Shown here piece after piece: positions 1 through 64,000 of a stretch of 64,000 nt of DNA (positions are counted from its first letter, which is position 1; each line of letters opens with the position of its first letter). The translations under genes and the position numbers were made by a program. This DNA is from Phaeocystidibacter luteus (GTDB taxonomy: Bacteria; Bacteroidota; Bacteroidia; Flavobacteriales; Schleiferiaceae): the NCBI RefSeq assembly GCF_008933115.1, contig NZ_WBVO01000008.1, positions 62,001 through 126,000 on the forward strand. The letters run 5' to 3'. A model generated the notes under the pieces. It did no database searches and had not been told where the DNA came from. It saw only the letters and a program-made list of their open reading frames with translations.

Positions 1-462
1 CAGTGGATCCGCTTCAAAGTACTCGCCCAAAAATCCGGTATGACCCGTAAACGGACGATCTTCTTTATCAATGTTGTTCTTATTTACTGGCGCAGTGACC
101 AGCACATCAATGTGGCCCTTTTTCAAGGCTTCACTTGCAATCTCAAGCGATTTGAACGCGTAATCTCCAACAACCGGATCTTCCTTGCCAAACTCTAGGC
201 TCACCATCTCGTTCCAGCTCTCCACCACGTTGAATCTTCCGTCTTTTGCGTCAACGGCCGACTTCACATTCTGAAACTTGAAATCGCCCTCCCCAATCGC
301 CTTTCTGTGGTAAGACAATGCCTTACTCGACGCAAAGAGAATTGGCGTACAAAGTTCCATCATGGCCTGATCGGCGAAGGCTTTAACAATCACCTCCATA
401 CCGATTCCGTTCAAATCGCCGCACGAAATACCGACCCTCACTATCTGGTTTTCGCTACTCAT
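1..462 (-). CDS. pdxA: 4-hydroxythreonine-4-phosphate dehydrogenase, N-terminal part
   Basis: PdxA oxidises 4-phosphohydroxy-L-threonine with NAD in the deoxyxylulose-5-phosphate-independent branch step of pyridoxal phosphate synthesis. Only the first 154 residues are in the window; the gene runs off the left edge. The visible part starts MSSENQIVRVGIS and carries the family signatures SCGDLNGIG near the N-terminus, VLVTAPVNK, and FTGHTGFL, whose histidine is a metal ligand in the family. The start codon overlaps the stop of the upstream aminopeptidase gene as ATGA (459-462), so the two are translationally coupled. Identification rests on these motifs and is firm. Confidence 0.93.
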   Translation of the reverse strand, partial: MSSENQIVRVGISCGDLNGIGMEVIVKAFADQAMMELCTPILFASSKALSYHRKAIGEGDFKFQNVKSAVDAKDGRFNVVESWNEMVSLEFGKEDPVVGDYAFKSLEIASEALKKGHIDVLVTAPVNKNNIDKEDRPFTGHTGFLGEYFEADPL

Positions 463-1862
463 GCTTTGTTCTTTAAGTAATCAAAGAGGATGCGAACTCC
501 AACACCGGTTGCTCCTTTAGTTCTATATCCATCGGCTGCCGACAAAAATGCCGGTCCGGCAATGTCGAAATGTACATAGGGATAATCCGTGAAGTGCTCA
601 AGGAACTTACCCGCAGTGATTGCTCCCGCTTCTGGACCTCCTATGTTCTTCATGTCCGCAATATCGCTTTTCAACATGTCGCTGTACTCTTTCCAAAATG
701 GGAAGATGGCTAAACGCTCGTACACAGACTTACCCGAATCGCTCAAATGATCGAAGACCTTCTTCTCAGCCGTACCCATGGCCACTATCCCTTGCGTGCC
801 AATCGCACGTGCAGCAGCACCTGTGAGCGTCGCCAAGTCGATGACCAATTTCGGATTAAACTTCTTCGCGTAGTGTAATGCATCCGCCAAGATCAATCTT
901 CCCTCAGCATCCGTATTCATCACTTCAACAGTAGTTCCGTCATACATCGTAATCACATCTCCAGGTGTGATAGCGTTCAACCCCGGACGGTTATCCGTTG
1001 CCGGTACGAGGCCAATGACATGGACATCCAATTTAGCTTTACTAACAGCTACCATGGTTCCGATAACTGCTGCCGCTCCCCCCATGTCACTCTTCATTGT
1101 GTCCATGGCAGTTGAGGGCTTCAAACTCAAACCTCCAGTATCGTAAACAACGCCCTTACCAACCAAGATGATTGGCTTCTTATTTCTCGCATTATCTGGT
1201 TTGTACTCCATAATGCTAAACGTCGGCGGGTCAATACTTCCCTTGTTTACACCTAGAAGTCCACCCATCTTGAGCGACTCAATTTTCTTTTTGTTGAATA
1301 TCTCGACGTGAAAACCACATTCTTCTCCAAGTTGCTTCGCCGTGTAGGCGAGCTTCTCTGCATTGAGCTGGAGAACCGGGGTGTTCACAAGATCACGAGC
1401 AATACATGTGGCCTCAACTCGAACCGACACTTCCTCAAAATCCTCCTTAGTACAAGAAGGCAAGAAGATGCTCACGAGTTTGTTCTTCTTCTTTTCACTG
1501 TCGCTGAACAGCTCTGTGAATTTGTAGTTCCTCAACGCACAACCCTCAGCAATTGCCGCCGCGAATTCACCTTCAATTTGAACTGCCGCTTCGTGATGCG
1601 CATTCAGCCAGCCAGCAAGTGCTGCACCCGCTCTACGCGCCGCTTCAACATGTTCGTAATTTTCTCCTTTGTTCTTGAGAATTCTTGCGAGATGGTACCT
1701 TCCCGATGATGGAATTTGAATCCAGCCCGAGAAGCTGTTCTCCGAAGCATGGTTAATGTAGGCGGCAGAGTCCGTACCGAAATGATCGATAATGGCCTGA
1801 ATATCAGATGATGCAAACGCCTTAACCGCGTCAGAGGAAGCAGTGTTTTGAATAAGCGACAT
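459..1862 (-). CDS. Leucyl aminopeptidase, M17 family
   Basis: A cytosolic two-metal aminopeptidase of the M17 (PepA) family, which removes N-terminal residues from peptides. The protein has 467 residues, slightly short of the usual 480-500. The C-terminal catalytic domain is intact: Lys236 and Asp241 in GKGVVYDTGG, Lys248 in LSLKPS, Asp259 in KSDMGGAA, and the signature NTDAEGRL with Asp318, Glu320 and Arg322. The N-terminal macrodomain-like half is divergent. It is the first gene of an operon with pdxA, overlapping it by four bases. A TAnnTTTG box (TACTTTTG) lies 23 bases before the start. Substrate specificity cannot be read from sequence. Confidence 0.93.
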   Translation of the reverse strand: MSLIQNTASSDAVKAFASSDIQAIIDHFGTDSAAYINHASENSFSGWIQIPSSGRYHLARILKNKGENYEHVEAARRAGAALAGWLNAHHEAAVQIEGEFAAAIAEGCALRNYKFTELFSDSEKKKNKLVSIFLPSCTKEDFEEVSVRVEATCIARDLVNTPVLQLNAEKLAYTAKQLGEECGFHVEIFNKKKIESLKMGGLLGVNKGSIDPPTFSIMEYKPDNARNKKPIILVGKGVVYDTGGLSLKPSTAMDTMKSDMGGAAAVIGTMVAVSKAKLDVHVIGLVPATDNRPGLNAITPGDVITMYDGTTVEVMNTDAEGRLILADALHYAKKFNPKLVIDLATLTGAAARAIGTQGIVAMGTAEKKVFDHLSDSGKSVYERLAIFPFWKEYSDMLKSDIADMKNIGGPEAGAITAGKFLEHFTDYPYVHFDIAGPAFLSAADGYRTKGATGVGVRILFDYLKNKA

Positions 1863-1885
1863 AGAACTGAATTAGAGTTGTGATT

Positions 1886-1893
1886 CAAAAGTA
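1886..1893 (-). promoter_or_regulatory. Sigma-A minus-7 box of the aminopeptidase gene
   Basis: On the minus strand the bases read TACTTTTG, a perfect match to the Bacteroidota TAnnTTTG element, 23 bases upstream of the ATG at 1862. I see no clear TTTG at the minus-33 position. The rest of the 226-base gap up to the next gene shows no other structure that I can name. Confidence 0.6.
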
Positions 1894-2088
1894 GCAAAAA
1901 GGAAAGGCCTTGCCTACTGCATCGCAACTAGTCTACTTTCTGCCTTACTCCATCAACCTAAACTCACTTTGCATCGTATTTACATTGAAGCCTTGTTCTG
2001 ACCCCATCAAACCACTCGATTACGTACTATTTGAAAGGGCTTGCAACATTTATTGTACCTTCATGTTTTATACTTGAACACCTCATTA

Positions 2089-4743
2089 GTGAACCTTCAA
2101 AAGCACATCTTCACACTCCTCATCGGACTGCTCCCTTGGGTCGCTTTCGGCACGCACAACCGCGCCGGGGAAATCACGTATAGATCCCTCGGTGGCAACA
2201 CCTACGAAATCACCGTAACTACTTACACGAAGGTCAGCTCACAAATCGACCGATGCGAACTCACCATCGAGTGGGGCGACGGAACCTCCAGTACCGTATA
2301 CCGTGTAAATGGAGGCAACGCGCGATGTCCGAACTCCCCCGCTAGAGACGGAATAAACATCGGAAACGATATCCGACTAAACATTTATCGCGGCGAGCAT
2401 ACCTTCCCCACTCAAGGGTATTACACTATTTCGGTTCAAGACCTCAACCGAAACGCAGGTGTTGTAAACATCCCCAATTCGGTACAGGTCCCGTTTTATG
2501 TGAGTACAACATTGTTTGTTCGCTCTGACCTTGGACCAAACAACTCACCGACGCTGCTCAATCCTCCAATCGACCAAGGTTGTGTGAATCGTCTGTTTAT
2601 CCACAACGCGGGAGCGTTTGACGAAGACGGCGACAGTCTCGCATATGAACTCGTTCAATGTAAAGGCTTGAATGGCCGCAACATTCCTGAAACGTATAAC
2701 CCAAGCTTCGTTCAAGATTCGGTTGAAATCAATCCCATAACCGGCGACTTCATTTGGGATGTTCCAAAAGCTGCCGGACAGTTCAATTTCGCTTTCGTCA
2801 TCAAAGAGTTCCGCAAAAACCGCCAGGGCAATTACGAACTGATGGGCAGTGTGACGCGTGACATGCAGATTGATATCGAAACGTGCTCGAACAACCCTCC
2901 GGTAATCGACCCGCTCGGCCCATTCTGTATAGAAGCTGGAAATACATTGAACTTCCAGGTGACGGCTACTGATCCTGACAACGACCCATTAGCACTCTCA
3001 GGGTCAGGAGGCCCCTTCGAAGTGACCCCATCTGCCCTCTTTCCAGATCCGGCAACTGGACCGTCTCCTCTCACAGCAAATTTCTCATGGACGCCAGGCT
3101 GCGACCAAGTTCGACTACAACCTTATTACGTGACATTCCGTGCAGAAGACATTCCTGCTACGCCACCACCTTTGGTTGGCTTAAGAACTGTTGAAATCAC
3201 GGTCATCGCCCCTCGCTGCGAAAACCCAGCTGCAACGGCAAATCAAACCGTTATCGATTTGACTTGGGACGCCAACCTCTGTACCGATGCTGAAGGCTAC
3301 GACCTCTATCGTCGCAACGGAACTTATGGTTATGTGCCGGCAGATTGCGAAACGGGAGTGCCAGATTTTACAGGATACGAATACATCGGATCCACAGCCG
3401 GATGGTCTTCCACCATGTACACAGATTCTGTGGAATTGGATCAGGGTGTTCAATATTGCTACATGGTTGTGGCTACCTTCCCAGATGGAAGCGAAAGCGT
3501 CGCATCCGTTGAGTTTTGCGCAGAATTGCCTCAAACGCTTCCTATCATGACCCACGTGGATGTAAACGCCACGGATGCCGTCAATGGCGAAGTTCAAGTG
3601 AGCTGGATTCATGCCCCGGAAATTGACTCAAATGCATTCCCACCGCCTTACACCTACGAATTGGAACGTGCCCCAGGAATTGACGGGACCAATTTCACGA
3701 CCATCGCCACATTACCTGATACGGACACGACCTATTTGGATGCTGGCATCAATACGGTAGATGGAGGTTGGAACTACCGCGTTCGAATTTTCAATAACAA
3801 CGGCACAAGTGAAATTGGAGTCTCTGGTTCAGCCTCTAGTATTTACGCAATTGCCACACCTCGCGATGAGGCGGTTCAACTCACGTTCAATTCCGTCACT
3901 CCGTGGGTTTACGATACAACCATAGTTTTCCGTGAAACTTCACCAGGTTCTGGAATTTGGGATTCCATCGGATTCACAACAACGAACGTGTACATCGATA
4001 CCGGCCTGATAAATTCTACGCAATACTGTTACTACGGACTTGGAGTAGGACGTTACACCGGAACCGGCCTTCCCGCGCCATTATTGAATAGATCGCAGCA
4101 AGTCTGCTCAGAACCAGCCGACAACGAAGCACCGTGCGCTCCTGAAGTGTCATGGTTCGCCGATTGCGAAAATGCTTACTTACGACTATCATGGACCATA
4201 CCTCCGGGTTGTCCGAACGACATCGTGTCCTATAACATTTACTACCGCCCAACTCCAGACGATCCATGGCCGGCAGACCCACTTGTTTCGGGAATCACCG
4301 GAACTGTGTTCGAATTCACGGAAGGGTCAATTGTAGGTTGCTATGCGGTTACCGCGGTGGATGATGCGGATATTCCAAATGAAAGCGACATCATTGAAGC
4401 TTTCTGTATTGAAGGATGTGCACAAATTCAGTTGCCGAACGTCTTTAGCCCAGATGGCGATGGAGTAAACGACTTCTTCTTCCCTGTTAGAGATGCGAAT
4501 GGAAATCCGTTCTTCCGCGATATTGCCGACTTCCAAATTGACGTCTACAACCGTTGGGGTCGACTTGTATATCGCAGTACAGATCCGAATGAATTTGTCA
4601 CCACAGGATGGGACGGAAATGACCGCACTACGGGAGAGCCATGTGTCGAGGGCGTTTACTTCTATATTTGCAATTACAGAGCGCGCTCGTTAGGCACGGC
4701 GCCAAGTCAAGTTCTACAAGGAAGCATTCATTTATTCCGATAA
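2089..4743 (+). CDS. Large secreted protein with gliding-motility-associated C-terminal domain (T9SS type B)
   Basis: A cell-surface or secreted protein exported by Sec and then by the type IX secretion system. With a GTG start at 2089 it has 884 residues and a normal signal peptide (MNLQKHIFTLLIGLLPWVAFG); an in-frame TTG at 2041 would put 16 extra residues in front of it and is less likely. An N-terminal domain of about 280 residues begins THNRAGEITYRSLGG and is shared with the two paralogues at 40.1 and 42.4 kb (same GNNSP...DEDGDSLAYEL block). Then come immunoglobulin/fibronectin-like segments with many cysteines. The last 100 residues are a CHU_C domain (LPNVFSPDGDGVND, YNRWGRLVY, GWDG, GVYFY). 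The stop overlaps the ribE start (TAATG). Ligand unknown. Confidence 0.88.
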   Translation: MNLQKHIFTLLIGLLPWVAFGTHNRAGEITYRSLGGNTYEITVTTYTKVSSQIDRCELTIEWGDGTSSTVYRVNGGNARCPNSPARDGINIGNDIRLNIYRGEHTFPTQGYYTISVQDLNRNAGVVNIPNSVQVPFYVSTTLFVRSDLGPNNSPTLLNPPIDQGCVNRLFIHNAGAFDEDGDSLAYELVQCKGLNGRNIPETYNPSFVQDSVEINPITGDFIWDVPKAAGQFNFAFVIKEFRKNRQGNYELMGSVTRDMQIDIETCSNNPPVIDPLGPFCIEAGNTLNFQVTATDPDNDPLALSGSGGPFEVTPSALFPDPATGPSPLTANFSWTPGCDQVRLQPYYVTFRAEDIPATPPPLVGLRTVEITVIAPRCENPAATANQTVIDLTWDANLCTDAEGYDLYRRNGTYGYVPADCETGVPDFTGYEYIGSTAGWSSTMYTDSVELDQGVQYCYMVVATFPDGSESVASVEFCAELPQTLPIMTHVDVNATDAVNGEVQVSWIHAPEIDSNAFPPPYTYELERAPGIDGTNFTTIATLPDTDTTYLDAGINTVDGGWNYRVRIFNNNGTSEIGVSGSASSIYAIATPRDEAVQLTFNSVTPWVYDTTIVFRETSPGSGIWDSIGFTTTNVYIDTGLINSTQYCYYGLGVGRYTGTGLPAPLLNRSQQVCSEPADNEAPCAPEVSWFADCENAYLRLSWTIPPGCPNDIVSYNIYYRPTPDDPWPADPLVSGITGTVFEFTEGSIVGCYAVTAVDDADIPNESDIIEAFCIEGCAQIQLPNVFSPDGDGVNDFFFPVRDANGNPFFRDIADFQIDVYNRWGRLVYRSTDPNEFVTTGWDGNDRTTGEPCVEGVYFYICNYRARSLGTAPSQVLQGSIHLFR

Positions 4744-5339
4744 TGTTCACAGGAATCATCGAGAGTTTAGGCGAAGTGGTCAACATCACTCGCGAGGGAA
4801 CCAATATTCATTTTGATCTTAAGTCTGATATTACATCAGAATTGAAAATCGATCAATCGGTAGCGCACAATGGTGCCTGCCTAACCGTGGTTGAATTCCC
4901 GTCGGATAGCGTATACCGAGTGACCGCTATTGACGAAACCTTGAAGAAAACCAGCCTCGGAGAATGGGCGGTTGGACATAAGGTAAACCTGGAAAGGTGC
5001 ATGATTGCGAACGGCCGTTTGGATGGGCACATCGTTCAAGGTCACGTAGACACAACCGGAATGGTTAAGAAGATTGAGAATGTGGATGGGTCTTGGAATG
5101 TGTTCATTGAACATCCTGAATCGCTCAACAACATGACAGTGCCTAAAGGGTCCATTTGTGTGAATGGCACGAGCTTGACGGTGGTTCATTCATCTCCTAC
5201 TGAATTCAGCATCAGTCTTATTCCCTACACTTGGGAACACACCAATTTTCACATGTTGAAAGAAGGGGACAAGGTCAACCTAGAATTTGATATCCTAGGG
5301 AAGTACGTAAGTCAGATCTTGGCGCGCCGAGAAGGTTAA
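4743..5339 (+). CDS. ribE: Riboflavin synthase, alpha subunit
   Basis: Converts two molecules of 6,7-dimethyl-8-ribityllumazine to riboflavin and the pyrimidinedione, the last step of riboflavin synthesis, in the cytosol. The 198-residue protein starts with the family N-terminus MFTGIIESLG and shows the two-fold internal repeat typical of the enzyme: NGACLTVVE with GRLDGHIVQGHVD in the first half, and NGTSLTVV in the second. The start at 4743 is preferred because it begins with the conserved MFTGI and shares one base with the stop of the surface-protein gene, so it is probably translated by reinitiation. Its 3' end overlaps the convergent gene at 5295 by 45 bases. No FMN riboswitch is visible, as expected inside an operon. 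Confidence 0.96.
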   Translation: MFTGIIESLGEVVNITREGTNIHFDLKSDITSELKIDQSVAHNGACLTVVEFPSDSVYRVTAIDETLKKTSLGEWAVGHKVNLERCMIANGRLDGHIVQGHVDTTGMVKKIENVDGSWNVFIEHPESLNNMTVPKGSICVNGTSLTVVHSSPTEFSISLIPYTWEHTNFHMLKEGDKVNLEFDILGKYVSQILARREG

Positions 5340-5729
5340 TTCGGCCAACTCGGTTCTGTAGTACTCATTGAGGATTTCAAACCGCATATCATCCGCATCT
5401 AGCTGATCACGTGTTACCCATTGTACGAGATCGCGAGGAATAGCACGGTTTACACGATAAGGCCGCTTCACTGGAAAAACACGCTCTTCCCTTCCGATAG
5501 GAAGCAACTCCTTGATACGTAAGTATTCAAGAAACCTCATATACGCTTCACCAGCCCCAGCTCTGCAGCGGTGACCGCTCGCCCAAACTCCGAAAGGGGT
5601 GCTGAGTGGCAACTGATCTAACTCAACAGAACAATTTAGCTGGACGGGCATCAAAGACCTGTTAGGAAGCTCTATCTGAGCTGTGGCCTGAAGCGAAAAA
5701 AGAGTAAGAAGAACTGATAGTAGTTTCAT
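5295..5729 (-). CDS. Small secreted protein of unknown function (144 aa)
   Basis: I do not recognise this protein. It has a signal peptide (MKLLSVLLTLFSLQATAQ) and a mature part of about 126 residues with two cysteines (LNCSVEL and GHRCRAG), which could pair in the periplasm. The C-terminal half is rich in charged residues (RPYRVNRAIPRDLVQW). It is the last of three small exported proteins that follow the AddB-like nuclease gene on the minus strand, with only nine bases between it and the preceding gene. Its end overlaps ribE, transcribed from the other side, by 45 bases. A coding role is supported by the signal peptide and the tight operon; a function cannot be proposed. Confidence 0.7.
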   Translation of the reverse strand: MKLLSVLLTLFSLQATAQIELPNRSLMPVQLNCSVELDQLPLSTPFGVWASGHRCRAGAGEAYMRFLEYLRIKELLPIGREERVFPVKRPYRVNRAIPRDLVQWVTRDQLDADDMRFEILNEYYRTELAELTFSARQDLTYVLP

Positions 5730-5738
5730 GTTGTGCAG

Positions 5739-6035
5739 CTATCTACGAGCCATATTTCTAATGAACTCTCTATCATAAACATCTCCGCCATCTACCCTAC
5801 TGGTGAACTGCGGAGGACAATAATACCGATCGTGAATTTCGGAACGTTCGGCAAAGCTTGGTTCCCCTATTTTAAAAGGGTCTGTTTGCGAAGCAATTCT
5901 AGGGAGACCTATGGATGGTACTGACAACTCTACCTCAATAGGTTGAATACATCTGGCTTCTAACTCAAGTGACTCCTGAGCAAGCCCGACAAAACTGAAT
6001 AGGACAAGGAATGAGAGAGCAAGTCCTATTTTCAT
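5739..6035 (-). CDS. Small secreted protein of unknown function (98 aa)
   Basis: A predicted exported protein with signal peptide MKIGLALSFLVLFSFVGLAQ and a mature chain of about 78 residues that contains two cysteines (EARCIQPIE and RYYCPPQ). The tail, FIRNMARR, resembles the tail of its upstream neighbour, YLRNTPRR, and both chains end there, which suggests that the two are diverged copies or share a C-terminal feature. The start overlaps the stop of the neighbour as ATGA (6032-6035). No family is recognised. The gene is very short but the signal peptide, the coupling and the neighbouring genes of the same kind make it likely to be real. Confidence 0.68.
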   Translation of the reverse strand: MKIGLALSFLVLFSFVGLAQESLELEARCIQPIEVELSVPSIGLPRIASQTDPFKIGEPSFAERSEIHDRYYCPPQFTSRVDGGDVYDREFIRNMARR

Positions 6036-6337
6036 CTCCTCGGCGTATTTCTCAAATAACTCCCACTTGTGCGGGTACCCGTTCCCTCCATTGGACGAAG
6101 TATTTCAACACCTGCTTCTTTCGATTCAAAAACTTCTGCGAAGCTGCGATATCGGCAATCGATGATGTTTTTTGGAAGGGCTTTAATCTCCTCACCTACG
6201 ATAACCATGGTAGCAGGCTCAATCAACTTTTCATTGTTTTCAACTGCGGGCTCAGTGCTCTCCGCGTTCGGATCAATTTGTCCCCAGCTCACAAACGGCA
6301 GGCTGAGAATTAGGATGGTGATAAATGTCTTCTTCAT
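6032..6337 (-). CDS. Small secreted protein of unknown function (101 aa)
   Basis: The first of three small exported proteins behind the AddB-like nuclease. Signal peptide MKKTFITILILSLPFVSWGQ, then an acidic stretch (NAESTEPAVENNEK), one cysteine (IIDCRYRSF), a Thr/Gly-rich segment and an Arg-rich end (YLRNTPRR). Its start overlaps the nuclease stop as ATGA (6334-6337) and its own stop overlaps the next start in the same way, so the whole set is one translationally coupled operon. No homology can be named. A link between a cytosolic DNA-repair nuclease and exported peptides is not obvious and may be no more than shared transcription. Confidence 0.68.
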   Translation of the reverse strand: MKKTFITILILSLPFVSWGQIDPNAESTEPAVENNEKLIEPATMVIVGEEIKALPKNIIDCRYRSFAEVFESKEAGVEILRPMEGTGTRTSGSYLRNTPRR

Positions 6338-9177
6338 GATTCGTCTTCCTCTTTATGCTTAGGTTCGATGACACCTTCGGTGGAGAAGATGTCTTGTAAC
6401 ATTGACGTTAGAACTTGCTCAAAGGTTTGTAAATCATCCAAATAAATATCCGTCTGCGCCACTTGTCCTCTTTGAGGTTTAAGTCCAGCTTCTACCAGCC
6501 CAGCGTTATTATCTCTCAACGCGAAAATGCCAGCTTTGAAGCTCTTGACTTTCGGGAAAGCCTTTGACGCCATCCATGCATAAGCGAATAGTTGAAGCCC
6601 CTTTCCCTTCTTGTCGTCTTCCGCAAAGCGCTCTAGCTCCGGTGCCTGAACATCAGTTTCCGCAGCCATACCCGTTTTATAATCGATGACCACGAGTTTA
6701 TCTCCCACGCGATCAATTCTATCGGCCGTCCCCTTCATGAGAATGGGGTATTCCACACCCTCTACTTCGATGGACTCCCTAAACTTATGTTCGACTCCAA
6801 TGACCTTCCATTTGACACCTTCTGCAATATATCGAGCCGCTCGCTTGCGCTCTTCCTTTAGAAATCCGACCGTCATTTCAACCATAGCGTGGGCAATTAG
6901 GCCATTGCGCCCCGTCTCTTCTAAAGGTCGTCCATTTTCTTCCTTATAAACCGCTCTGAGCAACTTAGGCGCATCTGCTATGACCTTTTCATAATCCGAA
7001 TCAGTAGGTGGGTCCACATTTTCAAAAGGTTTGTAGAAGTTCTCCAGAACTTGGTGTACCACGAGTCCCATTGTTCGATCTCCCATCACTTCTTCCACCT
7101 CATCAGCCTCTTGCATGCCGATAATGTATTTCTTGTAAAAGTCTGATGGATCATTCACCCAAGCCTGTAAGTGTGTTGGTGCTATTCCACTCTCTGCTCG
7201 CTTCCTCAATGATTCATTCAGAAACTCACCGCGTTCCAGTTTGAAGTCCTTCGCAATTTGATTTTGTTTCACCGGAGTGGTGTAAATCGACTCAACAATT
7301 GTGGTATTGGGAAACTCGCTGAACTCTCTTCGGATTTGCTCAATAAATCGACTAGCCTCGCCAGAACCAATGGATTGTGCTTCCGAATTGTAAAGAAGTA
7401 CCGCATGCTTGGTTCCTTGAAGTAGTCGGTAAAAGTGATAGGCGTAGATAGCATCCTTCTCACGGTGAGTGGGCATACCTAATCCACGCTTTAGGTCATG
7501 TGGTATGAAGCTGTTATCCGACTTTCCAGCAGGCAGTGTATCCTCATTAACGTTGGTCATGACGAGTCCTTCAAAACTCAATAATCGAGTTTCCAAAACC
7601 CCCATGAGCTGTAATCCTCTGAGCGGCTCACCAAAAAAGTCCAACTTTTCCTCGCGCTGCAACTGTCGGAATAGATGAAGGGAAGTCGACATGTCCGGTT
7701 CTATCTCGAACTTCTCATACAATTGAATCAACTTGAGGCAAACCGAATGCAGCATTTTACTCGCCTCCAAATCTTCGACACTCACGTTCTCTGAATCGTG
7801 GTAGCGCGCCAAAACTTTTGCCATTTGATTCAAAAGATCGGATGGCGATTGCTCAGATAAAAGTGCGATGAAGAGAGGAGAATCCGGAAGCCATTCCGTC
7901 AATTTAGAAAGGGATAGAAATGGCGCATTGTACTTTCGAATGGACGCGGACAATCCACGTGCTTTTTGTGCACCCTCATTTCCCAACAGGAACTTGCCAA
8001 AAGGCTGAGTGATGATGCGCTCTATATCCTTGTGATAAATCTGAAATCTTCGCCCCTCCACTTTCTTCAATCGAAGAGCGCGTTCTTGAGCTTCAAAAAC
8101 ATGTTCTACGCTCGTGGCCAAGGTGAGTTGAGAGATGGGGAGTCCCATGGTGACATTGACCTCGTCAAACTCCATGGGAATACTATTCAGAGCGGGTAAG
8201 AGCATACCTTCGTCAGCCAGAACGAGCGCTAGACGGTCGGTGACATCCGTACCCACTTCGTGGAGGCTTGAAAGCTTTTCGGCCATGGCCTTAGCCATCC
8301 CTACTTGACGGGGCACACCTACTAGTTCAATCGTCCGTTTTTCTGTTCGAAGTGAATCGCGCACAAAACTGAACTCATTCTTCTGGAAATACGGCCAATT
8401 GGTGTATCTACGTAGGAACATTCCAGCTTCGTGCTCCTGATCTTCGAGGTAGAGTTTATCTACATCAAAAAAGATATCGCCCAATCCAGATTCTACCGCG
8501 CCTCTAATGAGTTTTGTTTCGGCTTCATTCAGCGCATTGAACCCAAGGAAGTAGACCTGCTCTGCTCCTTTTTCCTCCAAGAATTTCGACCAATCTGAGG
8601 CCGATTTCATTCGATCTGCCGCTTCCCGATAGATCAGGCCTTGATAGCCAATTTTCTCGTTCAAGAGCTGCTTGCGATAATGCTCGTATATAGGATAGAG
8701 ATCGTTCCAAAACTTGAGGAACAGATCCATCATCTCAGGGGTTTCTCCCTCCACATCCCACGCCTCGAGTTTTTTAGCATCGCTGAGATTGGAGTAAAGA
8801 TTCTTCGCATCGATGAGGTATCGGTCGATTTCGTTGTAGTCTTGAAGCAGTCTACTCGACCATTTGACGAATTCCTCAAAGGAATCTGGCTCGTTGGTCA
8901 CAATTGCCGAATAACTCTTGTATAATGCGAATTGCAGCGTAAGCATGTCGGCTTTTTTAACACCAGAAGTTTCGGTGGCCAGCTGATCGATAACCGTGAT
9001 TTGTGGCCCTAAAACTGGGGTGTCAAATTTTGAAGCGAGAATCCTGCGTAGGAATAATCCTGCCCTACGGCTAGGCAAAACAATAAGGAGCTTTGATACA
9101 TTGGTACTGTGGCGAGCGATGAGCGTCTCCGCAACGAGATCGAGAAATGCTTTTGGCATGGTCTTAGCAAACGACAT
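6334..9177 (-). CDS. AddB-like protein: inactivated helicase fold with C-terminal PD-(D/E)XK nuclease
   Basis: A large (947 aa) relative of the AddB/RecB-nuclease subunits that process double-strand DNA ends for recombination. The N-terminus has a degenerate nucleotide-binding segment (LLIVLPSRRAGLFLRR) without a Walker lysine in the usual place. The segment VNEDTLPAGKSDNSFIP, followed by KDAIYAYHFYRLLQ, is typical of the Bacteroidota members. The nuclease domain is at the C-terminus, with GTADRIDR near residue 815 and VVIDYKTG near 831 supplying the metal-binding Asp and the catalytic Asp-Tyr-Lys. The helicase partner AddA is not in the window. It heads the operon with the three small secreted proteins. 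The start at 9177 is the first in-frame ATG and is 62 bases from the divergent lipoprotein gene. Confidence 0.88.
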   Translation of the reverse strand: MSFAKTMPKAFLDLVAETLIARHSTNVSKLLIVLPSRRAGLFLRRILASKFDTPVLGPQITVIDQLATETSGVKKADMLTLQFALYKSYSAIVTNEPDSFEEFVKWSSRLLQDYNEIDRYLIDAKNLYSNLSDAKKLEAWDVEGETPEMMDLFLKFWNDLYPIYEHYRKQLLNEKIGYQGLIYREAADRMKSASDWSKFLEEKGAEQVYFLGFNALNEAETKLIRGAVESGLGDIFFDVDKLYLEDQEHEAGMFLRRYTNWPYFQKNEFSFVRDSLRTEKRTIELVGVPRQVGMAKAMAEKLSSLHEVGTDVTDRLALVLADEGMLLPALNSIPMEFDEVNVTMGLPISQLTLATSVEHVFEAQERALRLKKVEGRRFQIYHKDIERIITQPFGKFLLGNEGAQKARGLSASIRKYNAPFLSLSKLTEWLPDSPLFIALLSEQSPSDLLNQMAKVLARYHDSENVSVEDLEASKMLHSVCLKLIQLYEKFEIEPDMSTSLHLFRQLQREEKLDFFGEPLRGLQLMGVLETRLLSFEGLVMTNVNEDTLPAGKSDNSFIPHDLKRGLGMPTHREKDAIYAYHFYRLLQGTKHAVLLYNSEAQSIGSGEASRFIEQIRREFSEFPNTTIVESIYTTPVKQNQIAKDFKLERGEFLNESLRKRAESGIAPTHLQAWVNDPSDFYKKYIIGMQEADEVEEVMGDRTMGLVVHQVLENFYKPFENVDPPTDSDYEKVIADAPKLLRAVYKEENGRPLEETGRNGLIAHAMVEMTVGFLKEERKRAARYIAEGVKWKVIGVEHKFRESIEVEGVEYPILMKGTADRIDRVGDKLVVIDYKTGMAAETDVQAPELERFAEDDKKGKGLQLFAYAWMASKAFPKVKSFKAGIFALRDNNAGLVEAGLKPQRGQVAQTDIYLDDLQTFEQVLTSMLQDIFSTEGVIEPKHKEEDES

Positions 9178-9184
9178 ATTAACC

Positions 9185-9199
9185 TACCTTCGTAAGGTA
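9185..9199. promoter_or_regulatory. 15-bp dyad in the divergent promoter region
   Basis: A perfect inverted repeat, TACCTT-CGT-AAGGTA, sits in the 62-base gap between the nuclease and lipoprotein genes. Read on the plus strand it contains TACCTTCG, a near match to the TAnnTTTG minus-7 box, 47 bases before the lipoprotein ATG; read on the minus strand it gives TACCTTACG a few bases before the nuclease start. It could be a shared promoter core or a repressor site. Confidence 0.4.
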
Positions 9200-9239
9200 A
9201 GATAATCGAAAGCAATCGTACAACGTAAATATTGAAACT

Positions 9240-9821
9240 ATGAAACGCACCTACACACTTGGAATCGCATCGGTCATGATGGCCTTCGCACTAGTAAGCT
9301 GCGGTGGTTCCGACCCAGTTGTTCAAGAGGATGAAGTAGTCATCAACATTCCTTGTTCTGGTCCAGAGTATTTTACAGATGATGAAGCCTTCCGCGCCAA
9401 TGCATTTGGCGAGAGCATCGATATGATGACGGCCAAGCGCAAAGCGATGAGCAACGCTAAAGCTCAGTTGGCTGGTGATATTGAGAGCGTGATGAAGCTC
9501 GTTGGAGACAACTACGTGATGAGCCGTGAGCTCAACAACCGTGAGGAAGTTCTCGAGCGCTTTGAAGAAAACGCGAGAACTGTAGTTAACCAAACCCTTC
9601 GTGGCATTCGTCAAATTTGCGAAGTGAACACAAAGGTGAAGCAAGACGGCGACCAGGATCTCTATCGTTACTATGTAGCTATTGAGCTTTCTGCAGAGAA
9701 CCTTGCACAGAGCTACTACCAATCTTTGAGCGACGACGAAGTAGTTAAGATTGACTACAACTACGAGCGCTTCAAAGAGACCTTTGAAGAAGAAATGGAA
9801 AACTATCGCAGCAACCGATAG
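9240..9821 (+). CDS. LPP20-like lipoprotein
   Basis: A predicted lipoprotein of 193 residues. The signal sequence ends in the lipobox LVSC (Cys at about residue 21), so it should be lipidated and held in a membrane facing the periplasm or surface. The mature chain has the arrangement seen in LPP20/FlgT-like domains: an AKRKAMSNAKAQLAGDIES helix (an ancestral amphipathic helix that follows a short strand), a long helical middle, and a strand-forming YRYYVAIELS segment. The C-terminus is acidic and probably coiled (ERFKETFEEEMENY). It is monocistronic, with a clear terminator behind it. Family assignment is by pattern and is moderately sure; the role is unknown. Confidence 0.75.
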   Translation: MKRTYTLGIASVMMAFALVSCGGSDPVVQEDEVVINIPCSGPEYFTDDEAFRANAFGESIDMMTAKRKAMSNAKAQLAGDIESVMKLVGDNYVMSRELNNREEVLERFEENARTVVNQTLRGIRQICEVNTKVKQDGDQDLYRYYVAIELSAENLAQSYYQSLSDDEVVKIDYNYERFKETFEEEMENYRSNR

Positions 9822-9842
9822 AAGACATAGACACTGAGAAAT

Positions 9843-9878
9843 GAATCCCTCGTTCTTCCTTAGAGCGGGGGATTTTTT
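9843..9878 (+). terminator. Rho-independent terminator of the lipoprotein gene
   Basis: A nine-base stem (AATCCCTCG pairing with CGGGGGATT, one wobble) at 9844-9873 runs into a T6 tract, 22 bases after the stop codon. Confidence 0.8.
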
Positions 9879-9897
9879 ATGCAAATGAAATTCGGAT

Positions 9898-9969
9898 GAG
9901 CTATAAATGGTGTACTTATAGCTCAAAAATACCTACTTTTATGAGCTATAAACGAAGCAGATATAGCTC
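9898..9969 (+). promoter_or_regulatory. Two identical dyad operators in front of the Fic gene
   Basis: The inverted pair GAGCTATA - 11 bases - TATAGCTC occurs twice, at 9898-9924 and 9943-9969, 45 bases apart centre to centre. The right half of the second copy ends at the base just before the ATG at 9970. A minus-7-like TACTTTTA (9934-9941) lies between them. This layout fits repression of the gene by a dimeric DNA-binding protein. The Fic protein has its own C-terminal winged helix, so autoregulation is the simplest reading. Confidence 0.7.
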
Positions 9970-11091
9970 ATGCCTTGGAATTGGCAACATAAAAAATGGC
10001 CGAACTTTGATTACAACCTCGACTTGATCGAAGAATTCGAACGATCATTTTTGAAGAAATCGGGGGAACTCATTGGTAGCATCAAGCATCTTAACGATGA
10101 GGATACCGACTCCGTAAAGGTTACTCTCCTAAGTGAAGAGGCCTTTCAAACATCCAAAATCGAAGGTGAATTGCTTGAACGAGACTCTTTGCATTCATCC
10201 ATTCGAAAGCATTTTGGTCTCAAGACAGATAACAGAAGAGTAGGGCCAGCAGAGAGAGGAATTTCTGAGATGATGGTAAATCTATATCAGAATTGTGCTT
10301 CGCCATTGGATCACGATCAGCTTTTCGATTGGCACAGGATGTTAATGAATGGACGAAGTGATTTGGATGACTTTGGTACGTACAGAACACATGAAGACCC
10401 CATGCAAATCATATCGGGTCCAATTGAGTTTCCCACAGTCCATTTTGAAGCACCACCCTCAATAAGGGTCAATGATGAAATGGAGCAATTTGTTAAGTGG
10501 TTCAATGATTCAGAAAACACCCTAGGCCATAGCCATCCATTAGTTAGAGCTGGGATAGCACATATTTACTTCGAAAGTATACACCCATTCGAAGATGGTA
10601 ATGGAAGAATTGGGAGAGCGCTCTCCGAGAAATCGCTTTCTCAAAATATCGGGCAACCTACGTTGATTGCCTTGTCTCATACCATAGAGCAAAATAAGAA
10701 GTCGTATTACGAAGCCCTGCATCGTGCGAGCATTGATATCGACATCACGGAATGGCTTGTTTACTTCTCCAATATCACCTTAGAAGCTATCCATTATTCG
10801 CAAAGCACGATTGAGCTTCTCGTTGAAAAATCAAAATTCTTTCACCAATTTCAAGGCAAACTCAATGAAAGACAACATAAAGTAGTGCTGCGATTATTTG
10901 CAGTTGGCATCGGCGGATTTATTGGAGGATTGAGCGCTGAAAACTATATCGCCATAACTAGAACTACGGCATCGACCGCAACGCGAGATTTACAAAAACT
11001 CGTAGAAATGGGAGCTTTCAAGCGTACCGGAGAACGAAAAGGAACGAGATACTCACTTAACATTGATCATAATCACGCTTCCTTTAAGTAA
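9970..11091 (+). CDS. Fic family protein with N-terminal DUF4172-like region and C-terminal winged helix
   Basis: Fic enzymes transfer AMP from ATP to hydroxyl side chains of target proteins. The 373-residue chain opens with the MPWNWQHKKWPNF pattern of DUF4172. TSKIEGE at 61-67 matches the inhibitory motif (S/T)xxxE(G/N), with Glu65 as the expected autoinhibitory residue, placed N-terminal to the Fic core (class II). The active site HPFEDGNGRIGR is complete at 205-216, with His205 as base. Residues from about 300 to the end form a winged helix-turn-helix (ITRTTASTATRDLQKLVEMG). No antitoxin gene is adjacent, consistent with built-in inhibition. The two dyads that abut the start suggest that the protein controls its own promoter. 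The target is unknown. Confidence 0.92.
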   Translation: MPWNWQHKKWPNFDYNLDLIEEFERSFLKKSGELIGSIKHLNDEDTDSVKVTLLSEEAFQTSKIEGELLERDSLHSSIRKHFGLKTDNRRVGPAERGISEMMVNLYQNCASPLDHDQLFDWHRMLMNGRSDLDDFGTYRTHEDPMQIISGPIEFPTVHFEAPPSIRVNDEMEQFVKWFNDSENTLGHSHPLVRAGIAHIYFESIHPFEDGNGRIGRALSEKSLSQNIGQPTLIALSHTIEQNKKSYYEALHRASIDIDITEWLVYFSNITLEAIHYSQSTIELLVEKSKFFHQFQGKLNERQHKVVLRLFAVGIGGFIGGLSAENYIAITRTTASTATRDLQKLVEMGAFKRTGERKGTRYSLNIDHNHASFK

Positions 11092-11138
11092 AGTGTAGGA
11101 ATCGAAATGGATATCAAATATTCTTAACCCTCATACAT

Positions 11139-11146
11139 TACCTTTG
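11139..11146 (+). promoter_or_regulatory. Minus-7 box 5 bases before the plsC start
   Basis: TACCTTTG matches TAnnTTTG exactly and is separated from the GTG start by only five bases, so transcription should begin at or next to the start codon. Confidence 0.55.
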
Positions 11147-11151
11147 GCCCC

Positions 11152-11886
11152 GTGAAAAAAGCCATCATCAGCGCATTCGGAATCCTATATCACATTTGGT
11201 ACTACCTTGTGATGGCACTTGTGATTCTCAGTATCTTCCCTTTCATCTATGCGACTTCTCGCAAACCCGAAGACTATCCAAAGTTCTTTAAGTGGGCTCG
11301 GGTATGGGCTAAAGCCGTTCTCGTGTTGATGGGACTGAGAATGAAAGTTCGAGGAGCTGAGAAAATTGTGGAGGGCCAACAGTATGTCATTTGTGCGAAT
11401 CATGCTTCGGAGCTCGACATCATGATGGCGCTAGCGATTGTGCCGAATCCTTTTGTCTTCATTGGAAAAAAAGAATTGGCTAGCCTGCCGCTGTTTGGCT
11501 ACTTCTATAAGCGAACAAACGTATTGGTCGATCGCAAAAGCGTTGCATCAAAGCGAAGAGCCATGGAAATGGCTTCCGCCAAGATGAACACTGGAATCGG
11601 CATGTGTATTTTTCCGGAAGGTGGCATTCCAAACAATCCCTATCTAGCTCCCTTCAAAATGGGCGCTTTCAAGCTAGCGGTGGAACACCAAGTTCCGATT
11701 CTTTCAATCGCATTTCCCGATAACCGCCGACACTTTCCCGATTTCACAAAGGGAGGTTTCCCCGGACGAGTTAGAGCCGAAGTTATTGGCGTTCAAGATA
11801 CCGAAGGAATGAAGGAAGAACATATTATGGCATTGCGCGACCAAACCTTCCAACGTATCTTTGGTGCCTTAAACGAGTTACGATGA
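11152..11886 (+). CDS. plsC: 1-acyl-sn-glycerol-3-phosphate acyltransferase
   Basis: Membrane-bound acyltransferase that converts lysophosphatidic acid to phosphatidic acid in phospholipid synthesis. The 244-residue protein has an N-terminal membrane segment (about residues 8-34). The catalytic NHxxxxD motif is NHASELD at 83-89, with His84 and Asp89. The second block reads FPEGGIPNN at 154-162, where most family members have FPEGTRS; the Gly-Ile replacement of Thr-Arg is unusual for the glycerol phosphate-binding loop but is seen in divergent PlsC proteins. A GTG start is used. It overlaps gatC by four bases (ATGA). Confidence 0.88.
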   Translation: MKKAIISAFGILYHIWYYLVMALVILSIFPFIYATSRKPEDYPKFFKWARVWAKAVLVLMGLRMKVRGAEKIVEGQQYVICANHASELDIMMALAIVPNPFVFIGKKELASLPLFGYFYKRTNVLVDRKSVASKRRAMEMASAKMNTGIGMCIFPEGGIPNNPYLAPFKMGAFKLAVEHQVPILSIAFPDNRRHFPDFTKGGFPGRVRAEVIGVQDTEGMKEEHIMALRDQTFQRIFGALNELR

Positions 11887-12170
11887 AAATTTCCAAGGAA
11901 GAAATCAACAAGCTTGCCCACCTTTCACGTCTAGAATTAGACGAAAAAGCAGTGGAGAAAATGCAGGCGGATATGGACAAAATCCTCGACTTTGTAGCTC
12001 AAATTGAAAAGTTGGATATCGAAGGCGTAGAACCGCTTACGTATATGACCGACGAAACCAATGTGCTTCGCGAAGACACCATCGTGCAGGATATCACCCA
12101 TGCTGACGCTCTCAAAAACGCGCCAGATGCGGATACCGATTACTTCCGAGTATCTACCGTGAAGAAGTAA
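11883..12170 (+). CDS. gatC: Aspartyl/glutamyl-tRNA amidotransferase subunit C
   Basis: Small subunit of the GatCAB complex, which amidates Glu-tRNA(Gln) or Asp-tRNA(Asn); GatC wraps around GatA and stabilises it. The 95-residue protein shows the family pattern KLAHLSRLELDE, a helical middle, the central LDIEGVEPLTY and the C-terminal YFRVSTVKK (usually F.VPKV). gatA and gatB are not in the window, which is common in this phylum. The start overlaps plsC as ATGA. Since asnS is present at 36.3 kb, Asn-tRNA can be charged directly, so the complex probably serves mainly Gln-tRNA. Confidence 0.95.
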   Translation: MKISKEEINKLAHLSRLELDEKAVEKMQADMDKILDFVAQIEKLDIEGVEPLTYMTDETNVLREDTIVQDITHADALKNAPDADTDYFRVSTVKK

Positions 12171-12217
12171 TCACGGTTCGTTTACTCACAACCTCTCCTC
12201 GTTAAATCACCATTTGG

Positions 12218-12240
12218 GGACTAAACACAGTGTTTGGTCC
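12218..12240. promoter_or_regulatory. 23-bp near-perfect dyad upstream of the T9SS cargo gene
   Basis: GGACTAAACAC at 12218-12228 is mirrored by GTGTTTGGTCC at 12230-12240 around one central base, with a single mismatch that would be a wobble pair. With no loop it cannot be a good hairpin, so it looks like a binding site for a dimeric regulator, 52 bases before the start at 12293. Confidence 0.45.
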
Positions 12241-12292
12241 AACCTACTTGCCCGCCCCGTACATTCAAGTACAATTCAAAATTCGCTCTCAA

Positions 12293-13888
12293 ATGAAGTA
12301 CCTATTACTACTATGTGCAGCATCCGTTGCCACTTTATCCTTTGCCCAAACCCCAGCCTCATTTATTGGAAAAGAACACCACGCGGCTACAGAAACAGCC
12401 AACACTTACTACGGCTCCTACATCACTGCAGCTGAAGAAGGCGGGTTCTTTATCTCCCCTCATGCCGGATGGACAGGAAGTGGCCCATCAACTGTATCTG
12501 ACACAATCTATTTCCACTTCCCTTCTGACCCGCAATACACTGCGAGTGCAGATTTTAGCCCGCATCTCGTAAAAATCGCACCACCCACAAACGAGGTCCT
12601 TTCTTTCCGCTATGGGTCACTTATTCTAGAAATGGGAGATTACCTGCTCATCGGAGATTCACTTGGTGATTATCAATCCAATACTCCACCCAGGTTCTTT
12701 TTATATGAAGAAATTCACGATCAAAACGGAGTGCGCTGGGAATACACCGGGAAGAAACATGAACTGAATGGAAACTTCTGGACTAGAGATATTGAAAAAA
12801 TCAGCTCCACAGAGATTGTAATCGGTGGATACGATTCTGTATTCGTGTATGATTTCAATCCGAATGCCAGTGCGTTTCTTTCGAGAAAACAATACTTACA
12901 AAACCCATTAACTCCATCTAGTCAAGGAGTTGTTCGGACATATGGCTCAAGCATTGAAGCCACCGGCAATTTCCTATTTATCGCAGCTCCTAACGATGGG
13001 ACATTTACAGGCACTTCATGGAACGGAAGTGTATTCGTGTATGAGCGGGCATCGAGTTCTGACCCTTATGTGCAAACCGATAGAATTTCCGGATTCTCAC
13101 ATAGCACCTTGAGCTTTGGATGGAGAATGGAGGTAACTGAAGTGAATGGTGACGTACTATTAGCAATCAATCGATTAAGAATACAGGGTGATCCCTCAAG
13201 ATTACACCTATATAAGCTAGACGGAAGTATGCTAACTCTTCAAGATTCACTCGATATGATAAGCCGAGGCAGCTTTGACCTAGATGCGAATCGTGGAGTG
13301 TTCTACTTGGTAGAGCCGTTCGACAGAACGTACAAAAGCAGTAACACTTCTGTAGGTAGCGTTCGAATTCTTGAGCCTCAAATGGGTTCCAATGGCAAGT
13401 ATGAATTGAATTGGACAGGCGCAATCTTACCCCCAACTGGCGCTGCTAGCGACACAACGAGAATGTTGGGGTCTGTGGCCATCGGTAACCCTCTAGCCAC
13501 TAACCAACCAAGCAATCAGTGGAATTACGCCTGGGCAGCTGGAATGATAATGAGACAAGGCTCTAACAATGGCCAGACTGTAGATTTCGCTGGGGGTTGG
13601 ATCACGCCATGGGACGCACAGTCTAACACCATTTCTCTTAGCGAGGCACGCCAAATAGAATTGAATGTATTTCCAATTCCTGCAACTAATAACATCAACG
13701 TTACTTGTCAGAAAATCGATAGCCCAACCAATGTTTTGCTTACTGACATGAACGGCCATGTCGTGCGAACACTCATCGTGAGCTCACCAACGTTTCAAAT
13801 TAATAAGGGAGAGTTAGCCGCAGGCATCTATGTGCTTCAGATTCAAATCGGTCAACATATTGTGAATCAAAAAGTGATCTTCGAGTAA
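12293..13888 (+). CDS. Secreted protein with FG-GAP-like repeats and T9SS sorting domain (type A)
   Basis: A 531-residue exported protein. I place the start at 12293, where MKYLLLLCAASVATLSFAQ gives a clean signal peptide; an earlier in-frame ATG at 12230 would add 21 residues in front and overlap the upstream dyad. The body has repeated blades of the type YGSSIEATGNFLFIAAPNDG and GSVFVYER, resembling integrin-like FG-GAP beta-propeller repeats. The last 75 residues are a Por_Secre_tail domain (LNVFPIPATNNINV, LLTDMNGHVV, AAGIYVLQI), which directs secretion and anchoring by the type IX system. It is a single-gene unit with a terminator behind it. The ligand is unknown. Confidence 0.82.
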   Translation: MKYLLLLCAASVATLSFAQTPASFIGKEHHAATETANTYYGSYITAAEEGGFFISPHAGWTGSGPSTVSDTIYFHFPSDPQYTASADFSPHLVKIAPPTNEVLSFRYGSLILEMGDYLLIGDSLGDYQSNTPPRFFLYEEIHDQNGVRWEYTGKKHELNGNFWTRDIEKISSTEIVIGGYDSVFVYDFNPNASAFLSRKQYLQNPLTPSSQGVVRTYGSSIEATGNFLFIAAPNDGTFTGTSWNGSVFVYERASSSDPYVQTDRISGFSHSTLSFGWRMEVTEVNGDVLLAINRLRIQGDPSRLHLYKLDGSMLTLQDSLDMISRGSFDLDANRGVFYLVEPFDRTYKSSNTSVGSVRILEPQMGSNGKYELNWTGAILPPTGAASDTTRMLGSVAIGNPLATNQPSNQWNYAWAAGMIMRQGSNNGQTVDFAGGWITPWDAQSNTISLSEARQIELNVFPIPATNNINVTCQKIDSPTNVLLTDMNGHVVRTLIVSSPTFQINKGELAAGIYVLQIQIGQHIVNQKVIFE

Positions 13889-13911
13889 ATCGATCACCAC
13901 TACACAACTAG

Positions 13912-13939
13912 AAAGGCGCGGTGAATACTGCGCCTTTTT
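13912..13939. terminator. Terminator between convergent genes
   Basis: AAAGGCGC at 13912-13919 pairs with GCGCCTTT at 13930-13937 and is followed by T5. It ends the T9SS cargo gene and, because A-tracts flank the other side, may also serve the Lrp gene that ends at 13944. Confidence 0.82.
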
Positions 13940-13943
13940 CATT

Positions 13944-14384
13944 CTAAAACCTTCCCTTCACCTTTTTCATGGCGAAGGCACTTTGTATTCTGCCAATGTG
14001 AGGAACGGCTGAAAGCTCTTGACTGAGAAACTCCTGGTATGCAGCAATGTCTTTGGTTTGGATTTTCAGCAGATAGTCAAACGATCCAGCAATGTGATGG
14101 CATTCTACAATCTCCGAAAGCTTATCGATTTCAGCCTCGAACGCACGAAGCATATCAAACTCATGGGTTTGCAAACTGACCTCACAAAAAGCCGTCAAGC
14201 CCAGTCCTAACTTGGTTGGATCAACCCTTGCAGAATAGCCGATGATAACCCCATCGCGTTCGAGTTTCTTTACTCGTTCATGTACGGGGGTGGTCGACCG
14301 GTTCACAGCTTCTGCCAACTGCGCTATTGTCAACTTCCCATCATCTCTCAGTAGTTCTACAATCTTCCTGTCTAATGCGTCCAT
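13944..14384 (-). CDS. Lrp/AsnC family transcriptional regulator
   Basis: A DNA-binding regulator of 146 residues that usually senses an amino acid. The N-terminal helix-turn-helix (MDALDRKIVELLRDDGKLTI, then AQLAEAVNRSTTPVHERVKKLERDGVI) is followed by an alpha-beta RAM/AsnC_trans_reg domain (GLTAFCEVSL, VECHHIAGSFDYLLKI) that binds the effector and forms oligomers. The gene is divergent from a Met/Cys gamma-lyase family gene, 142 bases away, and an AT-rich dyad lies in the gap. This is the same arrangement as known Lrp-type regulators that activate methionine gamma-lyase, so control of the neighbour by a sulfur or branched amino acid is a reasonable inference. Confidence 0.93.
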   Translation of the reverse strand: MDALDRKIVELLRDDGKLTIAQLAEAVNRSTTPVHERVKKLERDGVIIGYSARVDPTKLGLGLTAFCEVSLQTHEFDMLRAFEAEIDKLSEIVECHHIAGSFDYLLKIQTKDIAAYQEFLSQELSAVPHIGRIQSAFAMKKVKGRF

Positions 14385-14407
14385 GGTGGAATATTATTCT
14401 AGGCTAA

Positions 14408-14431
14408 TCTATATTTTCCGATAAATATAGA
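14408..14431. promoter_or_regulatory. AT-rich dyad between the Lrp and gamma-lyase genes
   Basis: TCTATATTT at 14408-14416 and AAATATAGA at 14423-14431 form a perfect nine-base inverted repeat with a six-base centre, 24 bases from the Lrp start and 96 from the lyase start. AT-rich dyads of this size are typical Lrp/AsnC sites. Confidence 0.6.
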
Positions 14432-14526
14432 ATTATATCCTGCCATAGATGATTCTGAGAGATAGCTATTCTCGTAATTTTACAATCAACAGAAAATAAG
14501 CACTGCAGAACTTAAAAGAGACAAAT

Positions 14527-15771
14527 ATGCGCCACCCTGAAAGCGAAATGATGAGCTTCGGCTACGATCCAATGTTATCAGAAGGATCCATCAAGCCACC
14601 CATTTTTCAAACCTCAACCTTCGTTTTCAAAACGGCGGAAGAAGGCAAACGTTTCTTTGAAGTTGCCTACGGTTTACGCGAAAAGGACCCAGCTGAATCC
14701 ATGGGTCTGATTTACAGTCGCCTCAATAACCCAAATCTGGAAATTCTCGAAGACCGCCTTACTCTTTGGGAAAATGCCGAAGCTGGAGCCGTATTCGAGT
14801 CTGGAATGGCCGCCATTTCAACTACCCTTTTGGAATTGCTTCCCCCAGGGTCCGTGCTCATCCACAGCGCTCCACTTTACGGCGGAACCGATCACTTCAT
14901 CCACCATGTTCTTCCTAAATACAACATCGATTCACTGAGCATTATACCAGGTGAAACCCCAGAGAACGTCCAAAAAAGATTGGAATCTAAAGGGTGGCAA
15001 GATCGAGTAGCGGCAGTGTACATCGAAACCCCGGCCAACCCAACCACCGAACTCATCTGTATCAAGAACGCAAAAGCTATCGCTCAAACGTTCGAAACCG
15101 AAGAGGCGAAAGTTCCACTCATCGTGGACAATACGTACATGGGGCCAGTGTTCAGTAAGCCGACGCATTTTGGTGCTGATATTGTTCTCTACTCTGCTAC
15201 GAAATACATTGGTGGACATAGCGACGTGGTGGCCGGCGCAGCTGTAGGTAATGCGGAACTCATCACTCGAGTGAAAACACTCAGAACTTTCCTCGGAAAC
15301 ATGGGAAGCCCGTTCAACAGTTGGTTGTTGCTTCGCTCCTTGGAAACCTTGTCTGTCCGCATGGAACGTCAAGCGCAAACTGCGGAGGTGGTTGCCGACT
15401 GGCTTAAAGCGCACCCGATGGTGGAGCACGTCCATTACTTGAAGTATGCCGCAGAGCGCTCAGAGCGCGAGGGGCGAATTCATGCTGAACAATACACCAG
15501 CAATGGCGCTATGATGGCATTCCTAATCAAAGGAGGCGAAAAGGAGGCATTCCAATTCTTAAATGGCTTGAAGCTCGTGAAGCTTGCCGTCTCACTCGGA
15601 AGCACCGAAAGTCTTGCCGAGCACCCTGCTACTATGACTCATGCCGACGTTTCAGCTGAGGACAAAGCCGCTCATGGGGTGACGGACAATTTGGTTCGTA
15701 TCAGCATCGGTTTGGAGCATCCAGAAGACCTCATTGCAGACATGACGAAAGCGTTCGAAAACGTAGGCTAG
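14527..15771 (+). CDS. Cys/Met metabolism PLP-dependent enzyme (gamma-lyase/gamma-synthase family)
   Basis: A pyridoxal phosphate enzyme of 414 residues. The PLP lysine is Lys226 in SATKYIGGHSD; the substrate and phosphate-binding segments LIYSRLNNPNLEILE, ESGMAAIS and ETPANPT are all present, so it should be active. Family members include cystathionine gamma-synthase, cystathionine gamma-lyase, O-acetylhomoserine sulfhydrylase and methionine gamma-lyase. The loop APLYGGTDHF has Gly where methionine gamma-lyases carry a characteristic Cys, which argues against a strict methionine gamma-lyase. The neighbouring Lrp-type regulator points to amino-acid-responsive control. Exact substrate remains open. 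Confidence 0.9.
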   Translation: MRHPESEMMSFGYDPMLSEGSIKPPIFQTSTFVFKTAEEGKRFFEVAYGLREKDPAESMGLIYSRLNNPNLEILEDRLTLWENAEAGAVFESGMAAISTTLLELLPPGSVLIHSAPLYGGTDHFIHHVLPKYNIDSLSIIPGETPENVQKRLESKGWQDRVAAVYIETPANPTTELICIKNAKAIAQTFETEEAKVPLIVDNTYMGPVFSKPTHFGADIVLYSATKYIGGHSDVVAGAAVGNAELITRVKTLRTFLGNMGSPFNSWLLLRSLETLSVRMERQAQTAEVVADWLKAHPMVEHVHYLKYAAERSEREGRIHAEQYTSNGAMMAFLIKGGEKEAFQFLNGLKLVKLAVSLGSTESLAEHPATMTHADVSAEDKAAHGVTDNLVRISIGLEHPEDLIADMTKAFENVG

Positions 15772-15792
15772 CCCTACATTTTCACGTACTTT

Positions 15793-17001
15793 CTAGAAAT
15801 ATTCATTGAGGTTCAAATAGAAAGCTCCGGCACCATTTGGCCCCCAGCCATAATCAAGGGTGAGATTCGTTCTCGCCCTTTTTTGTAGCATTATCCGAAG
15901 TCCGATTCCAGCGGCCGGCTCCATGTATTGGAAAAGGTTTATGTTGTTGTCTTCTGAAGAAGCCGTTGTGACATTTGCGAAGACAACTCCGCCCAGCAAA
16001 TCTGGTTTCGACGCGATGAGAGGCAGCGGAAATCTCCATTCCGCCTCCGCGTAAAACATGTTATTCCCTCTAAAGCGTCCTTGTGGAAAGGCGCGTCCCG
16101 ATCGCCCCATTTGATCCCAACCTAACGCGGGCAGCGCCATGTACGGGAGCCTACCACTGGTAGTGAAGTTGGCAAAGGACCAAAACGCCAGAAGGTTTCT
16201 TTCACTGGTGCTAGATAGGCCAACAAAATCACGATACTCTAACCACAGTTGCGTCGACGATTGATCACTCCCCAAGAACTCTGGATTGTACCGAAATGAA
16301 GCAAATGCGTAGCGCCCGTTATAGGTGTTTGCTACATTGTCTCGCGTGTCCAATGTCCAGTTAAGCGAAAGTCCCGAAACAGTATACGCCGTTGGATCAA
16401 ATCCATATTTCACACTGTATGCGTAGTGATTACTAGCAACGGGTGGCATTGCGTTCAAATCTACCAATGGGTCTTCAATACTTCCGAAAACATCCAGGTG
16501 GTAACCCACCCCAGCATACATCGTTTCATTAATCTTTCTCAAGCCGGTTTGGTGAATCCTAACAAGATTGAAGTTGAGCATTTCACCTTGACCGTTGTTG
16601 GTGGACAATGCCTCATCAAACTCGATGTCAGAATCAGACAAAATGTGACTACTCGGACCTGTTCCAAGCCCGTAGGTGGGTTGAGAACTGAAGAATAATC
16701 GGAAATCCGTCATCAACATCCACTCGTTGTCATGGGTATACGAATTCGCCTTAAAGGTGAACATCAACTGTTGCTTAGTCGAATAGGTTGCGGTAATCAA
16801 TCCACTCGACATGGAGGTTGTAGTAGGATCTCCCATGTACACCCCAACCGAAGCCGCACCTCCATAGATCACACCAAACGCCGGGTTTGCCGCAATGATG
16901 GGAAGTGGGGAAATGTAGAGTTTACCCTGCTCAATCTCATTCTGCCCAAACACGGCTAGCGAGATCGATGAACACATGGCAAGAGCAATAAGCTTTTTCA
17001 T
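15793..17001 (-). CDS. BamA/Omp85-type outer membrane beta-barrel protein
   Basis: An outer membrane barrel of 402 residues with signal peptide MKKLIALAMCSSISLAVFGQ. There are no POTRA domains: the barrel starts right after the signal peptide. Late in the chain, GRFRGNNMFYAEAEWRFPL matches the conserved (V/F)RG and strand-14 region of the surface-antigen (D15) domain, and the last residue is Phe (LNEYF), the usual signal for barrel insertion. Such POTRA-less proteins are common in Bacteroidota and their role is not settled; some act with surface enzymes. It is followed on the same strand by unrelated genes, so an operon is not evident. Confidence 0.82.
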   Translation of the reverse strand: MKKLIALAMCSSISLAVFGQNEIEQGKLYISPLPIIAANPAFGVIYGGAASVGVYMGDPTTTSMSSGLITATYSTKQQLMFTFKANSYTHDNEWMLMTDFRLFFSSQPTYGLGTGPSSHILSDSDIEFDEALSTNNGQGEMLNFNLVRIHQTGLRKINETMYAGVGYHLDVFGSIEDPLVDLNAMPPVASNHYAYSVKYGFDPTAYTVSGLSLNWTLDTRDNVANTYNGRYAFASFRYNPEFLGSDQSSTQLWLEYRDFVGLSSTSERNLLAFWSFANFTTSGRLPYMALPALGWDQMGRSGRAFPQGRFRGNNMFYAEAEWRFPLPLIASKPDLLGGVVFANVTTASSEDNNINLFQYMEPAAGIGLRIMLQKRARTNLTLDYGWGPNGAGAFYLNLNEYF

Positions 17002-17070
17002 AGCTGCTGGGATATGTTAGGCATTGGTTTTCCCTAAGGTACCGAAAACCAAAAACTCATATCCAGCAAA

Positions 17071-17733
17071 TCACTTGATCTGATCGATTGTCCTAAAGGA
17101 ATACTTATACCCTGCCCCAATGGCTAGGAAGTAAAACAGAATATCAATCGGGCTAAAGGTCTCTGCCATCAATTCAGGAAGGATGCTCCAATTCATCAGA
17201 GAAAGCGTTTCAAAAACCGTAAGCCCTTCCATGTCAGCCACCAAGCCAACGATCACAAAGATGTTCCCAAGCACAACACTGAAGAGGGCAACAGCTCCAC
17301 CTATCAGTCCAAATACCTGATCAATTCCCTTACCTGCGAACCTCATGGTGATACCTACTGCGGCCCCTACGCCCACAGCTAACCATCCAATCTGATACTC
17401 CGTCACAATAGTTATCGTCGCCCACAGAATAGCCGTTGTCAATCCTACAACAAGGGAAGCTATCAATCCTGTAACGATGTTCTGCTGGTCTTTCAATTGC
17501 TGCTTGTACTCTGGAGAAAGCAGGTCTACCACTTCGTTTGCACTGGCCCCTGCAGTACCATCATCAGAAACTAATGGCTTGGGTTTTACGGTTTCGTCTT
17601 TTTCGTAGTCAGGGCAAGTACCGTCAAAAGTGGCTTGCTCGGAGGTTAAACTGCAAATCACACCCTTGGCAGGGTCGAAACTCCGCTTTGTACATTGCGT
17701 ACAGAAAGCGAGTTGCTCAGCTCTAGTAGACAT
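17071..17733 (-). CDS. Membrane protein with N-terminal Cys-rich motif
   Basis: A 220-residue protein whose N-terminus has four spaced cysteines (FCTQCTKRSF, VICSLT, GTCPDYE), the pattern of a zinc-ribbon-like motif that I recall in front of many Flavobacteriia membrane proteins. After an acidic linker come a short helix (YKQQLKDQQNIVTG) and four hydrophobic segments, at about residues 87-108, 114-130, 138-165 and 195-213. It should lie in the inner membrane with the metal site in the cytosol. No enzymatic motif is seen and the function is unknown. Confidence 0.75.
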   Translation of the reverse strand: MSTRAEQLAFCTQCTKRSFDPAKGVICSLTSEQATFDGTCPDYEKDETVKPKPLVSDDGTAGASANEVVDLLSPEYKQQLKDQQNIVTGLIASLVVGLTTAILWATITIVTEYQIGWLAVGVGAAVGITMRFAGKGIDQVFGLIGGAVALFSVVLGNIFVIVGLVADMEGLTVFETLSLMNWSILPELMAETFSPIDILFYFLAIGAGYKYSFRTIDQIK

Positions 17734-17812
17734 GGTCTTGAGAGGTTTTGAGAGTTAATAGACCCTAAAAGTATAGTATTGACTCTAATGGTTTCAATTG
17801 AATCAATCTAAA

Positions 17813-18232
17813 TTAACCTCGCCGGTTTGGCTCCACCCAATTGTGTCTGGCCTCAACCGAAAAAAGCACGGCCTCAGAGTAAAACTGAAGAGGAGTGGAA
17901 CTTGAGGCAAAGTCAGATTGAATGAACTCGGAGCACAAATCATACACGGAACGTGACTTTCGTTCAGCTATAAAACCATCCGCCGCATTCATCCAAAACT
18001 GAGTGATGGTCTCGTGGTATCCTTCCGAATCGGTGTTTGGCGTTCCAACGGAAGTATTGTGACGTGTGATAAGGTCTCGCACTCTATCCATTGCACTCTT
18101 TTTATCGAGTTGATAGTTGTACCAAATGGCCACCACCAAATGAGCCTCATGCGTCCATTCTGGCTTAGGCAACTCCTGCCGCTCAAATCTTTGAATCAGG
18201 CTATCTATTTCTTCAGCTGAGTAGTCTTTCAT
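17813..18232 (-). CDS. Conserved hypothetical protein with WTHEAHL motif
   Basis: A soluble protein of about 139 residues. The conserved-looking blocks are WTHEAHLVVAIWY, HNTSVGTPNT, and EGYHETITQFW: several His, Thr and Trp residues that could form an active site or a metal site. I recognise it as a conserved protein of unknown function rather than a named family. The start could be at 18241 (MVKMKDY, overlapping the helicase by seven bases) or at 18232 (MKDYSAEE); I give the latter because it lies just after the helicase stop. Tight coupling to an Lhr-like helicase gene may be accidental. Confidence 0.7.
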   Translation of the reverse strand: MKDYSAEEIDSLIQRFERQELPKPEWTHEAHLVVAIWYNYQLDKKSAMDRVRDLITRHNTSVGTPNTDSEGYHETITQFWMNAADGFIAERKSRSVYDLCSEFIQSDFASSSTPLQFYSEAVLFSVEARHNWVEPNRRG

Positions 18233-18234
18233 TT

Positions 18235-20667
18235 TTACCATTCTTGCATACGCTTCACCTGATCTTGAAGAGATTCGCTGGAGATTTTTTCTCTGAGGCG
18301 ATCGACCATTATCGGGAACGAAAGCGGGCTTGGTTTCTCCATGTAAATTAAGCGAATTTCCTGACTCATAATGCGTTCCATAGCAGCGCGCATACGAGCT
18401 TCCTCAAGCTGAAATGTATGTACTTCTTCGTAGGCTTCAAGTAAGAGCAAATTATCCGGCTCATCCTCCAAGAACACATTGAAGAAGAGCTGAGAGTTGG
18501 ATTGCAGGTGCCGAACTTTGACGGGTTTACCGGGGTATCCCCCAAAGACCAACCCAGAAATATGCGCAATATCTCTGAAGCGTCGGCGCGCCATTTCGGT
18601 CTCGTTCACACTTGCCTGAATGTCTTCCCTTAAATCAGTCGTCGAAAAGATGTCTGAATCAATCGCATCTTCAATCGGAATCGGTTGGTCACTCAATAAC
18701 TCGAACCCGTAATCGTTCATGGCAATGCTGAAGGTGATTGGCGAGAAGAGCCCTAGTCGATAAGCGATTAACGCCGCCATTCCTTCGTGAACAAGTCTTC
18801 CTTCAAATGGATAAATGAAGAGGTGATAACCTTCGTCGCTTTCGAAGTATTCAATCAAGAGCTCCTTTTCCGAAGGCACCATAGATCGCTCGGCCTGCAA
18901 TTCAATCAAAGGCTGAATCATGTGAAGTTCAGGCTCCTCTTCTGCTGTGGTAATTTTATTGATATAAGCTTCCCCTAGCTTCACTCTAAGCATGGCTCCA
19001 AGCTGAGCGCTCAACGGCATTCTTCCTCCCTGCCAACTTGGAACCTTACCCGCTTTGGTCATTGCTTTTCTGACCTTTACAGTCATACCGCGCACCTCAA
19101 TCAGCTCTAGGTTTCTGCCGGCAAACCAAAAGACTTCTCCGACTTTCAACCGAGAAATGAAGTACTCTTCAATCGTACCCAAGAATCCTCCTGAAGCAAG
19201 TCTAACCTTCATCAAGCCCTCACTGACTATAGTACCCATACTCAGGCGATGTCGGAACGAAACTTTCCTGCTGTTCACCACGTACTTTCCATCGGGATCG
19301 ACTTCAACGCGGTGAAATTCATCGTACCCCTCCAGCGGTTCACCTCCGTGTGTAATGAAGTTCAAGCACCATTGCCATTCTCGGTCGGTAATCGATCCAA
19401 AACTCACTGTGGACCTCAGCTGTTCAAGCGCTTCGCTGGCATAGAACCCTTCTCCTACGGCTAGGGTTACTAGCCATTGTAACAAGACATCAAAGGAGCG
19501 GACGTATGGCATTCGCTCTTCAATTATCTGTTGATTAATTGCGGCTCTTAGCGCTGAGGCCTCAATCAACTCTAGCGTATGTGTGGGCACAAAGTATATT
19601 TTGCTGGTAGCGCCAGGTTGATGCCCAGATCTTCCTGCGCGTTGGATGAAGCGAGCTACACCTTTCGGACTTCCAATCTGGATGATGGTTTCAACTGGAC
19701 GAAAGTCCACGCCTAGGTCTAAGCTCGATGTGCAAACCACAGCCTTTAAGTCGCCCGTGTGTAAGGCATCTTCTACCCAATGGCGAAGCTTCTTATCGAT
19801 ACTCCCATGGTGCATCCCAATCCAGCCTGCTAGCTCTGGAGCTACCTCGAGAATTCGTTGGTACCAGATTTCGGCTTGGCTCCTCGTGTTCGTAAAAATG
19901 AGGCAACTCTTGGAGGATTTGATGGTGGGAATGACCTTCTCAAGCAATCGGATTCCAAGGTGACCGGCCCAAGGGAGTTCGGTGACGTCATCCGGAAGTA
20001 TGCTCACCACCTCAATTTGCTTCTCATGATTTGCGCGAATGACAACGGGCTTCGGGCGAGGCGGGTTGGTTCCCATCAAGATGTCCATCGCGTCATCCAT
20101 ATTCCCAATGGTTGCGGAAATACCCCAAACGCGGAGTTTGGGTCGCCATGACTTCAGCTTTGAGAGCGCTAATTCGACTTGCACCGCGCGTTTTGACCCG
20201 AGCAGCTCATGCCACTCATCAACCACAATGCATTCTAAATTTCGGAACAGGTGAGATGCGCGCTTTTGCGACATCAACAAGTGCAAGCTCTCAGGAGTTG
20301 TGATGAGCAAATCGGGCAAGGCTACACGTTGCTTCTGTTTCTCCTTCTGCGAAGTATCACCCGTTCTTACGCCTACTTCCCAATCTAAACTTAGTCCTTC
20401 GACGGCACGTTTAGACGCTTGTTCAATTTCCTTAGAAAGAGCTCGAATTGGCGTAATCCAAATGACCTTAAGTCCTTTCTTCTTTGGATTTGCTGCCAAC
20501 ATAGCCGGCAAGAGCAGACTGTAGGTTTTGCCACTCCCGGTGGGAGCATTCACCAATCCACTTCTGCCTTTCGCGTACTTCTCCCATGCCTCCTCTTGGA
20601 AAGGAAAGGGTTTCCAACCTTTCGATTGAAACCAGTCTGTTGCTTTGGAAATGAGTTCGGCCGACAT
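18235..20667 (-). CDS. Lhr-like DEXH-box helicase (ligase-associated DNA damage response type)
   Basis: A superfamily 2 helicase of 810 residues that probably unwinds DNA during repair. Motif I is NAPTGSGKT near residue 40, the DEXH box is VVDEWHELLGSKR, motif III is GISATIG, and the RecA2 domain shows SSLDLGVDF and QRAGRSGH. The C-terminal half, with the WH and Lhr-core regions (FWFAGRNLEL, WQGGRMPLS), is that of the type found beside LigD-like ligases, an exonuclease and a metallophosphoesterase. None of those partners is in this window, so here the gene is an orphan followed by a 139-residue protein of unknown function. Confidence 0.9.
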   Translation of the reverse strand: MSAELISKATDWFQSKGWKPFPFQEEAWEKYAKGRSGLVNAPTGSGKTYSLLLPAMLAANPKKKGLKVIWITPIRALSKEIEQASKRAVEGLSLDWEVGVRTGDTSQKEKQKQRVALPDLLITTPESLHLLMSQKRASHLFRNLECIVVDEWHELLGSKRAVQVELALSKLKSWRPKLRVWGISATIGNMDDAMDILMGTNPPRPKPVVIRANHEKQIEVVSILPDDVTELPWAGHLGIRLLEKVIPTIKSSKSCLIFTNTRSQAEIWYQRILEVAPELAGWIGMHHGSIDKKLRHWVEDALHTGDLKAVVCTSSLDLGVDFRPVETIIQIGSPKGVARFIQRAGRSGHQPGATSKIYFVPTHTLELIEASALRAAINQQIIEERMPYVRSFDVLLQWLVTLAVGEGFYASEALEQLRSTVSFGSITDREWQWCLNFITHGGEPLEGYDEFHRVEVDPDGKYVVNSRKVSFRHRLSMGTIVSEGLMKVRLASGGFLGTIEEYFISRLKVGEVFWFAGRNLELIEVRGMTVKVRKAMTKAGKVPSWQGGRMPLSAQLGAMLRVKLGEAYINKITTAEEEPELHMIQPLIELQAERSMVPSEKELLIEYFESDEGYHLFIYPFEGRLVHEGMAALIAYRLGLFSPITFSIAMNDYGFELLSDQPIPIEDAIDSDIFSTTDLREDIQASVNETEMARRRFRDIAHISGLVFGGYPGKPVKVRHLQSNSQLFFNVFLEDEPDNLLLLEAYEEVHTFQLEEARMRAAMERIMSQEIRLIYMEKPSPLSFPIMVDRLREKISSESLQDQVKRMQEW

Positions 20668-20709
20668 GCACTAGAAAGTACCGAAAACCGATTCAAAAGT
20701 TCTCGGATT

Positions 20710-21258
20710 TCAGTCCATTATTTTTTGAGCAAGCCAAATGAGGTCATCGATGGTTTTGCCGCTGTTGCGCAGGAAGCGCTCATCTTGAACTTCACCATTC
20801 TCATCGAAGACATCATTCACATGGCTCACCAAAAGCTTCTGTGGCGTGATGATGCCTCCTACATAGTTCATCCAAAACCAAAGTTGATGCAGGGCGTTCA
20901 CTCCACCAAAACTACCCGAACTCACGGTCACTGCCGTCATCACTTTGTGATCGAATTCTGGTCTGAAGTAATCCAGCGTATTCTTCAAGCTTCCGGCCAT
21001 TCCACCATTGTACTCAGGTGTAACAATAACCACTGCATCGCATGATTCAACGGTCTTTCCAAACTCTTCAAGACCAGGGTGCGGATCGTCCAATCTTCCT
21101 CGGCGTTCGTCCATAACCGGGAAGTTATACTCGTGTACATCGAGCATGGTCACCTTTTCAACTTCGGGACGTTCAGAAATCGTTTTCTCGAGATACTGGG
21201 CAATTCCATGGCTCTTTCTTCCCATGCGGTTTGAACCAGAAATGATGGCGATGTGCAT
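20710..21258 (-). CDS. NADPH-dependent FMN reductase family protein
   Basis: A flavodoxin-fold reductase of 182 residues. The FMN-phosphate loop SGSNRMGRKSHGIA lies at the N-terminus, and the flavin-binding VTPEYNGGMAGSLKNTLDY is at mid chain, both diagnostic of the NADPH-dependent FMN/quinone reductase family. It likely reduces flavins or quinones in the cytosol. It is transcribed divergently from the DUF2490 gene, 29 bases apart between start codons, and ends 40 bases from the Lhr-like helicase start. The physiological substrate cannot be told from the sequence. Confidence 0.9.
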   Translation of the reverse strand: MHIAIISGSNRMGRKSHGIAQYLEKTISERPEVEKVTMLDVHEYNFPVMDERRGRLDDPHPGLEEFGKTVESCDAVVIVTPEYNGGMAGSLKNTLDYFRPEFDHKVMTAVTVSSGSFGGVNALHQLWFWMNYVGGIITPQKLLVSHVNDVFDENGEVQDERFLRNSGKTIDDLIWLAQKIMD

Positions 21259-21274
21259 ATTCGATGTGCTAGGT

Positions 21275-21282
21275 TAACTTTG
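21275..21282 (+). promoter_or_regulatory. Minus-7 box 5 bases before the DUF2490 start
   Basis: TAACTTTG matches TAnnTTTG, with five bases to the ATG at 21288. The spacing equals that at plsC. It suggests a leaderless mRNA and argues against the overlapping in-frame GTG at 21285. Confidence 0.5.
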
Positions 21283-21287
21283 CAGTG

Positions 21288-22010
21288 ATGAAAAAGACGA
21301 CAATCCTATCCCTCACCTTACTTTGTTCTTCTTTTCTATTTGGACAACAGGTTTCTGACCCTCAGGTTTACAAAGGTGATGAAATGTGGTTCCTTCTCCT
21401 AAACAGATATGACATCAACGAAAAGTGGACCGTTGGAAACGAGTTTCACCTTCGTCGGCATGATTATTTTTCTGAACAGAAACAACTTCTCCTTCGTCCC
21501 TGGGTAGATTACCATGCAGCCGCGGGCTTTACGGCCAGCTTCGGATACAGCTACATTCGAACATCTCCCCATGGTGTTTTTGACGTTGGCGCAACATTGA
21601 ACGAACACAACATTTGGGAACAGATTACACTTGATCACTCACCTTGGGACTTTTTGAACTTCTCGCACCGGTTGCGACTTGAACATCGTTGGTCGGAAAT
21701 CCAGCCCGACCAAGGTGACGAGGACATTCCCATTGACTTCAGAAATAGATTCCGTTATCGCCTAACCGCTAAAGTTCGCTTAAGTGAAAAGTGGTATGCG
21801 CACATCTTCGATGAGTTGTGGGTAAATGTGAACGAAGGGATACACGTCAGCTCCTTCGACCGCAACTGGATTTATGTTGGAGCTGGCTACAACTTCACGG
21901 AAAAGGTGGCTTTGGAGCTCGCATACCTCGACCAGTGGGACAATTACGGATCGCTTGGTTATTACCACAATACAGGTCTCCAGATGACCATGATTTGGGA
22001 CTTTGACTAA
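21288..22010 (+). CDS. DUF2490 outer-membrane barrel protein
   Basis: A predicted outer membrane protein of 240 residues: signal peptide MKKTTILSLTLLCSSFLFGQ, then alternating strands rich in aromatic residues (WFLLLNRYDINEKW, RLRLEHRWSE, NRFRYRLTAKV, KWYAHIFDELWVN, RNWIYVGAGYNFT). The RLEHRW block and the YxDxxDNYG region fit DUF2490, a family of porin-like barrels found almost only in Bacteroidota. Function unknown. Its stop shares bases with the stop of the convergent serine hydrolase gene: TAA at 22008-22010 on this strand and TAG at 22009-22007 on the other. Confidence 0.86.
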   Translation: MKKTTILSLTLLCSSFLFGQQVSDPQVYKGDEMWFLLLNRYDINEKWTVGNEFHLRRHDYFSEQKQLLLRPWVDYHAAAGFTASFGYSYIRTSPHGVFDVGATLNEHNIWEQITLDHSPWDFLNFSHRLRLEHRWSEIQPDQGDEDIPIDFRNRFRYRLTAKVRLSEKWYAHIFDELWVNVNEGIHVSSFDRNWIYVGAGYNFTEKVALELAYLDQWDNYGSLGYYHNTGLQMTMIWDFD

Positions 22011-23449
22011 TCCTCCTTTTCAAAAGTGTAGATTCCATTCCATTGGAATACTCCGCTTTCGAGACCTTCGGGAAACTCGAGTACATCTCCGTCAACCAAG
22101 TCGATATAGCGACTATCAGAAGTTGGAATGACGACCTCATCTGTAGTCGGATTTCCATCGGTGATTCGTAGCTTTTCTCCTTCCCAAACGAGTTCAACGG
22201 CATATCCTCTGCCGTTTTCCATTAGATATCGACCGGCAACGGTGTTCTTCTGTTCTTCGGTCAGCTCTGCCCGAGTGACAACCTCCTGCTTGTCGGCATT
22301 CCAAGCGTAATACTCCGAAACTGCTCTCATTGCTTCACGCATCAAGATTCGGCCATTGTCAGAATTGGTGAGAATGACAACTCCATCGCAATAGGCAGGA
22401 TACATCATCATGATGTTTGAGAACCCTGCATTCTTGCCCCCATGTTGCATTCGAAGGGAGTCGCTTTGGTACTCAAGCGCTGGACCTAGTCCCCAAACAA
22501 ATTCATCACTGTAAGGGGTAAGCATTTCATCAATCAGCGCTTTACTGATGAAGTCAGATTCCATCTTTCCGGTATAGACTCTGTGAACATAGCGCATGTA
22601 CAGTGCTAAATCCTGGCTTGTTGTCCAAAGTCCGGCAGGAGCAATCTCCGGATAATTGTGCCAACCACCGCTGTACACGGTGCCGTCGCCATGATAAGCA
22701 AGGCTCGCAAACTCCTCATAATCTGAATGGATAGGTTGGGAGAATGTACTGTGATTCATCCCCAATTCTGGGAGAACTTGAGTGTCCATATACTCCGCGA
22801 AAGGCACTCCAGTTACATCTTCAATAAGTTGTTGGATGATCACATATCCTCCGCCAGAATAGCGCCACTCGGAGCCGGGAACCATATCAACCTCAATCAC
22901 AGGAGTGTTCCCCTCTCCCTCAAGGACCTCAAGCGTAGATGGCATCTCTGTTCCGTTTGGGTATCCTGGGAACCCATGGACGGTAACACCAGCTGTATGG
23001 GAGAGTAATCTGCGGAGAGTCACCTTTTCATCTTGGGTGAATTCAGACTCAGGAACGCTCCAACTAGAGAGGTATTCGTTCACATCAGTATCTAAATCCA
23101 ACACACCTTCTTGTACGAGATGTAAAACAGCGATTCCCGTAATAGGCTTTGAAATAGAGGCAGCTTGAAAAAGCGTTTGCATGTTTACGGGAATAGAATC
23201 CTTCACATTTTGTAACCCAAAATTGAGTGACCAAGCCACATCACCGTCTTTGACTACAGCTATTGACATCCCGCGAACATTCAGAGCATCCATCCGCTCT
23301 TTGCTAGTGAAATACTCTGGCGCAGTACCAGCAATGCGGTAGGCGTGAGTGAATTTGAAAGGGATGGTTTGGACGGCGTCGATATGAGCCGATTGGGCAA
23401 ACCCAATGGTGGATGCACACAGTAGACTGAAGGCCAGGAGTTTTCTCAT
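22007..23449 (-). CDS. Secreted serine hydrolase, beta-lactamase class C fold
   Basis: A periplasmic serine hydrolase of 480 residues. I place the start at 23449, where MRKLLAFSLLCASTIGFAQ is a clear signal peptide; an upstream in-frame ATG at 23509 would overlap the GNAT gene. The class C active site is present: SISK with Ser98 and Lys101, YSG in the sequence EWRYSGGGY as the Tyr-x-Asn equivalent, and HGGKNAG as the KTG equivalent. After the catalytic domain comes a small beta domain of about 90 residues (AGRYLMENGRGYAVEL). Such proteins are esterases or D-amino peptidases; a role in antibiotic resistance should not be assumed. Confidence 0.88.
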   Translation of the reverse strand: MRKLLAFSLLCASTIGFAQSAHIDAVQTIPFKFTHAYRIAGTAPEYFTSKERMDALNVRGMSIAVVKDGDVAWSLNFGLQNVKDSIPVNMQTLFQAASISKPITGIAVLHLVQEGVLDLDTDVNEYLSSWSVPESEFTQDEKVTLRRLLSHTAGVTVHGFPGYPNGTEMPSTLEVLEGEGNTPVIEVDMVPGSEWRYSGGGYVIIQQLIEDVTGVPFAEYMDTQVLPELGMNHSTFSQPIHSDYEEFASLAYHGDGTVYSGGWHNYPEIAPAGLWTTSQDLALYMRYVHRVYTGKMESDFISKALIDEMLTPYSDEFVWGLGPALEYQSDSLRMQHGGKNAGFSNIMMMYPAYCDGVVILTNSDNGRILMREAMRAVSEYYAWNADKQEVVTRAELTEEQKNTVAGRYLMENGRGYAVELVWEGEKLRITDGNPTTDEVVIPTSDSRYIDLVDGDVLEFPEGLESGVFQWNGIYTFEKED

Positions 23450-23487
23450 GCCTTGAAGATACTGAATACTAGGAACCAAACCACGAA

Positions 23488-23967
23488 TTACAGCTTCTTC
23501 AGAAACCAAAGATTACAGCCTGGATGTTCGGTGCTCAGAGGCTTCTCCAGAGGTTTGAAGCCCTGTTTTTCATAAATGCTCACCGCCTTGCTGAATTCAG
23601 GTAGGCTTTCTAAATAAAGGTGTGTATAGCCCATTTTTAAAGCCGCAGCGGTTGATCTTTCCATGAGCTCCCTGCCGATACCCTTTCCTCTGGCCTTGGC
23701 GGGCAAATAGTACTTTACAAGTTCGGCATAGCCCTCGGGCAAACCATTGGTAGGATAAATTCCGCATGCACCTACAATCTGGCCGTCCTCTTCGGCCACA
23801 AAGTATACGGACTTTGGGTTTCTGAAAACTTCGTAGAGGTTATCGGTAGTAGGATCAGAATAGACTGTTCCGCAGCGTTCGGCATCGAATTCTTCGAATA
23901 CGCCGCGGATCATTTTTGCAACGGCTGCGTTATCGCTTGGTTCTATCTCTCTAATTCTGATGCTCAT
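23488..23967 (-). CDS. GNAT family N-acetyltransferase
   Basis: An acetyl-CoA-dependent N-acetyltransferase of 159 residues. Motif A, which binds the pyrophosphate of CoA, is seen as ARGKGIGRELMERS, preceded by the beta-4 strand AELVKYYL; the C-terminal SIYEKQGFKPL is the typical motif B end. The start at 23967 is six bases from the thiL stop, so the two form an operon. The acceptor substrate is unknown. Confidence 0.9.
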   Translation of the reverse strand: MSIRIREIEPSDNAAVAKMIRGVFEEFDAERCGTVYSDPTTDNLYEVFRNPKSVYFVAEEDGQIVGACGIYPTNGLPEGYAELVKYYLPAKARGKGIGRELMERSTAAALKMGYTHLYLESLPEFSKAVSIYEKQGFKPLEKPLSTEHPGCNLWFLKKL

Positions 23968-23973
23968 TCAAAA

Positions 23974-25023
23974 CTACTCCTCTTTATCGGCTAGCGGATT
24001 CCAGCCTTGCGCTGTGAGTTCGATAGCGACGTTATCGCGGGTAACGAGGTATCTGTTTTCGTCTTCCGTGATGTGACCAATCACACTCAAGTTTGGATTG
24101 CCCTTAATCTTGTCGAAATCCTCAAGCTTAATCGTGAAAAGAAGCTCGTAATCTTCGCCACCGTTAAGTGCTACTGTAGTTGTATTCAGATTGAACTCTT
24201 CACAAAGGTCATACACCTTTGGGTCGATAGGAATCTTCTCTTCGAACAGTCGGCAACCGCGCTTTGAACCTTCGCAAAGGTGCAGAAGTTCGGAAGAGAG
24301 TCCATCTGAAATATCAATCATCGAAGTAGGAACTACATCCAGTTCGTGAAGGATTTTTACCACATCTTGACGAGCTTCTGGCTTCAGCTGACGTTCGAGA
24401 ACGTATTCATTGCCTTGGAGGTCGGGTTGAATATCTGGGTTTTCTTGAAAGACCGCCTTTTCACGTTCGAGAATTTGAAGTCCCATGTAGGCTCCACCAA
24501 GGTCGCCAGAAACTACAATGAGATCGCTCGGTTGCGCGCCGTCTCTTCGCACCACTTTCTCCGCTTTTTGCTTACCGAGCACGGTTAGGCTAAGAATCAA
24601 TCCAGAAGTCGAAGAGGTTGTATCACCACCGACGAGATCCACGTGGAATCGTTCGCAAGCCAGGCGTATTCCTGAGTACAGTTCCTCTACTGCCTCCACG
24701 GGGAATCTATTCGAAACCGCCATTGAAACCACGAGTTGGGTCGCGTTGCCGTTCATCGCATAGATGTCGGATAAGTTGACCACGGCCGCTTTATAGCCGA
24801 GGTGTTTAAGTGGCTGATAAGAGAGGTCGAAATGCACTCCTTCCACTAGCATATCGGTCGAAATGAGAGTTTGCTCATCTCGCGCTTCAATAATTGCGGC
24901 ATCATCGCCAACACCAAGAACGGTATCGTTGTACAATGGGATTTTGGAAGTGATGTGTTTTATCAGTCCAAACTCACCTAAATCACCTAGTGGTGTGCGT
25001 TGTGGGGTTTTGTCTTCGAGCAT
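23974..25023 (-). CDS. thiL: Thiamine-monophosphate kinase
   Basis: Phosphorylates thiamine monophosphate to the active cofactor thiamine diphosphate. The 349-residue protein carries the ThiL signatures GEFGLIKHI at the N-terminus, VGDDAAII (metal and ATP), STDMLVEGVHFD, and the C-terminal DISDGLSSELLHLCE. The length is close to the family norm of 320-350. It is followed closely by the GNAT gene. Upstream lies a G-rich octamer array, which starts only 19 bases from the start codon and so occupies the promoter region. No thiamine riboswitch is visible. Confidence 0.95.
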   Translation of the reverse strand: MLEDKTPQRTPLGDLGEFGLIKHITSKIPLYNDTVLGVGDDAAIIEARDEQTLISTDMLVEGVHFDLSYQPLKHLGYKAAVVNLSDIYAMNGNATQLVVSMAVSNRFPVEAVEELYSGIRLACERFHVDLVGGDTTSSTSGLILSLTVLGKQKAEKVVRRDGAQPSDLIVVSGDLGGAYMGLQILEREKAVFQENPDIQPDLQGNEYVLERQLKPEARQDVVKILHELDVVPTSMIDISDGLSSELLHLCEGSKRGCRLFEEKIPIDPKVYDLCEEFNLNTTTVALNGGEDYELLFTIKLEDFDKIKGNPNLSVIGHITEDENRYLVTRDNVAIELTAQGWNPLADKEE

Positions 25024-25300
25024 GGGGCAAAGGTAGGGAATTTGGAGGGTTGGAGGGTTGGAGGGTGAGAGGGTTGGAGGGTTAGACGCTGAGCTTGGGT
25101 TCTAAATTGAGCTAAGTCATCAAGGAAAGAGTAGTGATTAGATTTAACGTAGTGATATGATGATTTTGGAGGGTCAGAGGGTCGGAGGGTTGGAGGGTTG
25201 GAGGGTTGGAGGGTTAGACGATTTCGGCGGGTTGGAGGTGATATCCGTTATTAAACGTTTATCAACGGGTAATTCATTCTCGGCTCTCTAGGTTTGGCGC
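25024..25300. repeat. Two arrays of G-rich octamers (TTGGAGGG)
   Basis: The gap holds two tandem arrays with an eight-base period. The first (25042-25081) has five units, TTGGAGGG with one TGAGAGGG; the second (25166-25213) has six units, with TCAGAGGG and TCGGAGGG variants. Both are followed by TTAGACG. The G3 tracts with five-base spacers could form G-quadruplexes on this strand. The 84 bases between the arrays hold nothing I can name. Confidence 0.85.
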
Positions 25301-25660
25301 ATGAAACACAATTACCAGAGACTCAAAGTATACCATAGTTCTATGGAGCTGGCAAGAGAATGTTATGATATAGATGCTGTTGACAAGGGCAAGCAGTTGG
25401 CAGATCACATTTTCAAAACATCATTCAGTGTTCCTTCGAATATTGCCGAAGGTTCACAAAGGAAAACCAATGCAGACTTTCTCAGATTTTTGAATTACTC
25501 GGCATCTTAATGTGCTGAGTTAACTTGTCAACTTAGCCTAGCGATGACGATCAAAGGAACCAACAAAGAAAAAGTGTCTTCCGCACTTAAAAAATCAAAG
25601 GAGGTTTCAAAGCAAATCTGGGGGCTAATCCATAAGCTCCAAGAGGAATCAAAACCATGA
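25301..25660 (+). pseudogene. Four-helix-bundle (S23 / rRNA intervening-sequence type) protein, interrupted by an in-frame stop
   Basis: The reading frame starts MKHNYQRLKVYHSSMELARE and reaches FLRFLNYSAS, then meets TAA at 25508-25510. Read through in the same frame, it continues CAELTCQLSLAMTIK ... VSKQIWGLIHKLQEES and stops at 25658-25660. The joined product would have 118 residues plus the stop position, the normal length of the TIGR02436 four-helix-bundle family, whose members usually have a Ser in this block. A single base change (TCA to TAA) would explain the stop. Homologues occur in 23S rRNA intervening sequences of some bacteria and, as Avd, in diversity-generating retroelements. 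Here it stands alone, surrounded by G-rich octamer arrays. A sequencing error cannot be ruled out. Confidence 0.8.
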
Positions 25661-25716
25661 CAATCAAATCATTAATCAGGAATTAACCCATCCCGAAAGT
25701 CAACCCGAAAGCAAGT

Positions 25717-25750
25717 CCAACCCTCTAACCCTCCAACCCTCCAACCCTCT
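25717..25750. repeat. G-rich octamer array, opposite orientation
   Basis: Three to four units of the same octamer as upstream of the four-helix-bundle gene, here as the reverse complement (CCCTCCAA, one CCCTCTAA). The upstream and downstream arrays thus form inverted repeats about 0.5 kb apart with the broken gene between them. Confidence 0.82.
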
Positions 25751-25774
25751 GTCCTGATGAACCAAAAAATCCAC

Positions 25775-25782
25775 TACATTTG
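25775..25782 (+). promoter_or_regulatory. Minus-7 box of gdhA
   Basis: TACATTTG fits TAnnTTTG exactly; it predicts a leader of about 45 bases before the ATG at 25830. Confidence 0.6.
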
Positions 25783-25790
25783 TCCCGTGA

Positions 25791-27185
<1,395 letters not shown>

Positions 27186-27208
27186 ATCACATCCTTCAAT
27201 GTATATGG

Positions 27209-27238
27209 AAAGGCTGCCTGAGAGGGTGGCCTTTTTTT
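27209..27238 (+). terminator. Terminator of gdhA
   Basis: AAAGGC at 27209-27214 pairs with GCCTTT at 27229-27234, extended by imperfect inner pairs (TGCC with GGGT), and runs into T7. Confidence 0.8.
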
Positions 27239-27669
27239 ATGGATATGCGTGGTGGAATACTCGAATGTGTTTCTCGCAAAACCGCTATTATCAAAACCAA
27301 CTTAGCGGACAAAAACCGCAAAAATGGTTGGTATGCGTTAAAGCGCCGTGCCTATAGCTGGGAATTCAATGCAGCTATCAATTTCATGACAGAAATAGGT
27401 GTTCCCTACACCGGTTTTGCGCTTTTTACACACCAGTATGATTTTAATATTGCGGTTTTGCGAGAACCAGGTCACGCGCATCCGCTAAGCTCATCCTCCG
27501 CGAACTCTCTCCACCACGTAAACCTCATATTCTCCGCGAGAAACCTCTTTGCCCCCGTTTCCCATAGCCTACCTCCCAAAAAACCGTTAAAACCCCTCCC
27601 CCCTTTAAACCTATCTATCCCTCCCCACATCATACCCCCGAAATCAGTTCATCACTAATTCAAGTAATC
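27239..27669. repeat. Gene-free stretch holding a 196-bp MITE-like element (27271-27466)
   Basis: The stretch between gdhA and the Spy-like gene holds an element bounded by perfect 15-base inverted repeats: TTCTCGCAAAACCGC at 27271-27285 and GCGGTTTTGCGAGAA at 27452-27466. Inside, 27335-27461 aligns over its full length with 60069-60197 in the composite array (shared GAATTCA, GCAGCTAT, GTTTTGCG, ATGATTTTAATATT and GCGGTTTTGC blocks). The 200 bases after it are C-rich and low in complexity (CCTCCGCGAACTCTC, CTCCCCACATC), like the tail of the other array. A 139-codon reading frame spans the region but is not protein-like. No target-site duplication is evident. Confidence 0.72.
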
Positions 27670-28281
27670 ATGATAATCAACACAAAATCAATAGGCCGAG
27701 TGGGACTAGTTTTAGCGCTAGCATCAACGACAGCCTTTGCACAACCGGAGCGTCCACAGAATATAGAGCATCGCCTGGAACGCATTACCGAAGAACTCGA
27801 GCTTTCAGAGGAACAACAGGCTCAATTGAAGGAGAAACTTGATGCCTTTAATGCCACAATGAAACGTCAGCGTGAAGAAAGACAGGCTCTAACAGAAGAA
27901 TTGAAGGCAGACATGCAGGAGATTCTGACTGAAGAGCAGCAAGAGCAAGCTCGCGAGTTGATGCGTGCGAATAGAGGAGAACGCCGACATGCTCATGGCG
28001 AAAGAGGTCACAGAGGGGAAGCTCGCGGACAGGAGTCTCACGCCGAACGCCGCGAACATCATCCAGATCTTGAAACCATGGCCGAAGAACTCGAGCTTAC
28101 ACAAGAACAGCAGGAACGACTAAGGGCCGTCTTCGAACAACAAAAATCAAAAATGGAGGAACTCAGAAGTCAACAGCGCGAACTTCAGGAGAGCTTCAAA
28201 AAAGAGATGTCTGAAATCCTCACGGAGGAGCAGATGGAACAAATGAAAGAGTTACGTCGATCACATCGTGGTCGTAGATAA
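27670..28281 (+). CDS. Spy/CpxP-like periplasmic protein with internal duplication
   Basis: An exported helical protein of 203 residues (signal peptide ends at AFAQ). It contains two copies of the same unit, at about residues 35-98 and 130-198: ELELSEEQQAQLKEKLDAF and ELELTQEQQERLRAVFEQQ begin the units, and EILTEEQQEQARELM and EILTEEQMEQMKELR end them. The LTxxQ motifs are those of Spy/CpxP, which act as periplasmic chaperones or stress sensors. The linker (about 98-130) is rich in His, Arg and Glu (RRHAHGERGHRGEAR), which might bind metal ions. Family placement is reasonable; the function is inferred. Confidence 0.78.
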   Translation: MIINTKSIGRVGLVLALASTTAFAQPERPQNIEHRLERITEELELSEEQQAQLKEKLDAFNATMKRQREERQALTEELKADMQEILTEEQQEQARELMRANRGERRHAHGERGHRGEARGQESHAERREHHPDLETMAEELELTQEQQERLRAVFEQQKSKMEELRSQQRELQESFKKEMSEILTEEQMEQMKELRRSHRGRR

Positions 28282-28309
28282 ACGATAGGTTAGTTTGAGT
28301 AGTTAGTTA

Positions 28310-28347
28310 GGAGGGTTTTCACTTTTGTGGGAACCTTCCTTCATTTT
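28310..28347 (+). terminator. Terminator of the Spy-like gene
   Basis: A 13-base stem with wobble pairs (GGAGGGTTTTCAC with GTGGGAACCTTCC) closes on a TTTT loop and is followed by a T-rich tract (TTCATTTTT). Confidence 0.75.
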
Positions 28348-28400
28348 TAGGCAAACCATTTGAAGAGCTCTCTCGTTCTAGTATTACAAACGCATCTCTC

Positions 28401-28739
28401 ATGCTTCAGATTTTGTCAGAAATATCCCACAATCCAGTTATACTGGTCTCTTCCGTAATTCTGATTCTCTTCAGAATACTTCCTCCAAAAGAAATAAATG
28501 GGTGGTATGGCTACCGTACTTCTAGATCGATGAAGAGTACAATTCATTGGAATTTTGCACAGCGTTTTAGCGCAAACATGTTCCTAATTATCAACCTTTC
28601 CTTGCTAGCCGCGCAACTGATTGCTTTTAGCATTTATGGGGAATCCATGTTGATTGATGTTGTCGTTCTCGGATTATGGCTTGTCGGGATGGTGTATTCT
28701 TTCTTCCAGGTAGAGAAGAATTTGGAGGCGCTTTCGTGA
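28401..28739 (+). CDS. SdpI family membrane protein
   Basis: A 112-residue inner membrane protein with three hydrophobic segments (about 10-28, 57-78 and 84-104). The loop PPKEINGWYGYRTSRSMKS, followed by HWNFAQRFSAN, is the signature of the SdpI/YhfL family; the founding member is the immunity protein against the SdpC toxin of Bacillus, but most relatives have no known toxin. No toxin-like gene is next to it. It converges with the toxin-antitoxin pair. Confidence 0.82.
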   Translation: MLQILSEISHNPVILVSSVILILFRILPPKEINGWYGYRTSRSMKSTIHWNFAQRFSANMFLIINLSLLAAQLIAFSIYGESMLIDVVVLGLWLVGMVYSFFQVEKNLEALS

Positions 28740-28748
28740 TTAAGGGAG

Positions 28749-29036
28749 TCAGGGATTCATTTTATCTGGACTTTGTCGTGTATCGAAAACATCAAGAACC
28801 TGCACTCTTCTTCTAGTAGAGGTGTATATAACCTTGAAATGCTTGACTACAATTCTACGATGTCTTTTAGTTAGATACTCTTCGACCTGAAACTGATTCA
28901 CATACTTAATTCTCTCTGTTGAGGATAATATCTCGTTCACTATCCTGTTCGCGGCATTCAAGTCCTTTTCGGCGTAAAAGTTCCAGATCTTTTTAAGCGA
29001 GTTTTGTGCTTTTCGGGTCCATACTACTTCCGCCAT
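28749..29036 (-). CDS. RelE/ParE family toxin
   Basis: The toxin of a type II toxin-antitoxin module, 95 residues. The pattern VVWTRKAQNSLKKIWNFYAEKD, then AANRIVNEILSSTERI, a conserved RHRRIVVKHFKVIYT strand pair and VLDVFDTRQSP at the end is typical of ParE-like members, which act on gyrase; RelE-like members cut mRNA on the ribosome, and sequence alone does not separate the two with certainty. The gene overlaps the antitoxin gene by 13 bases, as usual for such pairs. Confidence 0.87.
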   Translation of the reverse strand: MAEVVWTRKAQNSLKKIWNFYAEKDLNAANRIVNEILSSTERIKYVNQFQVEEYLTKRHRRIVVKHFKVIYTSTRRRVQVLDVFDTRQSPDKMNP

Positions 29037-29284
29037 TTATCAACCTCACGCTTGAGTTCTTCTTGTGTGATGTACTCCCCGCGCTTGATTTGCTCTTCAG
29101 CTTCTTCTATTTCTTTTCGGTACTCTGACACGGTCAACGGCTCTCCTTCAATAGTATAAGCAACCACGTTCTCACTGTCAGCACGATTGTACTTTTCAAA
29201 TACAGCACTCATAATTCTAAGCACGTGATCATCTGCCTTATTTACATACTCATGAAGCTTGTTCCTCAATTCTAGCGTATCCAT
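29024..29284 (-). CDS. Antitoxin of the RelE/ParE pair
   Basis: The 86-residue partner lies directly upstream of the toxin and overlaps it by 13 bases. The N-terminus is helical (MDTLELRNKLHEYVNKADDHVLRIM). GEPLTVSEYRKEIEEAEEQIKRG and ITQEELKREVDKW form the C-terminal part that probably wraps the toxin. I do not see a clear ribbon-helix-helix or HTH domain, so the DNA-binding mode is uncertain. This type is frequent next to ParE-like toxins in Bacteroidota. Confidence 0.8.
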   Translation of the reverse strand: MDTLELRNKLHEYVNKADDHVLRIMSAVFEKYNRADSENVVAYTIEGEPLTVSEYRKEIEEAEEQIKRGEYITQEELKREVDKWRK

Positions 29285-29301
29285 CTTGTGCCTTTTTAGC
29301 T

Positions 29302-29316
29302 CTTCTTACGAAGATA
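29302..29316 (-). promoter_or_regulatory. Minus-7 box and small dyad of the toxin-antitoxin operon
   Basis: On the minus strand TATCTTCG (29316-29309) resembles TAnnTTTG, 24 bases before the antitoxin ATG. It overlaps the imperfect palindrome CTTCTTACGAAG (29302-29313), a possible autoregulatory site. Confidence 0.4.
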
Positions 29317-29393
29317 AAGGATTTGAAAAACGTCTACCGGAATCTCAAGACACCATTTCAATAATCAAACTAGAGGCTTGAATGGAAGTTGAT

Positions 29394-29422
29394 AAAAAAA
29401 GGGCGAAGATTTCTCTCCGCCC
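29394..29422 (-). terminator. Terminator of the TetR-controlled efflux operon
   Basis: On the minus strand GGGCGGAGA (29422-29414) pairs with TCTTCGCCC (29409-29401) around a GAAA tetraloop, followed by T7, 28 bases after the RND stop codon. Confidence 0.85.
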
Positions 29423-29449
29423 CTTTCAATCTACATTTATCTAAAGTCC

Positions 29450-32400
29450 CTACTCCGCTGGCTCTACCGCTAGCGTTTCAACACTTTTACCTTTCGAGAA
29501 ACGGCGCTTGCCGCGCTCTATCAAGTAGAACATTACGGGTACAATCACCAAGGTCAAGAACGTGGCGAACGACAATCCAAAGATTACTGTCCACGACATT
29601 GGTCCCCAGAAGATCACGTTGTCACCACCAAAGTAAACCTGCGGATCCGTTTCCGTAATCAATGTGATGAAGTTGATGTTCATACCTGTAGCCAACGGAA
29701 TCAATCCAAGGACCGTGGTAATCGCCGTGAGCAATACCGGACGCAAACGCGTTTTTCCAGCTTCAACAATCATCGAATACAATTCTTCTCTTGGAAGCAG
29801 TTGATCCTGCGCAATGCCCAAGGCCACCTTTCTTCTCGAAAGGAGCTGTTTAGCGTAGTCAATCAATACAATCGCATTGTTAACCACAATTCCCGCAAGT
29901 GAAATGATACCAATCATGGTCATCATAATCACGAATTCCATGCGGAAAATCACGAGCCCGAGAAGCACACCAATCAAACTCAATACAACCGTAGTAAGAA
30001 TGATAAACGGAGTGCTTGCCGAGTTAAATTGAGCCACCAAAATCAAGAAGATGAGGAAGACAGCCGCCAACAAGGCTGAAGACAAGAACGCCATCTGCTC
30101 TGCCTGCTCTTCTTGCTGACCTGTAAACTTGTAGTTCACACCGCGAGGCATGTCATAGCTCTCCAAAGCTTTCTTGATTTTCTCAACCGTCTCAGTCGGG
30201 TTCGCACCTTCCTCTACATTCGAGTAAAGCGTTACCACGCGGTCCAAATCCTTTCTCTTGACCGCCGAGTATGTGCTCGACAACTTCGCAGTTGCAACTG
30301 CACTAATTGGCACCTGCTTAATTCGTCCCGTTGCCGGATCGCGGAAAGTAATGCGTTGGTTCAAAAGGTCGTCAATATTGTGACGGTAGTTATCGCTGAA
30401 ACGAAGGTTGATAGGGAAATCATCCTCACCTTCCTTGAATCTAGACACCTCTTTACCGAACAATGCCGTACGAAGCGCATCGCCAATCTGTGCCGTGCTA
30501 ATGCCCAGAGTTCTAGCCTTCACGCGGTCGATTTCAATTGGCATTTCTGGCTTTCCGGACTGAACATCAATTTGAAGCTCTTCGATACCTACAATACCAC
30601 GGCTCTTCACAAATCGGCGCAGGTTTTCGGCTTCATCGAGAAGCTGACCGTAATCTTCACCGCTTACTTCGATGTTAATCGGTGGGCCTGAAGGAGGTCC
30701 GTCAGAGTTCTTATCTACCGCGATATTTACGCCTGGGTAGTCTGAAATCGCCTCGCGAATCTTTTGAAGAACGGATGAGCTTGTCACAGGCTGACCCGCT
30801 TCATCTAGACGTTCAGCAAAAGGACGGAATGCCACAGTGACTTTCGCCTTGTTTGGCGTTTGTGCCATGGATGGACCCTGATTCGGATCAGAGGTTCCCT
30901 CACCCACCTGTGCAATCACAGATTCTACCATGTAGTTGAAGTTGATGGTCTGCCCATCTACCTCTTTTGGATATGTGTAATTGTCAACCACACGGAACAC
31001 CTCTTGCTCAATCTTTAGCGCAAGCGCGTTTGTTTCCATGATATCGGTGCCAATTGGCATTTCCGCATAAACAATCGCCTGCTGCGGCTGATTCTCTGGG
31101 AAGAAGAGCGTTTTTGGTGGGAAGTTTCCAATCAAAATGAATGAGAAGATGAGCAATCCAACCGTTCCAAAGAAGAAACCATAGGCGTTTCTTCCTCTCA
31201 AGGCGTAACGGAGAAGTCGCTCGTAGCGAGCCTCCAATCGCGGAAGGAATTTCTTCTGGAAGCGCTCCGTCATCGGTACTACAAAGTACATGTAGAACAA
31301 GATGCTGAGTGCGGCCACAATCATGAGGTTACCCACCGCACGTAGGAAGGTCATTGGAGCGAATGAGTGAAGTACGTACCCGAGAAGTACGCCGCCCAAA
31401 AGTCCAACTATTGCCCTGCGAAGCCACTTCTTAGGGTTCATACCCTTCTCCTCAATCTTCATCAATTTTGATGTTAGGGCTGGGTTGATCACCAATGCCA
31501 CAAAGAGGGAAGAACCGAGTACGATAATCAAGGTGATTGGCAAGTACTTCATGAACTCACCGAAGATTCCAGGCCAGAAAGCCAGTGGAATAAACGCCGC
31601 AAGTGTGGTAGCTGTAGATGCGATAATCGCCAAGGCAACCTCACCAGCTCCTTTTTTCGCCGCTGTAATGGCATCGTACCCTTCATCCATCAAACGATAG
31701 ATGTTTTCGACAACTACGATACCGTTGTCTACCAACATACCAAGTGCCAATACGAGGGCGAAGAGCACCATCGTGTTCAGCGTTACTCCCATCGCATTGA
31801 GGATGAAGAAGCTCATCAACATGGAAAGTGGAATCGCAATACCTACGAAGAGGGCGTTTCTCAATCCAAGGAAGAACATCAATACCACAACTACGAGAAG
31901 TACACCGAGGATGATACTGTTCTCGAGGTCGTTCAACTGCGTTTTGGTCTGGTCACTTTGGTCGTTTGTAACCGTAATACTCAATTCTTCTGGGAAGTAG
32001 TTTTGTTTCGCTTCCTCAACTAGTTGATCGATTTTTTCTGAAACGATGATGAGGTTCTCACCCGAACGCTTCATGATGTCGAGCATCACTACGGGCTCAC
32101 CACGTTCACGTGCAAAGCTTTCCTTCTCAACCTCGCCGTATGTAATTTCCGCGATGTTTCTCAGGTAAACTACATCCGCATTTTCATACTTGACGATGAT
32201 GTTCTCAATCTCTTCAACATCAGAGAATTCACCAACAACGCGAACGTTTCTACGGTAGCCATCTACGAGAAGGTCACCACCAGATATCGAAACGTTTTCA
32301 TTGGCGATGGCGCCAGCCACATCATTGAAGCTCAAGTTGAGTGCTTCCATGCGCTGCATGTCGAGATTTACCGCAACCTCTTTATCGTCAACCCCACGAA

Positions 32401-32974
32401 TCTCAACCTTAGAAATTTCGCTCAAACCTTCGATTTCATCTTCGAGGTACTCTGCGTAATCGTTGAGTTGGTCGATGGTGAACGGACCCGAAAGGTTGAT
32501 GTTACGGATTGGCACCAATTCGTTGAAGTTCAACTCGAATACGTTCGGATCTGCCGGCAAATCGGTCGGAAAATCGGGATCCGACTTAGCCACGTCCACC
32601 TTATCCTTCACCTTTCTCAAGGCCTCGCTTGGAGGAACTGAGAAATCGAATTTCACCTGAATGGTAGAGTAACCCTGAACTGAAGTAGAGTTGAGCTCAT
32701 CCACATTGGTCACGCCGTTGATTTCTTTCTCAATCGGTCGTGTAATGAGTTTTTCAATGTCGAGTGGGGAGTTGCCTGGATAAGGCGTTCCCACATAGAT
32801 TTCCGGAGTTACGATCTCTGGAAATGCTTCAGAAGGCATCGAAATGTATGCGCTCAGACCTGCAACAAAGATGATGAAGGTGAGGACATAGGCCGTCATT
32901 CGGTTGTTCACCGCGAAGGTGGACAGACCAAATTCCTTGATGTCTTCTGGATTAGTGTTGTGTATTTCTTCCAT
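29450..32974 (-). CDS. RND efflux permease, HAE1-type, with extended central region
   Basis: The inner membrane proton-driven pump of the first tripartite efflux system. The 1174 residues contain the usual two halves: PSEAFPEIVTPEIYV and the pore domain, then TM4 with the proton-relay motif ALGMLVDNGIVVVENIYR. Usual RND permeases have about 1020-1050 residues; the excess here includes about 100 residues between the two halves with two more hydrophobic stretches (RAIVGLLGGVLLGYVLHSF and GNLMIVAALSILFYMYFVV), a variant I recall as common in Bacteroidota. It is the last gene of tetR-TolC-MFP-RND, 27 bases after the fusion protein gene, and is followed by a strong terminator. The substrate cannot be predicted. 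Confidence 0.93.
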   Translation of the reverse strand: MEEIHNTNPEDIKEFGLSTFAVNNRMTAYVLTFIIFVAGLSAYISMPSEAFPEIVTPEIYVGTPYPGNSPLDIEKLITRPIEKEINGVTNVDELNSTSVQGYSTIQVKFDFSVPPSEALRKVKDKVDVAKSDPDFPTDLPADPNVFELNFNELVPIRNINLSGPFTIDQLNDYAEYLEDEIEGLSEISKVEIRGVDDKEVAVNLDMQRMEALNLSFNDVAGAIANENVSISGGDLLVDGYRRNVRVVGEFSDVEEIENIIVKYENADVVYLRNIAEITYGEVEKESFARERGEPVVMLDIMKRSGENLIIVSEKIDQLVEEAKQNYFPEELSITVTNDQSDQTKTQLNDLENSIILGVLLVVVVLMFFLGLRNALFVGIAIPLSMLMSFFILNAMGVTLNTMVLFALVLALGMLVDNGIVVVENIYRLMDEGYDAITAAKKGAGEVALAIIASTATTLAAFIPLAFWPGIFGEFMKYLPITLIIVLGSSLFVALVINPALTSKLMKIEEKGMNPKKWLRRAIVGLLGGVLLGYVLHSFAPMTFLRAVGNLMIVAALSILFYMYFVVPMTERFQKKFLPRLEARYERLLRYALRGRNAYGFFFGTVGLLIFSFILIGNFPPKTLFFPENQPQQAIVYAEMPIGTDIMETNALALKIEQEVFRVVDNYTYPKEVDGQTINFNYMVESVIAQVGEGTSDPNQGPSMAQTPNKAKVTVAFRPFAERLDEAGQPVTSSSVLQKIREAISDYPGVNIAVDKNSDGPPSGPPINIEVSGEDYGQLLDEAENLRRFVKSRGIVGIEELQIDVQSGKPEMPIEIDRVKARTLGISTAQIGDALRTALFGKEVSRFKEGEDDFPINLRFSDNYRHNIDDLLNQRITFRDPATGRIKQVPISAVATAKLSSTYSAVKRKDLDRVVTLYSNVEEGANPTETVEKIKKALESYDMPRGVNYKFTGQQEEQAEQMAFLSSALLAAVFLIFLILVAQFNSASTPFIILTTVVLSLIGVLLGLVIFRMEFVIMMTMIGIISLAGIVVNNAIVLIDYAKQLLSRRKVALGIAQDQLLPREELYSMIVEAGKTRLRPVLLTAITTVLGLIPLATGMNINFITLITETDPQVYFGGDNVIFWGPMSWTVIFGLSFATFLTLVIVPVMFYLIERGKRRFSKGKSVETLAVEPAE

Positions 32975-33001
32975 CTGTATGGATGTCTTATCGATTCCGA
33001 A

Positions 33002-34144
33002 TTAGTCCTCTACAATGCGTACGCGTTCGCCATCTTGAACACTTCTGGCTCCTCTATCCACAATGAGGTTGCCCGCTTCAAGTCCGCCACGGATTTCAGT
33101 CATGCCCTGGTAAGAGAGACCAAGCTGAACAAACTGACGTTTCACATCTCCAAGACCAGCATCATCGGTAGAGAGCACATACACGTATGATTTCCCTTCT
33201 TGATTTTGCTGAATCAAGTGGCTTGGAAGTACCACGGTTGAATCGGCTGCGTAATCGCGAATGCGAACTGAAGCCATCATGTTTGGCTTGTACGCTCCAG
33301 ATGTACGGCTAATACCAACCTTGATTTTAAAGGTGCGGTTGTCAGGATTGATAAACTGGCCAACTTGAATGATGCTAGCCACAACCGTATCTTGAATCGA
33401 ACGGAAGTAAAGTGTTACATCTTCTCCAGTCTTTACGCGGTTTACATAAGATTCCGGCACGTCTGCAGTAACATAAACTTGGCTTACGTTAACAAGACGA
33501 ATAAGCGGCATGCCTGGTGCGGCGTACTCACCTACTTTCGGGAAAATCTCATCCACAACCCCGCTGAATGGAGCCTTCAAGTTGCTCATGGCGAGCTGTG
33601 CCTCCAATGTGGCTTTTGTTGTTTGAAGCCCTTCGTAACGATTCTTGGCTTCGAGGTATGCAACTTCAGAACCGATGTTCTGCTGCCACAAACGCTCTTG
33701 CTTTTCATAAAGGGTCTTCGCTAAGCTAAGCGAAGTTTCAACCTCCTGAATGTTGTTGCGAATCACATCGTCGTCGAGGTTTAGTAGAGCCTGACCTTTA
33801 GAAACGCTCTGACCTTCACGAACGCTGATGCGCTCAATCATACCCGCAGACTCAGCATAAAGGGTGACGTTCTGGTCTGCCTCAACTGAACCGTACACTT
33901 GGAAAAAGTGCTCGAAGTTATCCGCTCCTACTTTGTGAGTGGAAACGGTTGTGTAATTCGTCGTGCTATCGAGTTCAGCGATACGCTGATCAATTTCTAG
34001 CAAGCGTTCTTGAATCGTGCCGTTTAGTGTTGCAAGACTATCGCGCTCTTCACGCAAAGTCTTCAAGTCGCCACTATCAGATGGCTGTTGGCACGATACA
34101 GCAGTTAGTGCCACAAGTGGGATTATGTACTTAAGTGATTTCAT
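33002..34144 (-). CDS. RND periplasmic adaptor (membrane fusion protein), lipoprotein
   Basis: Joins the RND pump to the TolC-like channel across the periplasm. The 380-residue protein has a lipobox (LTAVSCQQ), so it is anchored by lipid. A heptad helix at about residues 28-60 (LREERDSLATLNGTIQERLL) precedes the barrel-sandwich halves: VTLYAESAGMIERISVREGQSVSKGQALLNL is split by the coiled-coil hairpin, then LKAPFSGVVDEIFPKVGEYAAPGMPL follows. The extra N-terminal coiled coil in front of the lipoyl half is seen in many Bacteroidota adaptors. The gene is 13 bases after the outer membrane channel gene. Confidence 0.92.
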   Translation of the reverse strand: MKSLKYIIPLVALTAVSCQQPSDSGDLKTLREERDSLATLNGTIQERLLEIDQRIAELDSTTNYTTVSTHKVGADNFEHFFQVYGSVEADQNVTLYAESAGMIERISVREGQSVSKGQALLNLDDDVIRNNIQEVETSLSLAKTLYEKQERLWQQNIGSEVAYLEAKNRYEGLQTTKATLEAQLAMSNLKAPFSGVVDEIFPKVGEYAAPGMPLIRLVNVSQVYVTADVPESYVNRVKTGEDVTLYFRSIQDTVVASIIQVGQFINPDNRTFKIKVGISRTSGAYKPNMMASVRIRDYAADSTVVLPSHLIQQNQEGKSYVYVLSTDDAGLGDVKRQFVQLGLSYQGMTEIRGGLEAGNLIVDRGARSVQDGERVRIVED

Positions 34145-34157
34145 TGCTGTTGTTCTA

Positions 34158-35531
34158 TTATAGAGTTGGTTGTTGATCTAAATTGAATTTTCCGAGTACT
34201 CGTTCGAGCGAAACTCGCTTGTCGAGTGCCGACTGAGCCGCGTTGATTACGCTGCGGAGTGACTCTTGATATTGACGTTCCGCTTGCGTGAACTCGAGGC
34301 TAGTAGCCACACCTTCATTGAACTTGATCGTGGTTCTATCTCGGATGTCTTTAGCGATTTGAACGTTCTTCTTCTGCGCTAGGTAGTTGTTCACTGCATA
34401 GCTGTACTCCGCTCGCGCGGTTTGATATTGAAGTCGCAATGCATCCGTGAGCTGTTCCTCCTGAATTCGAAGTTGATCGAGTGCAATCTTGGCTTCTTGT
34501 ACACGGGCGATTCTTCGACCTCCCTGGAAGATGTCCCATCTCAAACTCAATCCAATGGCTTGCGCCGGGATCCCGAATGAGGTAACATCATCTGGGGCGT
34601 AAAGAATTCCAAAATCTGGACTTTGAAAAGCGTAATTGTATTGATAGAATCCGTTCAACTTAGGAAGCCATTGAACCTGTTCGTTTCGGAGGTTCAACTC
34701 CTGACCGCGAATTCCTGTTTGAAGCACGCGATAATCAATGTGGTTGGTAAGGTCAAAGTCTTCATTCAACAAGGTTGATCCATCCTCGGCGATGAGCATC
34801 AAAGACTCCACTTGATCGGTCAAGGTTACGGTTTCACCAACCGGAATACCCATTCTCAATTTGAGGATGGTTCTCGCTACGGTTGACTGACGCTGTAAGT
34901 ACTCTTCGTTCGTGCGAAGGTTCGTAAGGAGGAGGTCGAGCTGATCCACATCAGAGGCTTCAACAAAACCCTCTTCGAATAAACCGCGGGTATCAGACAA
35001 ACTCTGCTCAATGTACTTGATGTCCTCTACAACGATTTCCAGTGAGCGCTCCGTTACCAACACCAAGTGATAAGCTTGAGCAACTTGCTCGCGAACTTCA
35101 ATGGCCGATAGCTCAAAGTCATTCTGGGCATTCTCCTTCACGACTTCCGTGGCAAGGAGAGCAACGATGTAAGATCCGTCGAAAATCAGCTGGTCGACTT
35201 GAACACCTACGCCGCTGGAATACTGCACCCCGAATTGAAGTAGCTGCGACTGACCGCCGATTTCGATAACCTGACCACCGATGGTGAGGTTGTTTGTGAG
35301 GTTTCCGTTGGTGCTTACTTGCGGCAAACCGAGAGCGATGTTCTCCCAGATTACGGCCTTTGCTCTGGAGAGCTCAAGGTCATTGCGCCTCACATCATAG
35401 CTGTGTTCGAGCGCGTATTGTTCGGCTTCTACTCTGGTGAACGACCGCGATTCCGGTTGCTCATTTACCTGACCCCACAATGCAGGGCCAGCGAGAAGCG
35501 CTATCCACGTATATCTTCTCATATTCTTCAT
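34158..35531 (-). CDS. TolC family outer membrane channel
   Basis: The outer membrane exit duct of the first efflux system, 457 residues, signal peptide ending at ALWGQ. Two OEP repeats can be seen: ARAVIWENIALGLPQVS-like helices with SRAKAVIWENI and then EQVAQAYHLVLVTERSLE, and in the second half QVQWLPKLNGFYQYNY, LRWDIFQGGRRIARVQEAK and ARAEYSYAVNNYLAQ. The start overlaps the tetR stop as ATGA (35528-35531), so expression is tied to the regulator gene. The neighbours complete a tripartite pump. Confidence 0.92.
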   Translation of the reverse strand: MKNMRRYTWIALLAGPALWGQVNEQPESRSFTRVEAEQYALEHSYDVRRNDLELSRAKAVIWENIALGLPQVSTNGNLTNNLTIGGQVIEIGGQSQLLQFGVQYSSGVGVQVDQLIFDGSYIVALLATEVVKENAQNDFELSAIEVREQVAQAYHLVLVTERSLEIVVEDIKYIEQSLSDTRGLFEEGFVEASDVDQLDLLLTNLRTNEEYLQRQSTVARTILKLRMGIPVGETVTLTDQVESLMLIAEDGSTLLNEDFDLTNHIDYRVLQTGIRGQELNLRNEQVQWLPKLNGFYQYNYAFQSPDFGILYAPDDVTSFGIPAQAIGLSLRWDIFQGGRRIARVQEAKIALDQLRIQEEQLTDALRLQYQTARAEYSYAVNNYLAQKKNVQIAKDIRDRTTIKFNEGVATSLEFTQAERQYQESLRSVINAAQSALDKRVSLERVLGKFNLDQQPTL

Positions 35532-36157
35532 TCTTGTTCAGTTGATTTGTTGTGTTCTGCTAGTTTCTTCTCCAAATACTCCAAACCTTTCTTGGAGGCG
35601 ACGCCGCGTAAATGATACTCGAAATGGGCACGTATGAACTTCGGGTTCTCGCAGATGGTCAGCGGCACAATGTCTTGATCGTGCATGGCCAAAAACTGCG
35701 CGAAGTAGAGGTAGGAAACGAAATCCACGTTTACATCGCTTCTGTACACTCCTTGTGCAATTCCCTTTTCGAGGTTATCTCGCGTTTGATTCTTGATCAT
35801 ATCCTCTTGTCTGGAGGATAGCCACTTCCATGTAGCTGGGTAATATTTCTTGAGTTGGAATTCAATGGCGGGGTGTTGAGCCTTCATGGCTTCGGAAAGC
35901 GTAGAATCGATGGCGAAAAGCTCATCGATTGCGTTGTTGGCATTCCCGATAACATTGGACATGATGTCTGACACCTCGGTGAACGTATGCTTTACGCACC
36001 GGTCAACCAAGTCGGCTTTGTTCGACACATATTTGTACAGGGTCTTCTTGCTGATCGCCAGCTCCCTCGCCACATCATCCATCGTGATGCTACGTATCCC
36101 ATACTTTAGGAATAGCTCCGTAGAACCTTCAATGATTGATCTTTCCTGTTCATCCAT
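35528..36157 (-). CDS. TetR family regulator of the first efflux operon
   Basis: A repressor-type regulator of 209 residues when started at MDEQERSIIEGS (36157). An upstream in-frame ATG at 36181 would add eight residues, but its codons overlap the minus-7 box TACTTTCG, so I prefer 36157. The helix-turn-helix is RSITMDDVARELAISKKTLYKYVSNKADL, near residues 22-50; the ligand domain that follows is divergent, as usual. It is the first gene of its own operon with TolC, adaptor and RND permease. The 40-base perfect dyad directly upstream is the expected operator, so it should repress the whole pump until an inducer binds. Confidence 0.9.
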   Translation of the reverse strand: MDEQERSIIEGSTELFLKYGIRSITMDDVARELAISKKTLYKYVSNKADLVDRCVKHTFTEVSDIMSNVIGNANNAIDELFAIDSTLSEAMKAQHPAIEFQLKKYYPATWKWLSSRQEDMIKNQTRDNLEKGIAQGVYRSDVNVDFVSYLYFAQFLAMHDQDIVPLTICENPKFIRAHFEYHLRGVASKKGLEYLEKKLAEHNKSTEQE

Positions 36158-36165
36158 AATGGCGG

Positions 36166-36173
36166 CGAAAGTA
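36166..36173 (-). promoter_or_regulatory. Minus-7 box of the tetR-efflux operon
   Basis: Minus-strand TACTTTCG (one base from TAnnTTTG) lies eight bases before the proposed start at 36157. Confidence 0.5.
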
Positions 36174-36185
36174 AAACACATAGTT

Positions 36186-36225
36186 CACACTGGAAACGTT
36201 TTCAACTAAAAATGTTTCCAGTGTG
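36186..36225. promoter_or_regulatory. 40-bp dyad operator between tetR and asnS
   Basis: CACACTGGAAAC at 36186-36197 is mirrored without mismatch by GTTTCCAGTGTG at 36214-36225, with 16 bases between. The dyad covers the minus-33 region of the efflux operon and is about 100 bases from asnS. Perfect 12-base arms next to a tetR gene are typical of its operator. Confidence 0.75.
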
Positions 36226-36324
36226 CGGAAAAATTAACATTGGCGATAGGTTTATGGAAGTCAATACTTTACGATAGCCTAAAAAATATGCACTTTTGCA
36301 GCTCTAATCACGGTTTATACAGAC

Positions 36325-37758
36325 ATGCAGATTGCTACAGTAAAAGAAAGCTTGACTAAACTCCCAGTGGGAGCAGAAGTACATGTACGAGGATGGGTTA
36401 GAACTTTTCGTTCGAATCGTTTTATCGCCCTAAATGACGGTAGTACCGTTGCCAATTTGCAATGCGTGGTGAATTTTGAAGAGTTGCCAGAAGACCTTCT
36501 AAAGCGCATCAACACTGGTGCTTGCATCTCTGTGCAAGGAGATTTGGTAAGCAGCCAGGGGCAAGGGCAGAATGTCGAAATCCAAGTAAAGAAGCTGGAG
36601 ATACTAGGCGATTCGGACGCTGATGAATATCCGCTTCAGCCCAAGAAGCACTCACTGGAGTTCCTTCGTGAGATTGCACACCTTCGCATGCGTACCGCTA
36701 CTATGAGTGCCGTTATGCGCATTCGTCACAACGCAACCTTCGCCATTCACAAGTACTTCCACGACCGTGGATTTTACAATCTTCACACACCGATTATTAC
36801 GGGCTCTGATGCCGAAGGAGCAGGTGAAATGTTCCGTGTAACTACGCTTGATCCTATCAATCCACCTACAACCGACGACGGAAAAGTGGATTACAAAGAA
36901 GACTTCTTCGAAAAAGAAACCAACCTCACCGTATCTGGTCAGCTTGAAGCAGAACTAGGCGCTATGGGGCTTTCTAAAGTGTATACCTTCGGTCCAACTT
37001 TCCGTGCCGAAAACTCCAACACCTCTCGTCACCTCGCCGAATTCTGGATGATTGAGCCGGAAGTCGCGTTTGCAGATTTGGACGACAACATGGACCTCTC
37101 CGAGGACTTCCTGAAATTCGTGATTCAATACATCTTGGACAACTGCGTTGAGGATCTTGAGATTCTCGACAAGCGTTTGGCTGATGAAGAGAAAGGCAAG
37201 CCTCAGGCGGAGCGTTCAGAGCAAGGCTTGATCGAACGCCTAAAGTTTGTAGTGGAAAACAACTTCGTGCGTTTGAGCTATACAGAAGCCATCGAAATTC
37301 TACGCAACTCGAAGCCAAACAAGAAGGGCAAATTCAAATACAAAATTGAAGGATGGGGAGCCGATCTACAAAGTGAGCACGAGCGATTCTTGGTAGAAAA
37401 GCACTTCAAAAGCCCAGTGATCCTTTTTGATTATCCTGCCAACATCAAGGCTTTCTACATGCGCTTGAACGAGGACGAAAAAACAGTTCGCGCCATGGAT
37501 GTTCTTTTCCCAGGTATTGGCGAAATCGTAGGAGGATCCCAACGTGAGGAACGTTACGACGTGCTCAAAGGGAAAATGGAAAAGATGGGTATAGCCGAAG
37601 AAGATCTTTGGTGGTATTTAGATACTCGCAAGTTCGGAACATGTGTGCACAGCGGATTCGGTCTAGGCTTCGAGCGTCTGGTTCAGTTCGTTACAGGCAT
37701 GGGCAACATTCGCGACGTAATTCCTTTCCCTCGCACTCCGGGGCGCGCTGAATTCTAA
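36325..37758 (+). CDS. asnS: Asparaginyl-tRNA synthetase
   Basis: Charges tRNA(Asn) with asparagine. A class IIb synthetase of 477 residues: the N-terminal OB-fold binds the anticodon ([20 protein letters not shown]), motif 2 reads [20 protein letters not shown], and motif 3 reads [15 protein letters not shown], ending in [11 protein letters not shown]. Asn-specific rather than Asp-specific members share this RTPGRAEF C-terminus. A minus-7-like CACTTTTG lies at 36291-36298, which gives a leader of about 25 bases. The gene is divergent from tetR but functionally unrelated. Confidence 0.97.
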
Positions 37759-37824
37759 GGCATTTTTTTTGCACCTTTGACATACACACAGCCACTTTGG
37801 CCTATTGTTTGTTAATCGGCGCAT

Positions 37825-39279
37825 ATGCTCAAACAGTCGCTACAACAGAAACTCCAGCAAAAGCTATCTCCTCAGCAAATTCAGCTGATGAAACTCATTC
37901 AGTTGCCTACTCAGGCTCTGGAAGAGCGAATTCAGGAAGAACTTGAGGCCAATCCTGCATTGGACGAAGGCAAGGAGGAAGAGACTCGCGATGAATATGA
38001 GACCGACGAGTTTTCAAACGAAGAAGAAAGTCGAGATAAGGACGAGGACTTTGACATAGATCAATACCTCTCCGACGACGAAATTCCCGAGTATCGACTT
38101 CACGCTAATAACTATAGCGCAGACGATGAGGATGACCGTATTCCACTAGCTGGCGGCACCTCATTCGTTCAAACCCTTCGCAGTCAGTTGGGCATGCGTA
38201 GCTTGTCTCACGAAGACCGAAAAATTGCGGAATACCTCGTTGGCAATATAGATGACGACGGTTACTTGAGGAGGGAACTTCAAGATGTTGTGGATGACCT
38301 CGCGTTCACCCAAGGTATCTATACCGACCTCGATCAGCTAGAGCGATTGCTTCAAGTTATTCAAGACCTCGACCCACCGGGCGTTGGTGCGCGAAGCCTT
38401 CAAGAATGCCTTGCGCTTCAATTAGCGAAGAAAACTCCATCTCCGGCAGTTCAACTTGCCATTACGCTTATGGATGACTATTTCGATGAGTTCGTTCGCA
38501 AGCATTACAGCAAGATGCTGGATCGTTTGGACATCACCGAAGATGAGCTTCGCGACGCCCTTGAAGTCATTTCAAAATTGAACCCCAAGCCAGGTGGCTC
38601 GGTAAGTGATGGTTCGCGCCCAACGGAAAACGTAACTCCTGATTTCCTCATATCTATAGAAGACGGAGAACTACAATTGAAATTGAACGGCAAAAATGCT
38701 CCCGAGTTAAACATTTCGAGAGAATACAGAGGAATGTTGGAGCACTACCGCGACAGCAAAGGCAAGGCGACGAAGAGTGAGAAAGACGCCTTGATGTTCG
38801 TGAAGCAAAAAATAGATGCCGCTAAGTGGTTTATCGATGCCATTCGCCAACGTCAGCAGACCTTGTTGCTCACCATGTCGACCATCATGGAGTATCAAAA
38901 AGAATACTTCCTAACGGGTGATGAGCGAAAGCTTCGCCCGATGATTCTGAAAGACATTGCCGACGAAATTGAAATGGACATTTCGACAGTAAGCCGTGTC
39001 GCCAGCAATAAGTACGTGCAGACTCCATACGGTACCTTCTTGATTAAGACATTCTTCTCTGAATCGATGAAGAATAGTGACGGCGAGGACGTTTCGACAC
39101 GTGAGATCAAGAAGATTTTGGAGGACAGTATTCAGGAGGAGAACAAGAAGAAGCCGCTCACTGATGAAGCCTTGGCAAAACTTCTTAAGGAAAAAGGCTA
39201 CCCTATTGCTCGAAGAACGGTTGCCAAGTATCGAGAGCAGCTTGGAATTCCGGTGGCTCGTCTCCGCAAAGAACTCTGA
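37825..39279 (+). CDS. rpoN: RNA polymerase sigma-54 factor
   Basis: The alternative sigma factor that requires AAA+ enhancer-binding activators. All three regions are visible in 484 residues: the Gln- and Leu-rich region I (LKQSLQQKLQQKLSPQQIQL), an acidic region II (about 46-90, rich in Glu and Asp), and region III with the core-binding part, the HTH (DISTVSRVASNKYVQTPYG) and the RpoN box ARRTVAKYRE near the C-terminus. No activator gene and no obvious minus-24/minus-12 promoter was noticed in this window. The following membrane protein gene starts three bases after the stop. Confidence 0.97.
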   Translation: MLKQSLQQKLQQKLSPQQIQLMKLIQLPTQALEERIQEELEANPALDEGKEEETRDEYETDEFSNEEESRDKDEDFDIDQYLSDDEIPEYRLHANNYSADDEDDRIPLAGGTSFVQTLRSQLGMRSLSHEDRKIAEYLVGNIDDDGYLRRELQDVVDDLAFTQGIYTDLDQLERLLQVIQDLDPPGVGARSLQECLALQLAKKTPSPAVQLAITLMDDYFDEFVRKHYSKMLDRLDITEDELRDALEVISKLNPKPGGSVSDGSRPTENVTPDFLISIEDGELQLKLNGKNAPELNISREYRGMLEHYRDSKGKATKSEKDALMFVKQKIDAAKWFIDAIRQRQQTLLLTMSTIMEYQKEYFLTGDERKLRPMILKDIADEIEMDISTVSRVASNKYVQTPYGTFLIKTFFSESMKNSDGEDVSTREIKKILEDSIQEENKKKPLTDEALAKLLKEKGYPIARRTVAKYREQLGIPVARLRKEL

Positions 39280-39282
39280 TCT

Positions 39283-39882
39283 ATGAGTAACCGACTTGCT
39301 CAGTTCTTGAGTTACCTACTGCATCCCGCGATCATTCCCACTTTGGGATCGCTACTCGTGCTAACGACCATACCCGAACACGTAACCGAACAACAGATTT
39401 GGTACATCAGTGCATTTGTGCTGTTGTCGACATACTTCATGCCGGCCATTGTTTCGGTTGTGATGAGAAGATTGGGCATCATTTCATCACTCCACATGAA
39501 GGATCCGAAAGACAGAAAGTATCCTTTTCTGGTTTCGATTGCCTTTTTCTTGATTACGGCAAATCGGCTTTCAGGTGAGGAAGTCCCCGAGGAAATCATT
39601 CGTTTACTACTGGCCTCAGCTGGAACAATATTGCTGTTCTACGCCTTACTTCGAGTCACCAAATTGAGTGTACACTTGGCAGGGATTGGAGGCTTGACTG
39701 CCGTGGCAATCTATCTATCTCACAACTATCAGGTAATGATGTTGGAAGTGATTGCTCTGTTGATATTGTTGAGCGGTTTGCTAGGAACAGCTCGCCTAAC
39801 CCTTCGAGCACATACACCTATGCAAGTGTGGGTAGGGTATGCTTGTGGATTCGGTTTTACCTATTTGGCCCTCTTCTTCTAG
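39283..39882 (+). CDS. PAP2-like integral membrane protein
   Basis: A 199-residue protein with about five to six membrane segments. Late in the chain KLSVHLAGIGG and RAHTPMQVWVGYACGF resemble the SxHxxG and H...VxxG parts of the PAP2 phosphatase signature, and KDRKYPF is a charged loop in front. The first Lys/Arg motif of active PAP2 enzymes is not convincing, so it may be a degenerate member that does not hydrolyse lipid phosphates. It follows rpoN after three bases and is probably co-transcribed with it. Confidence 0.7.
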   Translation: MSNRLAQFLSYLLHPAIIPTLGSLLVLTTIPEHVTEQQIWYISAFVLLSTYFMPAIVSVVMRRLGIISSLHMKDPKDRKYPFLVSIAFFLITANRLSGEEVPEEIIRLLLASAGTILLFYALLRVTKLSVHLAGIGGLTAVAIYLSHNYQVMMLEVIALLILLSGLLGTARLTLRAHTPMQVWVGYACGFGFTYLALFF

Positions 39883-40022
39883 TCGCGTTAAAGCGGCACT
39901 TCCATCTGTATTTCATTCCGGCGATTGAGTAAGCGAGGCTACTCATCGATTCGTTGTTCTCCACACAAATTGTAAAAGGTACTGAACGATGAGTCTGCGG
40001 TGACAATCTTGCAAATTGGTTT

Positions 40023-40094
40023 GACGCATTCGTTTAAATCCATGCGTCATTCTCTATTGTAATGGTTTGATGTTGAGACTACTTTCAAGTCTCA
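40023..40094. promoter_or_regulatory. Two inverted repeats upstream of the first tandem CHU_C gene
   Basis: GACGCAT/ATGCGTC (40023-40029 and 40042-40048) and TGAGACT/AGTCTCA (40074-40080 and 40088-40094) lie in the 230-base gap before the start at 40113. The second could be a leader hairpin. Nothing else is seen in the gap. Confidence 0.35.
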
Positions 40095-40112
40095 TTAATT
40101 GGAATCATCGCT

Positions 40113-42293
40113 ATGAAACTACTCAAATCACTACTACTCTTTGCTTTCGTCCTCACCGGATGGAGTACAGCAAACGCCTCTCACATTATTGGTGGAGATA
40201 TTCAATATGAATACTTAGGAAACAACCAATACTACATTAAGCTGGTTCTGTATCGAAACTTTCCGGGAATCCAACTCGGACCGAATCAAACCGTGTATGT
40301 TCGCTCAGCGACTTGCGGTGGAGCCATTACAACGATTAACCTTCCACGAACGGCTCAGTTCATGGCGGCTGGAAACACATTCGGCTGTATTTCTCAGCAA
40401 TCTGCCGGATTCCAACCTGAGGTGAATATCTACGAAACCACCGTTAGTAATCCTCTTGTGCTCACACAGAACTGTACGGATTACAAGATTTCGTGGAATG
40501 AGTGTTGTAAACCTCCTGGTATTACCAATATCGGAACAGGTAATAACAGTGCAACGCTGGGCTTCTATTTCGAGGCCGAATTGAACCGCCGCCAGGGATT
40601 GGGTAACAATAGCTCACCGATTTTCACATCAGATCCATTGGCATACATCTGCGAAGGAGGAACTTTCATTTACACTCAAAATGCGGTAGAATCTGATGGT
40701 GATTCACTCCAATACGAGTTGATCAACCCGCGCGAATCAGATTTCAATAGCACGAACGTGCGCCCGATTCCATACAAACCTCCATTCTCTGTTAGTCAGC
40801 CGTTTACCGTTGACCCAGCGAATCCATACACTTTAGATCCTCAAACCGGTAATATCACGTTTACAGCAAAGTTGCCTCCGGGCATCCAACGCGAGGTATC
40901 CATTATCACCGTTCGTGTGAATGAGTATCGTTTTGACTCTACCTTCTTTATATGGGAGAAAATCGGAAGCTCGAACAGAGAGATACAGGTCATTATTACA
41001 GATCAATGTTTGCCAGCCGTAAACGCCGGTGTGCGATTAGATCCGAATGCGCCTGGCACCTACTTGGACCCGGACGGCAAGCAAGTGAGGGACTATAACT
41101 GTGGTGATACTGCTGTGACCATGACATTCACTTTGCCAATTGAGTGCTTCTCGGTTGCTGCAGATGGAACCGATTTCAGAATTACCGCTCCTAATGGTCA
41201 ACCTATACCCGTCAAGAAAGCAATACCATATTGTGATGGCAACTCCGAAACAGATTCGGTAACGCTGTCGCTATACAAGCCACTCATTTTCAATGGTGAT
41301 TACATGATGTACACCAAGGTTGGTACAGATGGAAACACACTTCTCAACCGATGTGGTAAGCCGATGGCTGAGTTCGATACGATTATACTTCGGGTAAGCG
41401 GCTGTCTAGATCCTGTGTACGATGCACAGAACGTAACCGTAACCAATGACGAGCACAACTTCGTGCAATGGGGTCTAGACACCAATACTCTTCCTGAGCA
41501 GTTGGTCGACTTTATTCGCGTATTCCGTTCAGATGATGGTGGTGCGATTTGGTCGCAGGTTGGAACCGCGAGTATCCAAGATTCAGGATACACAGACTAC
41601 ACGGTTGGACCAAACGAAGTAGATGCACAATCTTACCGATATCAAGTTCAATTTGTTGCGAATGGTCAGGATCTATTCCTAACCCGTGGCATCAACAGCA
41701 TCCATCTTGGTGGAGCCTTGAATCAAAATGATCAGGTGCCGATGAATTGGACAAGCTACAATGGTTGGACCGGAGCATCCTACGTGGTTCAGTTGGGTAT
41801 CAAAACGGGACAAACCTATAACTGGTCTGACGTTACCGATGTGAACCTCCCGACCTTAGATTCTAGTTATACTTTTAATGCGAGCGCCCTTTCACAGGGT
41901 AGCTATGCACTGCGCGTGCAAACCACGGATGGTAGCTTCACTTCGGAATCCAACTGGATAACCTTTGGGATACAGGATCCACCTGTCATTCCAGATCCTG
42001 ATGTAGCCTTGATTATTCCGAACCTGTTTACTCCGGGTGAAGACGACATCAACTCTTTGTTCACGATTCAGGGTATTGAAGCGTACAATCGCGTTGAGCT
42101 CGTTGTCTACAACCGATGGGGAACTCGCGTGTACCAAAACTCGAATTACACAAACTCAAACGCGTGGGACGGTCGCTCATCGAACGGCTCCGATCTCGCA
42201 GAAGGAACATACTTCTATGTGCTCAATGCAACAGGCGGACCTAACGGTACGGCTGTAGAGGAGAACGGTAGTATCACCTTAATGAGAGATTAA
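40113..42293 (+). CDS. Surface protein with gliding-motility-associated C-terminal domain, paralogue 1 of a tandem pair
   Basis: A type IX-secreted protein of 726 residues. The signal peptide ends at ANAS, then comes the conserved N-terminal domain SHIIGGDIQYEYLGNNQYYI, with many cysteines (ATCGG, FGCIS, QNCTDYKISWNECCKPPG, LAYICEGG). A middle fibronectin-like part follows from about residue 430, and the CHU_C domain at about 630-726 has IIPNLFTPGEDDINSLF, VYNRWGTRVY and AEGTYFYVLN. It is close to the next gene along its full length, so the pair arose by tandem duplication. A terminator lies between them. Such proteins can be adhesins or form cell-surface fibres; the exact role is unknown. 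Confidence 0.88.
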   Translation: MKLLKSLLLFAFVLTGWSTANASHIIGGDIQYEYLGNNQYYIKLVLYRNFPGIQLGPNQTVYVRSATCGGAITTINLPRTAQFMAAGNTFGCISQQSAGFQPEVNIYETTVSNPLVLTQNCTDYKISWNECCKPPGITNIGTGNNSATLGFYFEAELNRRQGLGNNSSPIFTSDPLAYICEGGTFIYTQNAVESDGDSLQYELINPRESDFNSTNVRPIPYKPPFSVSQPFTVDPANPYTLDPQTGNITFTAKLPPGIQREVSIITVRVNEYRFDSTFFIWEKIGSSNREIQVIITDQCLPAVNAGVRLDPNAPGTYLDPDGKQVRDYNCGDTAVTMTFTLPIECFSVAADGTDFRITAPNGQPIPVKKAIPYCDGNSETDSVTLSLYKPLIFNGDYMMYTKVGTDGNTLLNRCGKPMAEFDTIILRVSGCLDPVYDAQNVTVTNDEHNFVQWGLDTNTLPEQLVDFIRVFRSDDGGAIWSQVGTASIQDSGYTDYTVGPNEVDAQSYRYQVQFVANGQDLFLTRGINSIHLGGALNQNDQVPMNWTSYNGWTGASYVVQLGIKTGQTYNWSDVTDVNLPTLDSSYTFNASALSQGSYALRVQTTDGSFTSESNWITFGIQDPPVIPDPDVALIIPNLFTPGEDDINSLFTIQGIEAYNRVELVVYNRWGTRVYQNSNYTNSNAWDGRSSNGSDLAEGTYFYVLNATGGPNGTAVEENGSITLMRD

Positions 42294-42361
42294 TAGGAAA
42301 TCGTTAAATAATTGATGGTTGTCGTTTATCCGCCAAAGGGTGGACAAAACGCGCCTACGCT

Positions 42362-42391
42362 AAAAGCCCGTACACAGAGTGCGGGCTTTTT
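42362..42391 (+). terminator. Terminator between the tandem CHU_C genes
   Basis: AAAAGCCCG at 42362-42370 pairs with CGGGCTTTT at 42382-42390, followed by one more T. It is about 70 bases after the stop of the first gene. Confidence 0.85.
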
Positions 42392-42393
42392 AG

Positions 42394-42401
42394 TACTTTC
42401 G
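42394..42401 (+). promoter_or_regulatory. Minus-7 box of the second tandem CHU_C gene
   Basis: TACTTTCG directly follows the terminator and predicts a leader of about 22 bases before the ATG at 42427. Confidence 0.5.
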
Positions 42402-42426
42402 AGGACTATCGCTAAAGCGTCCATCA

Positions 42427-44631
42427 ATGAAATATTTGTTACGACTTCTAACCGTTGTATTGTTTGGCCTCATGAGCATGCCTGCTAGTGCATCTCACGT
42501 AATTGGAGGAGATATTCAGTACGAATACCTGGGTAACAACCAGTATTATGTCAAGTTGGTAATCTACCGTCAGTCTACTGGAGCAGGTCTCCCGGCGACT
42601 ACGAACGTGAACGTATCCTCACAAACTTGTGGAATTAACACGTCGGTATCCCTTACCAGAACTAGTGTTTATTCAGCTTCCAGTTTTGCATTCGACTGTA
42701 TTGCTCAATCAAATGCAGGTGGATTCCTTCCAGAGGTAAACGTATACGAGACTACAACCTCTTCACCTCTCACATTGACCCAGCGTTGTACGGATTACAA
42801 ACTATCATGGTCACTGTGCTGTCGTCCAGGTGGTATCACAAACATTGGTGGTGGCGCGAGTAGCGCGGGTTTCTCATTCTACTTCGAAGCAGAATTGAAC
42901 AACCGTCAAGGCTTGGGTAACAACACTTCACCGTCTTTCGTATCTGATCCAATTGCTTACATCTGTACGGGTGGTTTCATTAACTACCTGCAGCGTGCAA
43001 CTGAGCCAGACGGCGATAGTATTCGTTACGAAATCATCGACCCACGTTCTGCTGCTGGAACAAACGTTCCTTACACAGCACCTTGGTCAGCTCAAGCTCC
43101 TTTTGGAACAGATCCAAACGCACCATATACGATGGACCCTGCAACGGGTAACATCAGCTTTATTGCCGACCTCCAAGGTGGGCCAACTCAGGTATCCGTT
43201 ATTGCACTTCGTGTTGACGAGTATCGATTTGATTCTACCTATTTCTTCTGGGAGAAGGTAGGTAGTTCCAACCGGGAAATACAGGTCGTCGTCGCAGCGA
43301 ACTGTATACCTGCCGTTAACCAGGGTGTGCGATTAGACCCGAATGCACCTGGTGTATCACTCGACCCTCAAGGTCGACAAACCAAAGACTACAAGTGTTA
43401 CGACTCAACCGTTACACTCCACTTTACACTTTCGGTAGAATGTATTTCGGTAGCTCCAGATGGAACTGACTTCCGTTTGACCGCGCCAAATGGTCAGCCT
43501 ATTCCTGTGAAAAGTGTGACGAGTTACTGTAACCAGAACGGTGAAACAGACTCTATCACTTTGAACTTGTACAAGCCACTTATCTTTAATGGAGATTACT
43601 TCCTCTACAGTAAGTACGGCACTGACGGCAACACCCTACTCAACAAGTGTGGTAAGCCGATGAACGAATTCGATACTATCATATTAAAGGTGTCCGACTG
43701 TTTGTTCCCTGAGTATTATCTGGATGGGGTAACGGTTGATCAAGACAGACGAAATCGTATCGATTATCGCATCGACACCAACACTATTCCGGCTGCGTTC
43801 CTTGATTTCGTGAGAATCTATCGCTCAGTAGACGGTGGACAAACATTCAACCAGCTTACTACTGGTGATCCACTACAAGGATTTGTATTTGACCCAAGCC
43901 CTGGCCCTTCCGGAGTTGACAATCAATATTACTATTACCGAGTACAGCTCGTTGCGAATGGTCTAGAACTCGATCCGAGACCAGGTAAGCATACTATTCA
44001 CCTCACGGGTGATGTTTCCGACCCGGCAAACATGCCTCTATCTTGGAGCAGCTATGGTGGAGCATCGTTCCCTGACTTGAATTCTGTACAGTATAAGGTT
44101 CAGGTTGGACCAAAGAATGACACCGATGGATACGACTTCCAGGATGTCATCGATCCGAACTTGCCTACTGGAGATTCAACATTCACAGTGGTACTTACAA
44201 CAAATCCTACTCCGGGCGATTATGCTGTTCGCGTAATTACTGAGCCAATTGCCAACCCGAACGGATATGTAAGTGAATCAAACTGGTTGATTTACTCTGT
44301 TCCAGAAGAACCAATCGTGCCGCCAGTAGGTGCACAACCAGTTATCATTCCTAACGTATTCAGTCCGAATGCTGATGGCATTAACGACTTGTGGACTATT
44401 GAAGGTATCGGAACTTGGTCTTCACGCAAAGTGAGCATCTTCGACCGCTGGGGACGCAAAGTGTGGAACACGAGCCAGTACGACAATGCCCGCGCATTCG
44501 ATGGTAAGGACAGTGGAGGCAATCAGCTCCCTGATGGAACCTACTTCTACGTGATTGAATTGAACCATGCTCCAACAGGACAATCTGAAGTGATTGACGG
44601 TTCATTCTCTATCATGAGCGGGAATAACTAA
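42427..44631 (+). CDS. Surface protein with gliding-motility-associated C-terminal domain, paralogue 2 of a tandem pair
   Basis: A 734-residue protein with the same layout as the gene before it: signal peptide ending at ASAS, the N-terminal domain HVIGGDIQYEYLGNNQYYVK, cysteine-rich middle (QRCTDYKLSWSLCCRPGG), and a CHU_C domain with IIPNVFSPNADGINDLW, IFDRWGRKVW and PDGTYFYVIE. Long stretches are identical to the paralogue (for example ATPNGQPIPVK-like TAPNGQPIPVK and TDGNTLLN.CGKPM). It has its own promoter box and terminator, so it can be expressed separately. Codon use looks a little more biased than in the first copy, which may mean higher expression. Confidence 0.88.
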   Translation: MKYLLRLLTVVLFGLMSMPASASHVIGGDIQYEYLGNNQYYVKLVIYRQSTGAGLPATTNVNVSSQTCGINTSVSLTRTSVYSASSFAFDCIAQSNAGGFLPEVNVYETTTSSPLTLTQRCTDYKLSWSLCCRPGGITNIGGGASSAGFSFYFEAELNNRQGLGNNTSPSFVSDPIAYICTGGFINYLQRATEPDGDSIRYEIIDPRSAAGTNVPYTAPWSAQAPFGTDPNAPYTMDPATGNISFIADLQGGPTQVSVIALRVDEYRFDSTYFFWEKVGSSNREIQVVVAANCIPAVNQGVRLDPNAPGVSLDPQGRQTKDYKCYDSTVTLHFTLSVECISVAPDGTDFRLTAPNGQPIPVKSVTSYCNQNGETDSITLNLYKPLIFNGDYFLYSKYGTDGNTLLNKCGKPMNEFDTIILKVSDCLFPEYYLDGVTVDQDRRNRIDYRIDTNTIPAAFLDFVRIYRSVDGGQTFNQLTTGDPLQGFVFDPSPGPSGVDNQYYYYRVQLVANGLELDPRPGKHTIHLTGDVSDPANMPLSWSSYGGASFPDLNSVQYKVQVGPKNDTDGYDFQDVIDPNLPTGDSTFTVVLTTNPTPGDYAVRVITEPIANPNGYVSESNWLIYSVPEEPIVPPVGAQPVIIPNVFSPNADGINDLWTIEGIGTWSSRKVSIFDRWGRKVWNTSQYDNARAFDGKDSGGNQLPDGTYFYVIELNHAPTGQSEVIDGSFSIMSGNN

Positions 44632-44654
44632 GCGTTAAACTCACCCTTATATAG

Positions 44655-44687
44655 CCGCCTCTTCGAAAGAAGGGGCGGTTTTTTTTT
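44655..44687 (+). terminator. Terminator of the second tandem CHU_C gene
   Basis: CCGCCTCTTC pairs with GAAGGGGCGG (one wobble) around a GAAA tetraloop, followed by T9. Confidence 0.9.
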
Positions 44688-44785
44688 GAACAAAAATGCG
44701 GACTCTCCGTTGACTTATCGCATATATAAGTGAAGGGTTATCCAAATTAACTCCCTTTCACAATCATTTAAAATCCTATTATACT

Positions 44786-45556
44786 ATGACTTACGGTAAG
44801 AAAGTGCTTCTCGGAATTTTTGCATTGAGCACAGCGCTTGTGTCCTGCTCTGAAGAAGAACCAACTTCCAATGGTACGTCAAAAATGAACGTTCACCTCA
44901 CCGACGCACCATGCGATTATGATGAGGTAAATATCGATGTTCAAGAAGTTGTTGTTATCTATAACGACAGCATGCGCGAAACACTCACAGCAATCAACCC
45001 AGGTGTATATAACATTCTCGATCTCAATAATGGTATCGATACACTCATTGCAACTGAAGACATCCCATCTGGAGAAATAAATCAAATTCGCTTGGTGCTA
45101 GGGTCGAATAATACCGTGATGGTAGATTCCATAATCTATGAAATGAAGACACCAAGCGCGCAGCAATCTGGATGGAAAATCAAATTCAACGAAGAGCTCA
45201 TAGATGGTGTTACGTACGATGTAACGCTCGACTTTGATGCTTGCAAGAGTATTGTGCTCACAGGAAATGGAAAGTACATCTTGAAGCCGGTTGTACGCGC
45301 ATTCGTAGACGCCACTTCAGGAGCTATTGAAGGTTACGTGCAACCAGATTCTGCCGTAACATATACGTATGTGATTGATAATAACGACACCGTGGGAACC
45401 ATCCCTGATACAACAGGATACTTCCGTATTCAAGGTTTGTCTGCCGGAACGTTCGACGTATACTTCGATGCCACCGCGCCTTACACCAACCAAACTGAAA
45501 CTGGTGTGAATGTTACTCTTGGTCAAGTAACTGATATCGACACCATCCAGTTCTAA
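44786..45556 (+). CDS. DUF4382 lipoprotein
   Basis: A 256-residue lipoprotein with lipobox LVSC at about residues 18-21. The domain after it (SKMNVHLTDAPCDYDEVNIDVQEVVV, split by beta strands, and GNGKYILKPVVRAF) is the DUF4382 fold found in Bacteroidota. After it, at about residues 172-256, comes a carboxypeptidase-regulatory-like beta-sandwich (GAIEGYVQPDSAVTYTYV, TTGYFRIQGLSAGTFDVYF). The pattern suggests a cell-envelope protein exposed to the outside; no ligand is known. It is a single-gene unit with its own terminator. Confidence 0.85.
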   Translation: MTYGKKVLLGIFALSTALVSCSEEEPTSNGTSKMNVHLTDAPCDYDEVNIDVQEVVVIYNDSMRETLTAINPGVYNILDLNNGIDTLIATEDIPSGEINQIRLVLGSNNTVMVDSIIYEMKTPSAQQSGWKIKFNEELIDGVTYDVTLDFDACKSIVLTGNGKYILKPVVRAFVDATSGAIEGYVQPDSAVTYTYVIDNNDTVGTIPDTTGYFRIQGLSAGTFDVYFDATAPYTNQTETGVNVTLGQVTDIDTIQF

Positions 45557-45583
45557 GTCTGGCCAACTAAAACACAAGAATAG

Positions 45584-45607
45584 CCCCGGCAGAAATGTCG
45601 GGGTTTT
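45584..45607 (+). terminator. Terminator of the DUF4382 gene
   Basis: CCCCGGC at 45584-45590 pairs with GTCGGGG at 45597-45603 and runs into T4, then CTATTTT. Confidence 0.75.
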
Positions 45608-45655
45608 CTATTTTGAAAAAGTTGTAACTTCATGTATTCACCATCCTATGAATTC

Positions 45656-45781
45656 ATGAGTTTCACCTCACAGAAGCATCGCCTGCAGATGCTTAGGAAA
45701 ACCTACAGAAAGCAACTCGCACTTTCCGTTGCCCTTATTGCAGTCCTAGGTATTTTTGTTTGGATCAACGGCCTATCCTGA
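45656..45781 (+). CDS. Small single-pass membrane protein (41 aa)
   Basis: A reading frame of 41 codons too short for routine gene calling. The N-terminal half is basic (KHRLQMLRKTYRKQ) and the C-terminal half is one hydrophobic helix (LALSVALIAVLGIFVWING), so it should sit in the inner membrane with the basic part in the cytosol. The stop overlaps the next start as TGATG (45779-45783), which in turn overlaps the following gene as ATGA. This chain of overlaps is the main evidence that it is a real gene. No family is known to me. Confidence 0.6.
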   Translation: MSFTSQKHRLQMLRKTYRKQLALSVALIAVLGIFVWINGLS

Positions 45782-45957
45782 TGTTTCAAAAGCTTGCCTT
45801 TTCAGTTCTGCGTCTGTTTCCTTCCCTCGTTGAAGCGGACCTCACCCAATTGTCAAAACCACAAAAAGCACTGTTAGGCGCTAGACATTTTCTAACGATG
45901 TCGATCTTGGAAAAGGAAAACCCCGCAGACGCTTACCTCCGAAATAAGAACCAATGA
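45781..45957 (+). CDS. Small protein of unknown function (58 aa)
   Basis: Starts at ATG 45781, coupled by one base to the stop of the 41-residue membrane protein, and ends in the start codon of the next gene (ATGA, 45954-45957). The sequence, MFQKLAFSVLRLFPSLVEAD followed by LTQLSKPQKALLGARHFLTM, looks like amphipathic helices and has no signal peptide cleavage site. It has no recognisable domain. Function unknown; it could bind its membrane neighbour. Confidence 0.62.
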   Translation: MFQKLAFSVLRLFPSLVEADLTQLSKPQKALLGARHFLTMSILEKENPADAYLRNKNQ

Positions 45958-46445
45958 AATCGCTTTTTTTAGCAGCACTCTCCCTGCTGTTGGCATCCAA
46001 CTTGATGGTTGCACAACCCGATTCGCAAGATGAGGAAAGAGAAATAGTCGCCGTGACAGAGCTGATGCTCGAAATCGTCTCAGGCGTCCCTGGCGACGAA
46101 TACGACTGGGATACCTTTCTGTCGCTATTCATGCCCAACGGGAATCTCTCGGCGATATTCCCAGATACCAGCGGTAACTACACCGTTCATGAGGGAATGG
46201 TTCAAGATTGGATATCTCGTGCAGGCCCGCATTATGAGCGGATGGACTTCTTCGAAACTGCGGATAGCACTTTTGTGCTACACACGGGTAAAGTTGCACA
46301 GGTCTGGCAGTACTATCATACATACACAAGTACAGGTGACACGCTCTCCACTGGCGTGAATGCCTACCATTTGATTAAGCACGAAGGTCGTTGGAAGGTA
46401 GCCCATTTAATGTGGGACACGCTGACCGAGAAAGAAGAGGAATAA
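45954..46445 (+). CDS. Secreted NTF2/SnoaL-like protein
   Basis: A 163-residue exported protein (signal peptide ends at LMVAQ). The mature part follows the nuclear-transport-factor-2 fold: an N-terminal helix (EIVAVTELMLEIVSG), a WDTFLSLFMPNGNLSAIF segment, and long strands at the C-terminus (KVAQVWQYYHTYTS, NAYHLIKHEGRWKVAHLMWD). Proteins of this kind bind small ligands or act as simple enzymes; the pocket residues do not identify the ligand. It is the third gene of a coupled cassette with the 41- and 58-residue proteins. Confidence 0.78.
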   Translation: MKSLFLAALSLLLASNLMVAQPDSQDEEREIVAVTELMLEIVSGVPGDEYDWDTFLSLFMPNGNLSAIFPDTSGNYTVHEGMVQDWISRAGPHYERMDFFETADSTFVLHTGKVAQVWQYYHTYTSTGDTLSTGVNAYHLIKHEGRWKVAHLMWDTLTEKEEE

Positions 46446-46469
46446 TTCCATTGCTAAACAAATAAACCT

Positions 46470-46477
46470 CATCTTTG
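46470..46477 (+). promoter_or_regulatory. Minus-7-like box 5 bases before the DEAD-box helicase start
   Basis: CATCTTTG differs from TAnnTTTG at its first base. It ends five bases before the ATG at 46483; a TTG lies 16 bases upstream. Confidence 0.4.
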
Positions 46478-46482
46478 AGACC

Positions 46483-47808
46483 ATGAAATTCAGTGAGTTC
46501 GGTCTCGACGAACAGATATTAGAAGCCATTCATTATGCCGGCTTCGAGGAGGCTACCCCCATTCAAGAAAAGGCAATTCCCATCATTCTCGAAAACAGAG
46601 ATTTGATTGGTTGTGCCCAAACAGGAACTGGTAAAACAGCCGCCTTTATCCTTCCCGTACTTCAACAAATAAAAAAGGAAAGTCCGAAAGGAACTTCTAC
46701 ACTCATCATTGTTCCTACACGAGAGCTTGCACTGCAAATCAACAACCAGATTTCAGGCATGGCATACTTCACAGATGCCCACTCCGAAACGGTGTATGGC
46801 GGCGGTGGAGCCGATGACTGGGATCGCGAAAAAGGCGCGCTTACGAACGGTACCGACATCATAGTTGCTACACCTGGAAAGCTTCTCGCTCACCTAAAAA
46901 TGGGCTATGTCAAGTTCAACGAAGTTCGTCACCTCATTCTTGATGAGGCGGACCGTATGCTCGACATGGGATTCTATGAGGATATTATGAAGATCGTTGA
47001 GAATCTTCCCAAGAAGCGTCAGAACCTACTCTTTAGCGCAACCATGCCGCCAAAGATTAGAAAGATGGCCAAAGACATCCTTCACGAACCCGAAGAGGTG
47101 AACATCGCCATCTCCAAAACGGCATCAGGCGTGAAGCAATCCGCATACTGTTGCTACGACGAGCAGAAAGAAGCACTTGTAGAGGATATCGTTCTCGCCC
47201 GACCAGATTATGATTCAATCATCATCTTCTGTTCAAGAAAGAATAAAGTAAACGGTGTCGTTCGCAGACTTCAACGACGAAATTTCGATACCGCAGGCAT
47301 TTCGTCTGACTACGAGCAGAACGAGCGCGAAGAAGTGCTCATGAAGTTCCGCTCCAAGCGTATTCGAATCCTCGTTGCAACCGACGTTTTGAGCCGTGGT
47401 ATTGATATTCAAGATATCTCGCTCGTCATAAACTACGACGTTCCTAACGCACCTGAAGACTACGTACACCGCGTAGGCCGAACAGCGCGTGCAAACACCA
47501 AGGGTGAAGCCATCACGTTTGTCAACCCAGACGATATGCGCAAATACAGCCGCATAGAAAGTCTAGTTGGTCCCGTTGTAGAAATGCTCCCCCTTCCAGA
47601 AAAGCTTGGTCCCGGACCTGAATATAGAGCAAGCTCTGGTGGCGGCAGGAACCAGCGCCGTAACTTCAAAAAGCGTCCGAACAACAAGCGCAACTTCAAA
47701 GGCAAAGGCGGTAATTCTGGCGGAAACAAAGGCGGAAGACCACAAAACCGACAGGGTGGAAATCGTCCGAAGGGCAACTCTAATTCCGGCAGCAAGCCAC
47801 AATCCTAA
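46483..47808 (+). CDS. DEAD-box RNA helicase, RhlE-like
   Basis: An ATP-dependent RNA helicase of 441 residues, acting in ribosome assembly or RNA turnover. All motifs are seen: the Q motif (FEEATPIQEKAIP), motif I AQTGTGKT (Lys51), PTRELALQI, DEAD in LILDEADRMLDMGF, SAT, and in RecA2 SRGIDIQDI and HRVGRTAR. The C-terminal 70 residues are a basic, Gly/Asn/Arg-rich tail (RRNFKKRPNNKRNFKGKGG) that should bind RNA unspecifically. The short form without a folded C-terminal domain places it closer to RhlE than to DbpA or CsdA. Confidence 0.93.
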   Translation: MKFSEFGLDEQILEAIHYAGFEEATPIQEKAIPIILENRDLIGCAQTGTGKTAAFILPVLQQIKKESPKGTSTLIIVPTRELALQINNQISGMAYFTDAHSETVYGGGGADDWDREKGALTNGTDIIVATPGKLLAHLKMGYVKFNEVRHLILDEADRMLDMGFYEDIMKIVENLPKKRQNLLFSATMPPKIRKMAKDILHEPEEVNIAISKTASGVKQSAYCCYDEQKEALVEDIVLARPDYDSIIIFCSRKNKVNGVVRRLQRRNFDTAGISSDYEQNEREEVLMKFRSKRIRILVATDVLSRGIDIQDISLVINYDVPNAPEDYVHRVGRTARANTKGEAITFVNPDDMRKYSRIESLVGPVVEMLPLPEKLGPGPEYRASSGGGRNQRRNFKKRPNNKRNFKGKGGNSGGNKGGRPQNRQGGNRPKGNSNSGSKPQS

Positions 47809-47833
47809 CTCTTAAAGGCTATCCACAACTTCA

Positions 47834-47898
47834 GTTGGAATAAACAATTCTTTGTTCCAACATTTGTTGCATTAACGCAACTGTTGTAATTTCGCAAC
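47834..47898 (+). promoter_or_regulatory. Stem-loop and two MarR-type dyads upstream of the second efflux operon
   Basis: A ten-base stem (GTTGGAATAA with TTGTTCCAAC, 47834-47861) is followed by two 16-base dyads that share GTTG...GCAAC ends, at 47866-47881 and 47883-47898, 17 bases apart. A minus-7-like TAATTTCG (47887-47894) lies in the second one and a TTG in the first, so a bound repressor would block the promoter. The first stem may be the terminator of the helicase gene. Confidence 0.6.
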
Positions 47899-47902
47899 TA
47901 AT

Positions 47903-48367
47903 ATGGCGAAACACAAAGCAACGGTTGACCAGCTCGGGTATGTTTTAGGCCGCATTCACAGGCGAATTAGAGCCAATGTGGAGCTGCGCAGACCCGAACT
48001 TAAAGAGGCTCATCAGTTCGAGACCATGATCTTGTTGCGCATACTTCAGCAGCGTGGCGGAACTATTCCTCAAAGCGAAATCACTGAGTATATGCCAATG
48101 TTAGACAGACATCGCATTTCGCGACTGTCGGTCGCCATGGAAGACTCTGGTTTCATAACCCGCACACCCAACCCAAATAACCGCAGGGAGAATATTCTAC
48201 ATGCTACCGAAAGCGGTAAAAAGCACGTGGAAGAATTTGTAATTGCGGCGCGCGAAGCGAACCAACACATATTTAACGGGTTGTCTCACGAGCAGGTCGA
48301 CACCCTATTTGACACACTTCAACATATCCTCAAAAACCTAGAGGACCACACAAACACAACTCCATGA
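47903..48367 (+). CDS. MarR family regulator of the second efflux operon
   Basis: A winged-helix regulator of 154 residues. The family pattern is seen as FETMILLRILQQRGGTIPQSEIT, the recognition helix LDRHRISRLSVAMEDSGFI, and the wing TRTPNPNNRRENILHATESGKKHV (here the start reads ITRTPNP). It is the first gene of an operon with adaptor, RND permease and TolC-like channel; its stop overlaps the adaptor start as ATGA (48364-48367). Two dyads lie directly upstream, so autorepression with release by a ligand is likely, as known for MarR. Confidence 0.92.
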   Translation: MAKHKATVDQLGYVLGRIHRRIRANVELRRPELKEAHQFETMILLRILQQRGGTIPQSEITEYMPMLDRHRISRLSVAMEDSGFITRTPNPNNRRENILHATESGKKHVEEFVIAAREANQHIFNGLSHEQVDTLFDTLQHILKNLEDHTNTTP

Positions 48368-49497
48368 AAATTGAAAGAGTAGTCGTATTGAGCATACTGG
48401 GGAGCATCGCGGTGCTTGCCGTAGCGATGTTTATTTCATCCCAGCTAAGCGCTCAAGCACAACCTCCCAAGCGCGGCGGAGCCAAAATCACGAAATCGGT
48501 AATTATAGGAGAAGCAAGTCCAGGGAAAACCTCATTTGAGCTTCCAGTGTATGGCAAAGCCGAAGCGTATAACCGAATTGAGCTCTACGCCGAAGTTACC
48601 GGCGTTCTTCAATCGACAAATCCCGCTTTCCTAGAAGGCAATCGCTTCACTCAGGGTCAGACACTCCTTCGAATTGAAGACAGCGAAGCAAAGGCCGCAT
48701 TGATGAGTCAGCGTTCGAACTACATCAATACCCTTACCCAAGTGCTGCCCGACTTGAAGCTAGATTATGCCGACATCTTCCAAGAATGGCAAGCATATCT
48801 CGCCAACATTGAAGTGGACAAGGCAACTCCGGCACCACCTACTGTGGAAAACGCTCAGGCTAAAATCTTCCTCACATCAAGAGGCGTCTTTGCCGCGTAT
48901 CACAACCTCAAGAGTACCGAAGAACGTTTGTCAAAATACCACGTTCGAGCACCTTTCAACGGCGTAGTGACACAGTCTTCCATTCGCCCCGGAACGCTTG
49001 TTAGAGCTGGTCAGCCCTTGGGTGTATTCATCGACCCAACCTCATTCGAAGTGGAGGTGTCGATTTCATTGCGCTACCTCGATTTCTTAAATGAAGGAAA
49101 CGAGGTGACCCTCACAAGTCCAGATATTGAAGGCGAATGGAAAGGCTCCATCATCAGAATAAACAAGGGCGTTGATGCAACTTCTCAAACTGTAAAAGCC
49201 TACATCGGCGTAAAGGCCAACAACCTTCGTGAGGGGATGTACTTGAACGGTACTCTCCAAGGCGTTGAACTCGATGATGTTTCGAAAGTGTCTAGGCGAT
49301 TCATTATCGACAACAACCACATTTGGACCGTGAACCCAACCGATAGCACTCTGGTAAAAAAGGAGATTGAGATTATTGAATACACGGACCAAGACGCTCT
49401 GATCAGAGGGCTCGATCAAGGGGATTGGTTCGTAAATCAAGTTGCACCGGGCGCTTTCCAAGGCATGAAAGTCAACGTAACTCAGCCTGAAGCATGA
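48364..49497 (+). CDS. RND periplasmic adaptor (membrane fusion protein)
   Basis: The adaptor of the second efflux system, 377 residues. It is held by an N-terminal membrane helix (VVLSILGSIAVLAVAMFIS) rather than a lipobox, unlike the adaptor at 33 kb. The barrel-sandwich halves are RIELYAEVTGVLQSTNPAFLEG and YHVRAPFNGVVTQSSIRPGTLV; between them is an unusually long helical hairpin (QSRSNYINTLTQVLPDLKLDY-like region, about residues 117-185). The gene overlaps both the regulator gene and the permease gene by four bases. Confidence 0.9.
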   Translation: MKIERVVVLSILGSIAVLAVAMFISSQLSAQAQPPKRGGAKITKSVIIGEASPGKTSFELPVYGKAEAYNRIELYAEVTGVLQSTNPAFLEGNRFTQGQTLLRIEDSEAKAALMSQRSNYINTLTQVLPDLKLDYADIFQEWQAYLANIEVDKATPAPPTVENAQAKIFLTSRGVFAAYHNLKSTEERLSKYHVRAPFNGVVTQSSIRPGTLVRAGQPLGVFIDPTSFEVEVSISLRYLDFLNEGNEVTLTSPDIEGEWKGSIIRINKGVDATSQTVKAYIGVKANNLREGMYLNGTLQGVELDDVSKVSRRFIIDNNHIWTVNPTDSTLVKKEIEIIEYTDQDALIRGLDQGDWFVNQVAPGAFQGMKVNVTQPEA

Positions 49498-52400
49498 GAA
49501 GTGCCATAAAGTTTTTCATCAAGTACCCAGCGGCCGTATACACCATCATGTTCGGCATTTTGCTGTTCGGCGCTGTGTCGTACTTCCAGATGAACACCAC
49601 TTTCTTTCCTGTTAACGAAAGTCGTGTAATCAGCATTCAAGCGGTTTATCCTGGCGCCTCTCCGCAAGAAATCGAAGAAGGCATCATCCAAAAAATCGAA
49701 GATAACCTAAAGGGAACTTCGGGAGTAGAACGATATACCTCTGTATCTTCAGAAAACAGCGCAAGCATCACGGTGGAAGTCCTCAAGGGATACGATACCG
49801 ACAACGTTCTTGAAGATGTAAAGAACGCCGTAAACAGTGTTCCGTCCTTCCCAACGGATATGGAGCCGATTGTGGTTTACAAGCGTGAAAACCTCAACTT
49901 CTGTATCAATTTTACCATCAGTGGGGAGAACATCGACTTACTTACCCTGAAGGAGATTGCAAGGAATGTAGAGCGCGATATGCGCAACGAGGGGGATGTT
50001 TCGAAAATCACTTTGAACGGTTTCCCAGATGAGGAAATTGAAATTGCATTTGATGAAGCCGCATTGCGTTCCTACGGAATCACATTCCAACAAGCCGCTG
50101 CAGCAGTCGCTCAGAGCAATCTCGACATCACCGGAGGTACCATCAAAGGAGATAATGAGGAGATTCGAATTCGCGCTGAAAGCAAGGCATATACCGCCGA
50201 TCAACTGGTAAACATCGTTGTTAGAGCAGACGCCAACGGCTCCATTGTATACCTCAAAGACATCGCCTCCATTCGCGATCGCTTTGCAGATAACCCAAGC
50301 CGAACAGAAATGAACGGCCGTCCAGCTGTGGAAGTCCTCGTACAAACTACCGACGACCAGGACTTACTTCCCACGGCTGAATATGTTCGCGGGTACATCG
50401 AGGAATTCAATGCCTCTCACGAAAGTGTGAAAGCAGAAATTGTTCGGGACTTTTCGGTAACGCTGGAGCAACGTAGAGACTTACTCCTTAGCAACGGTGT
50501 TGTAGGGGTACTACTTGTCCTTTTCCTCCTGAGCTTCTTCTTAAACATCCGACTTGCCTTCTGGGTAGCGCTTGGAATCCCCATTTCGTTCTTGGGAATG
50601 TTCATTCTGGCTCAATTCTTCGGAATCACAATCAACGTAATCTCCCTCTTCGGGATGATTGTTGTCGTGGGTATCCTCGTAGATGACGGAATCGTAATTT
50701 CTGAGAACATCTACCAGCACTATGAAAGCGGCAAAAGCCTCACCCGTTCAGCCGTTGAAGGCACTTTAGAGGTGGTTCCAGCTGTACTTTCGGCTATCCT
50801 TACCACCGTTATTGCCTTTAGCTCATTCTTCTTTATTGATGGACGGTTAGGTGACTTCTTCGGCGATTTGGCCTTCATTGTAATTGCAACATTGCTGATC
50901 TCCCTAGCAGAAGGATTCCTATTCCTTCCCGCGCACATCGCTCACACCAAACTCAAGTCTCCTCAAGCTAAAAAGAGCCGACTTGAGCGCGTTATGGACA
51001 ACATCATGGAGTGGCTTCGCGACAAACTCTACTCTCCGAGTTTGCGCTTCTTCCTAAAGTATCGATTGATTGCCCTTTCGATGTTCGTAGGATTGCTCCT
51101 CATAACCGTAGGTGCCATTCGAGGCGGAATCATTGGGCTCACATTCTTCCCATTCATCGAGCAAGACAATATCGAGGTGACCTTGAGCATGCCTGCAGGA
51201 ACGCGTGAAGAAACCACGCAGAAGTGGCTAGACTACATCGAAGAAAAAGCATTGGAAGCCAACGTTGCTCTCACTGAGCAGAATATCGATACTTCCGATA
51301 TCATCGTAAATATCCAGAAGACCGTTGGACCGACGACTTACCAAGGAAACGTCAACATTATCCTCCTAGATTCTGAACGTCGTTCCATTCGTTCGGCCGA
51401 AATAACCAATGCCATTCGTGAAGCAGTAGGTAGCATCTACGAGGCAGAAAACCTCAGCTTCGGCACTTCCACTCCATTTGGAAAACCGGTATCCGTTTCA
51501 CTTCTCTCGAACGATCTCGAACAGCTCGAAAACGCCAAGAATGAACTCAAGGCGAACATGGCCGATATTGCCATTCTTCGAGACGTGATCGACAATGACA
51601 AAGAGGGAGCGCGCGAGGTACACCTCACGATGAAAACAAAAGCGCGCCTATTGGGGCTCACGCTTCAAGATGTACTTGGACAAGTGCGTCAGGCTTTCTT
51701 CGGATTCGAGGCCCAGCGCCTTCAAAGAGGTCAGGATGAAGTAAAAGTGTGGGTACGCCTCGAAGAAGAGGACCGAAAGTCGATTTACCAACTCGAAGAA
51801 TTACTCATCCGCACGCCTACTGGAGATGCATATCCACTTCGTGAATTGGCCTATTTTGATATTGAAAGAGGAACCGTTTCTATCAACCACTTGGATGGGC
51901 AGCGTGAGATTCGAGTAGAAGCGGACCTTGCCGATCCTGATGAGAGTGCACCCGCCATCATTGCTAACATTCAAGATTCTGTTCTCCCTCCGATTCTAGC
52001 GAAGTATCCTGATGTACGCGCGAGTTTTGAAACAGGCCAGAATCGCGAAGCCGCAAAGACGCAAAAAAGTGGAAAGTTGGTCTTCCCCATCATTTTTGGG
52101 TTGATGTTACTAGTGATCACTTTTACGTTCAAGAGCGTATTGCAAACGGCAACACTAGTGCCGCTAATCATCTTCAGTTTCACTGGGGTTGCATGGGGTC
52201 ACTTCCTTCATGATAAGCCGTTGAGCCTATTCTCCTTCCTTGGAATCATTGCCTTGATTGGGGTGATTGTAAACGACAGCCTTGTACTTGTTGGGAAGTT
52301 CAATCAAAATATGAAGGAAGGTATGCGCTTCGACGAAGCCGTTTACGAAGCGGGGCGTCAGCGTTTTCGCGCCATCTTCCTAACCACAATCACCACGGTT

Positions 52401-52655
52401 GCTGGTCTGGCTCCCCTCATTTTTAACAAGAGCTTCCAAGCTCAGTTCTTGGTACCGATGGCCATTTCGGTAGCCTATGGAATCGCCTTTGCAACCGCGT
52501 TGACGCTAGTATTGCTTCCGGTTTCATTGTCGTTGTTGAATGATTTTAGAAGGTTCTTGCATACGGCATGGACAAACGAAAGAGTAGAAAAAGAAGCGGT
52601 AGAGCCCGCAGTAAAAGCATATAGAAATGAACAAGAGCATCCTGATTTGCAGTAG
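49494..52655 (+). CDS. RND efflux permease
   Basis: The pump of the second tripartite system. Its 1053 residues are the normal RND length, without the central insertion of the other permease. The N-terminus has the first membrane helix and MNTTFFPVNESRVISIQ; TM4 has the proton-relay motif GILVDDGIVISENIYQ with two acidic residues, and the second half repeats the architecture (IIALIGVIVNDSLVLVGKFNQ). It belongs to the broad HAE/AcrB group, on its more divergent side. The start overlaps the adaptor stop as ATGA and its end overlaps the channel gene by 29 bases. Substrate unknown. Confidence 0.93.
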   Translation: MRSAIKFFIKYPAAVYTIMFGILLFGAVSYFQMNTTFFPVNESRVISIQAVYPGASPQEIEEGIIQKIEDNLKGTSGVERYTSVSSENSASITVEVLKGYDTDNVLEDVKNAVNSVPSFPTDMEPIVVYKRENLNFCINFTISGENIDLLTLKEIARNVERDMRNEGDVSKITLNGFPDEEIEIAFDEAALRSYGITFQQAAAAVAQSNLDITGGTIKGDNEEIRIRAESKAYTADQLVNIVVRADANGSIVYLKDIASIRDRFADNPSRTEMNGRPAVEVLVQTTDDQDLLPTAEYVRGYIEEFNASHESVKAEIVRDFSVTLEQRRDLLLSNGVVGVLLVLFLLSFFLNIRLAFWVALGIPISFLGMFILAQFFGITINVISLFGMIVVVGILVDDGIVISENIYQHYESGKSLTRSAVEGTLEVVPAVLSAILTTVIAFSSFFFIDGRLGDFFGDLAFIVIATLLISLAEGFLFLPAHIAHTKLKSPQAKKSRLERVMDNIMEWLRDKLYSPSLRFFLKYRLIALSMFVGLLLITVGAIRGGIIGLTFFPFIEQDNIEVTLSMPAGTREETTQKWLDYIEEKALEANVALTEQNIDTSDIIVNIQKTVGPTTYQGNVNIILLDSERRSIRSAEITNAIREAVGSIYEAENLSFGTSTPFGKPVSVSLLSNDLEQLENAKNELKANMADIAILRDVIDNDKEGAREVHLTMKTKARLLGLTLQDVLGQVRQAFFGFEAQRLQRGQDEVKVWVRLEEEDRKSIYQLEELLIRTPTGDAYPLRELAYFDIERGTVSINHLDGQREIRVEADLADPDESAPAIIANIQDSVLPPILAKYPDVRASFETGQNREAAKTQKSGKLVFPIIFGLMLLVITFTFKSVLQTATLVPLIIFSFTGVAWGHFLHDKPLSLFSFLGIIALIGVIVNDSLVLVGKFNQNMKEGMRFDEAVYEAGRQRFRAIFLTTITTVAGLAPLIFNKSFQAQFLVPMAISVAYGIAFATALTLVLLPVSLSLLNDFRRFLHTAWTNERVEKEAVEPAVKAYRNEQEHPDLQ

Positions 52656-53937
52656 TCTAGCGCTAGCTGCCACGTCGGCCTTTGGGCAAACCCAGCTGAC
52701 GTTAGACTCGGCGATTACGCGTGCCGTTCAGGAGAATCACGGTATAGCAATCGCTCGAAACAACACTTCAATTGCCAGCAACAACGCTCGGCCGGGTGTA
52801 AGCGGACTTTACCCTACCATCAGCGCTACGGGCGGAGCAAACATCACTCAGAACGATACTGAGATCGAATTCGTGACCGGTGAAGTTCAAAATGTGGATG
52901 CGGCTCGAACCGCATCGACAAATGCGAACATCGGGATGAGTTACGTGATTTTTGATGGAATGCGTAACTGGAAGTCGTTCCGACAAGCGCAAACCCAAGA
53001 AGATGCGTCATTTGCCCAGCAACGTCTCACCGTAGAGAACACACTGGTCAGCGTGATTGCGCAGTACTACGAGGTAGCTAGGCAAACACAGAACGTGCAG
53101 GTGGCGGAAGAAGCCATTGCCATTAGCTTAGATAGATACGAGCGTGCAGAGCTTCGCAAAGAATTGGGTGCAGGTGTAACGCTAGACCTGCTAAATGCGG
53201 AGGTTGACTTAAACCGCGATAGTGTAAGCTATAGAACAGCATATACACAGCTTCAAAATGCCAAGCGCAATTTGACTGTGCTTTTGGCGACGAATCCATC
53301 CACCGATTTTGAAGTGGATACGACCGTTGAATTTGCGAGCTTACTTCCCCTTCAAGATTTCAAGGAACGTGCTTTAGAACAAAATGCGTCGCTTGTTTCA
53401 GCACGTAAAAACCAGCGTGCAAGTGAGTATGCCATTGGCGTAGCCAGCAGTGGGTATTGGCCTACTTTGAGCTTGAATGGCGGCTATGGATTCAACAGAC
53501 AAGATGCAGAAGCCGGTTTCTTGGTGAGCAACCAAGCAACAGGTTGGAACGCCGGTTTGACCTTGCGTTGGAACTTGTGGGACGGACAGGTTACACAAAC
53601 CCGGACCGACAATGCGCGTCTTCAGGCTGAAACGGCTCGGAGACAAGTGCTGAATACAGAGCAACAGTTGATGACCGACATTGAAAACGCATACAATACA
53701 TATGTAAACGCCCTCTATGTGATGCGCACGGAAGAACGGAATGTAGAAACATCGCGATTAAACTTCCAACGCACGAGAGAGAGCTTTCAATTGGGTCAGG
53801 TGACGAACACCACCTTCCGAGAGGCACAGTTGAACTTCATCCGTTCTCAAGCTGCGTTGCTGGATGCGAAGTACTTGGCGAAGGTTGCAGAGATTCGACT
53901 ATTGCAGCTCTCAGGCATCCTTTTAAATAATAATTAA
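52627..53937 (+). CDS. TolC family outer membrane channel
   Basis: The outer membrane duct of the second system, 436 residues with signal peptide MNKSILICSSLALAATSAFGQ. Two OEP repeats: LTLDSAITRAVQENHGIAIARN, YVIFDGMRNWKSFRQAQTQ and IAQYYEVARQTQ in the first half, and GYWPTLSLNGGYGF, LRWNLWDGQVTQTRTDNARLQAETA in the second. It starts inside the end of the permease gene, 29 bases before its stop, the last step in a fully overlapping operon marR-adaptor-RND-TolC. Confidence 0.92.
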   Translation: MNKSILICSSLALAATSAFGQTQLTLDSAITRAVQENHGIAIARNNTSIASNNARPGVSGLYPTISATGGANITQNDTEIEFVTGEVQNVDAARTASTNANIGMSYVIFDGMRNWKSFRQAQTQEDASFAQQRLTVENTLVSVIAQYYEVARQTQNVQVAEEAIAISLDRYERAELRKELGAGVTLDLLNAEVDLNRDSVSYRTAYTQLQNAKRNLTVLLATNPSTDFEVDTTVEFASLLPLQDFKERALEQNASLVSARKNQRASEYAIGVASSGYWPTLSLNGGYGFNRQDAEAGFLVSNQATGWNAGLTLRWNLWDGQVTQTRTDNARLQAETARRQVLNTEQQLMTDIENAYNTYVNALYVMRTEERNVETSRLNFQRTRESFQLGQVTNTTFREAQLNFIRSQAALLDAKYLAKVAEIRLLQLSGILLNNN

Positions 53938-53961
53938 CAGTATCAACAATAGACCTTCTGG

Positions 53962-53995
53962 TTGAGTCGTTAGGATATTCACCTAACTGACTCAA
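53962..53995 (+). promoter_or_regulatory. Hairpin immediately before the amidase-like gene
   Basis: TTGAGTC-GTTAGG pairs with CCTAAC-TGACTCAA (13 pairs, one bulged base, seven-base loop) and ends two bases before the ATG at 53998. There is no T-tract, so it is not a standard terminator; it could hide the ribosome site or be an operator. Confidence 0.5.
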
Positions 53996-53997
53996 TC

Positions 53998-54591
53998 ATG
54001 AAGCATCTAGCCGTTTTTGCAGTCCTTTCTTTGTTCGGAAGCGCATTCGCCCTTTCGGAATCCCAGAAACTCCACCTTGTAATTGATCCGGGCCATGGCG
54101 GAAAAGACCCTGGCCATCCGGTTGAGCAGGTTTACGAATCTGATATCAATTTGCAATGGGCATTGGAATTGAAGGAGGCGGCAGAAGCCCGCGGAATTGA
54201 GGTCACCCTTACCCGAGAAGAAGATGAATTCATCCAGCTATCTGACCGAGCTGCTATTGCCGATGCGATAGAGGATGACAATGTTGTTCTAATTTCTCTT
54301 CACCAAGCAGCTAGCAACAACTCAGATGCAAAAGGGACACGGGTGTACACCTCTGAAGATGCAGATGAAGCCACTAAATCTCTTGCTGCGATAATCAAAG
54401 CACATCTCGACACTATATATGAGACGCGTTTAGAAGAGGGGGATTTCTACATGCTGAGAAACCGAAACTATCCTGCAATCATGATTAGTGCTGGATTCAT
54501 GTCAAACGCCGACAATCTTGAACTCCTTCAATCTGAAGAATTCAGAGCGCAGTTTAACGACCAATTGTTGAACGCTCTAGTAAAAGAATAG
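53998..54591 (+). CDS. Amidase_3-like protein lacking the catalytic glutamate
   Basis: Fold and zinc site of an N-acetylmuramoyl-L-alanine amidase, which cuts the peptide from the glycan in murein. The signal peptide ends near residue 18. Zinc ligands are kept: His33 in DPGHGG, Glu47 in YESDINL, and His102 in SLHQAAS. The second conserved block, normally (V/L)(L/V)VExGFxSN, reads IMISAGFMSN, so the catalytic Glu is Ser164. With this change normal hydrolysis is unlikely; it may be a peptidoglycan-binding pseudoenzyme. At 197 residues it is only the catalytic domain. A hairpin precedes the start. Confidence 0.82.
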   Translation: MKHLAVFAVLSLFGSAFALSESQKLHLVIDPGHGGKDPGHPVEQVYESDINLQWALELKEAAEARGIEVTLTREEDEFIQLSDRAAIADAIEDDNVVLISLHQAASNNSDAKGTRVYTSEDADEATKSLAAIIKAHLDTIYETRLEEGDFYMLRNRNYPAIMISAGFMSNADNLELLQSEEFRAQFNDQLLNALVKE

Positions 54592-54621
54592 GCGAAATCA
54601 TCTTATCGTATTGAATTTCAC

Positions 54622-54629
54622 TACCTTCG
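54622..54629 (+). promoter_or_regulatory. Minus-7 box of the second DEAD-box helicase
   Basis: TACCTTCG is one base from TAnnTTTG and predicts a leader of about 95 bases before the ATG at 54729, long for this genome. Long leaders are common for cold-inducible DEAD-box genes, but no known motif is seen here. Confidence 0.45.
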
Positions 54630-54728
54630 CGGCCTTAAAGAATGCATTTCTGCGAAACTGGCCCGCGCAAGAGATGATTCGGGAATGAACTGGGCCAAAC
54701 GTTGCACAAGCAACATAACGGTCCATTT

Positions 54729-56447
54729 ATGACTACTTTTTCCGACCTCGGACTTCGTCCCGAGCTATTATCCGCATTGAATAAAATCGGTTTTGAAACA
54801 CCAACTCCGATTCAAGAAGAGGCCATCCCAAAATTGTTGAATGGCGACAGAGACCTCATTGGTCTTGCCCAGACAGGTACTGGTAAAACCGCAGCCTTTG
54901 GTCTTCCACTTCTTCAACATGTAGAAGAAGATTTTTACCATGTACAGTCTTTGATTCTCTGCCCAACACGCGAGCTCTGCCTGCAGATCACGAGTGACCT
55001 TGAGAAATTCTCAGCCGACCTCAGATCGGTAAAGCCCGTAGCTGTTTACGGTGGTGCTTCTATCGGCGTTCAAATTAAAGCCCTTCAAAAAGGTGCTCAA
55101 GTTGTAGTTGGCACGCCGGGTCGTGTTCTCGACTTAGTGACACGCCGTAAGCTCGACCTCAGCAATCTTGAAGTTCTTGTTCTCGACGAGGCCGACGAGA
55201 TGCTCAATATGGGATTCAAAGATGACTTGGATGCCATTCTTTCTACCGCTCGCGAGGATCGTAGAACTTGGTTGTTCTCCGCTACTATTTCTCCAGAGAT
55301 TTCGCGCATTGCTCGTCAGTACATGCACGAGCCGGATGAAATTGCTACCGCAGCGAAGAACTCATCATCAGCAAACATCACCCATCAAGCTTGTACGGTA
55401 AATGCCCGCGATAAATATGCGGCCATCCGTCGAATTCTAGATGCGCACCCAGATATTTTCGGTATTGTATTCTGTAGAACGAAAGCAGAAACACAAGACG
55501 TTGCCGACAAACTCATTCGCGATGGCTATAACTCTGATGCGCTTCACGGCGATTTGAATCAGAATCAGCGTGACGTGGTAATGAGAAGATACCGTGAGAA
55601 GAGCCTCCAAGTGCTGGTAGCTACGGACGTTGCTGCTCGTGGTCTCGACGTGAAAGAAGTTACACACGTAATCCATTATCAGCTTCCTGACGATCCTGAG
55701 GTATATGTACACCGTTCGGGTAGAACGGGTAGAGCTGGTAAAACGGGTGTTTCAATCGCCATTGCGCACCACCGTGATGGTCGCAAGTTGAAGTCAATTG
55801 AACGATTGATTGGCAAAGACTTCGAGCATATCGAATTGCCTTCAGGATCAGAAGTGCTTACGGCTCGTGCTAAGTTTTGGGTGGATGAAATCATGAACTC
55901 TGAAAGCAACGAGGAATCGTTAGAGCACCTTTGGCCAATTATCGATGAAGGGTTGAAGGACCTCGATAAGACTGAGCTGCTTCACCGTGTAGCGGGCATG
56001 GCGCTTCAGGAATACATCAACGAATACAAGTCGGCTCAGAACATCAACATGACTATGAAGAGAGATCGTCATAGTGATCGCGAAAGTTCTGGTTCAGGCG
56101 AATTTGCTATCTTCAAGTTGAGCTTGGGTGCGCGTGACCGCATCAACAAGGGTACTTTGATGAAAGAAATCAACCGTATGCGTGCCATCAAGGGTATTGA
56201 AATCGGTAAGATTCGTATTCATGAAGACCACACCATTATTGAGCTCGACAAATACCGTAGCAGCGAGGCGTTCAAGGCATTCAAGCGCTGGTCGTACTTC
56301 GGCAAGAAGGTTTTTGTTGATCAAATGGATGAGATGACAACGGCTGATCGCAGCTTCCAGAATAAGCCGAAAGGTGGTCAACGAGGAGCGGGTCACCGTG
56401 GCGGCGGACCGAAAGGTCAGCATCGCGGTCGCAAGAATCGCCGATAA
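54729..56447 (+). CDS. DEAD-box RNA helicase with C-terminal RNA-binding domain (CsdA/DbpA-like)
   Basis: An ATP-dependent RNA helicase of 572 residues. The helicase core is complete: FETPTPIQEEAIP, AQTGTGKT, PTRELCLQI, DEAD in LVLDEADEMLNMGF, SAT, ARGLDVKEV and HRSGRTGRAG. After a helical linker, residues about 450-540 form the DbpA-type RNA-recognition domain (FAIFKLSLGARDRINKGTL, IGKIRIHEDHTIIEL), and the tail is basic and Gly-rich. The start at 54729 gives the normal N-terminus MTTFSDLGLRP; an upstream TTG at 54702 would add nine residues. It probably works in ribosome assembly or cold adaptation. Confidence 0.93.
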   Translation: MTTFSDLGLRPELLSALNKIGFETPTPIQEEAIPKLLNGDRDLIGLAQTGTGKTAAFGLPLLQHVEEDFYHVQSLILCPTRELCLQITSDLEKFSADLRSVKPVAVYGGASIGVQIKALQKGAQVVVGTPGRVLDLVTRRKLDLSNLEVLVLDEADEMLNMGFKDDLDAILSTAREDRRTWLFSATISPEISRIARQYMHEPDEIATAAKNSSSANITHQACTVNARDKYAAIRRILDAHPDIFGIVFCRTKAETQDVADKLIRDGYNSDALHGDLNQNQRDVVMRRYREKSLQVLVATDVAARGLDVKEVTHVIHYQLPDDPEVYVHRSGRTGRAGKTGVSIAIAHHRDGRKLKSIERLIGKDFEHIELPSGSEVLTARAKFWVDEIMNSESNEESLEHLWPIIDEGLKDLDKTELLHRVAGMALQEYINEYKSAQNINMTMKRDRHSDRESSGSGEFAIFKLSLGARDRINKGTLMKEINRMRAIKGIEIGKIRIHEDHTIIELDKYRSSEAFKAFKRWSYFGKKVFVDQMDEMTTADRSFQNKPKGGQRGAGHRGGGPKGQHRGRKNRR

Positions 56448-56495
56448 GACAAGCGTAGGCTGCGGTTTATTTTCGAACTTTAGAAAAACGAACCG

Positions 56496-56840
56496 ATGGC
56501 CTACGATACTTTCCTTTCAGATCGAATTGAGCGCGCGCTCAAGGAAACGGGTACCAACTATGCAACCAAGCACATGTTTGGCGGCCTCGCCTTTATGGTA
56601 GACGACAAAATGTGCTGTGGCATAGTCAGGGACGACCTCATGGCGCGTGTTGGTCCCGACAGACAAGCTGAAGCTCTTGAGCAAACAGGCGCTCGTCCCA
56701 TGGAATTTACCGGTCGCCCCATGAAGGGCTATGTATTTGTCGACTCTGAAGGGTTGGACACAGATGCCGACCTTATGAAGTGGATCAAGTGGTGTTTGGA
56801 ATTCAATCCACACGCGAAATCAAGCAAAAAGAAGAAATGA
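56496..56840 (+). CDS. TfoX/Sxy N-terminal domain protein
   Basis: A small soluble protein of 114 residues with the TfoX N-terminal domain pattern: RIERALKETGTNYATKHMFGG, LAFMVDDKMCCGIVRDDLMARV, and PMEFTGRPMKGYVFVD. In Gammaproteobacteria the two-domain TfoX is a competence activator. Single-domain relatives like this one are widespread and their role is not known, so no link to competence should be inferred. The Lys-rich end overlaps the next start as ATGA (56837-56840). Confidence 0.88.
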   Translation: MAYDTFLSDRIERALKETGTNYATKHMFGGLAFMVDDKMCCGIVRDDLMARVGPDRQAEALEQTGARPMEFTGRPMKGYVFVDSEGLDTDADLMKWIKWCLEFNPHAKSSKKKK

Positions 56841-57358
56841 AACGGTATGAAACGGCGCGGACCTATGTTCGTCCGCTTGAAACTACCGACATAGAAGGCT
56901 TCGCTGAATTAGAAGCCAATCCAAACGTAGTTAAGTATACCGGCTACCCTACGGCGTCGAGGGAAGAAGCAGAAAAAGACCTAGCCCATATTATCGAGAA
57001 CTACGCTATTGACAATCCGGATAAGCTTATTTGGGCTGTGATTCGAAAGAACGATGATGCCTTTCTGGGCACCATTGCGTTAGTCCCTTTTAAGGATGGC
57101 GTTTGGGAAATTGGCTACCGATATTTGGAGCGTCATTGGGGCAATGGGTATGCGAAGGAACTCCTTCCGGTACTGTTGGAATGGGGTTTTTCTTTTCCCC
57201 ATATCGTGGCAATTTACGCGGAGGCTGATGTTGAGAATCCTGCATCCACCAAAGTCTTAGATCGGCACATGCGGTTTGTGAAGGAAGCTGAAAATACGGC
57301 GTTGAAATGTGTGGATAGGCAGTATATCCTATCTCGAGAGGACTGGTTGTCAGCCTAG
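56837..57358 (+). CDS. GNAT acetyltransferase, RimJ/RimL-like
   Basis: An acetyltransferase of 173 residues. With the start at 56837 it reads MKRYETARTYVRPLETTDIEGF, the normal N-terminus of RimJ/RimL-like members, and overlaps the TfoX gene by four bases; the reading frame is open further upstream, but those residues lie within the other gene. Motif B and A segments are WEIGYRYLERHWGNGYAKELLPVLL-like (IGYRYLERHWGNGYAKE) and ENPASTKVLDRHMRFVKE. It may acetylate a ribosomal protein N-terminus or a small amine. It ends nine bases into the convergent response regulator gene. Confidence 0.88.
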   Translation: MKRYETARTYVRPLETTDIEGFAELEANPNVVKYTGYPTASREEAEKDLAHIIENYAIDNPDKLIWAVIRKNDDAFLGTIALVPFKDGVWEIGYRYLERHWGNGYAKELLPVLLEWGFSFPHIVAIYAEADVENPASTKVLDRHMRFVKEAENTALKCVDRQYILSREDWLSA

Positions 57359-57808
57359 AAATTTAGAAAGCACCAAGTTGGTTGCTTGAGCCAAGTGAGC
57401 TTTGGCAATTACGCCTTTCATTCCACATTCGATGGCCTTTTCTTTAAGCTCAGAAGAAGATGTGGCGGTTATGGCCACTATAGGAAGGTCACTTGATGGA
57501 TGGCTTTCGAAGAACGTTCGGCACACGTCGAGACCATCCATCCTAGGCATAGCGACGTCCATAAACACAACGTCCCAATCTTCGTTTTCCAAACGGTATA
57601 AAGCGTGCTTTCCGTCTACCGCGAATTCTGGCATGATGCCCCACTTTTCGAGTTCGCGTGCGAGCGTCATTCTGCTCAAGGCATTATCCTCTACGATGAG
57701 GACACGCGCATCGGGATACGATTGCAACTTTACATCTGATTCGGAAACCAGCTGGGTGGAGGCAGTTCTTTGGCGTTGTGCAGTAGACGAACTTAGTGAA
57801 TCGGGCAT
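57350..57808 (-). CDS. Receiver-only response regulator
   Basis: A stand-alone receiver domain of 152 residues with a short, probably disordered N-terminal extension of about 34 residues. The acidic pair is Glu40-Asp41 (VLIVEDN), the phospho-acceptor is Asp84 (VFMDVAMPRMDG), the switch Thr lies in AITATSS, and the conserved Lys in VIAKAH. It has no output domain, so it signals by protein contact or as a phosphorelay step; no histidine kinase is nearby. I chose the start at 57808; a longer in-frame start at 57877 is possible but adds an unlike sequence that would cover the promoter. Confidence 0.85.
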   Translation of the reverse strand: MPDSLSSSTAQRQRTASTQLVSESDVKLQSYPDARVLIVEDNALSRMTLARELEKWGIMPEFAVDGKHALYRLENEDWDVVFMDVAMPRMDGLDVCRTFFESHPSSDLPIVAITATSSSELKEKAIECGMKGVIAKAHLAQATNLVLSKFLG

Positions 57809-57927
57809 GCTGAAATGAACGAAATTTGTCTTCAACCGTGAGCCCAATTTCGGCAAAAGCGATGAGAATTCCGACAAATTGCAAAAAAACCAAAGCGCTA
57901 CGAACTGAAGTTAGCGTCAACTCTACA

Positions 57928-58110
57928 CTAAGCAGCGGATGCCTGCTCTAATGATTCAACACTAATAATGGCAGCCTTTGTGGCCAATCTCAATTTCGCC
58001 TTCAAAATTGCTATTTCGCGCTTTTGCTCTTCAATCGTGTTTTGCAGACGATCTACAAGCAATTCAATAGGCTTAGCTCCGCCAAGCGCTCTTTCTGAGG
58101 GGTTAGACAT
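57928..58110 (-). CDS. Small coiled-coil protein (60 aa)
   Basis: Starts at MSNPSERALGGAKPIEL (58110; MQ at 58116 is an alternative). Most of the chain is one amphipathic helix with heptad spacing (LLVDRLQNTIEEQKREIAI, then LKAKLRLATKAAI), so it likely dimerises. No domain is recognised. It lies 119 bases upstream of the response regulator start on the same strand; a functional link is possible but unproven. An open frame continues upstream to 58260, but that part does not look like protein. Confidence 0.6.
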   Translation of the reverse strand: MSNPSERALGGAKPIELLVDRLQNTIEEQKREIAILKAKLRLATKAAIISVESLEQASAA

Positions 58111-58343
58111 TTGCATTTTTCTTTCTGATATGGATGAGTAAATTCCTGACATACCCTTAAGTAAGTCAAAGAAATAGAGCGAGATGGCCGAAATTCGATA
58201 GCTCGAAACATTCAAGCTGTAAACGACCAAAAAGCTGTGATTTACATCCCGCGGAATCATTTATCGTTGATTTTGAATCGTTTGTCTGGCAAAATCTACG
58301 GTTCATCATTTTTGAATTGACTTTCAGATGTCCGCCCTAACCC

Positions 58344-58351
58344 TATCTTTG
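58344..58351 (+). promoter_or_regulatory. Minus-7 box 4 bases before the bestrophin start
   Basis: TATCTTTG matches TAnnTTTG exactly and ends four bases before the ATG at 58356; TTG at 58317-58319 may be the minus-33 element, though the 24-base gap is long. Confidence 0.55.
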
Positions 58352-58355
58352 TTCA

Positions 58356-59258
58356 ATGCTCATCCAAAAAAACTGGTCAGTCGGAGAAATTTTGCGTCGT
58401 ACTTGGCGCATCAACCTCATCATCCTCGGTGAAGTTGGTATTGTCGTTCTCGGATACCACTATTTCGTGCAAGATGATTTTGTGGTTCCAATCTCTGTGG
58501 CCGCTATTCTGGGTACTGCGATTGCATTCTTCATTGGTTTCACGAACAACCAGGCATATGACCGTTGGTGGGAAGCCCGTAAAGTGTGGGGAATGATTGT
58601 GAACGATTCCCGTTCATGGGCTCGTTCAGTGCTCACGTACTGGGACGAGGGCGATCCGAAGCATACCGAAACAAAACATAGAATGGTCCGCCGGCACCTC
58701 GCCTGGCTACACTGTGTGAAGAATCACTTGCGTGGTTTGGAGTCAACGACCTACGCCGTATACCTCAACGCCGATGATCGAGAAAAGGTGCGGGATTCAA
58801 AGCATCAGCCCAACACGATTTTGTTGATGCAATCTCAGGACATACATCGCGGATTGAAGGAGAAGAAGCTCGACCCATTTGCCTTTAAGGCCTTGGATGA
58901 AGCTTTGGTTCGAATGACAGACCAAATGGGAATGTGTGAACGGATTAAGAACACGGTATTTCCGACAAGCTATGTGTTCTTCACGAAATTCTTCATCTTC
59001 CTTTTCATCAGCCTGAATGCTATTTCAATTCACGCCATCTTGGGATGGTGGGCTATCCTTTTTGGATGGATTATCGGGTATGTGTTTTATACGACGTTCT
59101 ACAACGGACTCACGATTATGAATCCGTTTGAGAACCTCCCATCGGACACTCCAATGAGTGCACTTACCCGCACGCTAGAAAGAAACTTATTAGAAATGTT
59201 GGATGAGCCTGACCTCCCAGAGTCGCTAGAGCCTATCCATGGAGAATACTTACTGTAA
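58356..59258 (+). CDS. Bestrophin family ion channel
   Basis: An inner membrane channel of 300 residues related to bestrophins (formerly UPF0187). Family marks: ISVAAILGTAIAFFIGFTNNQAYDRWWEARKVWG near residue 45-78 (shown here by FRTNQAYDRWWEAR-like GFTNNQAYDRWWEA), WARSVLTYW, and, late, NGLTIMNPFENLPSDTPM, which forms part of the cytosolic neck. Bacterial members form pentamers that pass anions or sodium; which ion is used here cannot be told. The stop overlaps the RidA gene start (TAATG). Confidence 0.92.
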   Translation: MLIQKNWSVGEILRRTWRINLIILGEVGIVVLGYHYFVQDDFVVPISVAAILGTAIAFFIGFTNNQAYDRWWEARKVWGMIVNDSRSWARSVLTYWDEGDPKHTETKHRMVRRHLAWLHCVKNHLRGLESTTYAVYLNADDREKVRDSKHQPNTILLMQSQDIHRGLKEKKLDPFAFKALDEALVRMTDQMGMCERIKNTVFPTSYVFFTKFFIFLFISLNAISIHAILGWWAILFGWIIGYVFYTTFYNGLTIMNPFENLPSDTPMSALTRTLERNLLEMLDEPDLPESLEPIHGEYLL

Positions 59259-59683
59259 TGAGCAAGATTAACGCTGAAGACGCCCCAAAACCAGTTGGCC
59301 TTTACCCTCACGCACGAAAAGTTGGCAACCTTCTTTTCTTATCTGGTGTTGGTCCACGTACCGCTGGTTCCGACGCCAACGATAGTGGAGTTCCGGGCCT
59401 AAAGCTCGACCATAACGGCAATTTTCTTGAGTTCGATTTTGAAGCTCAGGTGCACAGTGTGTTCAACAACGTCAAGCGCATCTTGGAGGCCTCTGGATCT
59501 AGCTGGGAGCAACTCGTAGACGTGCAGGTGTTCTTGGTAAACATGAAGCGCGACTTCCACACGTTCAACAAGATTTACGCGGAATACTTCAAGGAGAACC
59601 AGCCTTGTCGCACAACGGTTGAAATCAACAGCCTGCCTACACCCATTGCGATTGAATTGAAGTGTGTGGCGACGGTGGAGTGA
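59258..59683 (+). CDS. RidA family protein, 2-aminomuconate deaminase-like
   Basis: A YjgF/RidA-fold protein of 141 residues. The N-terminus (APKPVGLYPHARKVGNLLFLSG, with the motif VGPR) and the central segment SVFNNVKRILEASGSSWEQLVDVQVFLVNM fit the subgroup that includes 2-aminomuconate deaminase of tryptophan (kynurenine) breakdown; PCRTTVEINSLPTP includes the Arg that binds the carboxylate of imine substrates. No other kynurenine gene is in the window, so a general enamine/imine deaminase role is as likely. It is coupled to the bestrophin gene by a one-base overlap. Confidence 0.87.
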   Translation: MSKINAEDAPKPVGLYPHARKVGNLLFLSGVGPRTAGSDANDSGVPGLKLDHNGNFLEFDFEAQVHSVFNNVKRILEASGSSWEQLVDVQVFLVNMKRDFHTFNKIYAEYFKENQPCRTTVEINSLPTPIAIELKCVATVE

Positions 59684-59797
59684 GGTGAAAGTCGGCCCTT
59701 TCCGTGACCCGGCACGGGCGAAAGCACCGTGCCTATCGAAAGTTCCGACCCTATCCTAAGCCCGGCACGCGCTAAAGCGCCGTGCCTATCGAAAGTT

Positions 59798-59934
59798 CCG
59801 ACCATATCCCAAACCCGGCACGCGCTAAAGCACCGTGCCTCTTGCCTCGTTTTGCGCCATGTCCGTTCACCGACGGGTTTTTCTAGGCACTCCGATGATT
59901 TTGATTTTGGCGGTTTTGCTTTTTGCGATTTTGC
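59798..59934 (+). repeat. 137-bp direct repeat, copy 1
   Basis: Matches 60309-60445 with one difference (GTGCC here, GTGAC there). Contains the GGCACG hairpin unit, a small CCGT/ACGG stem followed by T5, and the GCGGTTTTGC core. Confidence 0.9.
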
Positions 59935-60308
59935 AGCTTGCCCGACTACCGGCGGGAAAAACACCCCCGCGAACACACCTCGGGCTAAAGCCGCGAGGCT
60001 ATGATAATTATCCCCGCCAGCCGGCGGGGAATCGCATCAGAATCCCAGCTATATCCCAAGCCCGGCACGCGCTAAAGCACCGTACCAAGCGAAGGGAATT
60101 CAGCGCAGCTATAAATTACAAAACGCATGTGGGCGATTCTCCGCACCTGTTTTGCGATTCTTGCACACTCCGATGATTTTAATATTTGCGGTTTTGCAGC
60201 TTGCCCGACTACCGGCGGGTGAAACCCGCACCGCGAACACACCTCGGGCTAAAGCCACGAGGCTATGATAATTATCCCCGCCAGCCGGCGGGGAATCGCG
60301 TTAGAATC

Positions 60309-60445
60309 CCGACCATATCCCAAACCCGGCACGCGCTAAAGCACCGTGACTCTTGCCTCGTTTTGCGCCATGTCCGTTCACCGACGGGTTTTTCTAGGCA
60401 CTCCGATGATTTTGATTTTGGCGGTTTTGCTTTTTGCGATTTTGC
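60309..60445 (+). repeat. 137-bp direct repeat, copy 2
   Basis: Second copy, offset by 511 bases from the first. It runs directly into GCGAGAAACAC, the right border of the array. Confidence 0.9.
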
Positions 60446-60539
60446 GAGAAACACACACGATGATCCACCACGCTCATCCCTCATTCTCACTACGAGCGTC
60501 CTCTCCGTGACCTCTGATTCTCTGTGTGAGGCAACCCCA

Positions 60540-61274
60540 TCAAAGCACCACCCCAAACTTCACAAACGCCGCATTCACTCCCGTTACCTGCAGGTTATAC
60601 GAAGAAGGCGATTTGCTCTCTACATCTTCAACAAAACCGGGACTAAACCTCTTATAGTTTATCTCTCGGCCAGGGTTGAAGGATTGGGCAGCTTCAATCG
60701 AAACTGAAACGCCAACATAGAGGCTCTTGGAGATGAAATAATCTATCTCTGCGTATCCCCCAAGAAAGAGCTGATAGTTGTTGTACGTGATTGGATCCTC
60801 GAAATAGTTTCCGTAGAGATTCGCGTCAGCATACTCCTGAGCAGAGTGCGAATAATCGTAAGTCGTTCTTTGGGTATTGATGCCCGCTCCGATTTGCGGA
60901 CCGTACAAAACTTGCCAATTTGTGCCAATGTCAGACATCCACAGGAATGAATAGCGGGCGTCGGCTTGGACACTGAAGTTCGAATAGGAATATTGATACT
61001 CACCCGTAGGTTCAAAATCAACATCGTCCACACCATTTGCATATATGAACATGTTGGCGTTCACCTGATGCGCGACGTTCGATCCGTAGTAGCGGAAATC
61101 TAGCCCGTCAAACCAATTGGCTGGACCGAAGCCTTGGTTTCCGCCAAAGAGTAAATCGGGACGGAAAGAAAGTCCAATTGCATAGTCTCCGGAAGTAGGA
61201 CGATTTGATTCAGTTTGTGCCGTGGCTGCATAGGAACAAGCCACAATGGCTAACGATAGCGCTATAGCCTTCAT
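60540..61274 (-). CDS. Outer membrane beta-barrel protein of unknown function
   Basis: A predicted barrel of 244 residues with signal peptide MKAIALSLAIVACSYAATAQ. Alternating aromatic strands are seen throughout (YAIGLSFRPDLLFGG, FSVQADARYSFLWM, NYQLFLGGYAEIDYFI, LYVGVSVSIEAAQ, VNAAFVKFGVVL), and the final strand could form the closing seam. No family is certain. The stop codon lies directly at the edge of the repeat array, so the array serves as its 3' region. Single-gene unit. Confidence 0.75.
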   Translation of the reverse strand: MKAIALSLAIVACSYAATAQTESNRPTSGDYAIGLSFRPDLLFGGNQGFGPANWFDGLDFRYYGSNVAHQVNANMFIYANGVDDVDFEPTGEYQYSYSNFSVQADARYSFLWMSDIGTNWQVLYGPQIGAGINTQRTTYDYSHSAQEYADANLYGNYFEDPITYNNYQLFLGGYAEIDYFISKSLYVGVSVSIEAAQSFNPGREINYKRFSPGFVEDVESKSPSSYNLQVTGVNAAFVKFGVVL

Positions 61275-61320
61275 AGTTTCAAGTGTTTAGGTTCTTGTGA
61301 TGAACGCAGAAAGTACGAAA

Positions 61321-62394
61321 CTATTTCAAGCCATAGAATTCTCGAATGGCTATCCAGTCCATTCCATTGAGATTGCGTACCAAGGTCAGGTTTACTTGAT
61401 CTATAATGTTGACCTCCTTGTTGATTGGAAAGCTGTAGTAATCCGTTCGAATACCGGTCTTCAAGATCTCTAAATCTTCACCTAGCTGAGTTTCAGAAAG
61501 GGCATAGCGCAAGAGCACCCGATCATAAATCACGTAATCTGCACCGCCTTTATGGAGAATTTCCAGGGCTTCTTCCACTGAAGACGTTCCCACGTATGGA
61601 ATGTTGAAACTACTCAAGTAATCACTCGTGCTGGTATTGTCGACCGTCACAACGCGATACGACTTTAGGTCGCGCACGGATTTTATATCGGATTCAAATT
61701 GTTGAGCGGTTAGGGACGATGCAATACCAGCGGTTAATCCGGAAATTCCAACCACTGCAGTGATCATCCATATGAAGGCAATAGCTCGTCCGATTCCGGT
61801 TTTTGGCGCTTTATCTCCATATCCAACGGTGGTCATAGTTACTGCACTCCACCAAAATCCGTCGCCAATTCCCTTTAAGCCCTTTCGAAATTCGTGGTTT
61901 TTTCTTCGCTCGATGATCCAAACCACCAATCCGAAGACGAGAATTATCACTCCCAGACCAAAAATGCCAGAAATAAATTTCCACGTGAAAATGCTCCTGA
62001 TGAATGTGAAGTACCGGTTGCTTCGCTCTTGGACAACTGCGGTATCAGTAATATAAAACGGCTGGGTGAAATGCACTTGTCCTAACCGAAGGGGCGTAAC
62101 GGTAACAGGGTTTACACTCATGTCCACCTCGCCAGAGGCGACAGCGTCGAGCATATCCTCAACCGTCTCATATTCAACATACTCTGAATGCCAATAGAAC
62201 TCTCGGTCTATTCTTTCCCAAAAATTCACAATGGGGCCGTGGACTCCAGATTCGTCTATGGCTACGAATGGAGGAGCGTGTTTAACGCCGATCCGAATCG
62301 TGTCGTTTGGACCAAGAAATTTAGTTGAATCAGCCAGTTGACTGAACGAGGCAAATGAACACAACAACAAGAAAAGTGTGAAAGAAAATCTCAT
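61321..62394 (-). CDS. GluR0-like ligand-gated potassium channel
   Basis: A prokaryotic ionotropic glutamate receptor homologue of 357 residues. Order: signal peptide (to about 19); ligand-binding half S1 (32-130); TM1 (141-161); pore loop with the potassium filter TTVGYGD at 188-194; TM2 (201-228); ligand-binding half S2 (236-345). In S1, PVTVTPLRLGQVHFTQPFY holds Thr100 and Arg103, which in the family bind the amino acid carboxylate; in S2, YVIYDRVLL holds Asp291, the usual ammonium ligand. So it likely opens a potassium pore on binding an extracellular amino acid. It lacks the third helix of animal receptors, as GluR0 does. Confidence 0.9.
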   Translation of the reverse strand: MRFSFTLFLLLCSFASFSQLADSTKFLGPNDTIRIGVKHAPPFVAIDESGVHGPIVNFWERIDREFYWHSEYVEYETVEDMLDAVASGEVDMSVNPVTVTPLRLGQVHFTQPFYITDTAVVQERSNRYFTFIRSIFTWKFISGIFGLGVIILVFGLVVWIIERRKNHEFRKGLKGIGDGFWWSAVTMTTVGYGDKAPKTGIGRAIAFIWMITAVVGISGLTAGIASSLTAQQFESDIKSVRDLKSYRVVTVDNTSTSDYLSSFNIPYVGTSSVEEALEILHKGGADYVIYDRVLLRYALSETQLGEDLEILKTGIRTDYYSFPINKEVNIIDQVNLTLVRNLNGMDWIAIREFYGLK

Positions 62395-62505
62395 GATTCC
62401 TAAACAAAGAGTTCAATATCCAGTTGAAAAATACGGATACCTATGGCGGAAAACGCTATTTTAGATGGAAGTATCCAACTTTTTTAACAACCTAAAGCTA
62501 ACAAG

Positions 62506-62991
62506 ATGAAGAAAGTTTTAGCAATTGCAGCTTTTGCATTTGGCCTTTCATTCGCGTCTAATGCACAATCAATTAGTCCTAACGCAATCGGAATTCGTGC
62601 GGGTGCTGGGAACGGCCTCGGAACAGAAATTTCTTATCAGCGTGCGATGGGCAGCAACAACAGACTTGAAATTGATCTCGGCTTAAATTCAAATGATAAC
62701 CTCACAGTCATCGGCATTAACGGGGTTTACCAATGGGTTTGGAACCTAGACGGAGGTCTCAATTGGTATGCCGGCGCAGGTGCTGCAGTTGCCACATGGG
62801 ATTATGATGACGATTTCCCAGGCTCTCCAGAAGGCGGTCTAAACATTGGTGCTACTGGCCAACTAGGTCTTGAGTACAATTTTGACTTCCCCCTCCTCTT
62901 AAGCCTCGACTGGCGTCCAAACTTTTGGGTACTAGACGATGCAGGGTTCGATTGGAATGGAATAGCACTGGGTATTCGATACCAGTTCTAA
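62506..62991 (+). CDS. Small outer membrane beta-barrel protein
   Basis: A 161-residue protein with signal peptide MKKVLAIAAFAFGLSFASNAQ and about eight predicted strands (AIGIRAGAGNGLGTEISYQ, NRLEIDLGLN, LNWYAGAGAAVATW, GLNIGATGQLGLEYNF, FPLLLSLDWRPNFWV), ending in IALGIRYQF, with the terminal Phe used for barrel insertion. It resembles OmpW/OmpX-size porin-like barrels in size only. Function unknown. It is followed by a strong terminator. Confidence 0.82.
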   Translation: MKKVLAIAAFAFGLSFASNAQSISPNAIGIRAGAGNGLGTEISYQRAMGSNNRLEIDLGLNSNDNLTVIGINGVYQWVWNLDGGLNWYAGAGAAVATWDYDDDFPGSPEGGLNIGATGQLGLEYNFDFPLLLSLDWRPNFWVLDDAGFDWNGIALGIRYQF

Positions 62992-63010
62992 ACCATCGTG
63001 AACAATATCC

Positions 63011-63045
63011 AAAGCCGTTCGTCTTCTTGATGAACGGCTTTTTTT
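63011..63045 (+). terminator. Terminator of the small barrel gene
   Basis: AAAGCCGTTC at 63011-63020 pairs perfectly with GAACGGCTTT at 63032-63041, followed by T tract to 63045. Confidence 0.9.
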
Positions 63046-63082
63046 ATTCCCACATTCAAAACACAAAAATCAAAATACAGAT

Positions 63083-63790
63083 ATGTCAAGTCTCCAAAAT
63101 AAAGTTGCCCTCATCACAGGCGGTTCCAAAGGAATTGGCCTCGGAATCGCTCAAGCTCTTGCTGCAGAAGGCGTAAAAGTTGCGGTTACTTCTCGATCAC
63201 AGTCGAGCGCAGACGCTGGAGCAAAAGAGGTCAGCAACGATGCACTGGGAATCGAAGCAGATGTGCGTAACCGCGCGTCTATGGACGCTGCTGTGAAAGC
63301 TACGGTAGACCGTTTCGGCAAAATTGATTTCCTAATCGCCAATGCCGGTCTTGGTCATTTTGCCTCTATTGAAAATCTTACCGATGAGCAATGGCACGAC
63401 ACAATCGATACCAACTTGACCGGCGTATTCCACACCATTCGGGCTGGCCTAGATGAACTAAAGAAGTCCAAGGGATATATCATCACCATTTCAAGCTTGG
63501 CTGGCACCAATTTCTTCCCAACAGCCTCTGCTTACAACGCTTCAAAATTCGGGCTTACCGGTTTTACCCAAGCCGTCATGCTCGATCTACGCCACCACGG
63601 AATCAATGTAAGCACCATTATGCCAGGTTCGGTAACGTCGCATTTCAACGGACATACACCAAGCGAAGAAGACGCGTGGAAGATTCAACCGGAAGACATT
63701 GGGGAGCTTTGTGTTGACCTCTTCAAAATGAATCCGAGAGCACTTCCGAGCAAGGTTGAAGTTCGACCTGCACGACCGCCTCAGAAATAA
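63083..63790 (+). CDS. Short-chain dehydrogenase/reductase
   Basis: A classical SDR of 235 residues that oxidises or reduces a hydroxyl or carbonyl group with NAD(P). The cofactor loop is TGGSKGIGLG (12-21), followed by the NAG motif in LIANAGLGHF (88-90 for NAG); the catalytic residues are Ser138 (ITISSLAG), Tyr151 and Lys155 in YNASK. Basic residues after strand 2 (TSRSQSS) favour NADP. The substrate is unknown. The start follows the barrel-gene terminator by 37 bases. Confidence 0.92.
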   Translation: MSSLQNKVALITGGSKGIGLGIAQALAAEGVKVAVTSRSQSSADAGAKEVSNDALGIEADVRNRASMDAAVKATVDRFGKIDFLIANAGLGHFASIENLTDEQWHDTIDTNLTGVFHTIRAGLDELKKSKGYIITISSLAGTNFFPTASAYNASKFGLTGFTQAVMLDLRHHGINVSTIMPGSVTSHFNGHTPSEEDAWKIQPEDIGELCVDLFKMNPRALPSKVEVRPARPPQK

Positions 63791-63810
63791 AATAGCAATC
63801 TATCCTATCA

Positions 63811-63855
63811 AGAGGGCAAGCTAGTGGCTGAATAGCTTCTAGAAACCCTCTCGTT
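63811..63855 (+). terminator. Possible terminator of the SDR gene
   Basis: Nested arms AGAGGG/CCCTCT (63811-63816 and 63846-63851) and AAGCTA/TAGCTT (63818-63823 and 63833-63838), followed by a weak CGTTTT. Confidence 0.45.
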
Positions 63856-63859
63856 TTCG

Positions 63860-63867
63860 TACTTTCG
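63860..63867 (+). promoter_or_regulatory. Minus-7 box of the last gene
   Basis: TACTTTCG, one base from TAnnTTTG, 27 bases before the ATG at 63895. Confidence 0.5.
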
Positions 63868-63894
63868 CGCATCTAAAATCGACGAAAGTCCTTG

Positions 63895-64000
63895 ATGATG
63901 AGCGGAAAGCCACAGAAACCATACAAAGAATATTCGCACCTCGATCTCACTGATGCCCACAAGGACATCAAACAAAAGTGGGAGCAGGAAAATACGTTTG
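63895..64000 (+). CDS. Probable isoleucyl-tRNA synthetase, N-terminus
   Basis: Only 35 codons are in the window: MMSGKPQKPYKEYSHLDLTD, then AHKDIKQKWEQENTF. The pattern (K)YKEYxxLDL, a helix with KWxxENTF, is how Bacteroidota isoleucyl-tRNA synthetases begin, just before the first catalytic block. The start could be 63895 or the next codon, 63898. The gene runs off the right edge, so the call rests on this short stretch; another large class I synthetase is possible. A minus-7 box lies upstream, giving a short leader. Confidence 0.6.
   Translation, partial: MMSGKPQKPYKEYSHLDLTDAHKDIKQKWEQENTF

Follow-up and report, generated by a model that had tools for sequence, protein, structure and literature searches.

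Between gdhA and the next gene in the genome of Phaeocystidibacter luteus lies a stretch of 196 bases bounded by inverted repeats, which raises the question of whether a miniature inverted-repeat transposable element (MITE) inserted at this locus. The first-pass annotation of the DNA analysed here (a stretch of 64,000 nucleotides, hereafter the window) read the feature as a MITE and allowed alternatively for a palindromic repeat with a different mode of spread; the evidence favours this alternative. The window copy is ordinary, and the interesting part is the link between repeat and transposase, since the family to which the copy belongs points to a REP-like system.

An inverted-repeat structure downstream of gdhA

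The two perfect 15-bp arms are, as originally described, exact reverse complements of each other, the left one reading TTCTCGCAAAACCGC (Table 1). The 64-kb window contains no other perfect 15-bp inverted pair separated by 30-200 bp, and none of 20 first-order Markov windows contained one. The perfect arms sit within longer imperfect arms, which are identical at 42 of 56 positions (75%). The RNA fold of positions 27261-27476 has an energy of -71.9 kcal/mol (z -5.1), a value as low as that of none of 200 shuffles, and an Rfam search of positions 26900-27900 returned no match. A gdhA terminator, recognised by eye at about 27210-27238 and unlisted by a simple terminator scan, lies immediately upstream of the feature. 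The description of the 196 bases as lacking a credible gene also holds, as the sole long frame (27239-27658, 139 aa) passes through repeat sequence and makes no convincing gene. Elsewhere in the window, a short frame at 25301-25510 matches the four-helix-bundle family TIGR02436 over approximately the first half only and is probably a truncated copy; its surroundings are rich in GGTTGGAGG repeats.

Table 1. Repeat features in the window, in window coordinates.
Feature	Position	Strand	Basis
Left perfect 15-bp arm	27271..27285	+	Direct sequence reading
Right perfect 15-bp arm	27452..27466	-	Direct sequence reading
Left imperfect arm (56 bp), a dispersed tail module in the orientation opposite to the main copy	27268..27323	+	42/56 identity; reverse-complement similarity to tails elsewhere
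Right imperfect arm, the tail module of the main copy	27415..27469	-	Arm alignment; coverage profile
Repeat unit of the array type, comprising hairpin remnant, core, tail and spacer	27334..27561	+	Coverage profile; 27322-27561 matches in contigs C2, C5 and C7
Decayed hairpin of 23 nt, GGTATGCGTTAAAGCGCCGTGCC; consensus when intact, GGCACGCGCTAAAGCACCGTGCC	27330..27352	+	Sequence, consensus, fold
ATAG hairpin foot on the GCTTTAGC strand (CTAT on +)	27352..27355	-	Sequence, tag counts
Second locus of the same family, an array of CTAAAG hairpins and tails	59711..60450	+	Found in the same window

The structure is a copy of a dispersed modular repeat

We searched the P. luteus genome (3.2 Mb in 27 contigs, designated C1, C2 and so on) with positions 27251-27486 and obtained 42 matches, so that other copies exist; the best of these span 27335-27461 and not the 196 bases, and the matches of a longer query reach 27554-27561. 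In the genome stretches examined, the profile of coverage starts at 27334-27340, continues unbroken through 27466 and ends at 27556-27561, while the left arm has reverse-complement similarity to other copies from approximately 27245 to 27323. The expectation that similarity would be confined to the inverted repeats is therefore contradicted, as there is no stop at 27271 either. A search with an intact unit gave 85 matches, and the 15-mer of the arm, allowing at most one mismatch, is present at 41 places in the genome versus 3 for the reversed control.

A typical unit consists of a hairpin (GGCACGCGCTAAAGCACCGTGCC) followed by CTATTG or CTATAG, a core of approximately 100 bp, a tail of the form GCGGTTTTGC(CTTTTTGCGGTTTTGC)GAGAACCAC, and a spacer leading to the next hairpin; some units carry a second upstream hairpin, CCTCGGGCTAAAGCCRCGAGG. 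The hairpin of the window copy has kept its right half and the ATAG foot, with a broken stem (-2.1 kcal/mol versus -6.3 kcal/mol for an intact copy). The tail of the window unit faces a second, inverted tail-like module at the left, and these two modules are the arms, so that one dispersed module, present in both orientations, accounts for the pair. We dropped the idea that the left arm is merely a truncated inverted tail, because other left ends align as a tail-like module that often faces a tail; it is for this reason that inverted pairs recur in the genome. The 196-bp feature is thus an ordinary fossil repeat, a decayed copy of a repeat dispersed through the genome.

These observations bear on the MITE reading, according to which the feature would be a non-autonomous DNA transposon whose ends are TTCTCGCAAAA and whose movement depends on a DDE transposase that recognises these inverted ends. 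A noncoding dispersed repeat with inverted ends shared by other copies is indeed what we find: the 15-mer has its 41 places, 11 outward-facing pairs of ends no more than 800 bp apart (some sharing an end) occur in the stretches examined, and in one pair, of 699 bp, the matching ends are longer and enclose a GxxExxY gene. However, the reading of the arms as the limits of an element finds no support, because similarity extends beyond them and most ends are single array tails. Furthermore, the pairs vary in size from 126 to 796 bp, and no transposase was seen inside a pair in the stretches examined (approximately 0.4 of 3.2 Mb, with the 41 end sites counted genome-wide). The lack of a visible target-site duplication, remarked upon at the outset, extends to all 11 pairs (0/11) and counts against a MITE. 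We therefore regard a true MITE as improbable. The 196-bp size of another pair, C2:110772-110967, is a coincidence, as the insides differ.

Comparison of sites with and without the element yielded no clean empty site in two genomes of the same genus, because in both of them the next gene is a different one; the sequence following gdhA is also different there, and free of the element. A search of 39 relatives gave no match to the unit; the matches there correspond to gdhA alone, except for a single one of 28 bp in the region of the terminator. The hairpin GGCACGNGCTAAAGCANCGTGCC shows the same restriction: with up to two mismatches it occurs at 82 places in P. luteus versus none in each of the 39 relatives, and with up to three mismatches at 96 places versus none for the reversed control. 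Among 67 P. luteus hairpins, 65 lie outside open reading frames of 120 aa or more. Tail modules are also dispersed without hairpins, and so something else may move them.

Several further forms of the repeat were observed. At C3:37941-38639 (L224:542-1240), the GxxExxY gene noted above (TIGR04256, 140 bits) is flanked on each side by a long inverted tail, the two tails matching each other and resembling the window arms in type, and this arrangement may represent a gene-carrying form of the element; the other P. luteus GxxExxY gene has no such tails nearby. In three loci (L010, L012 and L016) and at window positions 59920-60460, a GC-rich palindrome of 22-23 nt (AGCYTGCCCGCCAGCCGGCGGGT type) is found between GCGGTTTTGC and the following ACCAC; it is missing from other tails and resembles a nested mini-insertion. 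Two tail modules approximately 10 kb apart, C1:499305 and C1:509652 (L225 and L226), apparently have more than 100 bp of adjoining inverted match. Additional tandem arrays, with periods of approximately 183 and 213 bp, occupy L058:9985-10681 and L019:4450-9260 and have a GGCACGTGCTAAAGCACCGTGCC hairpin in units that otherwise differ. Hairpin arrays are also found within the first few hundred bases of contigs C1, C2, C7, C21 and C26, where the assembly therefore probably breaks, with the likely result that arrays appear shorter and copies fewer than they are.

The regular spacing of the folded repeats (approximately 210-250 bp) first suggested attC sites in the cassette arrays of an integron. 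No integron integrase above the family cut-off is encoded in the P. luteus genome, and sub-threshold integrase matches resemble those in all 14 control genomes; we rejected this idea as having almost no chance of being correct.

CTAAAG hairpins surround two Y1 transposase genes

The P. luteus genome contains three divergent Y1_Tnp genes, on contigs C11, C1 and C23, and no multicopy insertion sequence of the Y1 type. CTAAAG hairpins form arrays around two of the genes, C11:6444-6785 and C1:16766-17110. At C11 the arrays extend on both sides of the gene and are built of units of approximately 114 bp that each contain GGCACGYGCTAAAGCACC... and an inverted second hairpin, and the C1 gene is accompanied by 206-bp units with GGCATGGGCTAAAGCCACATGCC and inverted GGTCAGGGCTAAAGCCCGTGACC. 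The C11 hairpin at position 5961 is an exact match to the dispersed 23-mer; the hairpin alone is common to the window unit and the C11 array, and their surroundings differ. No GCTAAAGC was found within 1.5 kb of the C23 gene.

All three proteins pass the NCBIfam model transpos_IS200, and proteins of this group match structures of ISHp608 TnpA. With the model REP_Tyr_transpos (NCBIfam, cut-off 80 bits), the P. luteus Y1 proteins score 30-33 bits or give no match, and among four proteins tested three score 30-39 bits while the fourth has no match. Their motifs fit TnpA-Y1 subclass 1.2 as defined in the accessible text of Quentin et al. 2018 (PMC6006769): the subclass motif Y---Q--HH is present in the C1 (YVKNQRNHH) and C23 (YIENQVKHH) proteins, and in the C11 protein (YVRDQWCKH) one H is replaced.

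The hairpins accompany many Y1 genes in Bacteroidota

We scanned named genomes with an alignment of the Y1 proteins of five relatives (three with hairpins already seen and two without), which yielded at least 567 confirmed relatives, 79 loci being among the matches listed; at least one of the 79, L142, probably supplied a query protein. In these Bacteroidota loci the density of GCTAAAGC per kb is 9.05 at 0-150 nt from the gene, 5.14 at 150-300, 1.71 at 300-600 and 0.70 at 600-1000, and falls to 0.11, 0.09 and 0.09 beyond 1 kb, which amounts to an approximately 80-100-fold higher density next to the gene than at a distance of 1-6 kb. The reversed control is absent within 600 nt and has a density of 0.03-0.05 per kb farther out. 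Since GCTAAAGC can encode Ala-Lys-Ala, which would raise the distant background, the contrast is if anything understated. The motif is present within 300 nt of the gene in 75 of 79 loci and on both sides in 51, and the nearest hairpins are mirror-oriented in 44 of these 51; none lies inside the gene.

The stems of 451 hairpins have a mean of 3.26 pairs versus 1.74 for re-paired arms (maximum of 200 shuffles, 1.94), and 145 of 307 same-strand spacings measure 30-49 bp. Reading the foot of 162 strong stems from 56 loci on the GCTTTAGC strand gives ATAG for 88 of them, ATTG for 30 and GTAG for 2, while foot tags of any kind occur 17 and 12 times out of 162 in two control windows. In P. luteus itself only 34 of 67 hairpins have an ATAG or GTAG foot (controls 4 and 17, of any kind). 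A stem bulge of 1 nt on the left and 2 nt on the right is found in 43 of 163 strong stems, and likewise in P. luteus copies. Stems can also be specific to a genome: ACGGGCTAAAGCCCGT, with at most one mismatch, is present at 16 places in genome G029 and 4 in G054, while each of the remaining 11 genomes has it at 0-1 places, and G029 and G054 each have a Y1 gene flanked by ACGGGCTAAAGCCCGT. Counts of GGCTAAAGCC in relatives proved unusable, as in the genome with the largest excess (G010) the seven copies inspected by eye resemble Ala-Lys-Ala coding sequence and not hairpins.

In a phylogeny of 46 proteins (27 from the 79 loci and 19 from P. luteus and relatives, two distant ones being omitted), the presence of nearby hairpins requires 4 changes of state versus 13.0 in shuffles. 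The C11 and C1 proteins pair with support of 100/99, but the branch connecting this pair to the main hairpin clade has weak support (73/38). Among the 19 genes from P. luteus and relatives in the tree, 13 have no GCTAAAGC within 300 nt. Eight of the 31 Y1 loci first taken from these genomes contain GCTAAAGC, and the hairpin link therefore belongs to part of the subclass.

It could be argued that recombination and replication slippage alone amplified the repeats and that Y1 genes are bystanders collecting hairpins, as the tandem arrays have regular periods and the tails contain low-complexity GCAAAAA steps. Such a process would not be expected to produce an association with one protein class over many genera, a mirror orientation of the hairpins, or genome-specific stems matching those beside the gene, and we consider this explanation unlikely, if less so than a MITE.

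Proposed origin of the repeat

We consider it probable (roughly 0.65) that the window feature belongs, as a dead copy, to a family of REP/BIME-like mosaic repeats that Y1 transposases drive. The hairpin-containing unit would face its own tail module repeated in inverted orientation, the two tails forming the apparent terminal inverted repeats, and the mobile or recognised part would most likely be the short CTAAAG hairpin. The P. luteus Y1 (HuH-tyrosine) transposases would bind this hairpin in its single-stranded form, probably on the lagging strand during replication, and cut near it, guided by the foot tetranucleotide (ATAG here). Hairpins would thereby be copied or rearranged into doublets and tandem arrays, neighbouring sequence being carried along and tails ending up inverted. 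We infer that a Y1 protein spread the family and that the window copy may have arisen by the same route.

Comparison with known systems

The proteins described here share with IS200/IS605 the transpos_IS200 family and the ISHp608 TnpA structure match. The end hairpins of IS200/IS605 elements lie on one strand, whereas here they are mirror-symmetric around the gene (44 of 51 loci). In TIRYT genes and TIRtrons (Di Nocera et al. 2013, PMC3733652), too, Y1 transposases occur together with inverted repeats, and some of these repeats constitute families; in the accessible text they are reported for other species, and the string CTAAAG is absent from the main text, as distinct from the supplements.

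A close parallel is REP/BIME with TnpA-REP (RAYT), for example in E. coli and H. influenzae. Both systems have extragenic hairpins occurring singly, as doublets and in arrays (here 65 of 67 outside reading frames, and 82 places), with a gene between inverted hairpins (44 of 51 two-sided loci), genome-specific stems and a tetranucleotide at the 5' foot. That REPs flank RAYT genes in inverted orientation is already known from Nunvar et al. 2010 (PMC2817692), whose REPs, in the portions drawn on here, are from gammaproteobacteria only and always have GT[AG]G; the Haemophilus influenzae REP given there, GTAGGGTGGGCTTtAGCCCACC, has the GGGCTTTAGCCC core also seen in our hairpins. The E. coli TnpA-REP is described, in the part of PMC8266576 used here, as binding a hairpin with a stem bulge, cutting at CT and requiring GTAG, and its hairpin plan agrees with that of the Bacteroidota hairpins in having a foot, a stem and often a bulge, the loop being fixed. 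ATAG retains the last three letters of GTAG, and therefore a cut at CT is predicted for the Bacteroidota enzymes. The two systems differ in the foot, which here is mostly ATAG/ATTG and not GT[AG]G (GTAG in 2 of 162), in the protein motif, where Y---Q of the IS200 class (all 9 aligned rows) stands in place of Y---NP, and in the hosts, here Bacteroidota.

Similarity to TnpA-Y1 subclass 1.2, as presented in the accessible text of PMC6006769, extends to the H-u-H, WQ and Y---Q--HH motifs, short proteins, low copy number and occurrence in Bacteroidetes. The table in that paper gives "no" under REP for this subclass, whereas many such genes are found here between repeated hairpins; for Bacteroidetes genes of subclass 2.6, nearby hairpins of an atypical kind were already known from the same text. 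Searches of open-access literature, supplements and subscription papers aside, yielded no account of CTAAAG hairpins accompanying subclass 1.2. On balance we lean towards the view that a Bacteroidota-wide Y1 branch near IS200, so far listed without REPs, has its own CTAAAG REP system, with an ATAG/ATTG foot, mirrored fixed doublets and scattered genome-specific stems. If so, REP-type repeats would have originated beside the IS200 branch separately from the class 2 GTAG REPs, providing an independent case, on an IS200-like branch, of how REP repeats arose from IS200-type transposons. The changed guide tetranucleotide would predict the cut position of the enzyme, and the system would suggest a source for much of the intergenic repeat DNA that is so far unexplained in Bacteroidota.

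Follow-up and report, generated by a model that had tools for sequence, protein, structure and literature searches.

A BIME-like cluster of REP-like palindromes in Phaeocystidibacter luteus, probably spread by a Y1 transposase

REPs, their mosaic clusters (BIMEs) and TnpA(REP) are known from E. coli, Pseudomonas and Haemophilus, where GC-rich hairpins with a foot of the sequence GT[AG]G, and often with a stem bulge, are dispersed between genes and arranged in BIMEs as alternating, inverted pairs. For TnpA(REP), biochemical work has described the recognition of GTAG, the requirement of the bulge, cleavage at CT and strand transfer (PMC8266576), and in REPtrons copies of the same repeat form an array around a Y1 HUH gene. 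Elements of the IS200/IS605 family such as IS608 and ISDra2 encode a single-domain Y1 transposase with hairpins on both sides of its gene and move as near-identical copies with one left and one right end. The Y1 enzymes classified as TnpAY1 subclass 1.2, which are characterized by WQ and Y---Q--HH motifs, generally lack IS200-type ends, are found mostly in Cyanobacteria and Bacteroidetes and are tabulated as having no REP (Quentin et al. 2018, PMC6006769). Finally, TIRtrons contain Y1 genes (TIRYTs) with flanking inverted repeats, including examples from Acidobacteria, whose repeats in some cases come from dispersed and partly self-complementary families without a GTAG-type tag, some sharing the sequence GGGGWSAS (Di Nocera et al. 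2013, PMC3733652). Y1 genes surrounded by untagged repeats thus have a precedent, in part, in the TIRtrons, and we found no paper in the open-access literature that links subclass 1.2 to REPs.

The stretch of 64,000 nucleotides that was analysed, here called the window, contains an 850-base gap between a ridA-like gene and a convergent gene for an outer-membrane-like protein, which a repeat search of the window found to be filled by repeats. The features of this region are as follows.

59258-59683, plus strand: ridA-like gene, the left neighbour, an ORF of 141 aa whose 3' end points toward the array and whose name follows the RidA family
59711-59733, minus strand: A hairpin copy 1, in a 53-bp A-only unit, with degenerate core and a minus-strand ATAG foot (repeat search)
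59764-59786, minus strand: A hairpin copy 2, in a 53-bp A-only unit, its minus strand reading GATAG-GCACGGCGCTTTAGCGCGTGCC
59798-59934, plus strand: 137-nt repeat copy 1, an A hairpin and tail 1 (repeat search)
59817-59839, minus strand: A hairpin copy 3, its plus strand reading GGCACGCGCTAAAGCACCGTGCC
59941-59956, no strand: C hairpin copy 1, CCCGACTACCGGCGGG
59958-60083, plus strand: 126-nt repeat copy 1, with B, C' and A (repeat search)
59978-59998, minus strand: B hairpin copy 1, its minus strand reading CATAG-CCTCGCGGCTTTAGCCCGAGG
60012-60029, no strand: C' hairpin copy 1, CCCCGCCAGCCGGCGGGG
60064-60086, minus strand: A hairpin copy 4, stem base damaged (GTACC)
60204-60219, no strand: C hairpin copy 2
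60222-60347, plus strand: 126-nt repeat copy 2, 91% identical to copy 1 (repeat search)
60242-60262, minus strand: B hairpin copy 2, with ATAG foot
60276-60293, no strand: C' hairpin copy 2
60309-60445, plus strand: 137-nt repeat copy 2, A and tail 1 with one mismatch (repeat search)
60328-60350, minus strand: A hairpin copy 5, stem base damaged (GTGAC)
60540-61274, minus strand: outer-membrane-like gene, the convergent right neighbour, an ORF of 244 aa

The five A units counted in the initial annotation of this DNA were recovered with starts at 59693, 59746, 59799, 60046 and 60310, as was its 137-bp repeat, the two copies of which differ in a single position (59838, C to A), while its second pair of about 118 bp was measured as the 126-nt pair. 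The elements which that annotation had viewed as interleaved are all present; their proposed nesting gives way to a simpler layout, which opens with two A-only units of 53 bp, continues with A-tail-C-B-C' units in direct tandem, their A starts spaced by 247 and 264 bp, and ends with an A hairpin and its tail. Tails 1 and 3 belong to the near-identical 137-nt repeat and tail 2 has a different sequence. The suggestion that the last duplication was recent is plausible in light of one mismatch in 137 nucleotides, although gene conversion would have the same appearance. Every A and B hairpin of the window has the same orientation. In the first A copy, GGGCGAAAGC replaces the usual core, and the stem base is damaged in two of the five copies (60064-60086 and 60328-60350). 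The core octamer GCTAAAGC is found nine times in the window, six of these within the array, compared to an expectation of 1.7, and none of 100 shuffled sequences reached nine. Folding of the whole array as single-stranded DNA, which had been proposed as a check, gave a stability not above that of shuffled sequences (z 0.31), and we thus claim no large superstructure and consider the local hairpins alone to matter. A scan of the region from 59.2 to 61.4 kb against Rfam yielded no match up to an E value of 1. Elsewhere in the window, the tail sequence ACTCCGATGATTTTAATATTGCGGTTTTGCGAGAA occurs at 27261-27469 without A or B hairpins and partly as an inverted pair, and partial matches to the tail alone are scattered through the genome in BLAST searches. 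At 25022-25240 and 25715-25763, between thiL-like and glutamate-dehydrogenase-like genes, the G-rich 8-nt unit TTGGAGGG forms separate arrays, accompanied by a C-rich copy in inverted orientation, and this motif recurs where contig C26 ends (L050, near 731).

Hairpins A and B, which on the minus strand read (AT)AGGCACGGTGCTTTAGCGCGTGCC and ATAG-CCTCGCGGCTTTAGCCCGAGG, are built to a common design consisting of an NTAG foot, a lower stem of 5-6 bp, a one-base bulge in the 5' arm and 3 bp capped by a TTTA loop. The anatomy was scored in stretches around matches, in addition to pattern and BLAST searches of the genome. In this set, the NTAG foot is present on all 23 B hairpins (13 TTAG, 10 ATAG) and on 37 of 58 A hairpins, with GTAG accounting for four cases. 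The local hairpins are GC-rich with folding energies of -7 to -12 kcal/mol. Since B is usually followed by A at a distance of 64-91 nt (18 of 24 cases), the common unit is a composite. With its dispersed intergenic hairpins, foot tetranucleotide, stem bulge and mosaic clusters, the family resembles REPs and BIMEs, including the regular order of several REP types in repeated composites, and it shares a GGGCTTTAGCCC core with the H. influenzae REP GTAGGGTGGGCTTTAGCCCACC (PMC2817692). The mosaic REP clusters known as BIMEs match this layout, for which the initial annotation had known of no named element. Unlike in REPs, however, the foot is ATAG or TTAG instead of GT[AG]G, which makes the hairpins REP-like and not GTAG REPs, and the array in the window consists of composites in the same orientation, whereas BIMEs alternate. 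A further hairpin family, ACCACGGGCTAAAGCCCCGTGGTA, has the same core and forms mostly intergenic groups with a spacing of about 45 bp (L053 837-5989, L009 1507-1552, L027 1501-1545); it forms no array around any known transposase gene.

The array of the window is one of dozens of intergenic clusters of a species-specific, dispersed family. A pattern search with GCTAAAGCNNCGNG gave 96 matches in the 3.2-Mb draft genome, compared to 3 for the reversed control, and a BLAST search with the 850-base array as query hit 109 places; clusters of these repeats are situated at many contig ends, among them those of C1, C2, C7, C21, C23 and C26, where the draft assembly thus probably breaks, and such copy numbers are for that reason lower bounds. 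The subunits are therefore not confined to the array, and the proposal of a mobile or recombination-prone unit was a good guess given about 100 other places in this genome and the absence of the core from the two same-genus genomes that are the closest sampled relatives (G001 and G002, no copies). As expected for REPs, which are short imperfect palindromes with many intergenic copies, 78 of 81 A and B hairpins are located outside ORFs of at least 150 aa. Among 60 genomes of the family Schleiferiaceae, no other contains more than a handful of core copies. Between purQ and the gene that follows, G002 has 81 bp, compared to 956 bp filled by a cluster here. In G001, ridA, whose orthologues in same-genus genomes without the repeats are 93-97% identical, is separated by about 275 bp from a channel-like gene, without a REP array and without a counterpart of the gene at 60540-61274 at the matching place. 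The two syntenic comparisons suggest empty sites in the relatives, with the exact borders of the insertions unreadable at a DNA identity of 70-79%. The same gap in G001 (L200) holds about eight copies of a tandem unit of about 25 bp, CCTGCGAAGCCCCTGACGAAGTCAA; we rejected this unrelated repeat as precursor of the array.

Searching the genome for Y1_Tnp domains identified exactly three genes, all intact, on contigs C11, C1 and C23, in a draft assembly from which a fourth could be missing. Each of them is a single-copy gene within its own tandem array, with a unit of 114 bp on C11, a unit of 206 bp on C1 and a spacing of 164-165 bp on C23. The RAYT-type Y1 transposase whose presence had been anticipated thus finds a counterpart in three Y1 genes embedded in repeats, yet none is a canonical RAYT, an assignment we rejected because the score against the NCBIfam model NF047646 is below the cut-off (32.9 bits for the C11 protein at a cut-off of 80, with two of the three proteins matching at all); the YIxxNP motif is also absent. 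In contrast, the NCBIfam model of IS200/IS605 TnpA is matched with 83.6 bits at a cut-off of 55, and the nearest solved structure in the PDB is ISHp608 TnpA. The three proteins of 135-149 aa are 29-37% identical to each other, carry WQ, HUH and Y---Q--HH motifs with conserved HUH histidines, catalytic tyrosine and glutamine, the last motif reading YVKNQRNHH on C1, YIENQVKHH on C23 and YVRDQWCKH on C11, where lysine replaces the first histidine. By their motifs they would be IS200-like Y1 enzymes of TnpAY1 subclass 1.2, which they also resemble in size, low copy number and occurrence in Bacteroidetes, but they differ from the published description by the location of their genes in palindrome arrays and by homologues in many phyla. 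With IS200/IS605 elements they have in common the single-domain Y1 transposase and the hairpins on both sides of the gene; we do not, however, find units with one left and one right end and near-identical mobile copies, but instead three diverged single-copy genes, tandem palindrome arrays in place of one end each and many copies without a gene.

The link between enzyme and dispersed hairpins is closest on C11, where A-type hairpins in the 114-bp array flank the gene on both sides, in a layout akin to a REPtron with several copies of the dispersed hairpin around the gene. The exact A 23-mer GGCACGCGCTAAAGCACCGTGCC occurs 29 times in the examined loci, including this array. Most A copies of the C11 array lack the ATAG foot and carry AGG or ATT in its place, so the array of the enzyme and the dispersed form differ outside the hairpin. 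The hairpins of the C1 array contain a GCTAAAGC core, in some cases with ATAG followed by C, and alternate in orientation. Around none of the three transposase genes did we find hairpin B.

One scan of named genomes yielded 80 homologues from Bacteroidota, Cyanobacteria, Planctomycetota, Acidobacteriota, Verrucomicrobiota, Lentisphaerota, Chloroflexota and other phyla, 69 of which display the Y---Q--HH signature. As the tests were designed after the pattern had been seen in a subset of the same loci, their exact numbers are exploratory: a repeat common to the upstream and downstream kilobase is present at 51 of the 75 loci with enough flank, compared to 1 of 58 controls taken from the outer ends of the same loci; among the trinucleotides at the exact foot of the GC-rich hairpins that neighbour the genes, TAG ranks first, at 25 of 65 loci, ahead of one with 12; 61 of 264 hairpins carry an NTAG foot, whereas 1000 random placements gave 4.1 on average and at most 12, and the foot is found at 25 loci against a null maximum of 11; and the tagged hairpins nearest to the gene point outward, by 15:3 and 15:6 on the two sides. 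Thus 25 of the 65 homologues with flanking hairpins pass the strict test for an exact NTAG foot, which is also found on 6 of 70 distant hairpins. We rejected a canonical RAYT repeat, with GTAG and GTGG each found within a few bases of the hairpin at 10 of 65 loci and GTAG as exact foot at 3. Not every Y1 gene is located in an array, since the single one of G002 (L204) has one 31-nt repeat pair nearby.

Taken together, we assign a probability of about 0.7 to the reading that the gap is a BIME-like mosaic cluster of REP-like palindromes, for which we infer an enzyme of the TnpAY1 subclass 1.2 type as spreader; a Y1 transposase has probably spread the hairpin family. By analogy to TnpA(REP) and IS200/IS605 TnpA, the transposase would bind the NTAG-footed hairpin in single-stranded form on exposed, lagging-strand DNA, cleave near it and carry the unit to single-stranded sites elsewhere. 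Whole composite units would then be duplicated locally by unequal recombination or slippage of replication, giving rise to the tandem array and the near-identical 137-nt copies. The mobilisation part of this model builds on the precedent of TnpA(REP) biochemistry, the local duplication on the array itself, and mobility is read from the dispersal of the family and the short gaps in relatives, as the sequences analysed showed neither a transposition event nor an excision product or a target-site signature.

The strongest competitor of this reading, though an unlikely one, would be an old intergenic repeat that was passively amplified by recombination, gene conversion and slippage, with the Y1 genes belonging to unrelated IS that landed in the repeats or target them. 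Slippage ordinarily yields tandem arrays, long tails also occur alone without hairpins (at 27261-27469 of the window and in many partial BLAST matches), and an IS targeting REPs is known in ISPpu9 (PMC8450116). Chance landing, however, predicts neither that homologues in many phyla have on their flanks, at fixed distances, outward-pointing palindromes of their own that differ in sequence but agree in the TAG foot, nor that these palindromes are dispersed in their own genomes. With lower probability, the hairpins would be kept for a role in RNA or DNA, as terminator, mRNA 3'-end stabiliser or gyrase or nucleoid site, with spread by a transposase being secondary or past. Such roles have been published for REPs (PMC6006769, PMC2817692), GC-rich hairpins of the observed stability can terminate or stabilise, and the array is located between convergent gene ends; but the clusters occupy gaps between genes that are codirectional in 11 cases, convergent in 7 and divergent in 7 and thus show no preference for 3' ends, the scanned region had no match in Rfam, and the absence of the array at syntenic sites of same-genus species speaks against an essential local role. 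Under transposase-driven spread, the cluster between two convergent 3' ends may still act as incidental terminator or mRNA-end stabiliser. An artefact of assembly or repeat collapse is highly improbable, for although these repeats do break the assembly and several contigs begin or end at clusters, the copies vary in sequence and order, unique sequence flanks the array within a contig of 162 kb, and composites of similar build are found at many independent unique sites.

Beyond this genome, we lean towards the view that TnpAY1 subclass 1.2 constitutes a widespread third kind of REPtron in several phyla (Bacteroidota, Planctomycetota, Acidobacteriota and others), between IS200 and the domesticated RAYTs, whose enzymes would act on TAG-footed palindromes, mainly ATAG, and spread hairpins and composite cassettes without a gene. 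While the REP/BIME system itself is known, the link of subclass 1.2 enzymes to TAG-footed palindromes across phyla is new. If correct, a group of HUH endonucleases without a DNA partner would gain one, and for enzymes that have remained near IS200 transposases the REP tag would be broadened from GT[AG]G to NTAG, so that the transition from IS to host-resident REP becomes testable by the substrates of neighbouring subclasses. It would also explain species-specific intergenic repeats of environmental bacteria which break assemblies and are left unnamed by annotation pipelines. The hairpins linked to homologues are dispersed in their own genomes in Roseimaritima (70 copies, 0 in the control) and in an acidobacterium (30, 2 in the control), with few copies elsewhere. 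In Roseimaritima sediminicola (L137), a perfect palindrome with a 22-bp stem and a TGCGACGCGACGGCAGGC core, located at 578-642 downstream of the match, recurs between the TAG-footed hairpins around the subclass 1.2 gene.
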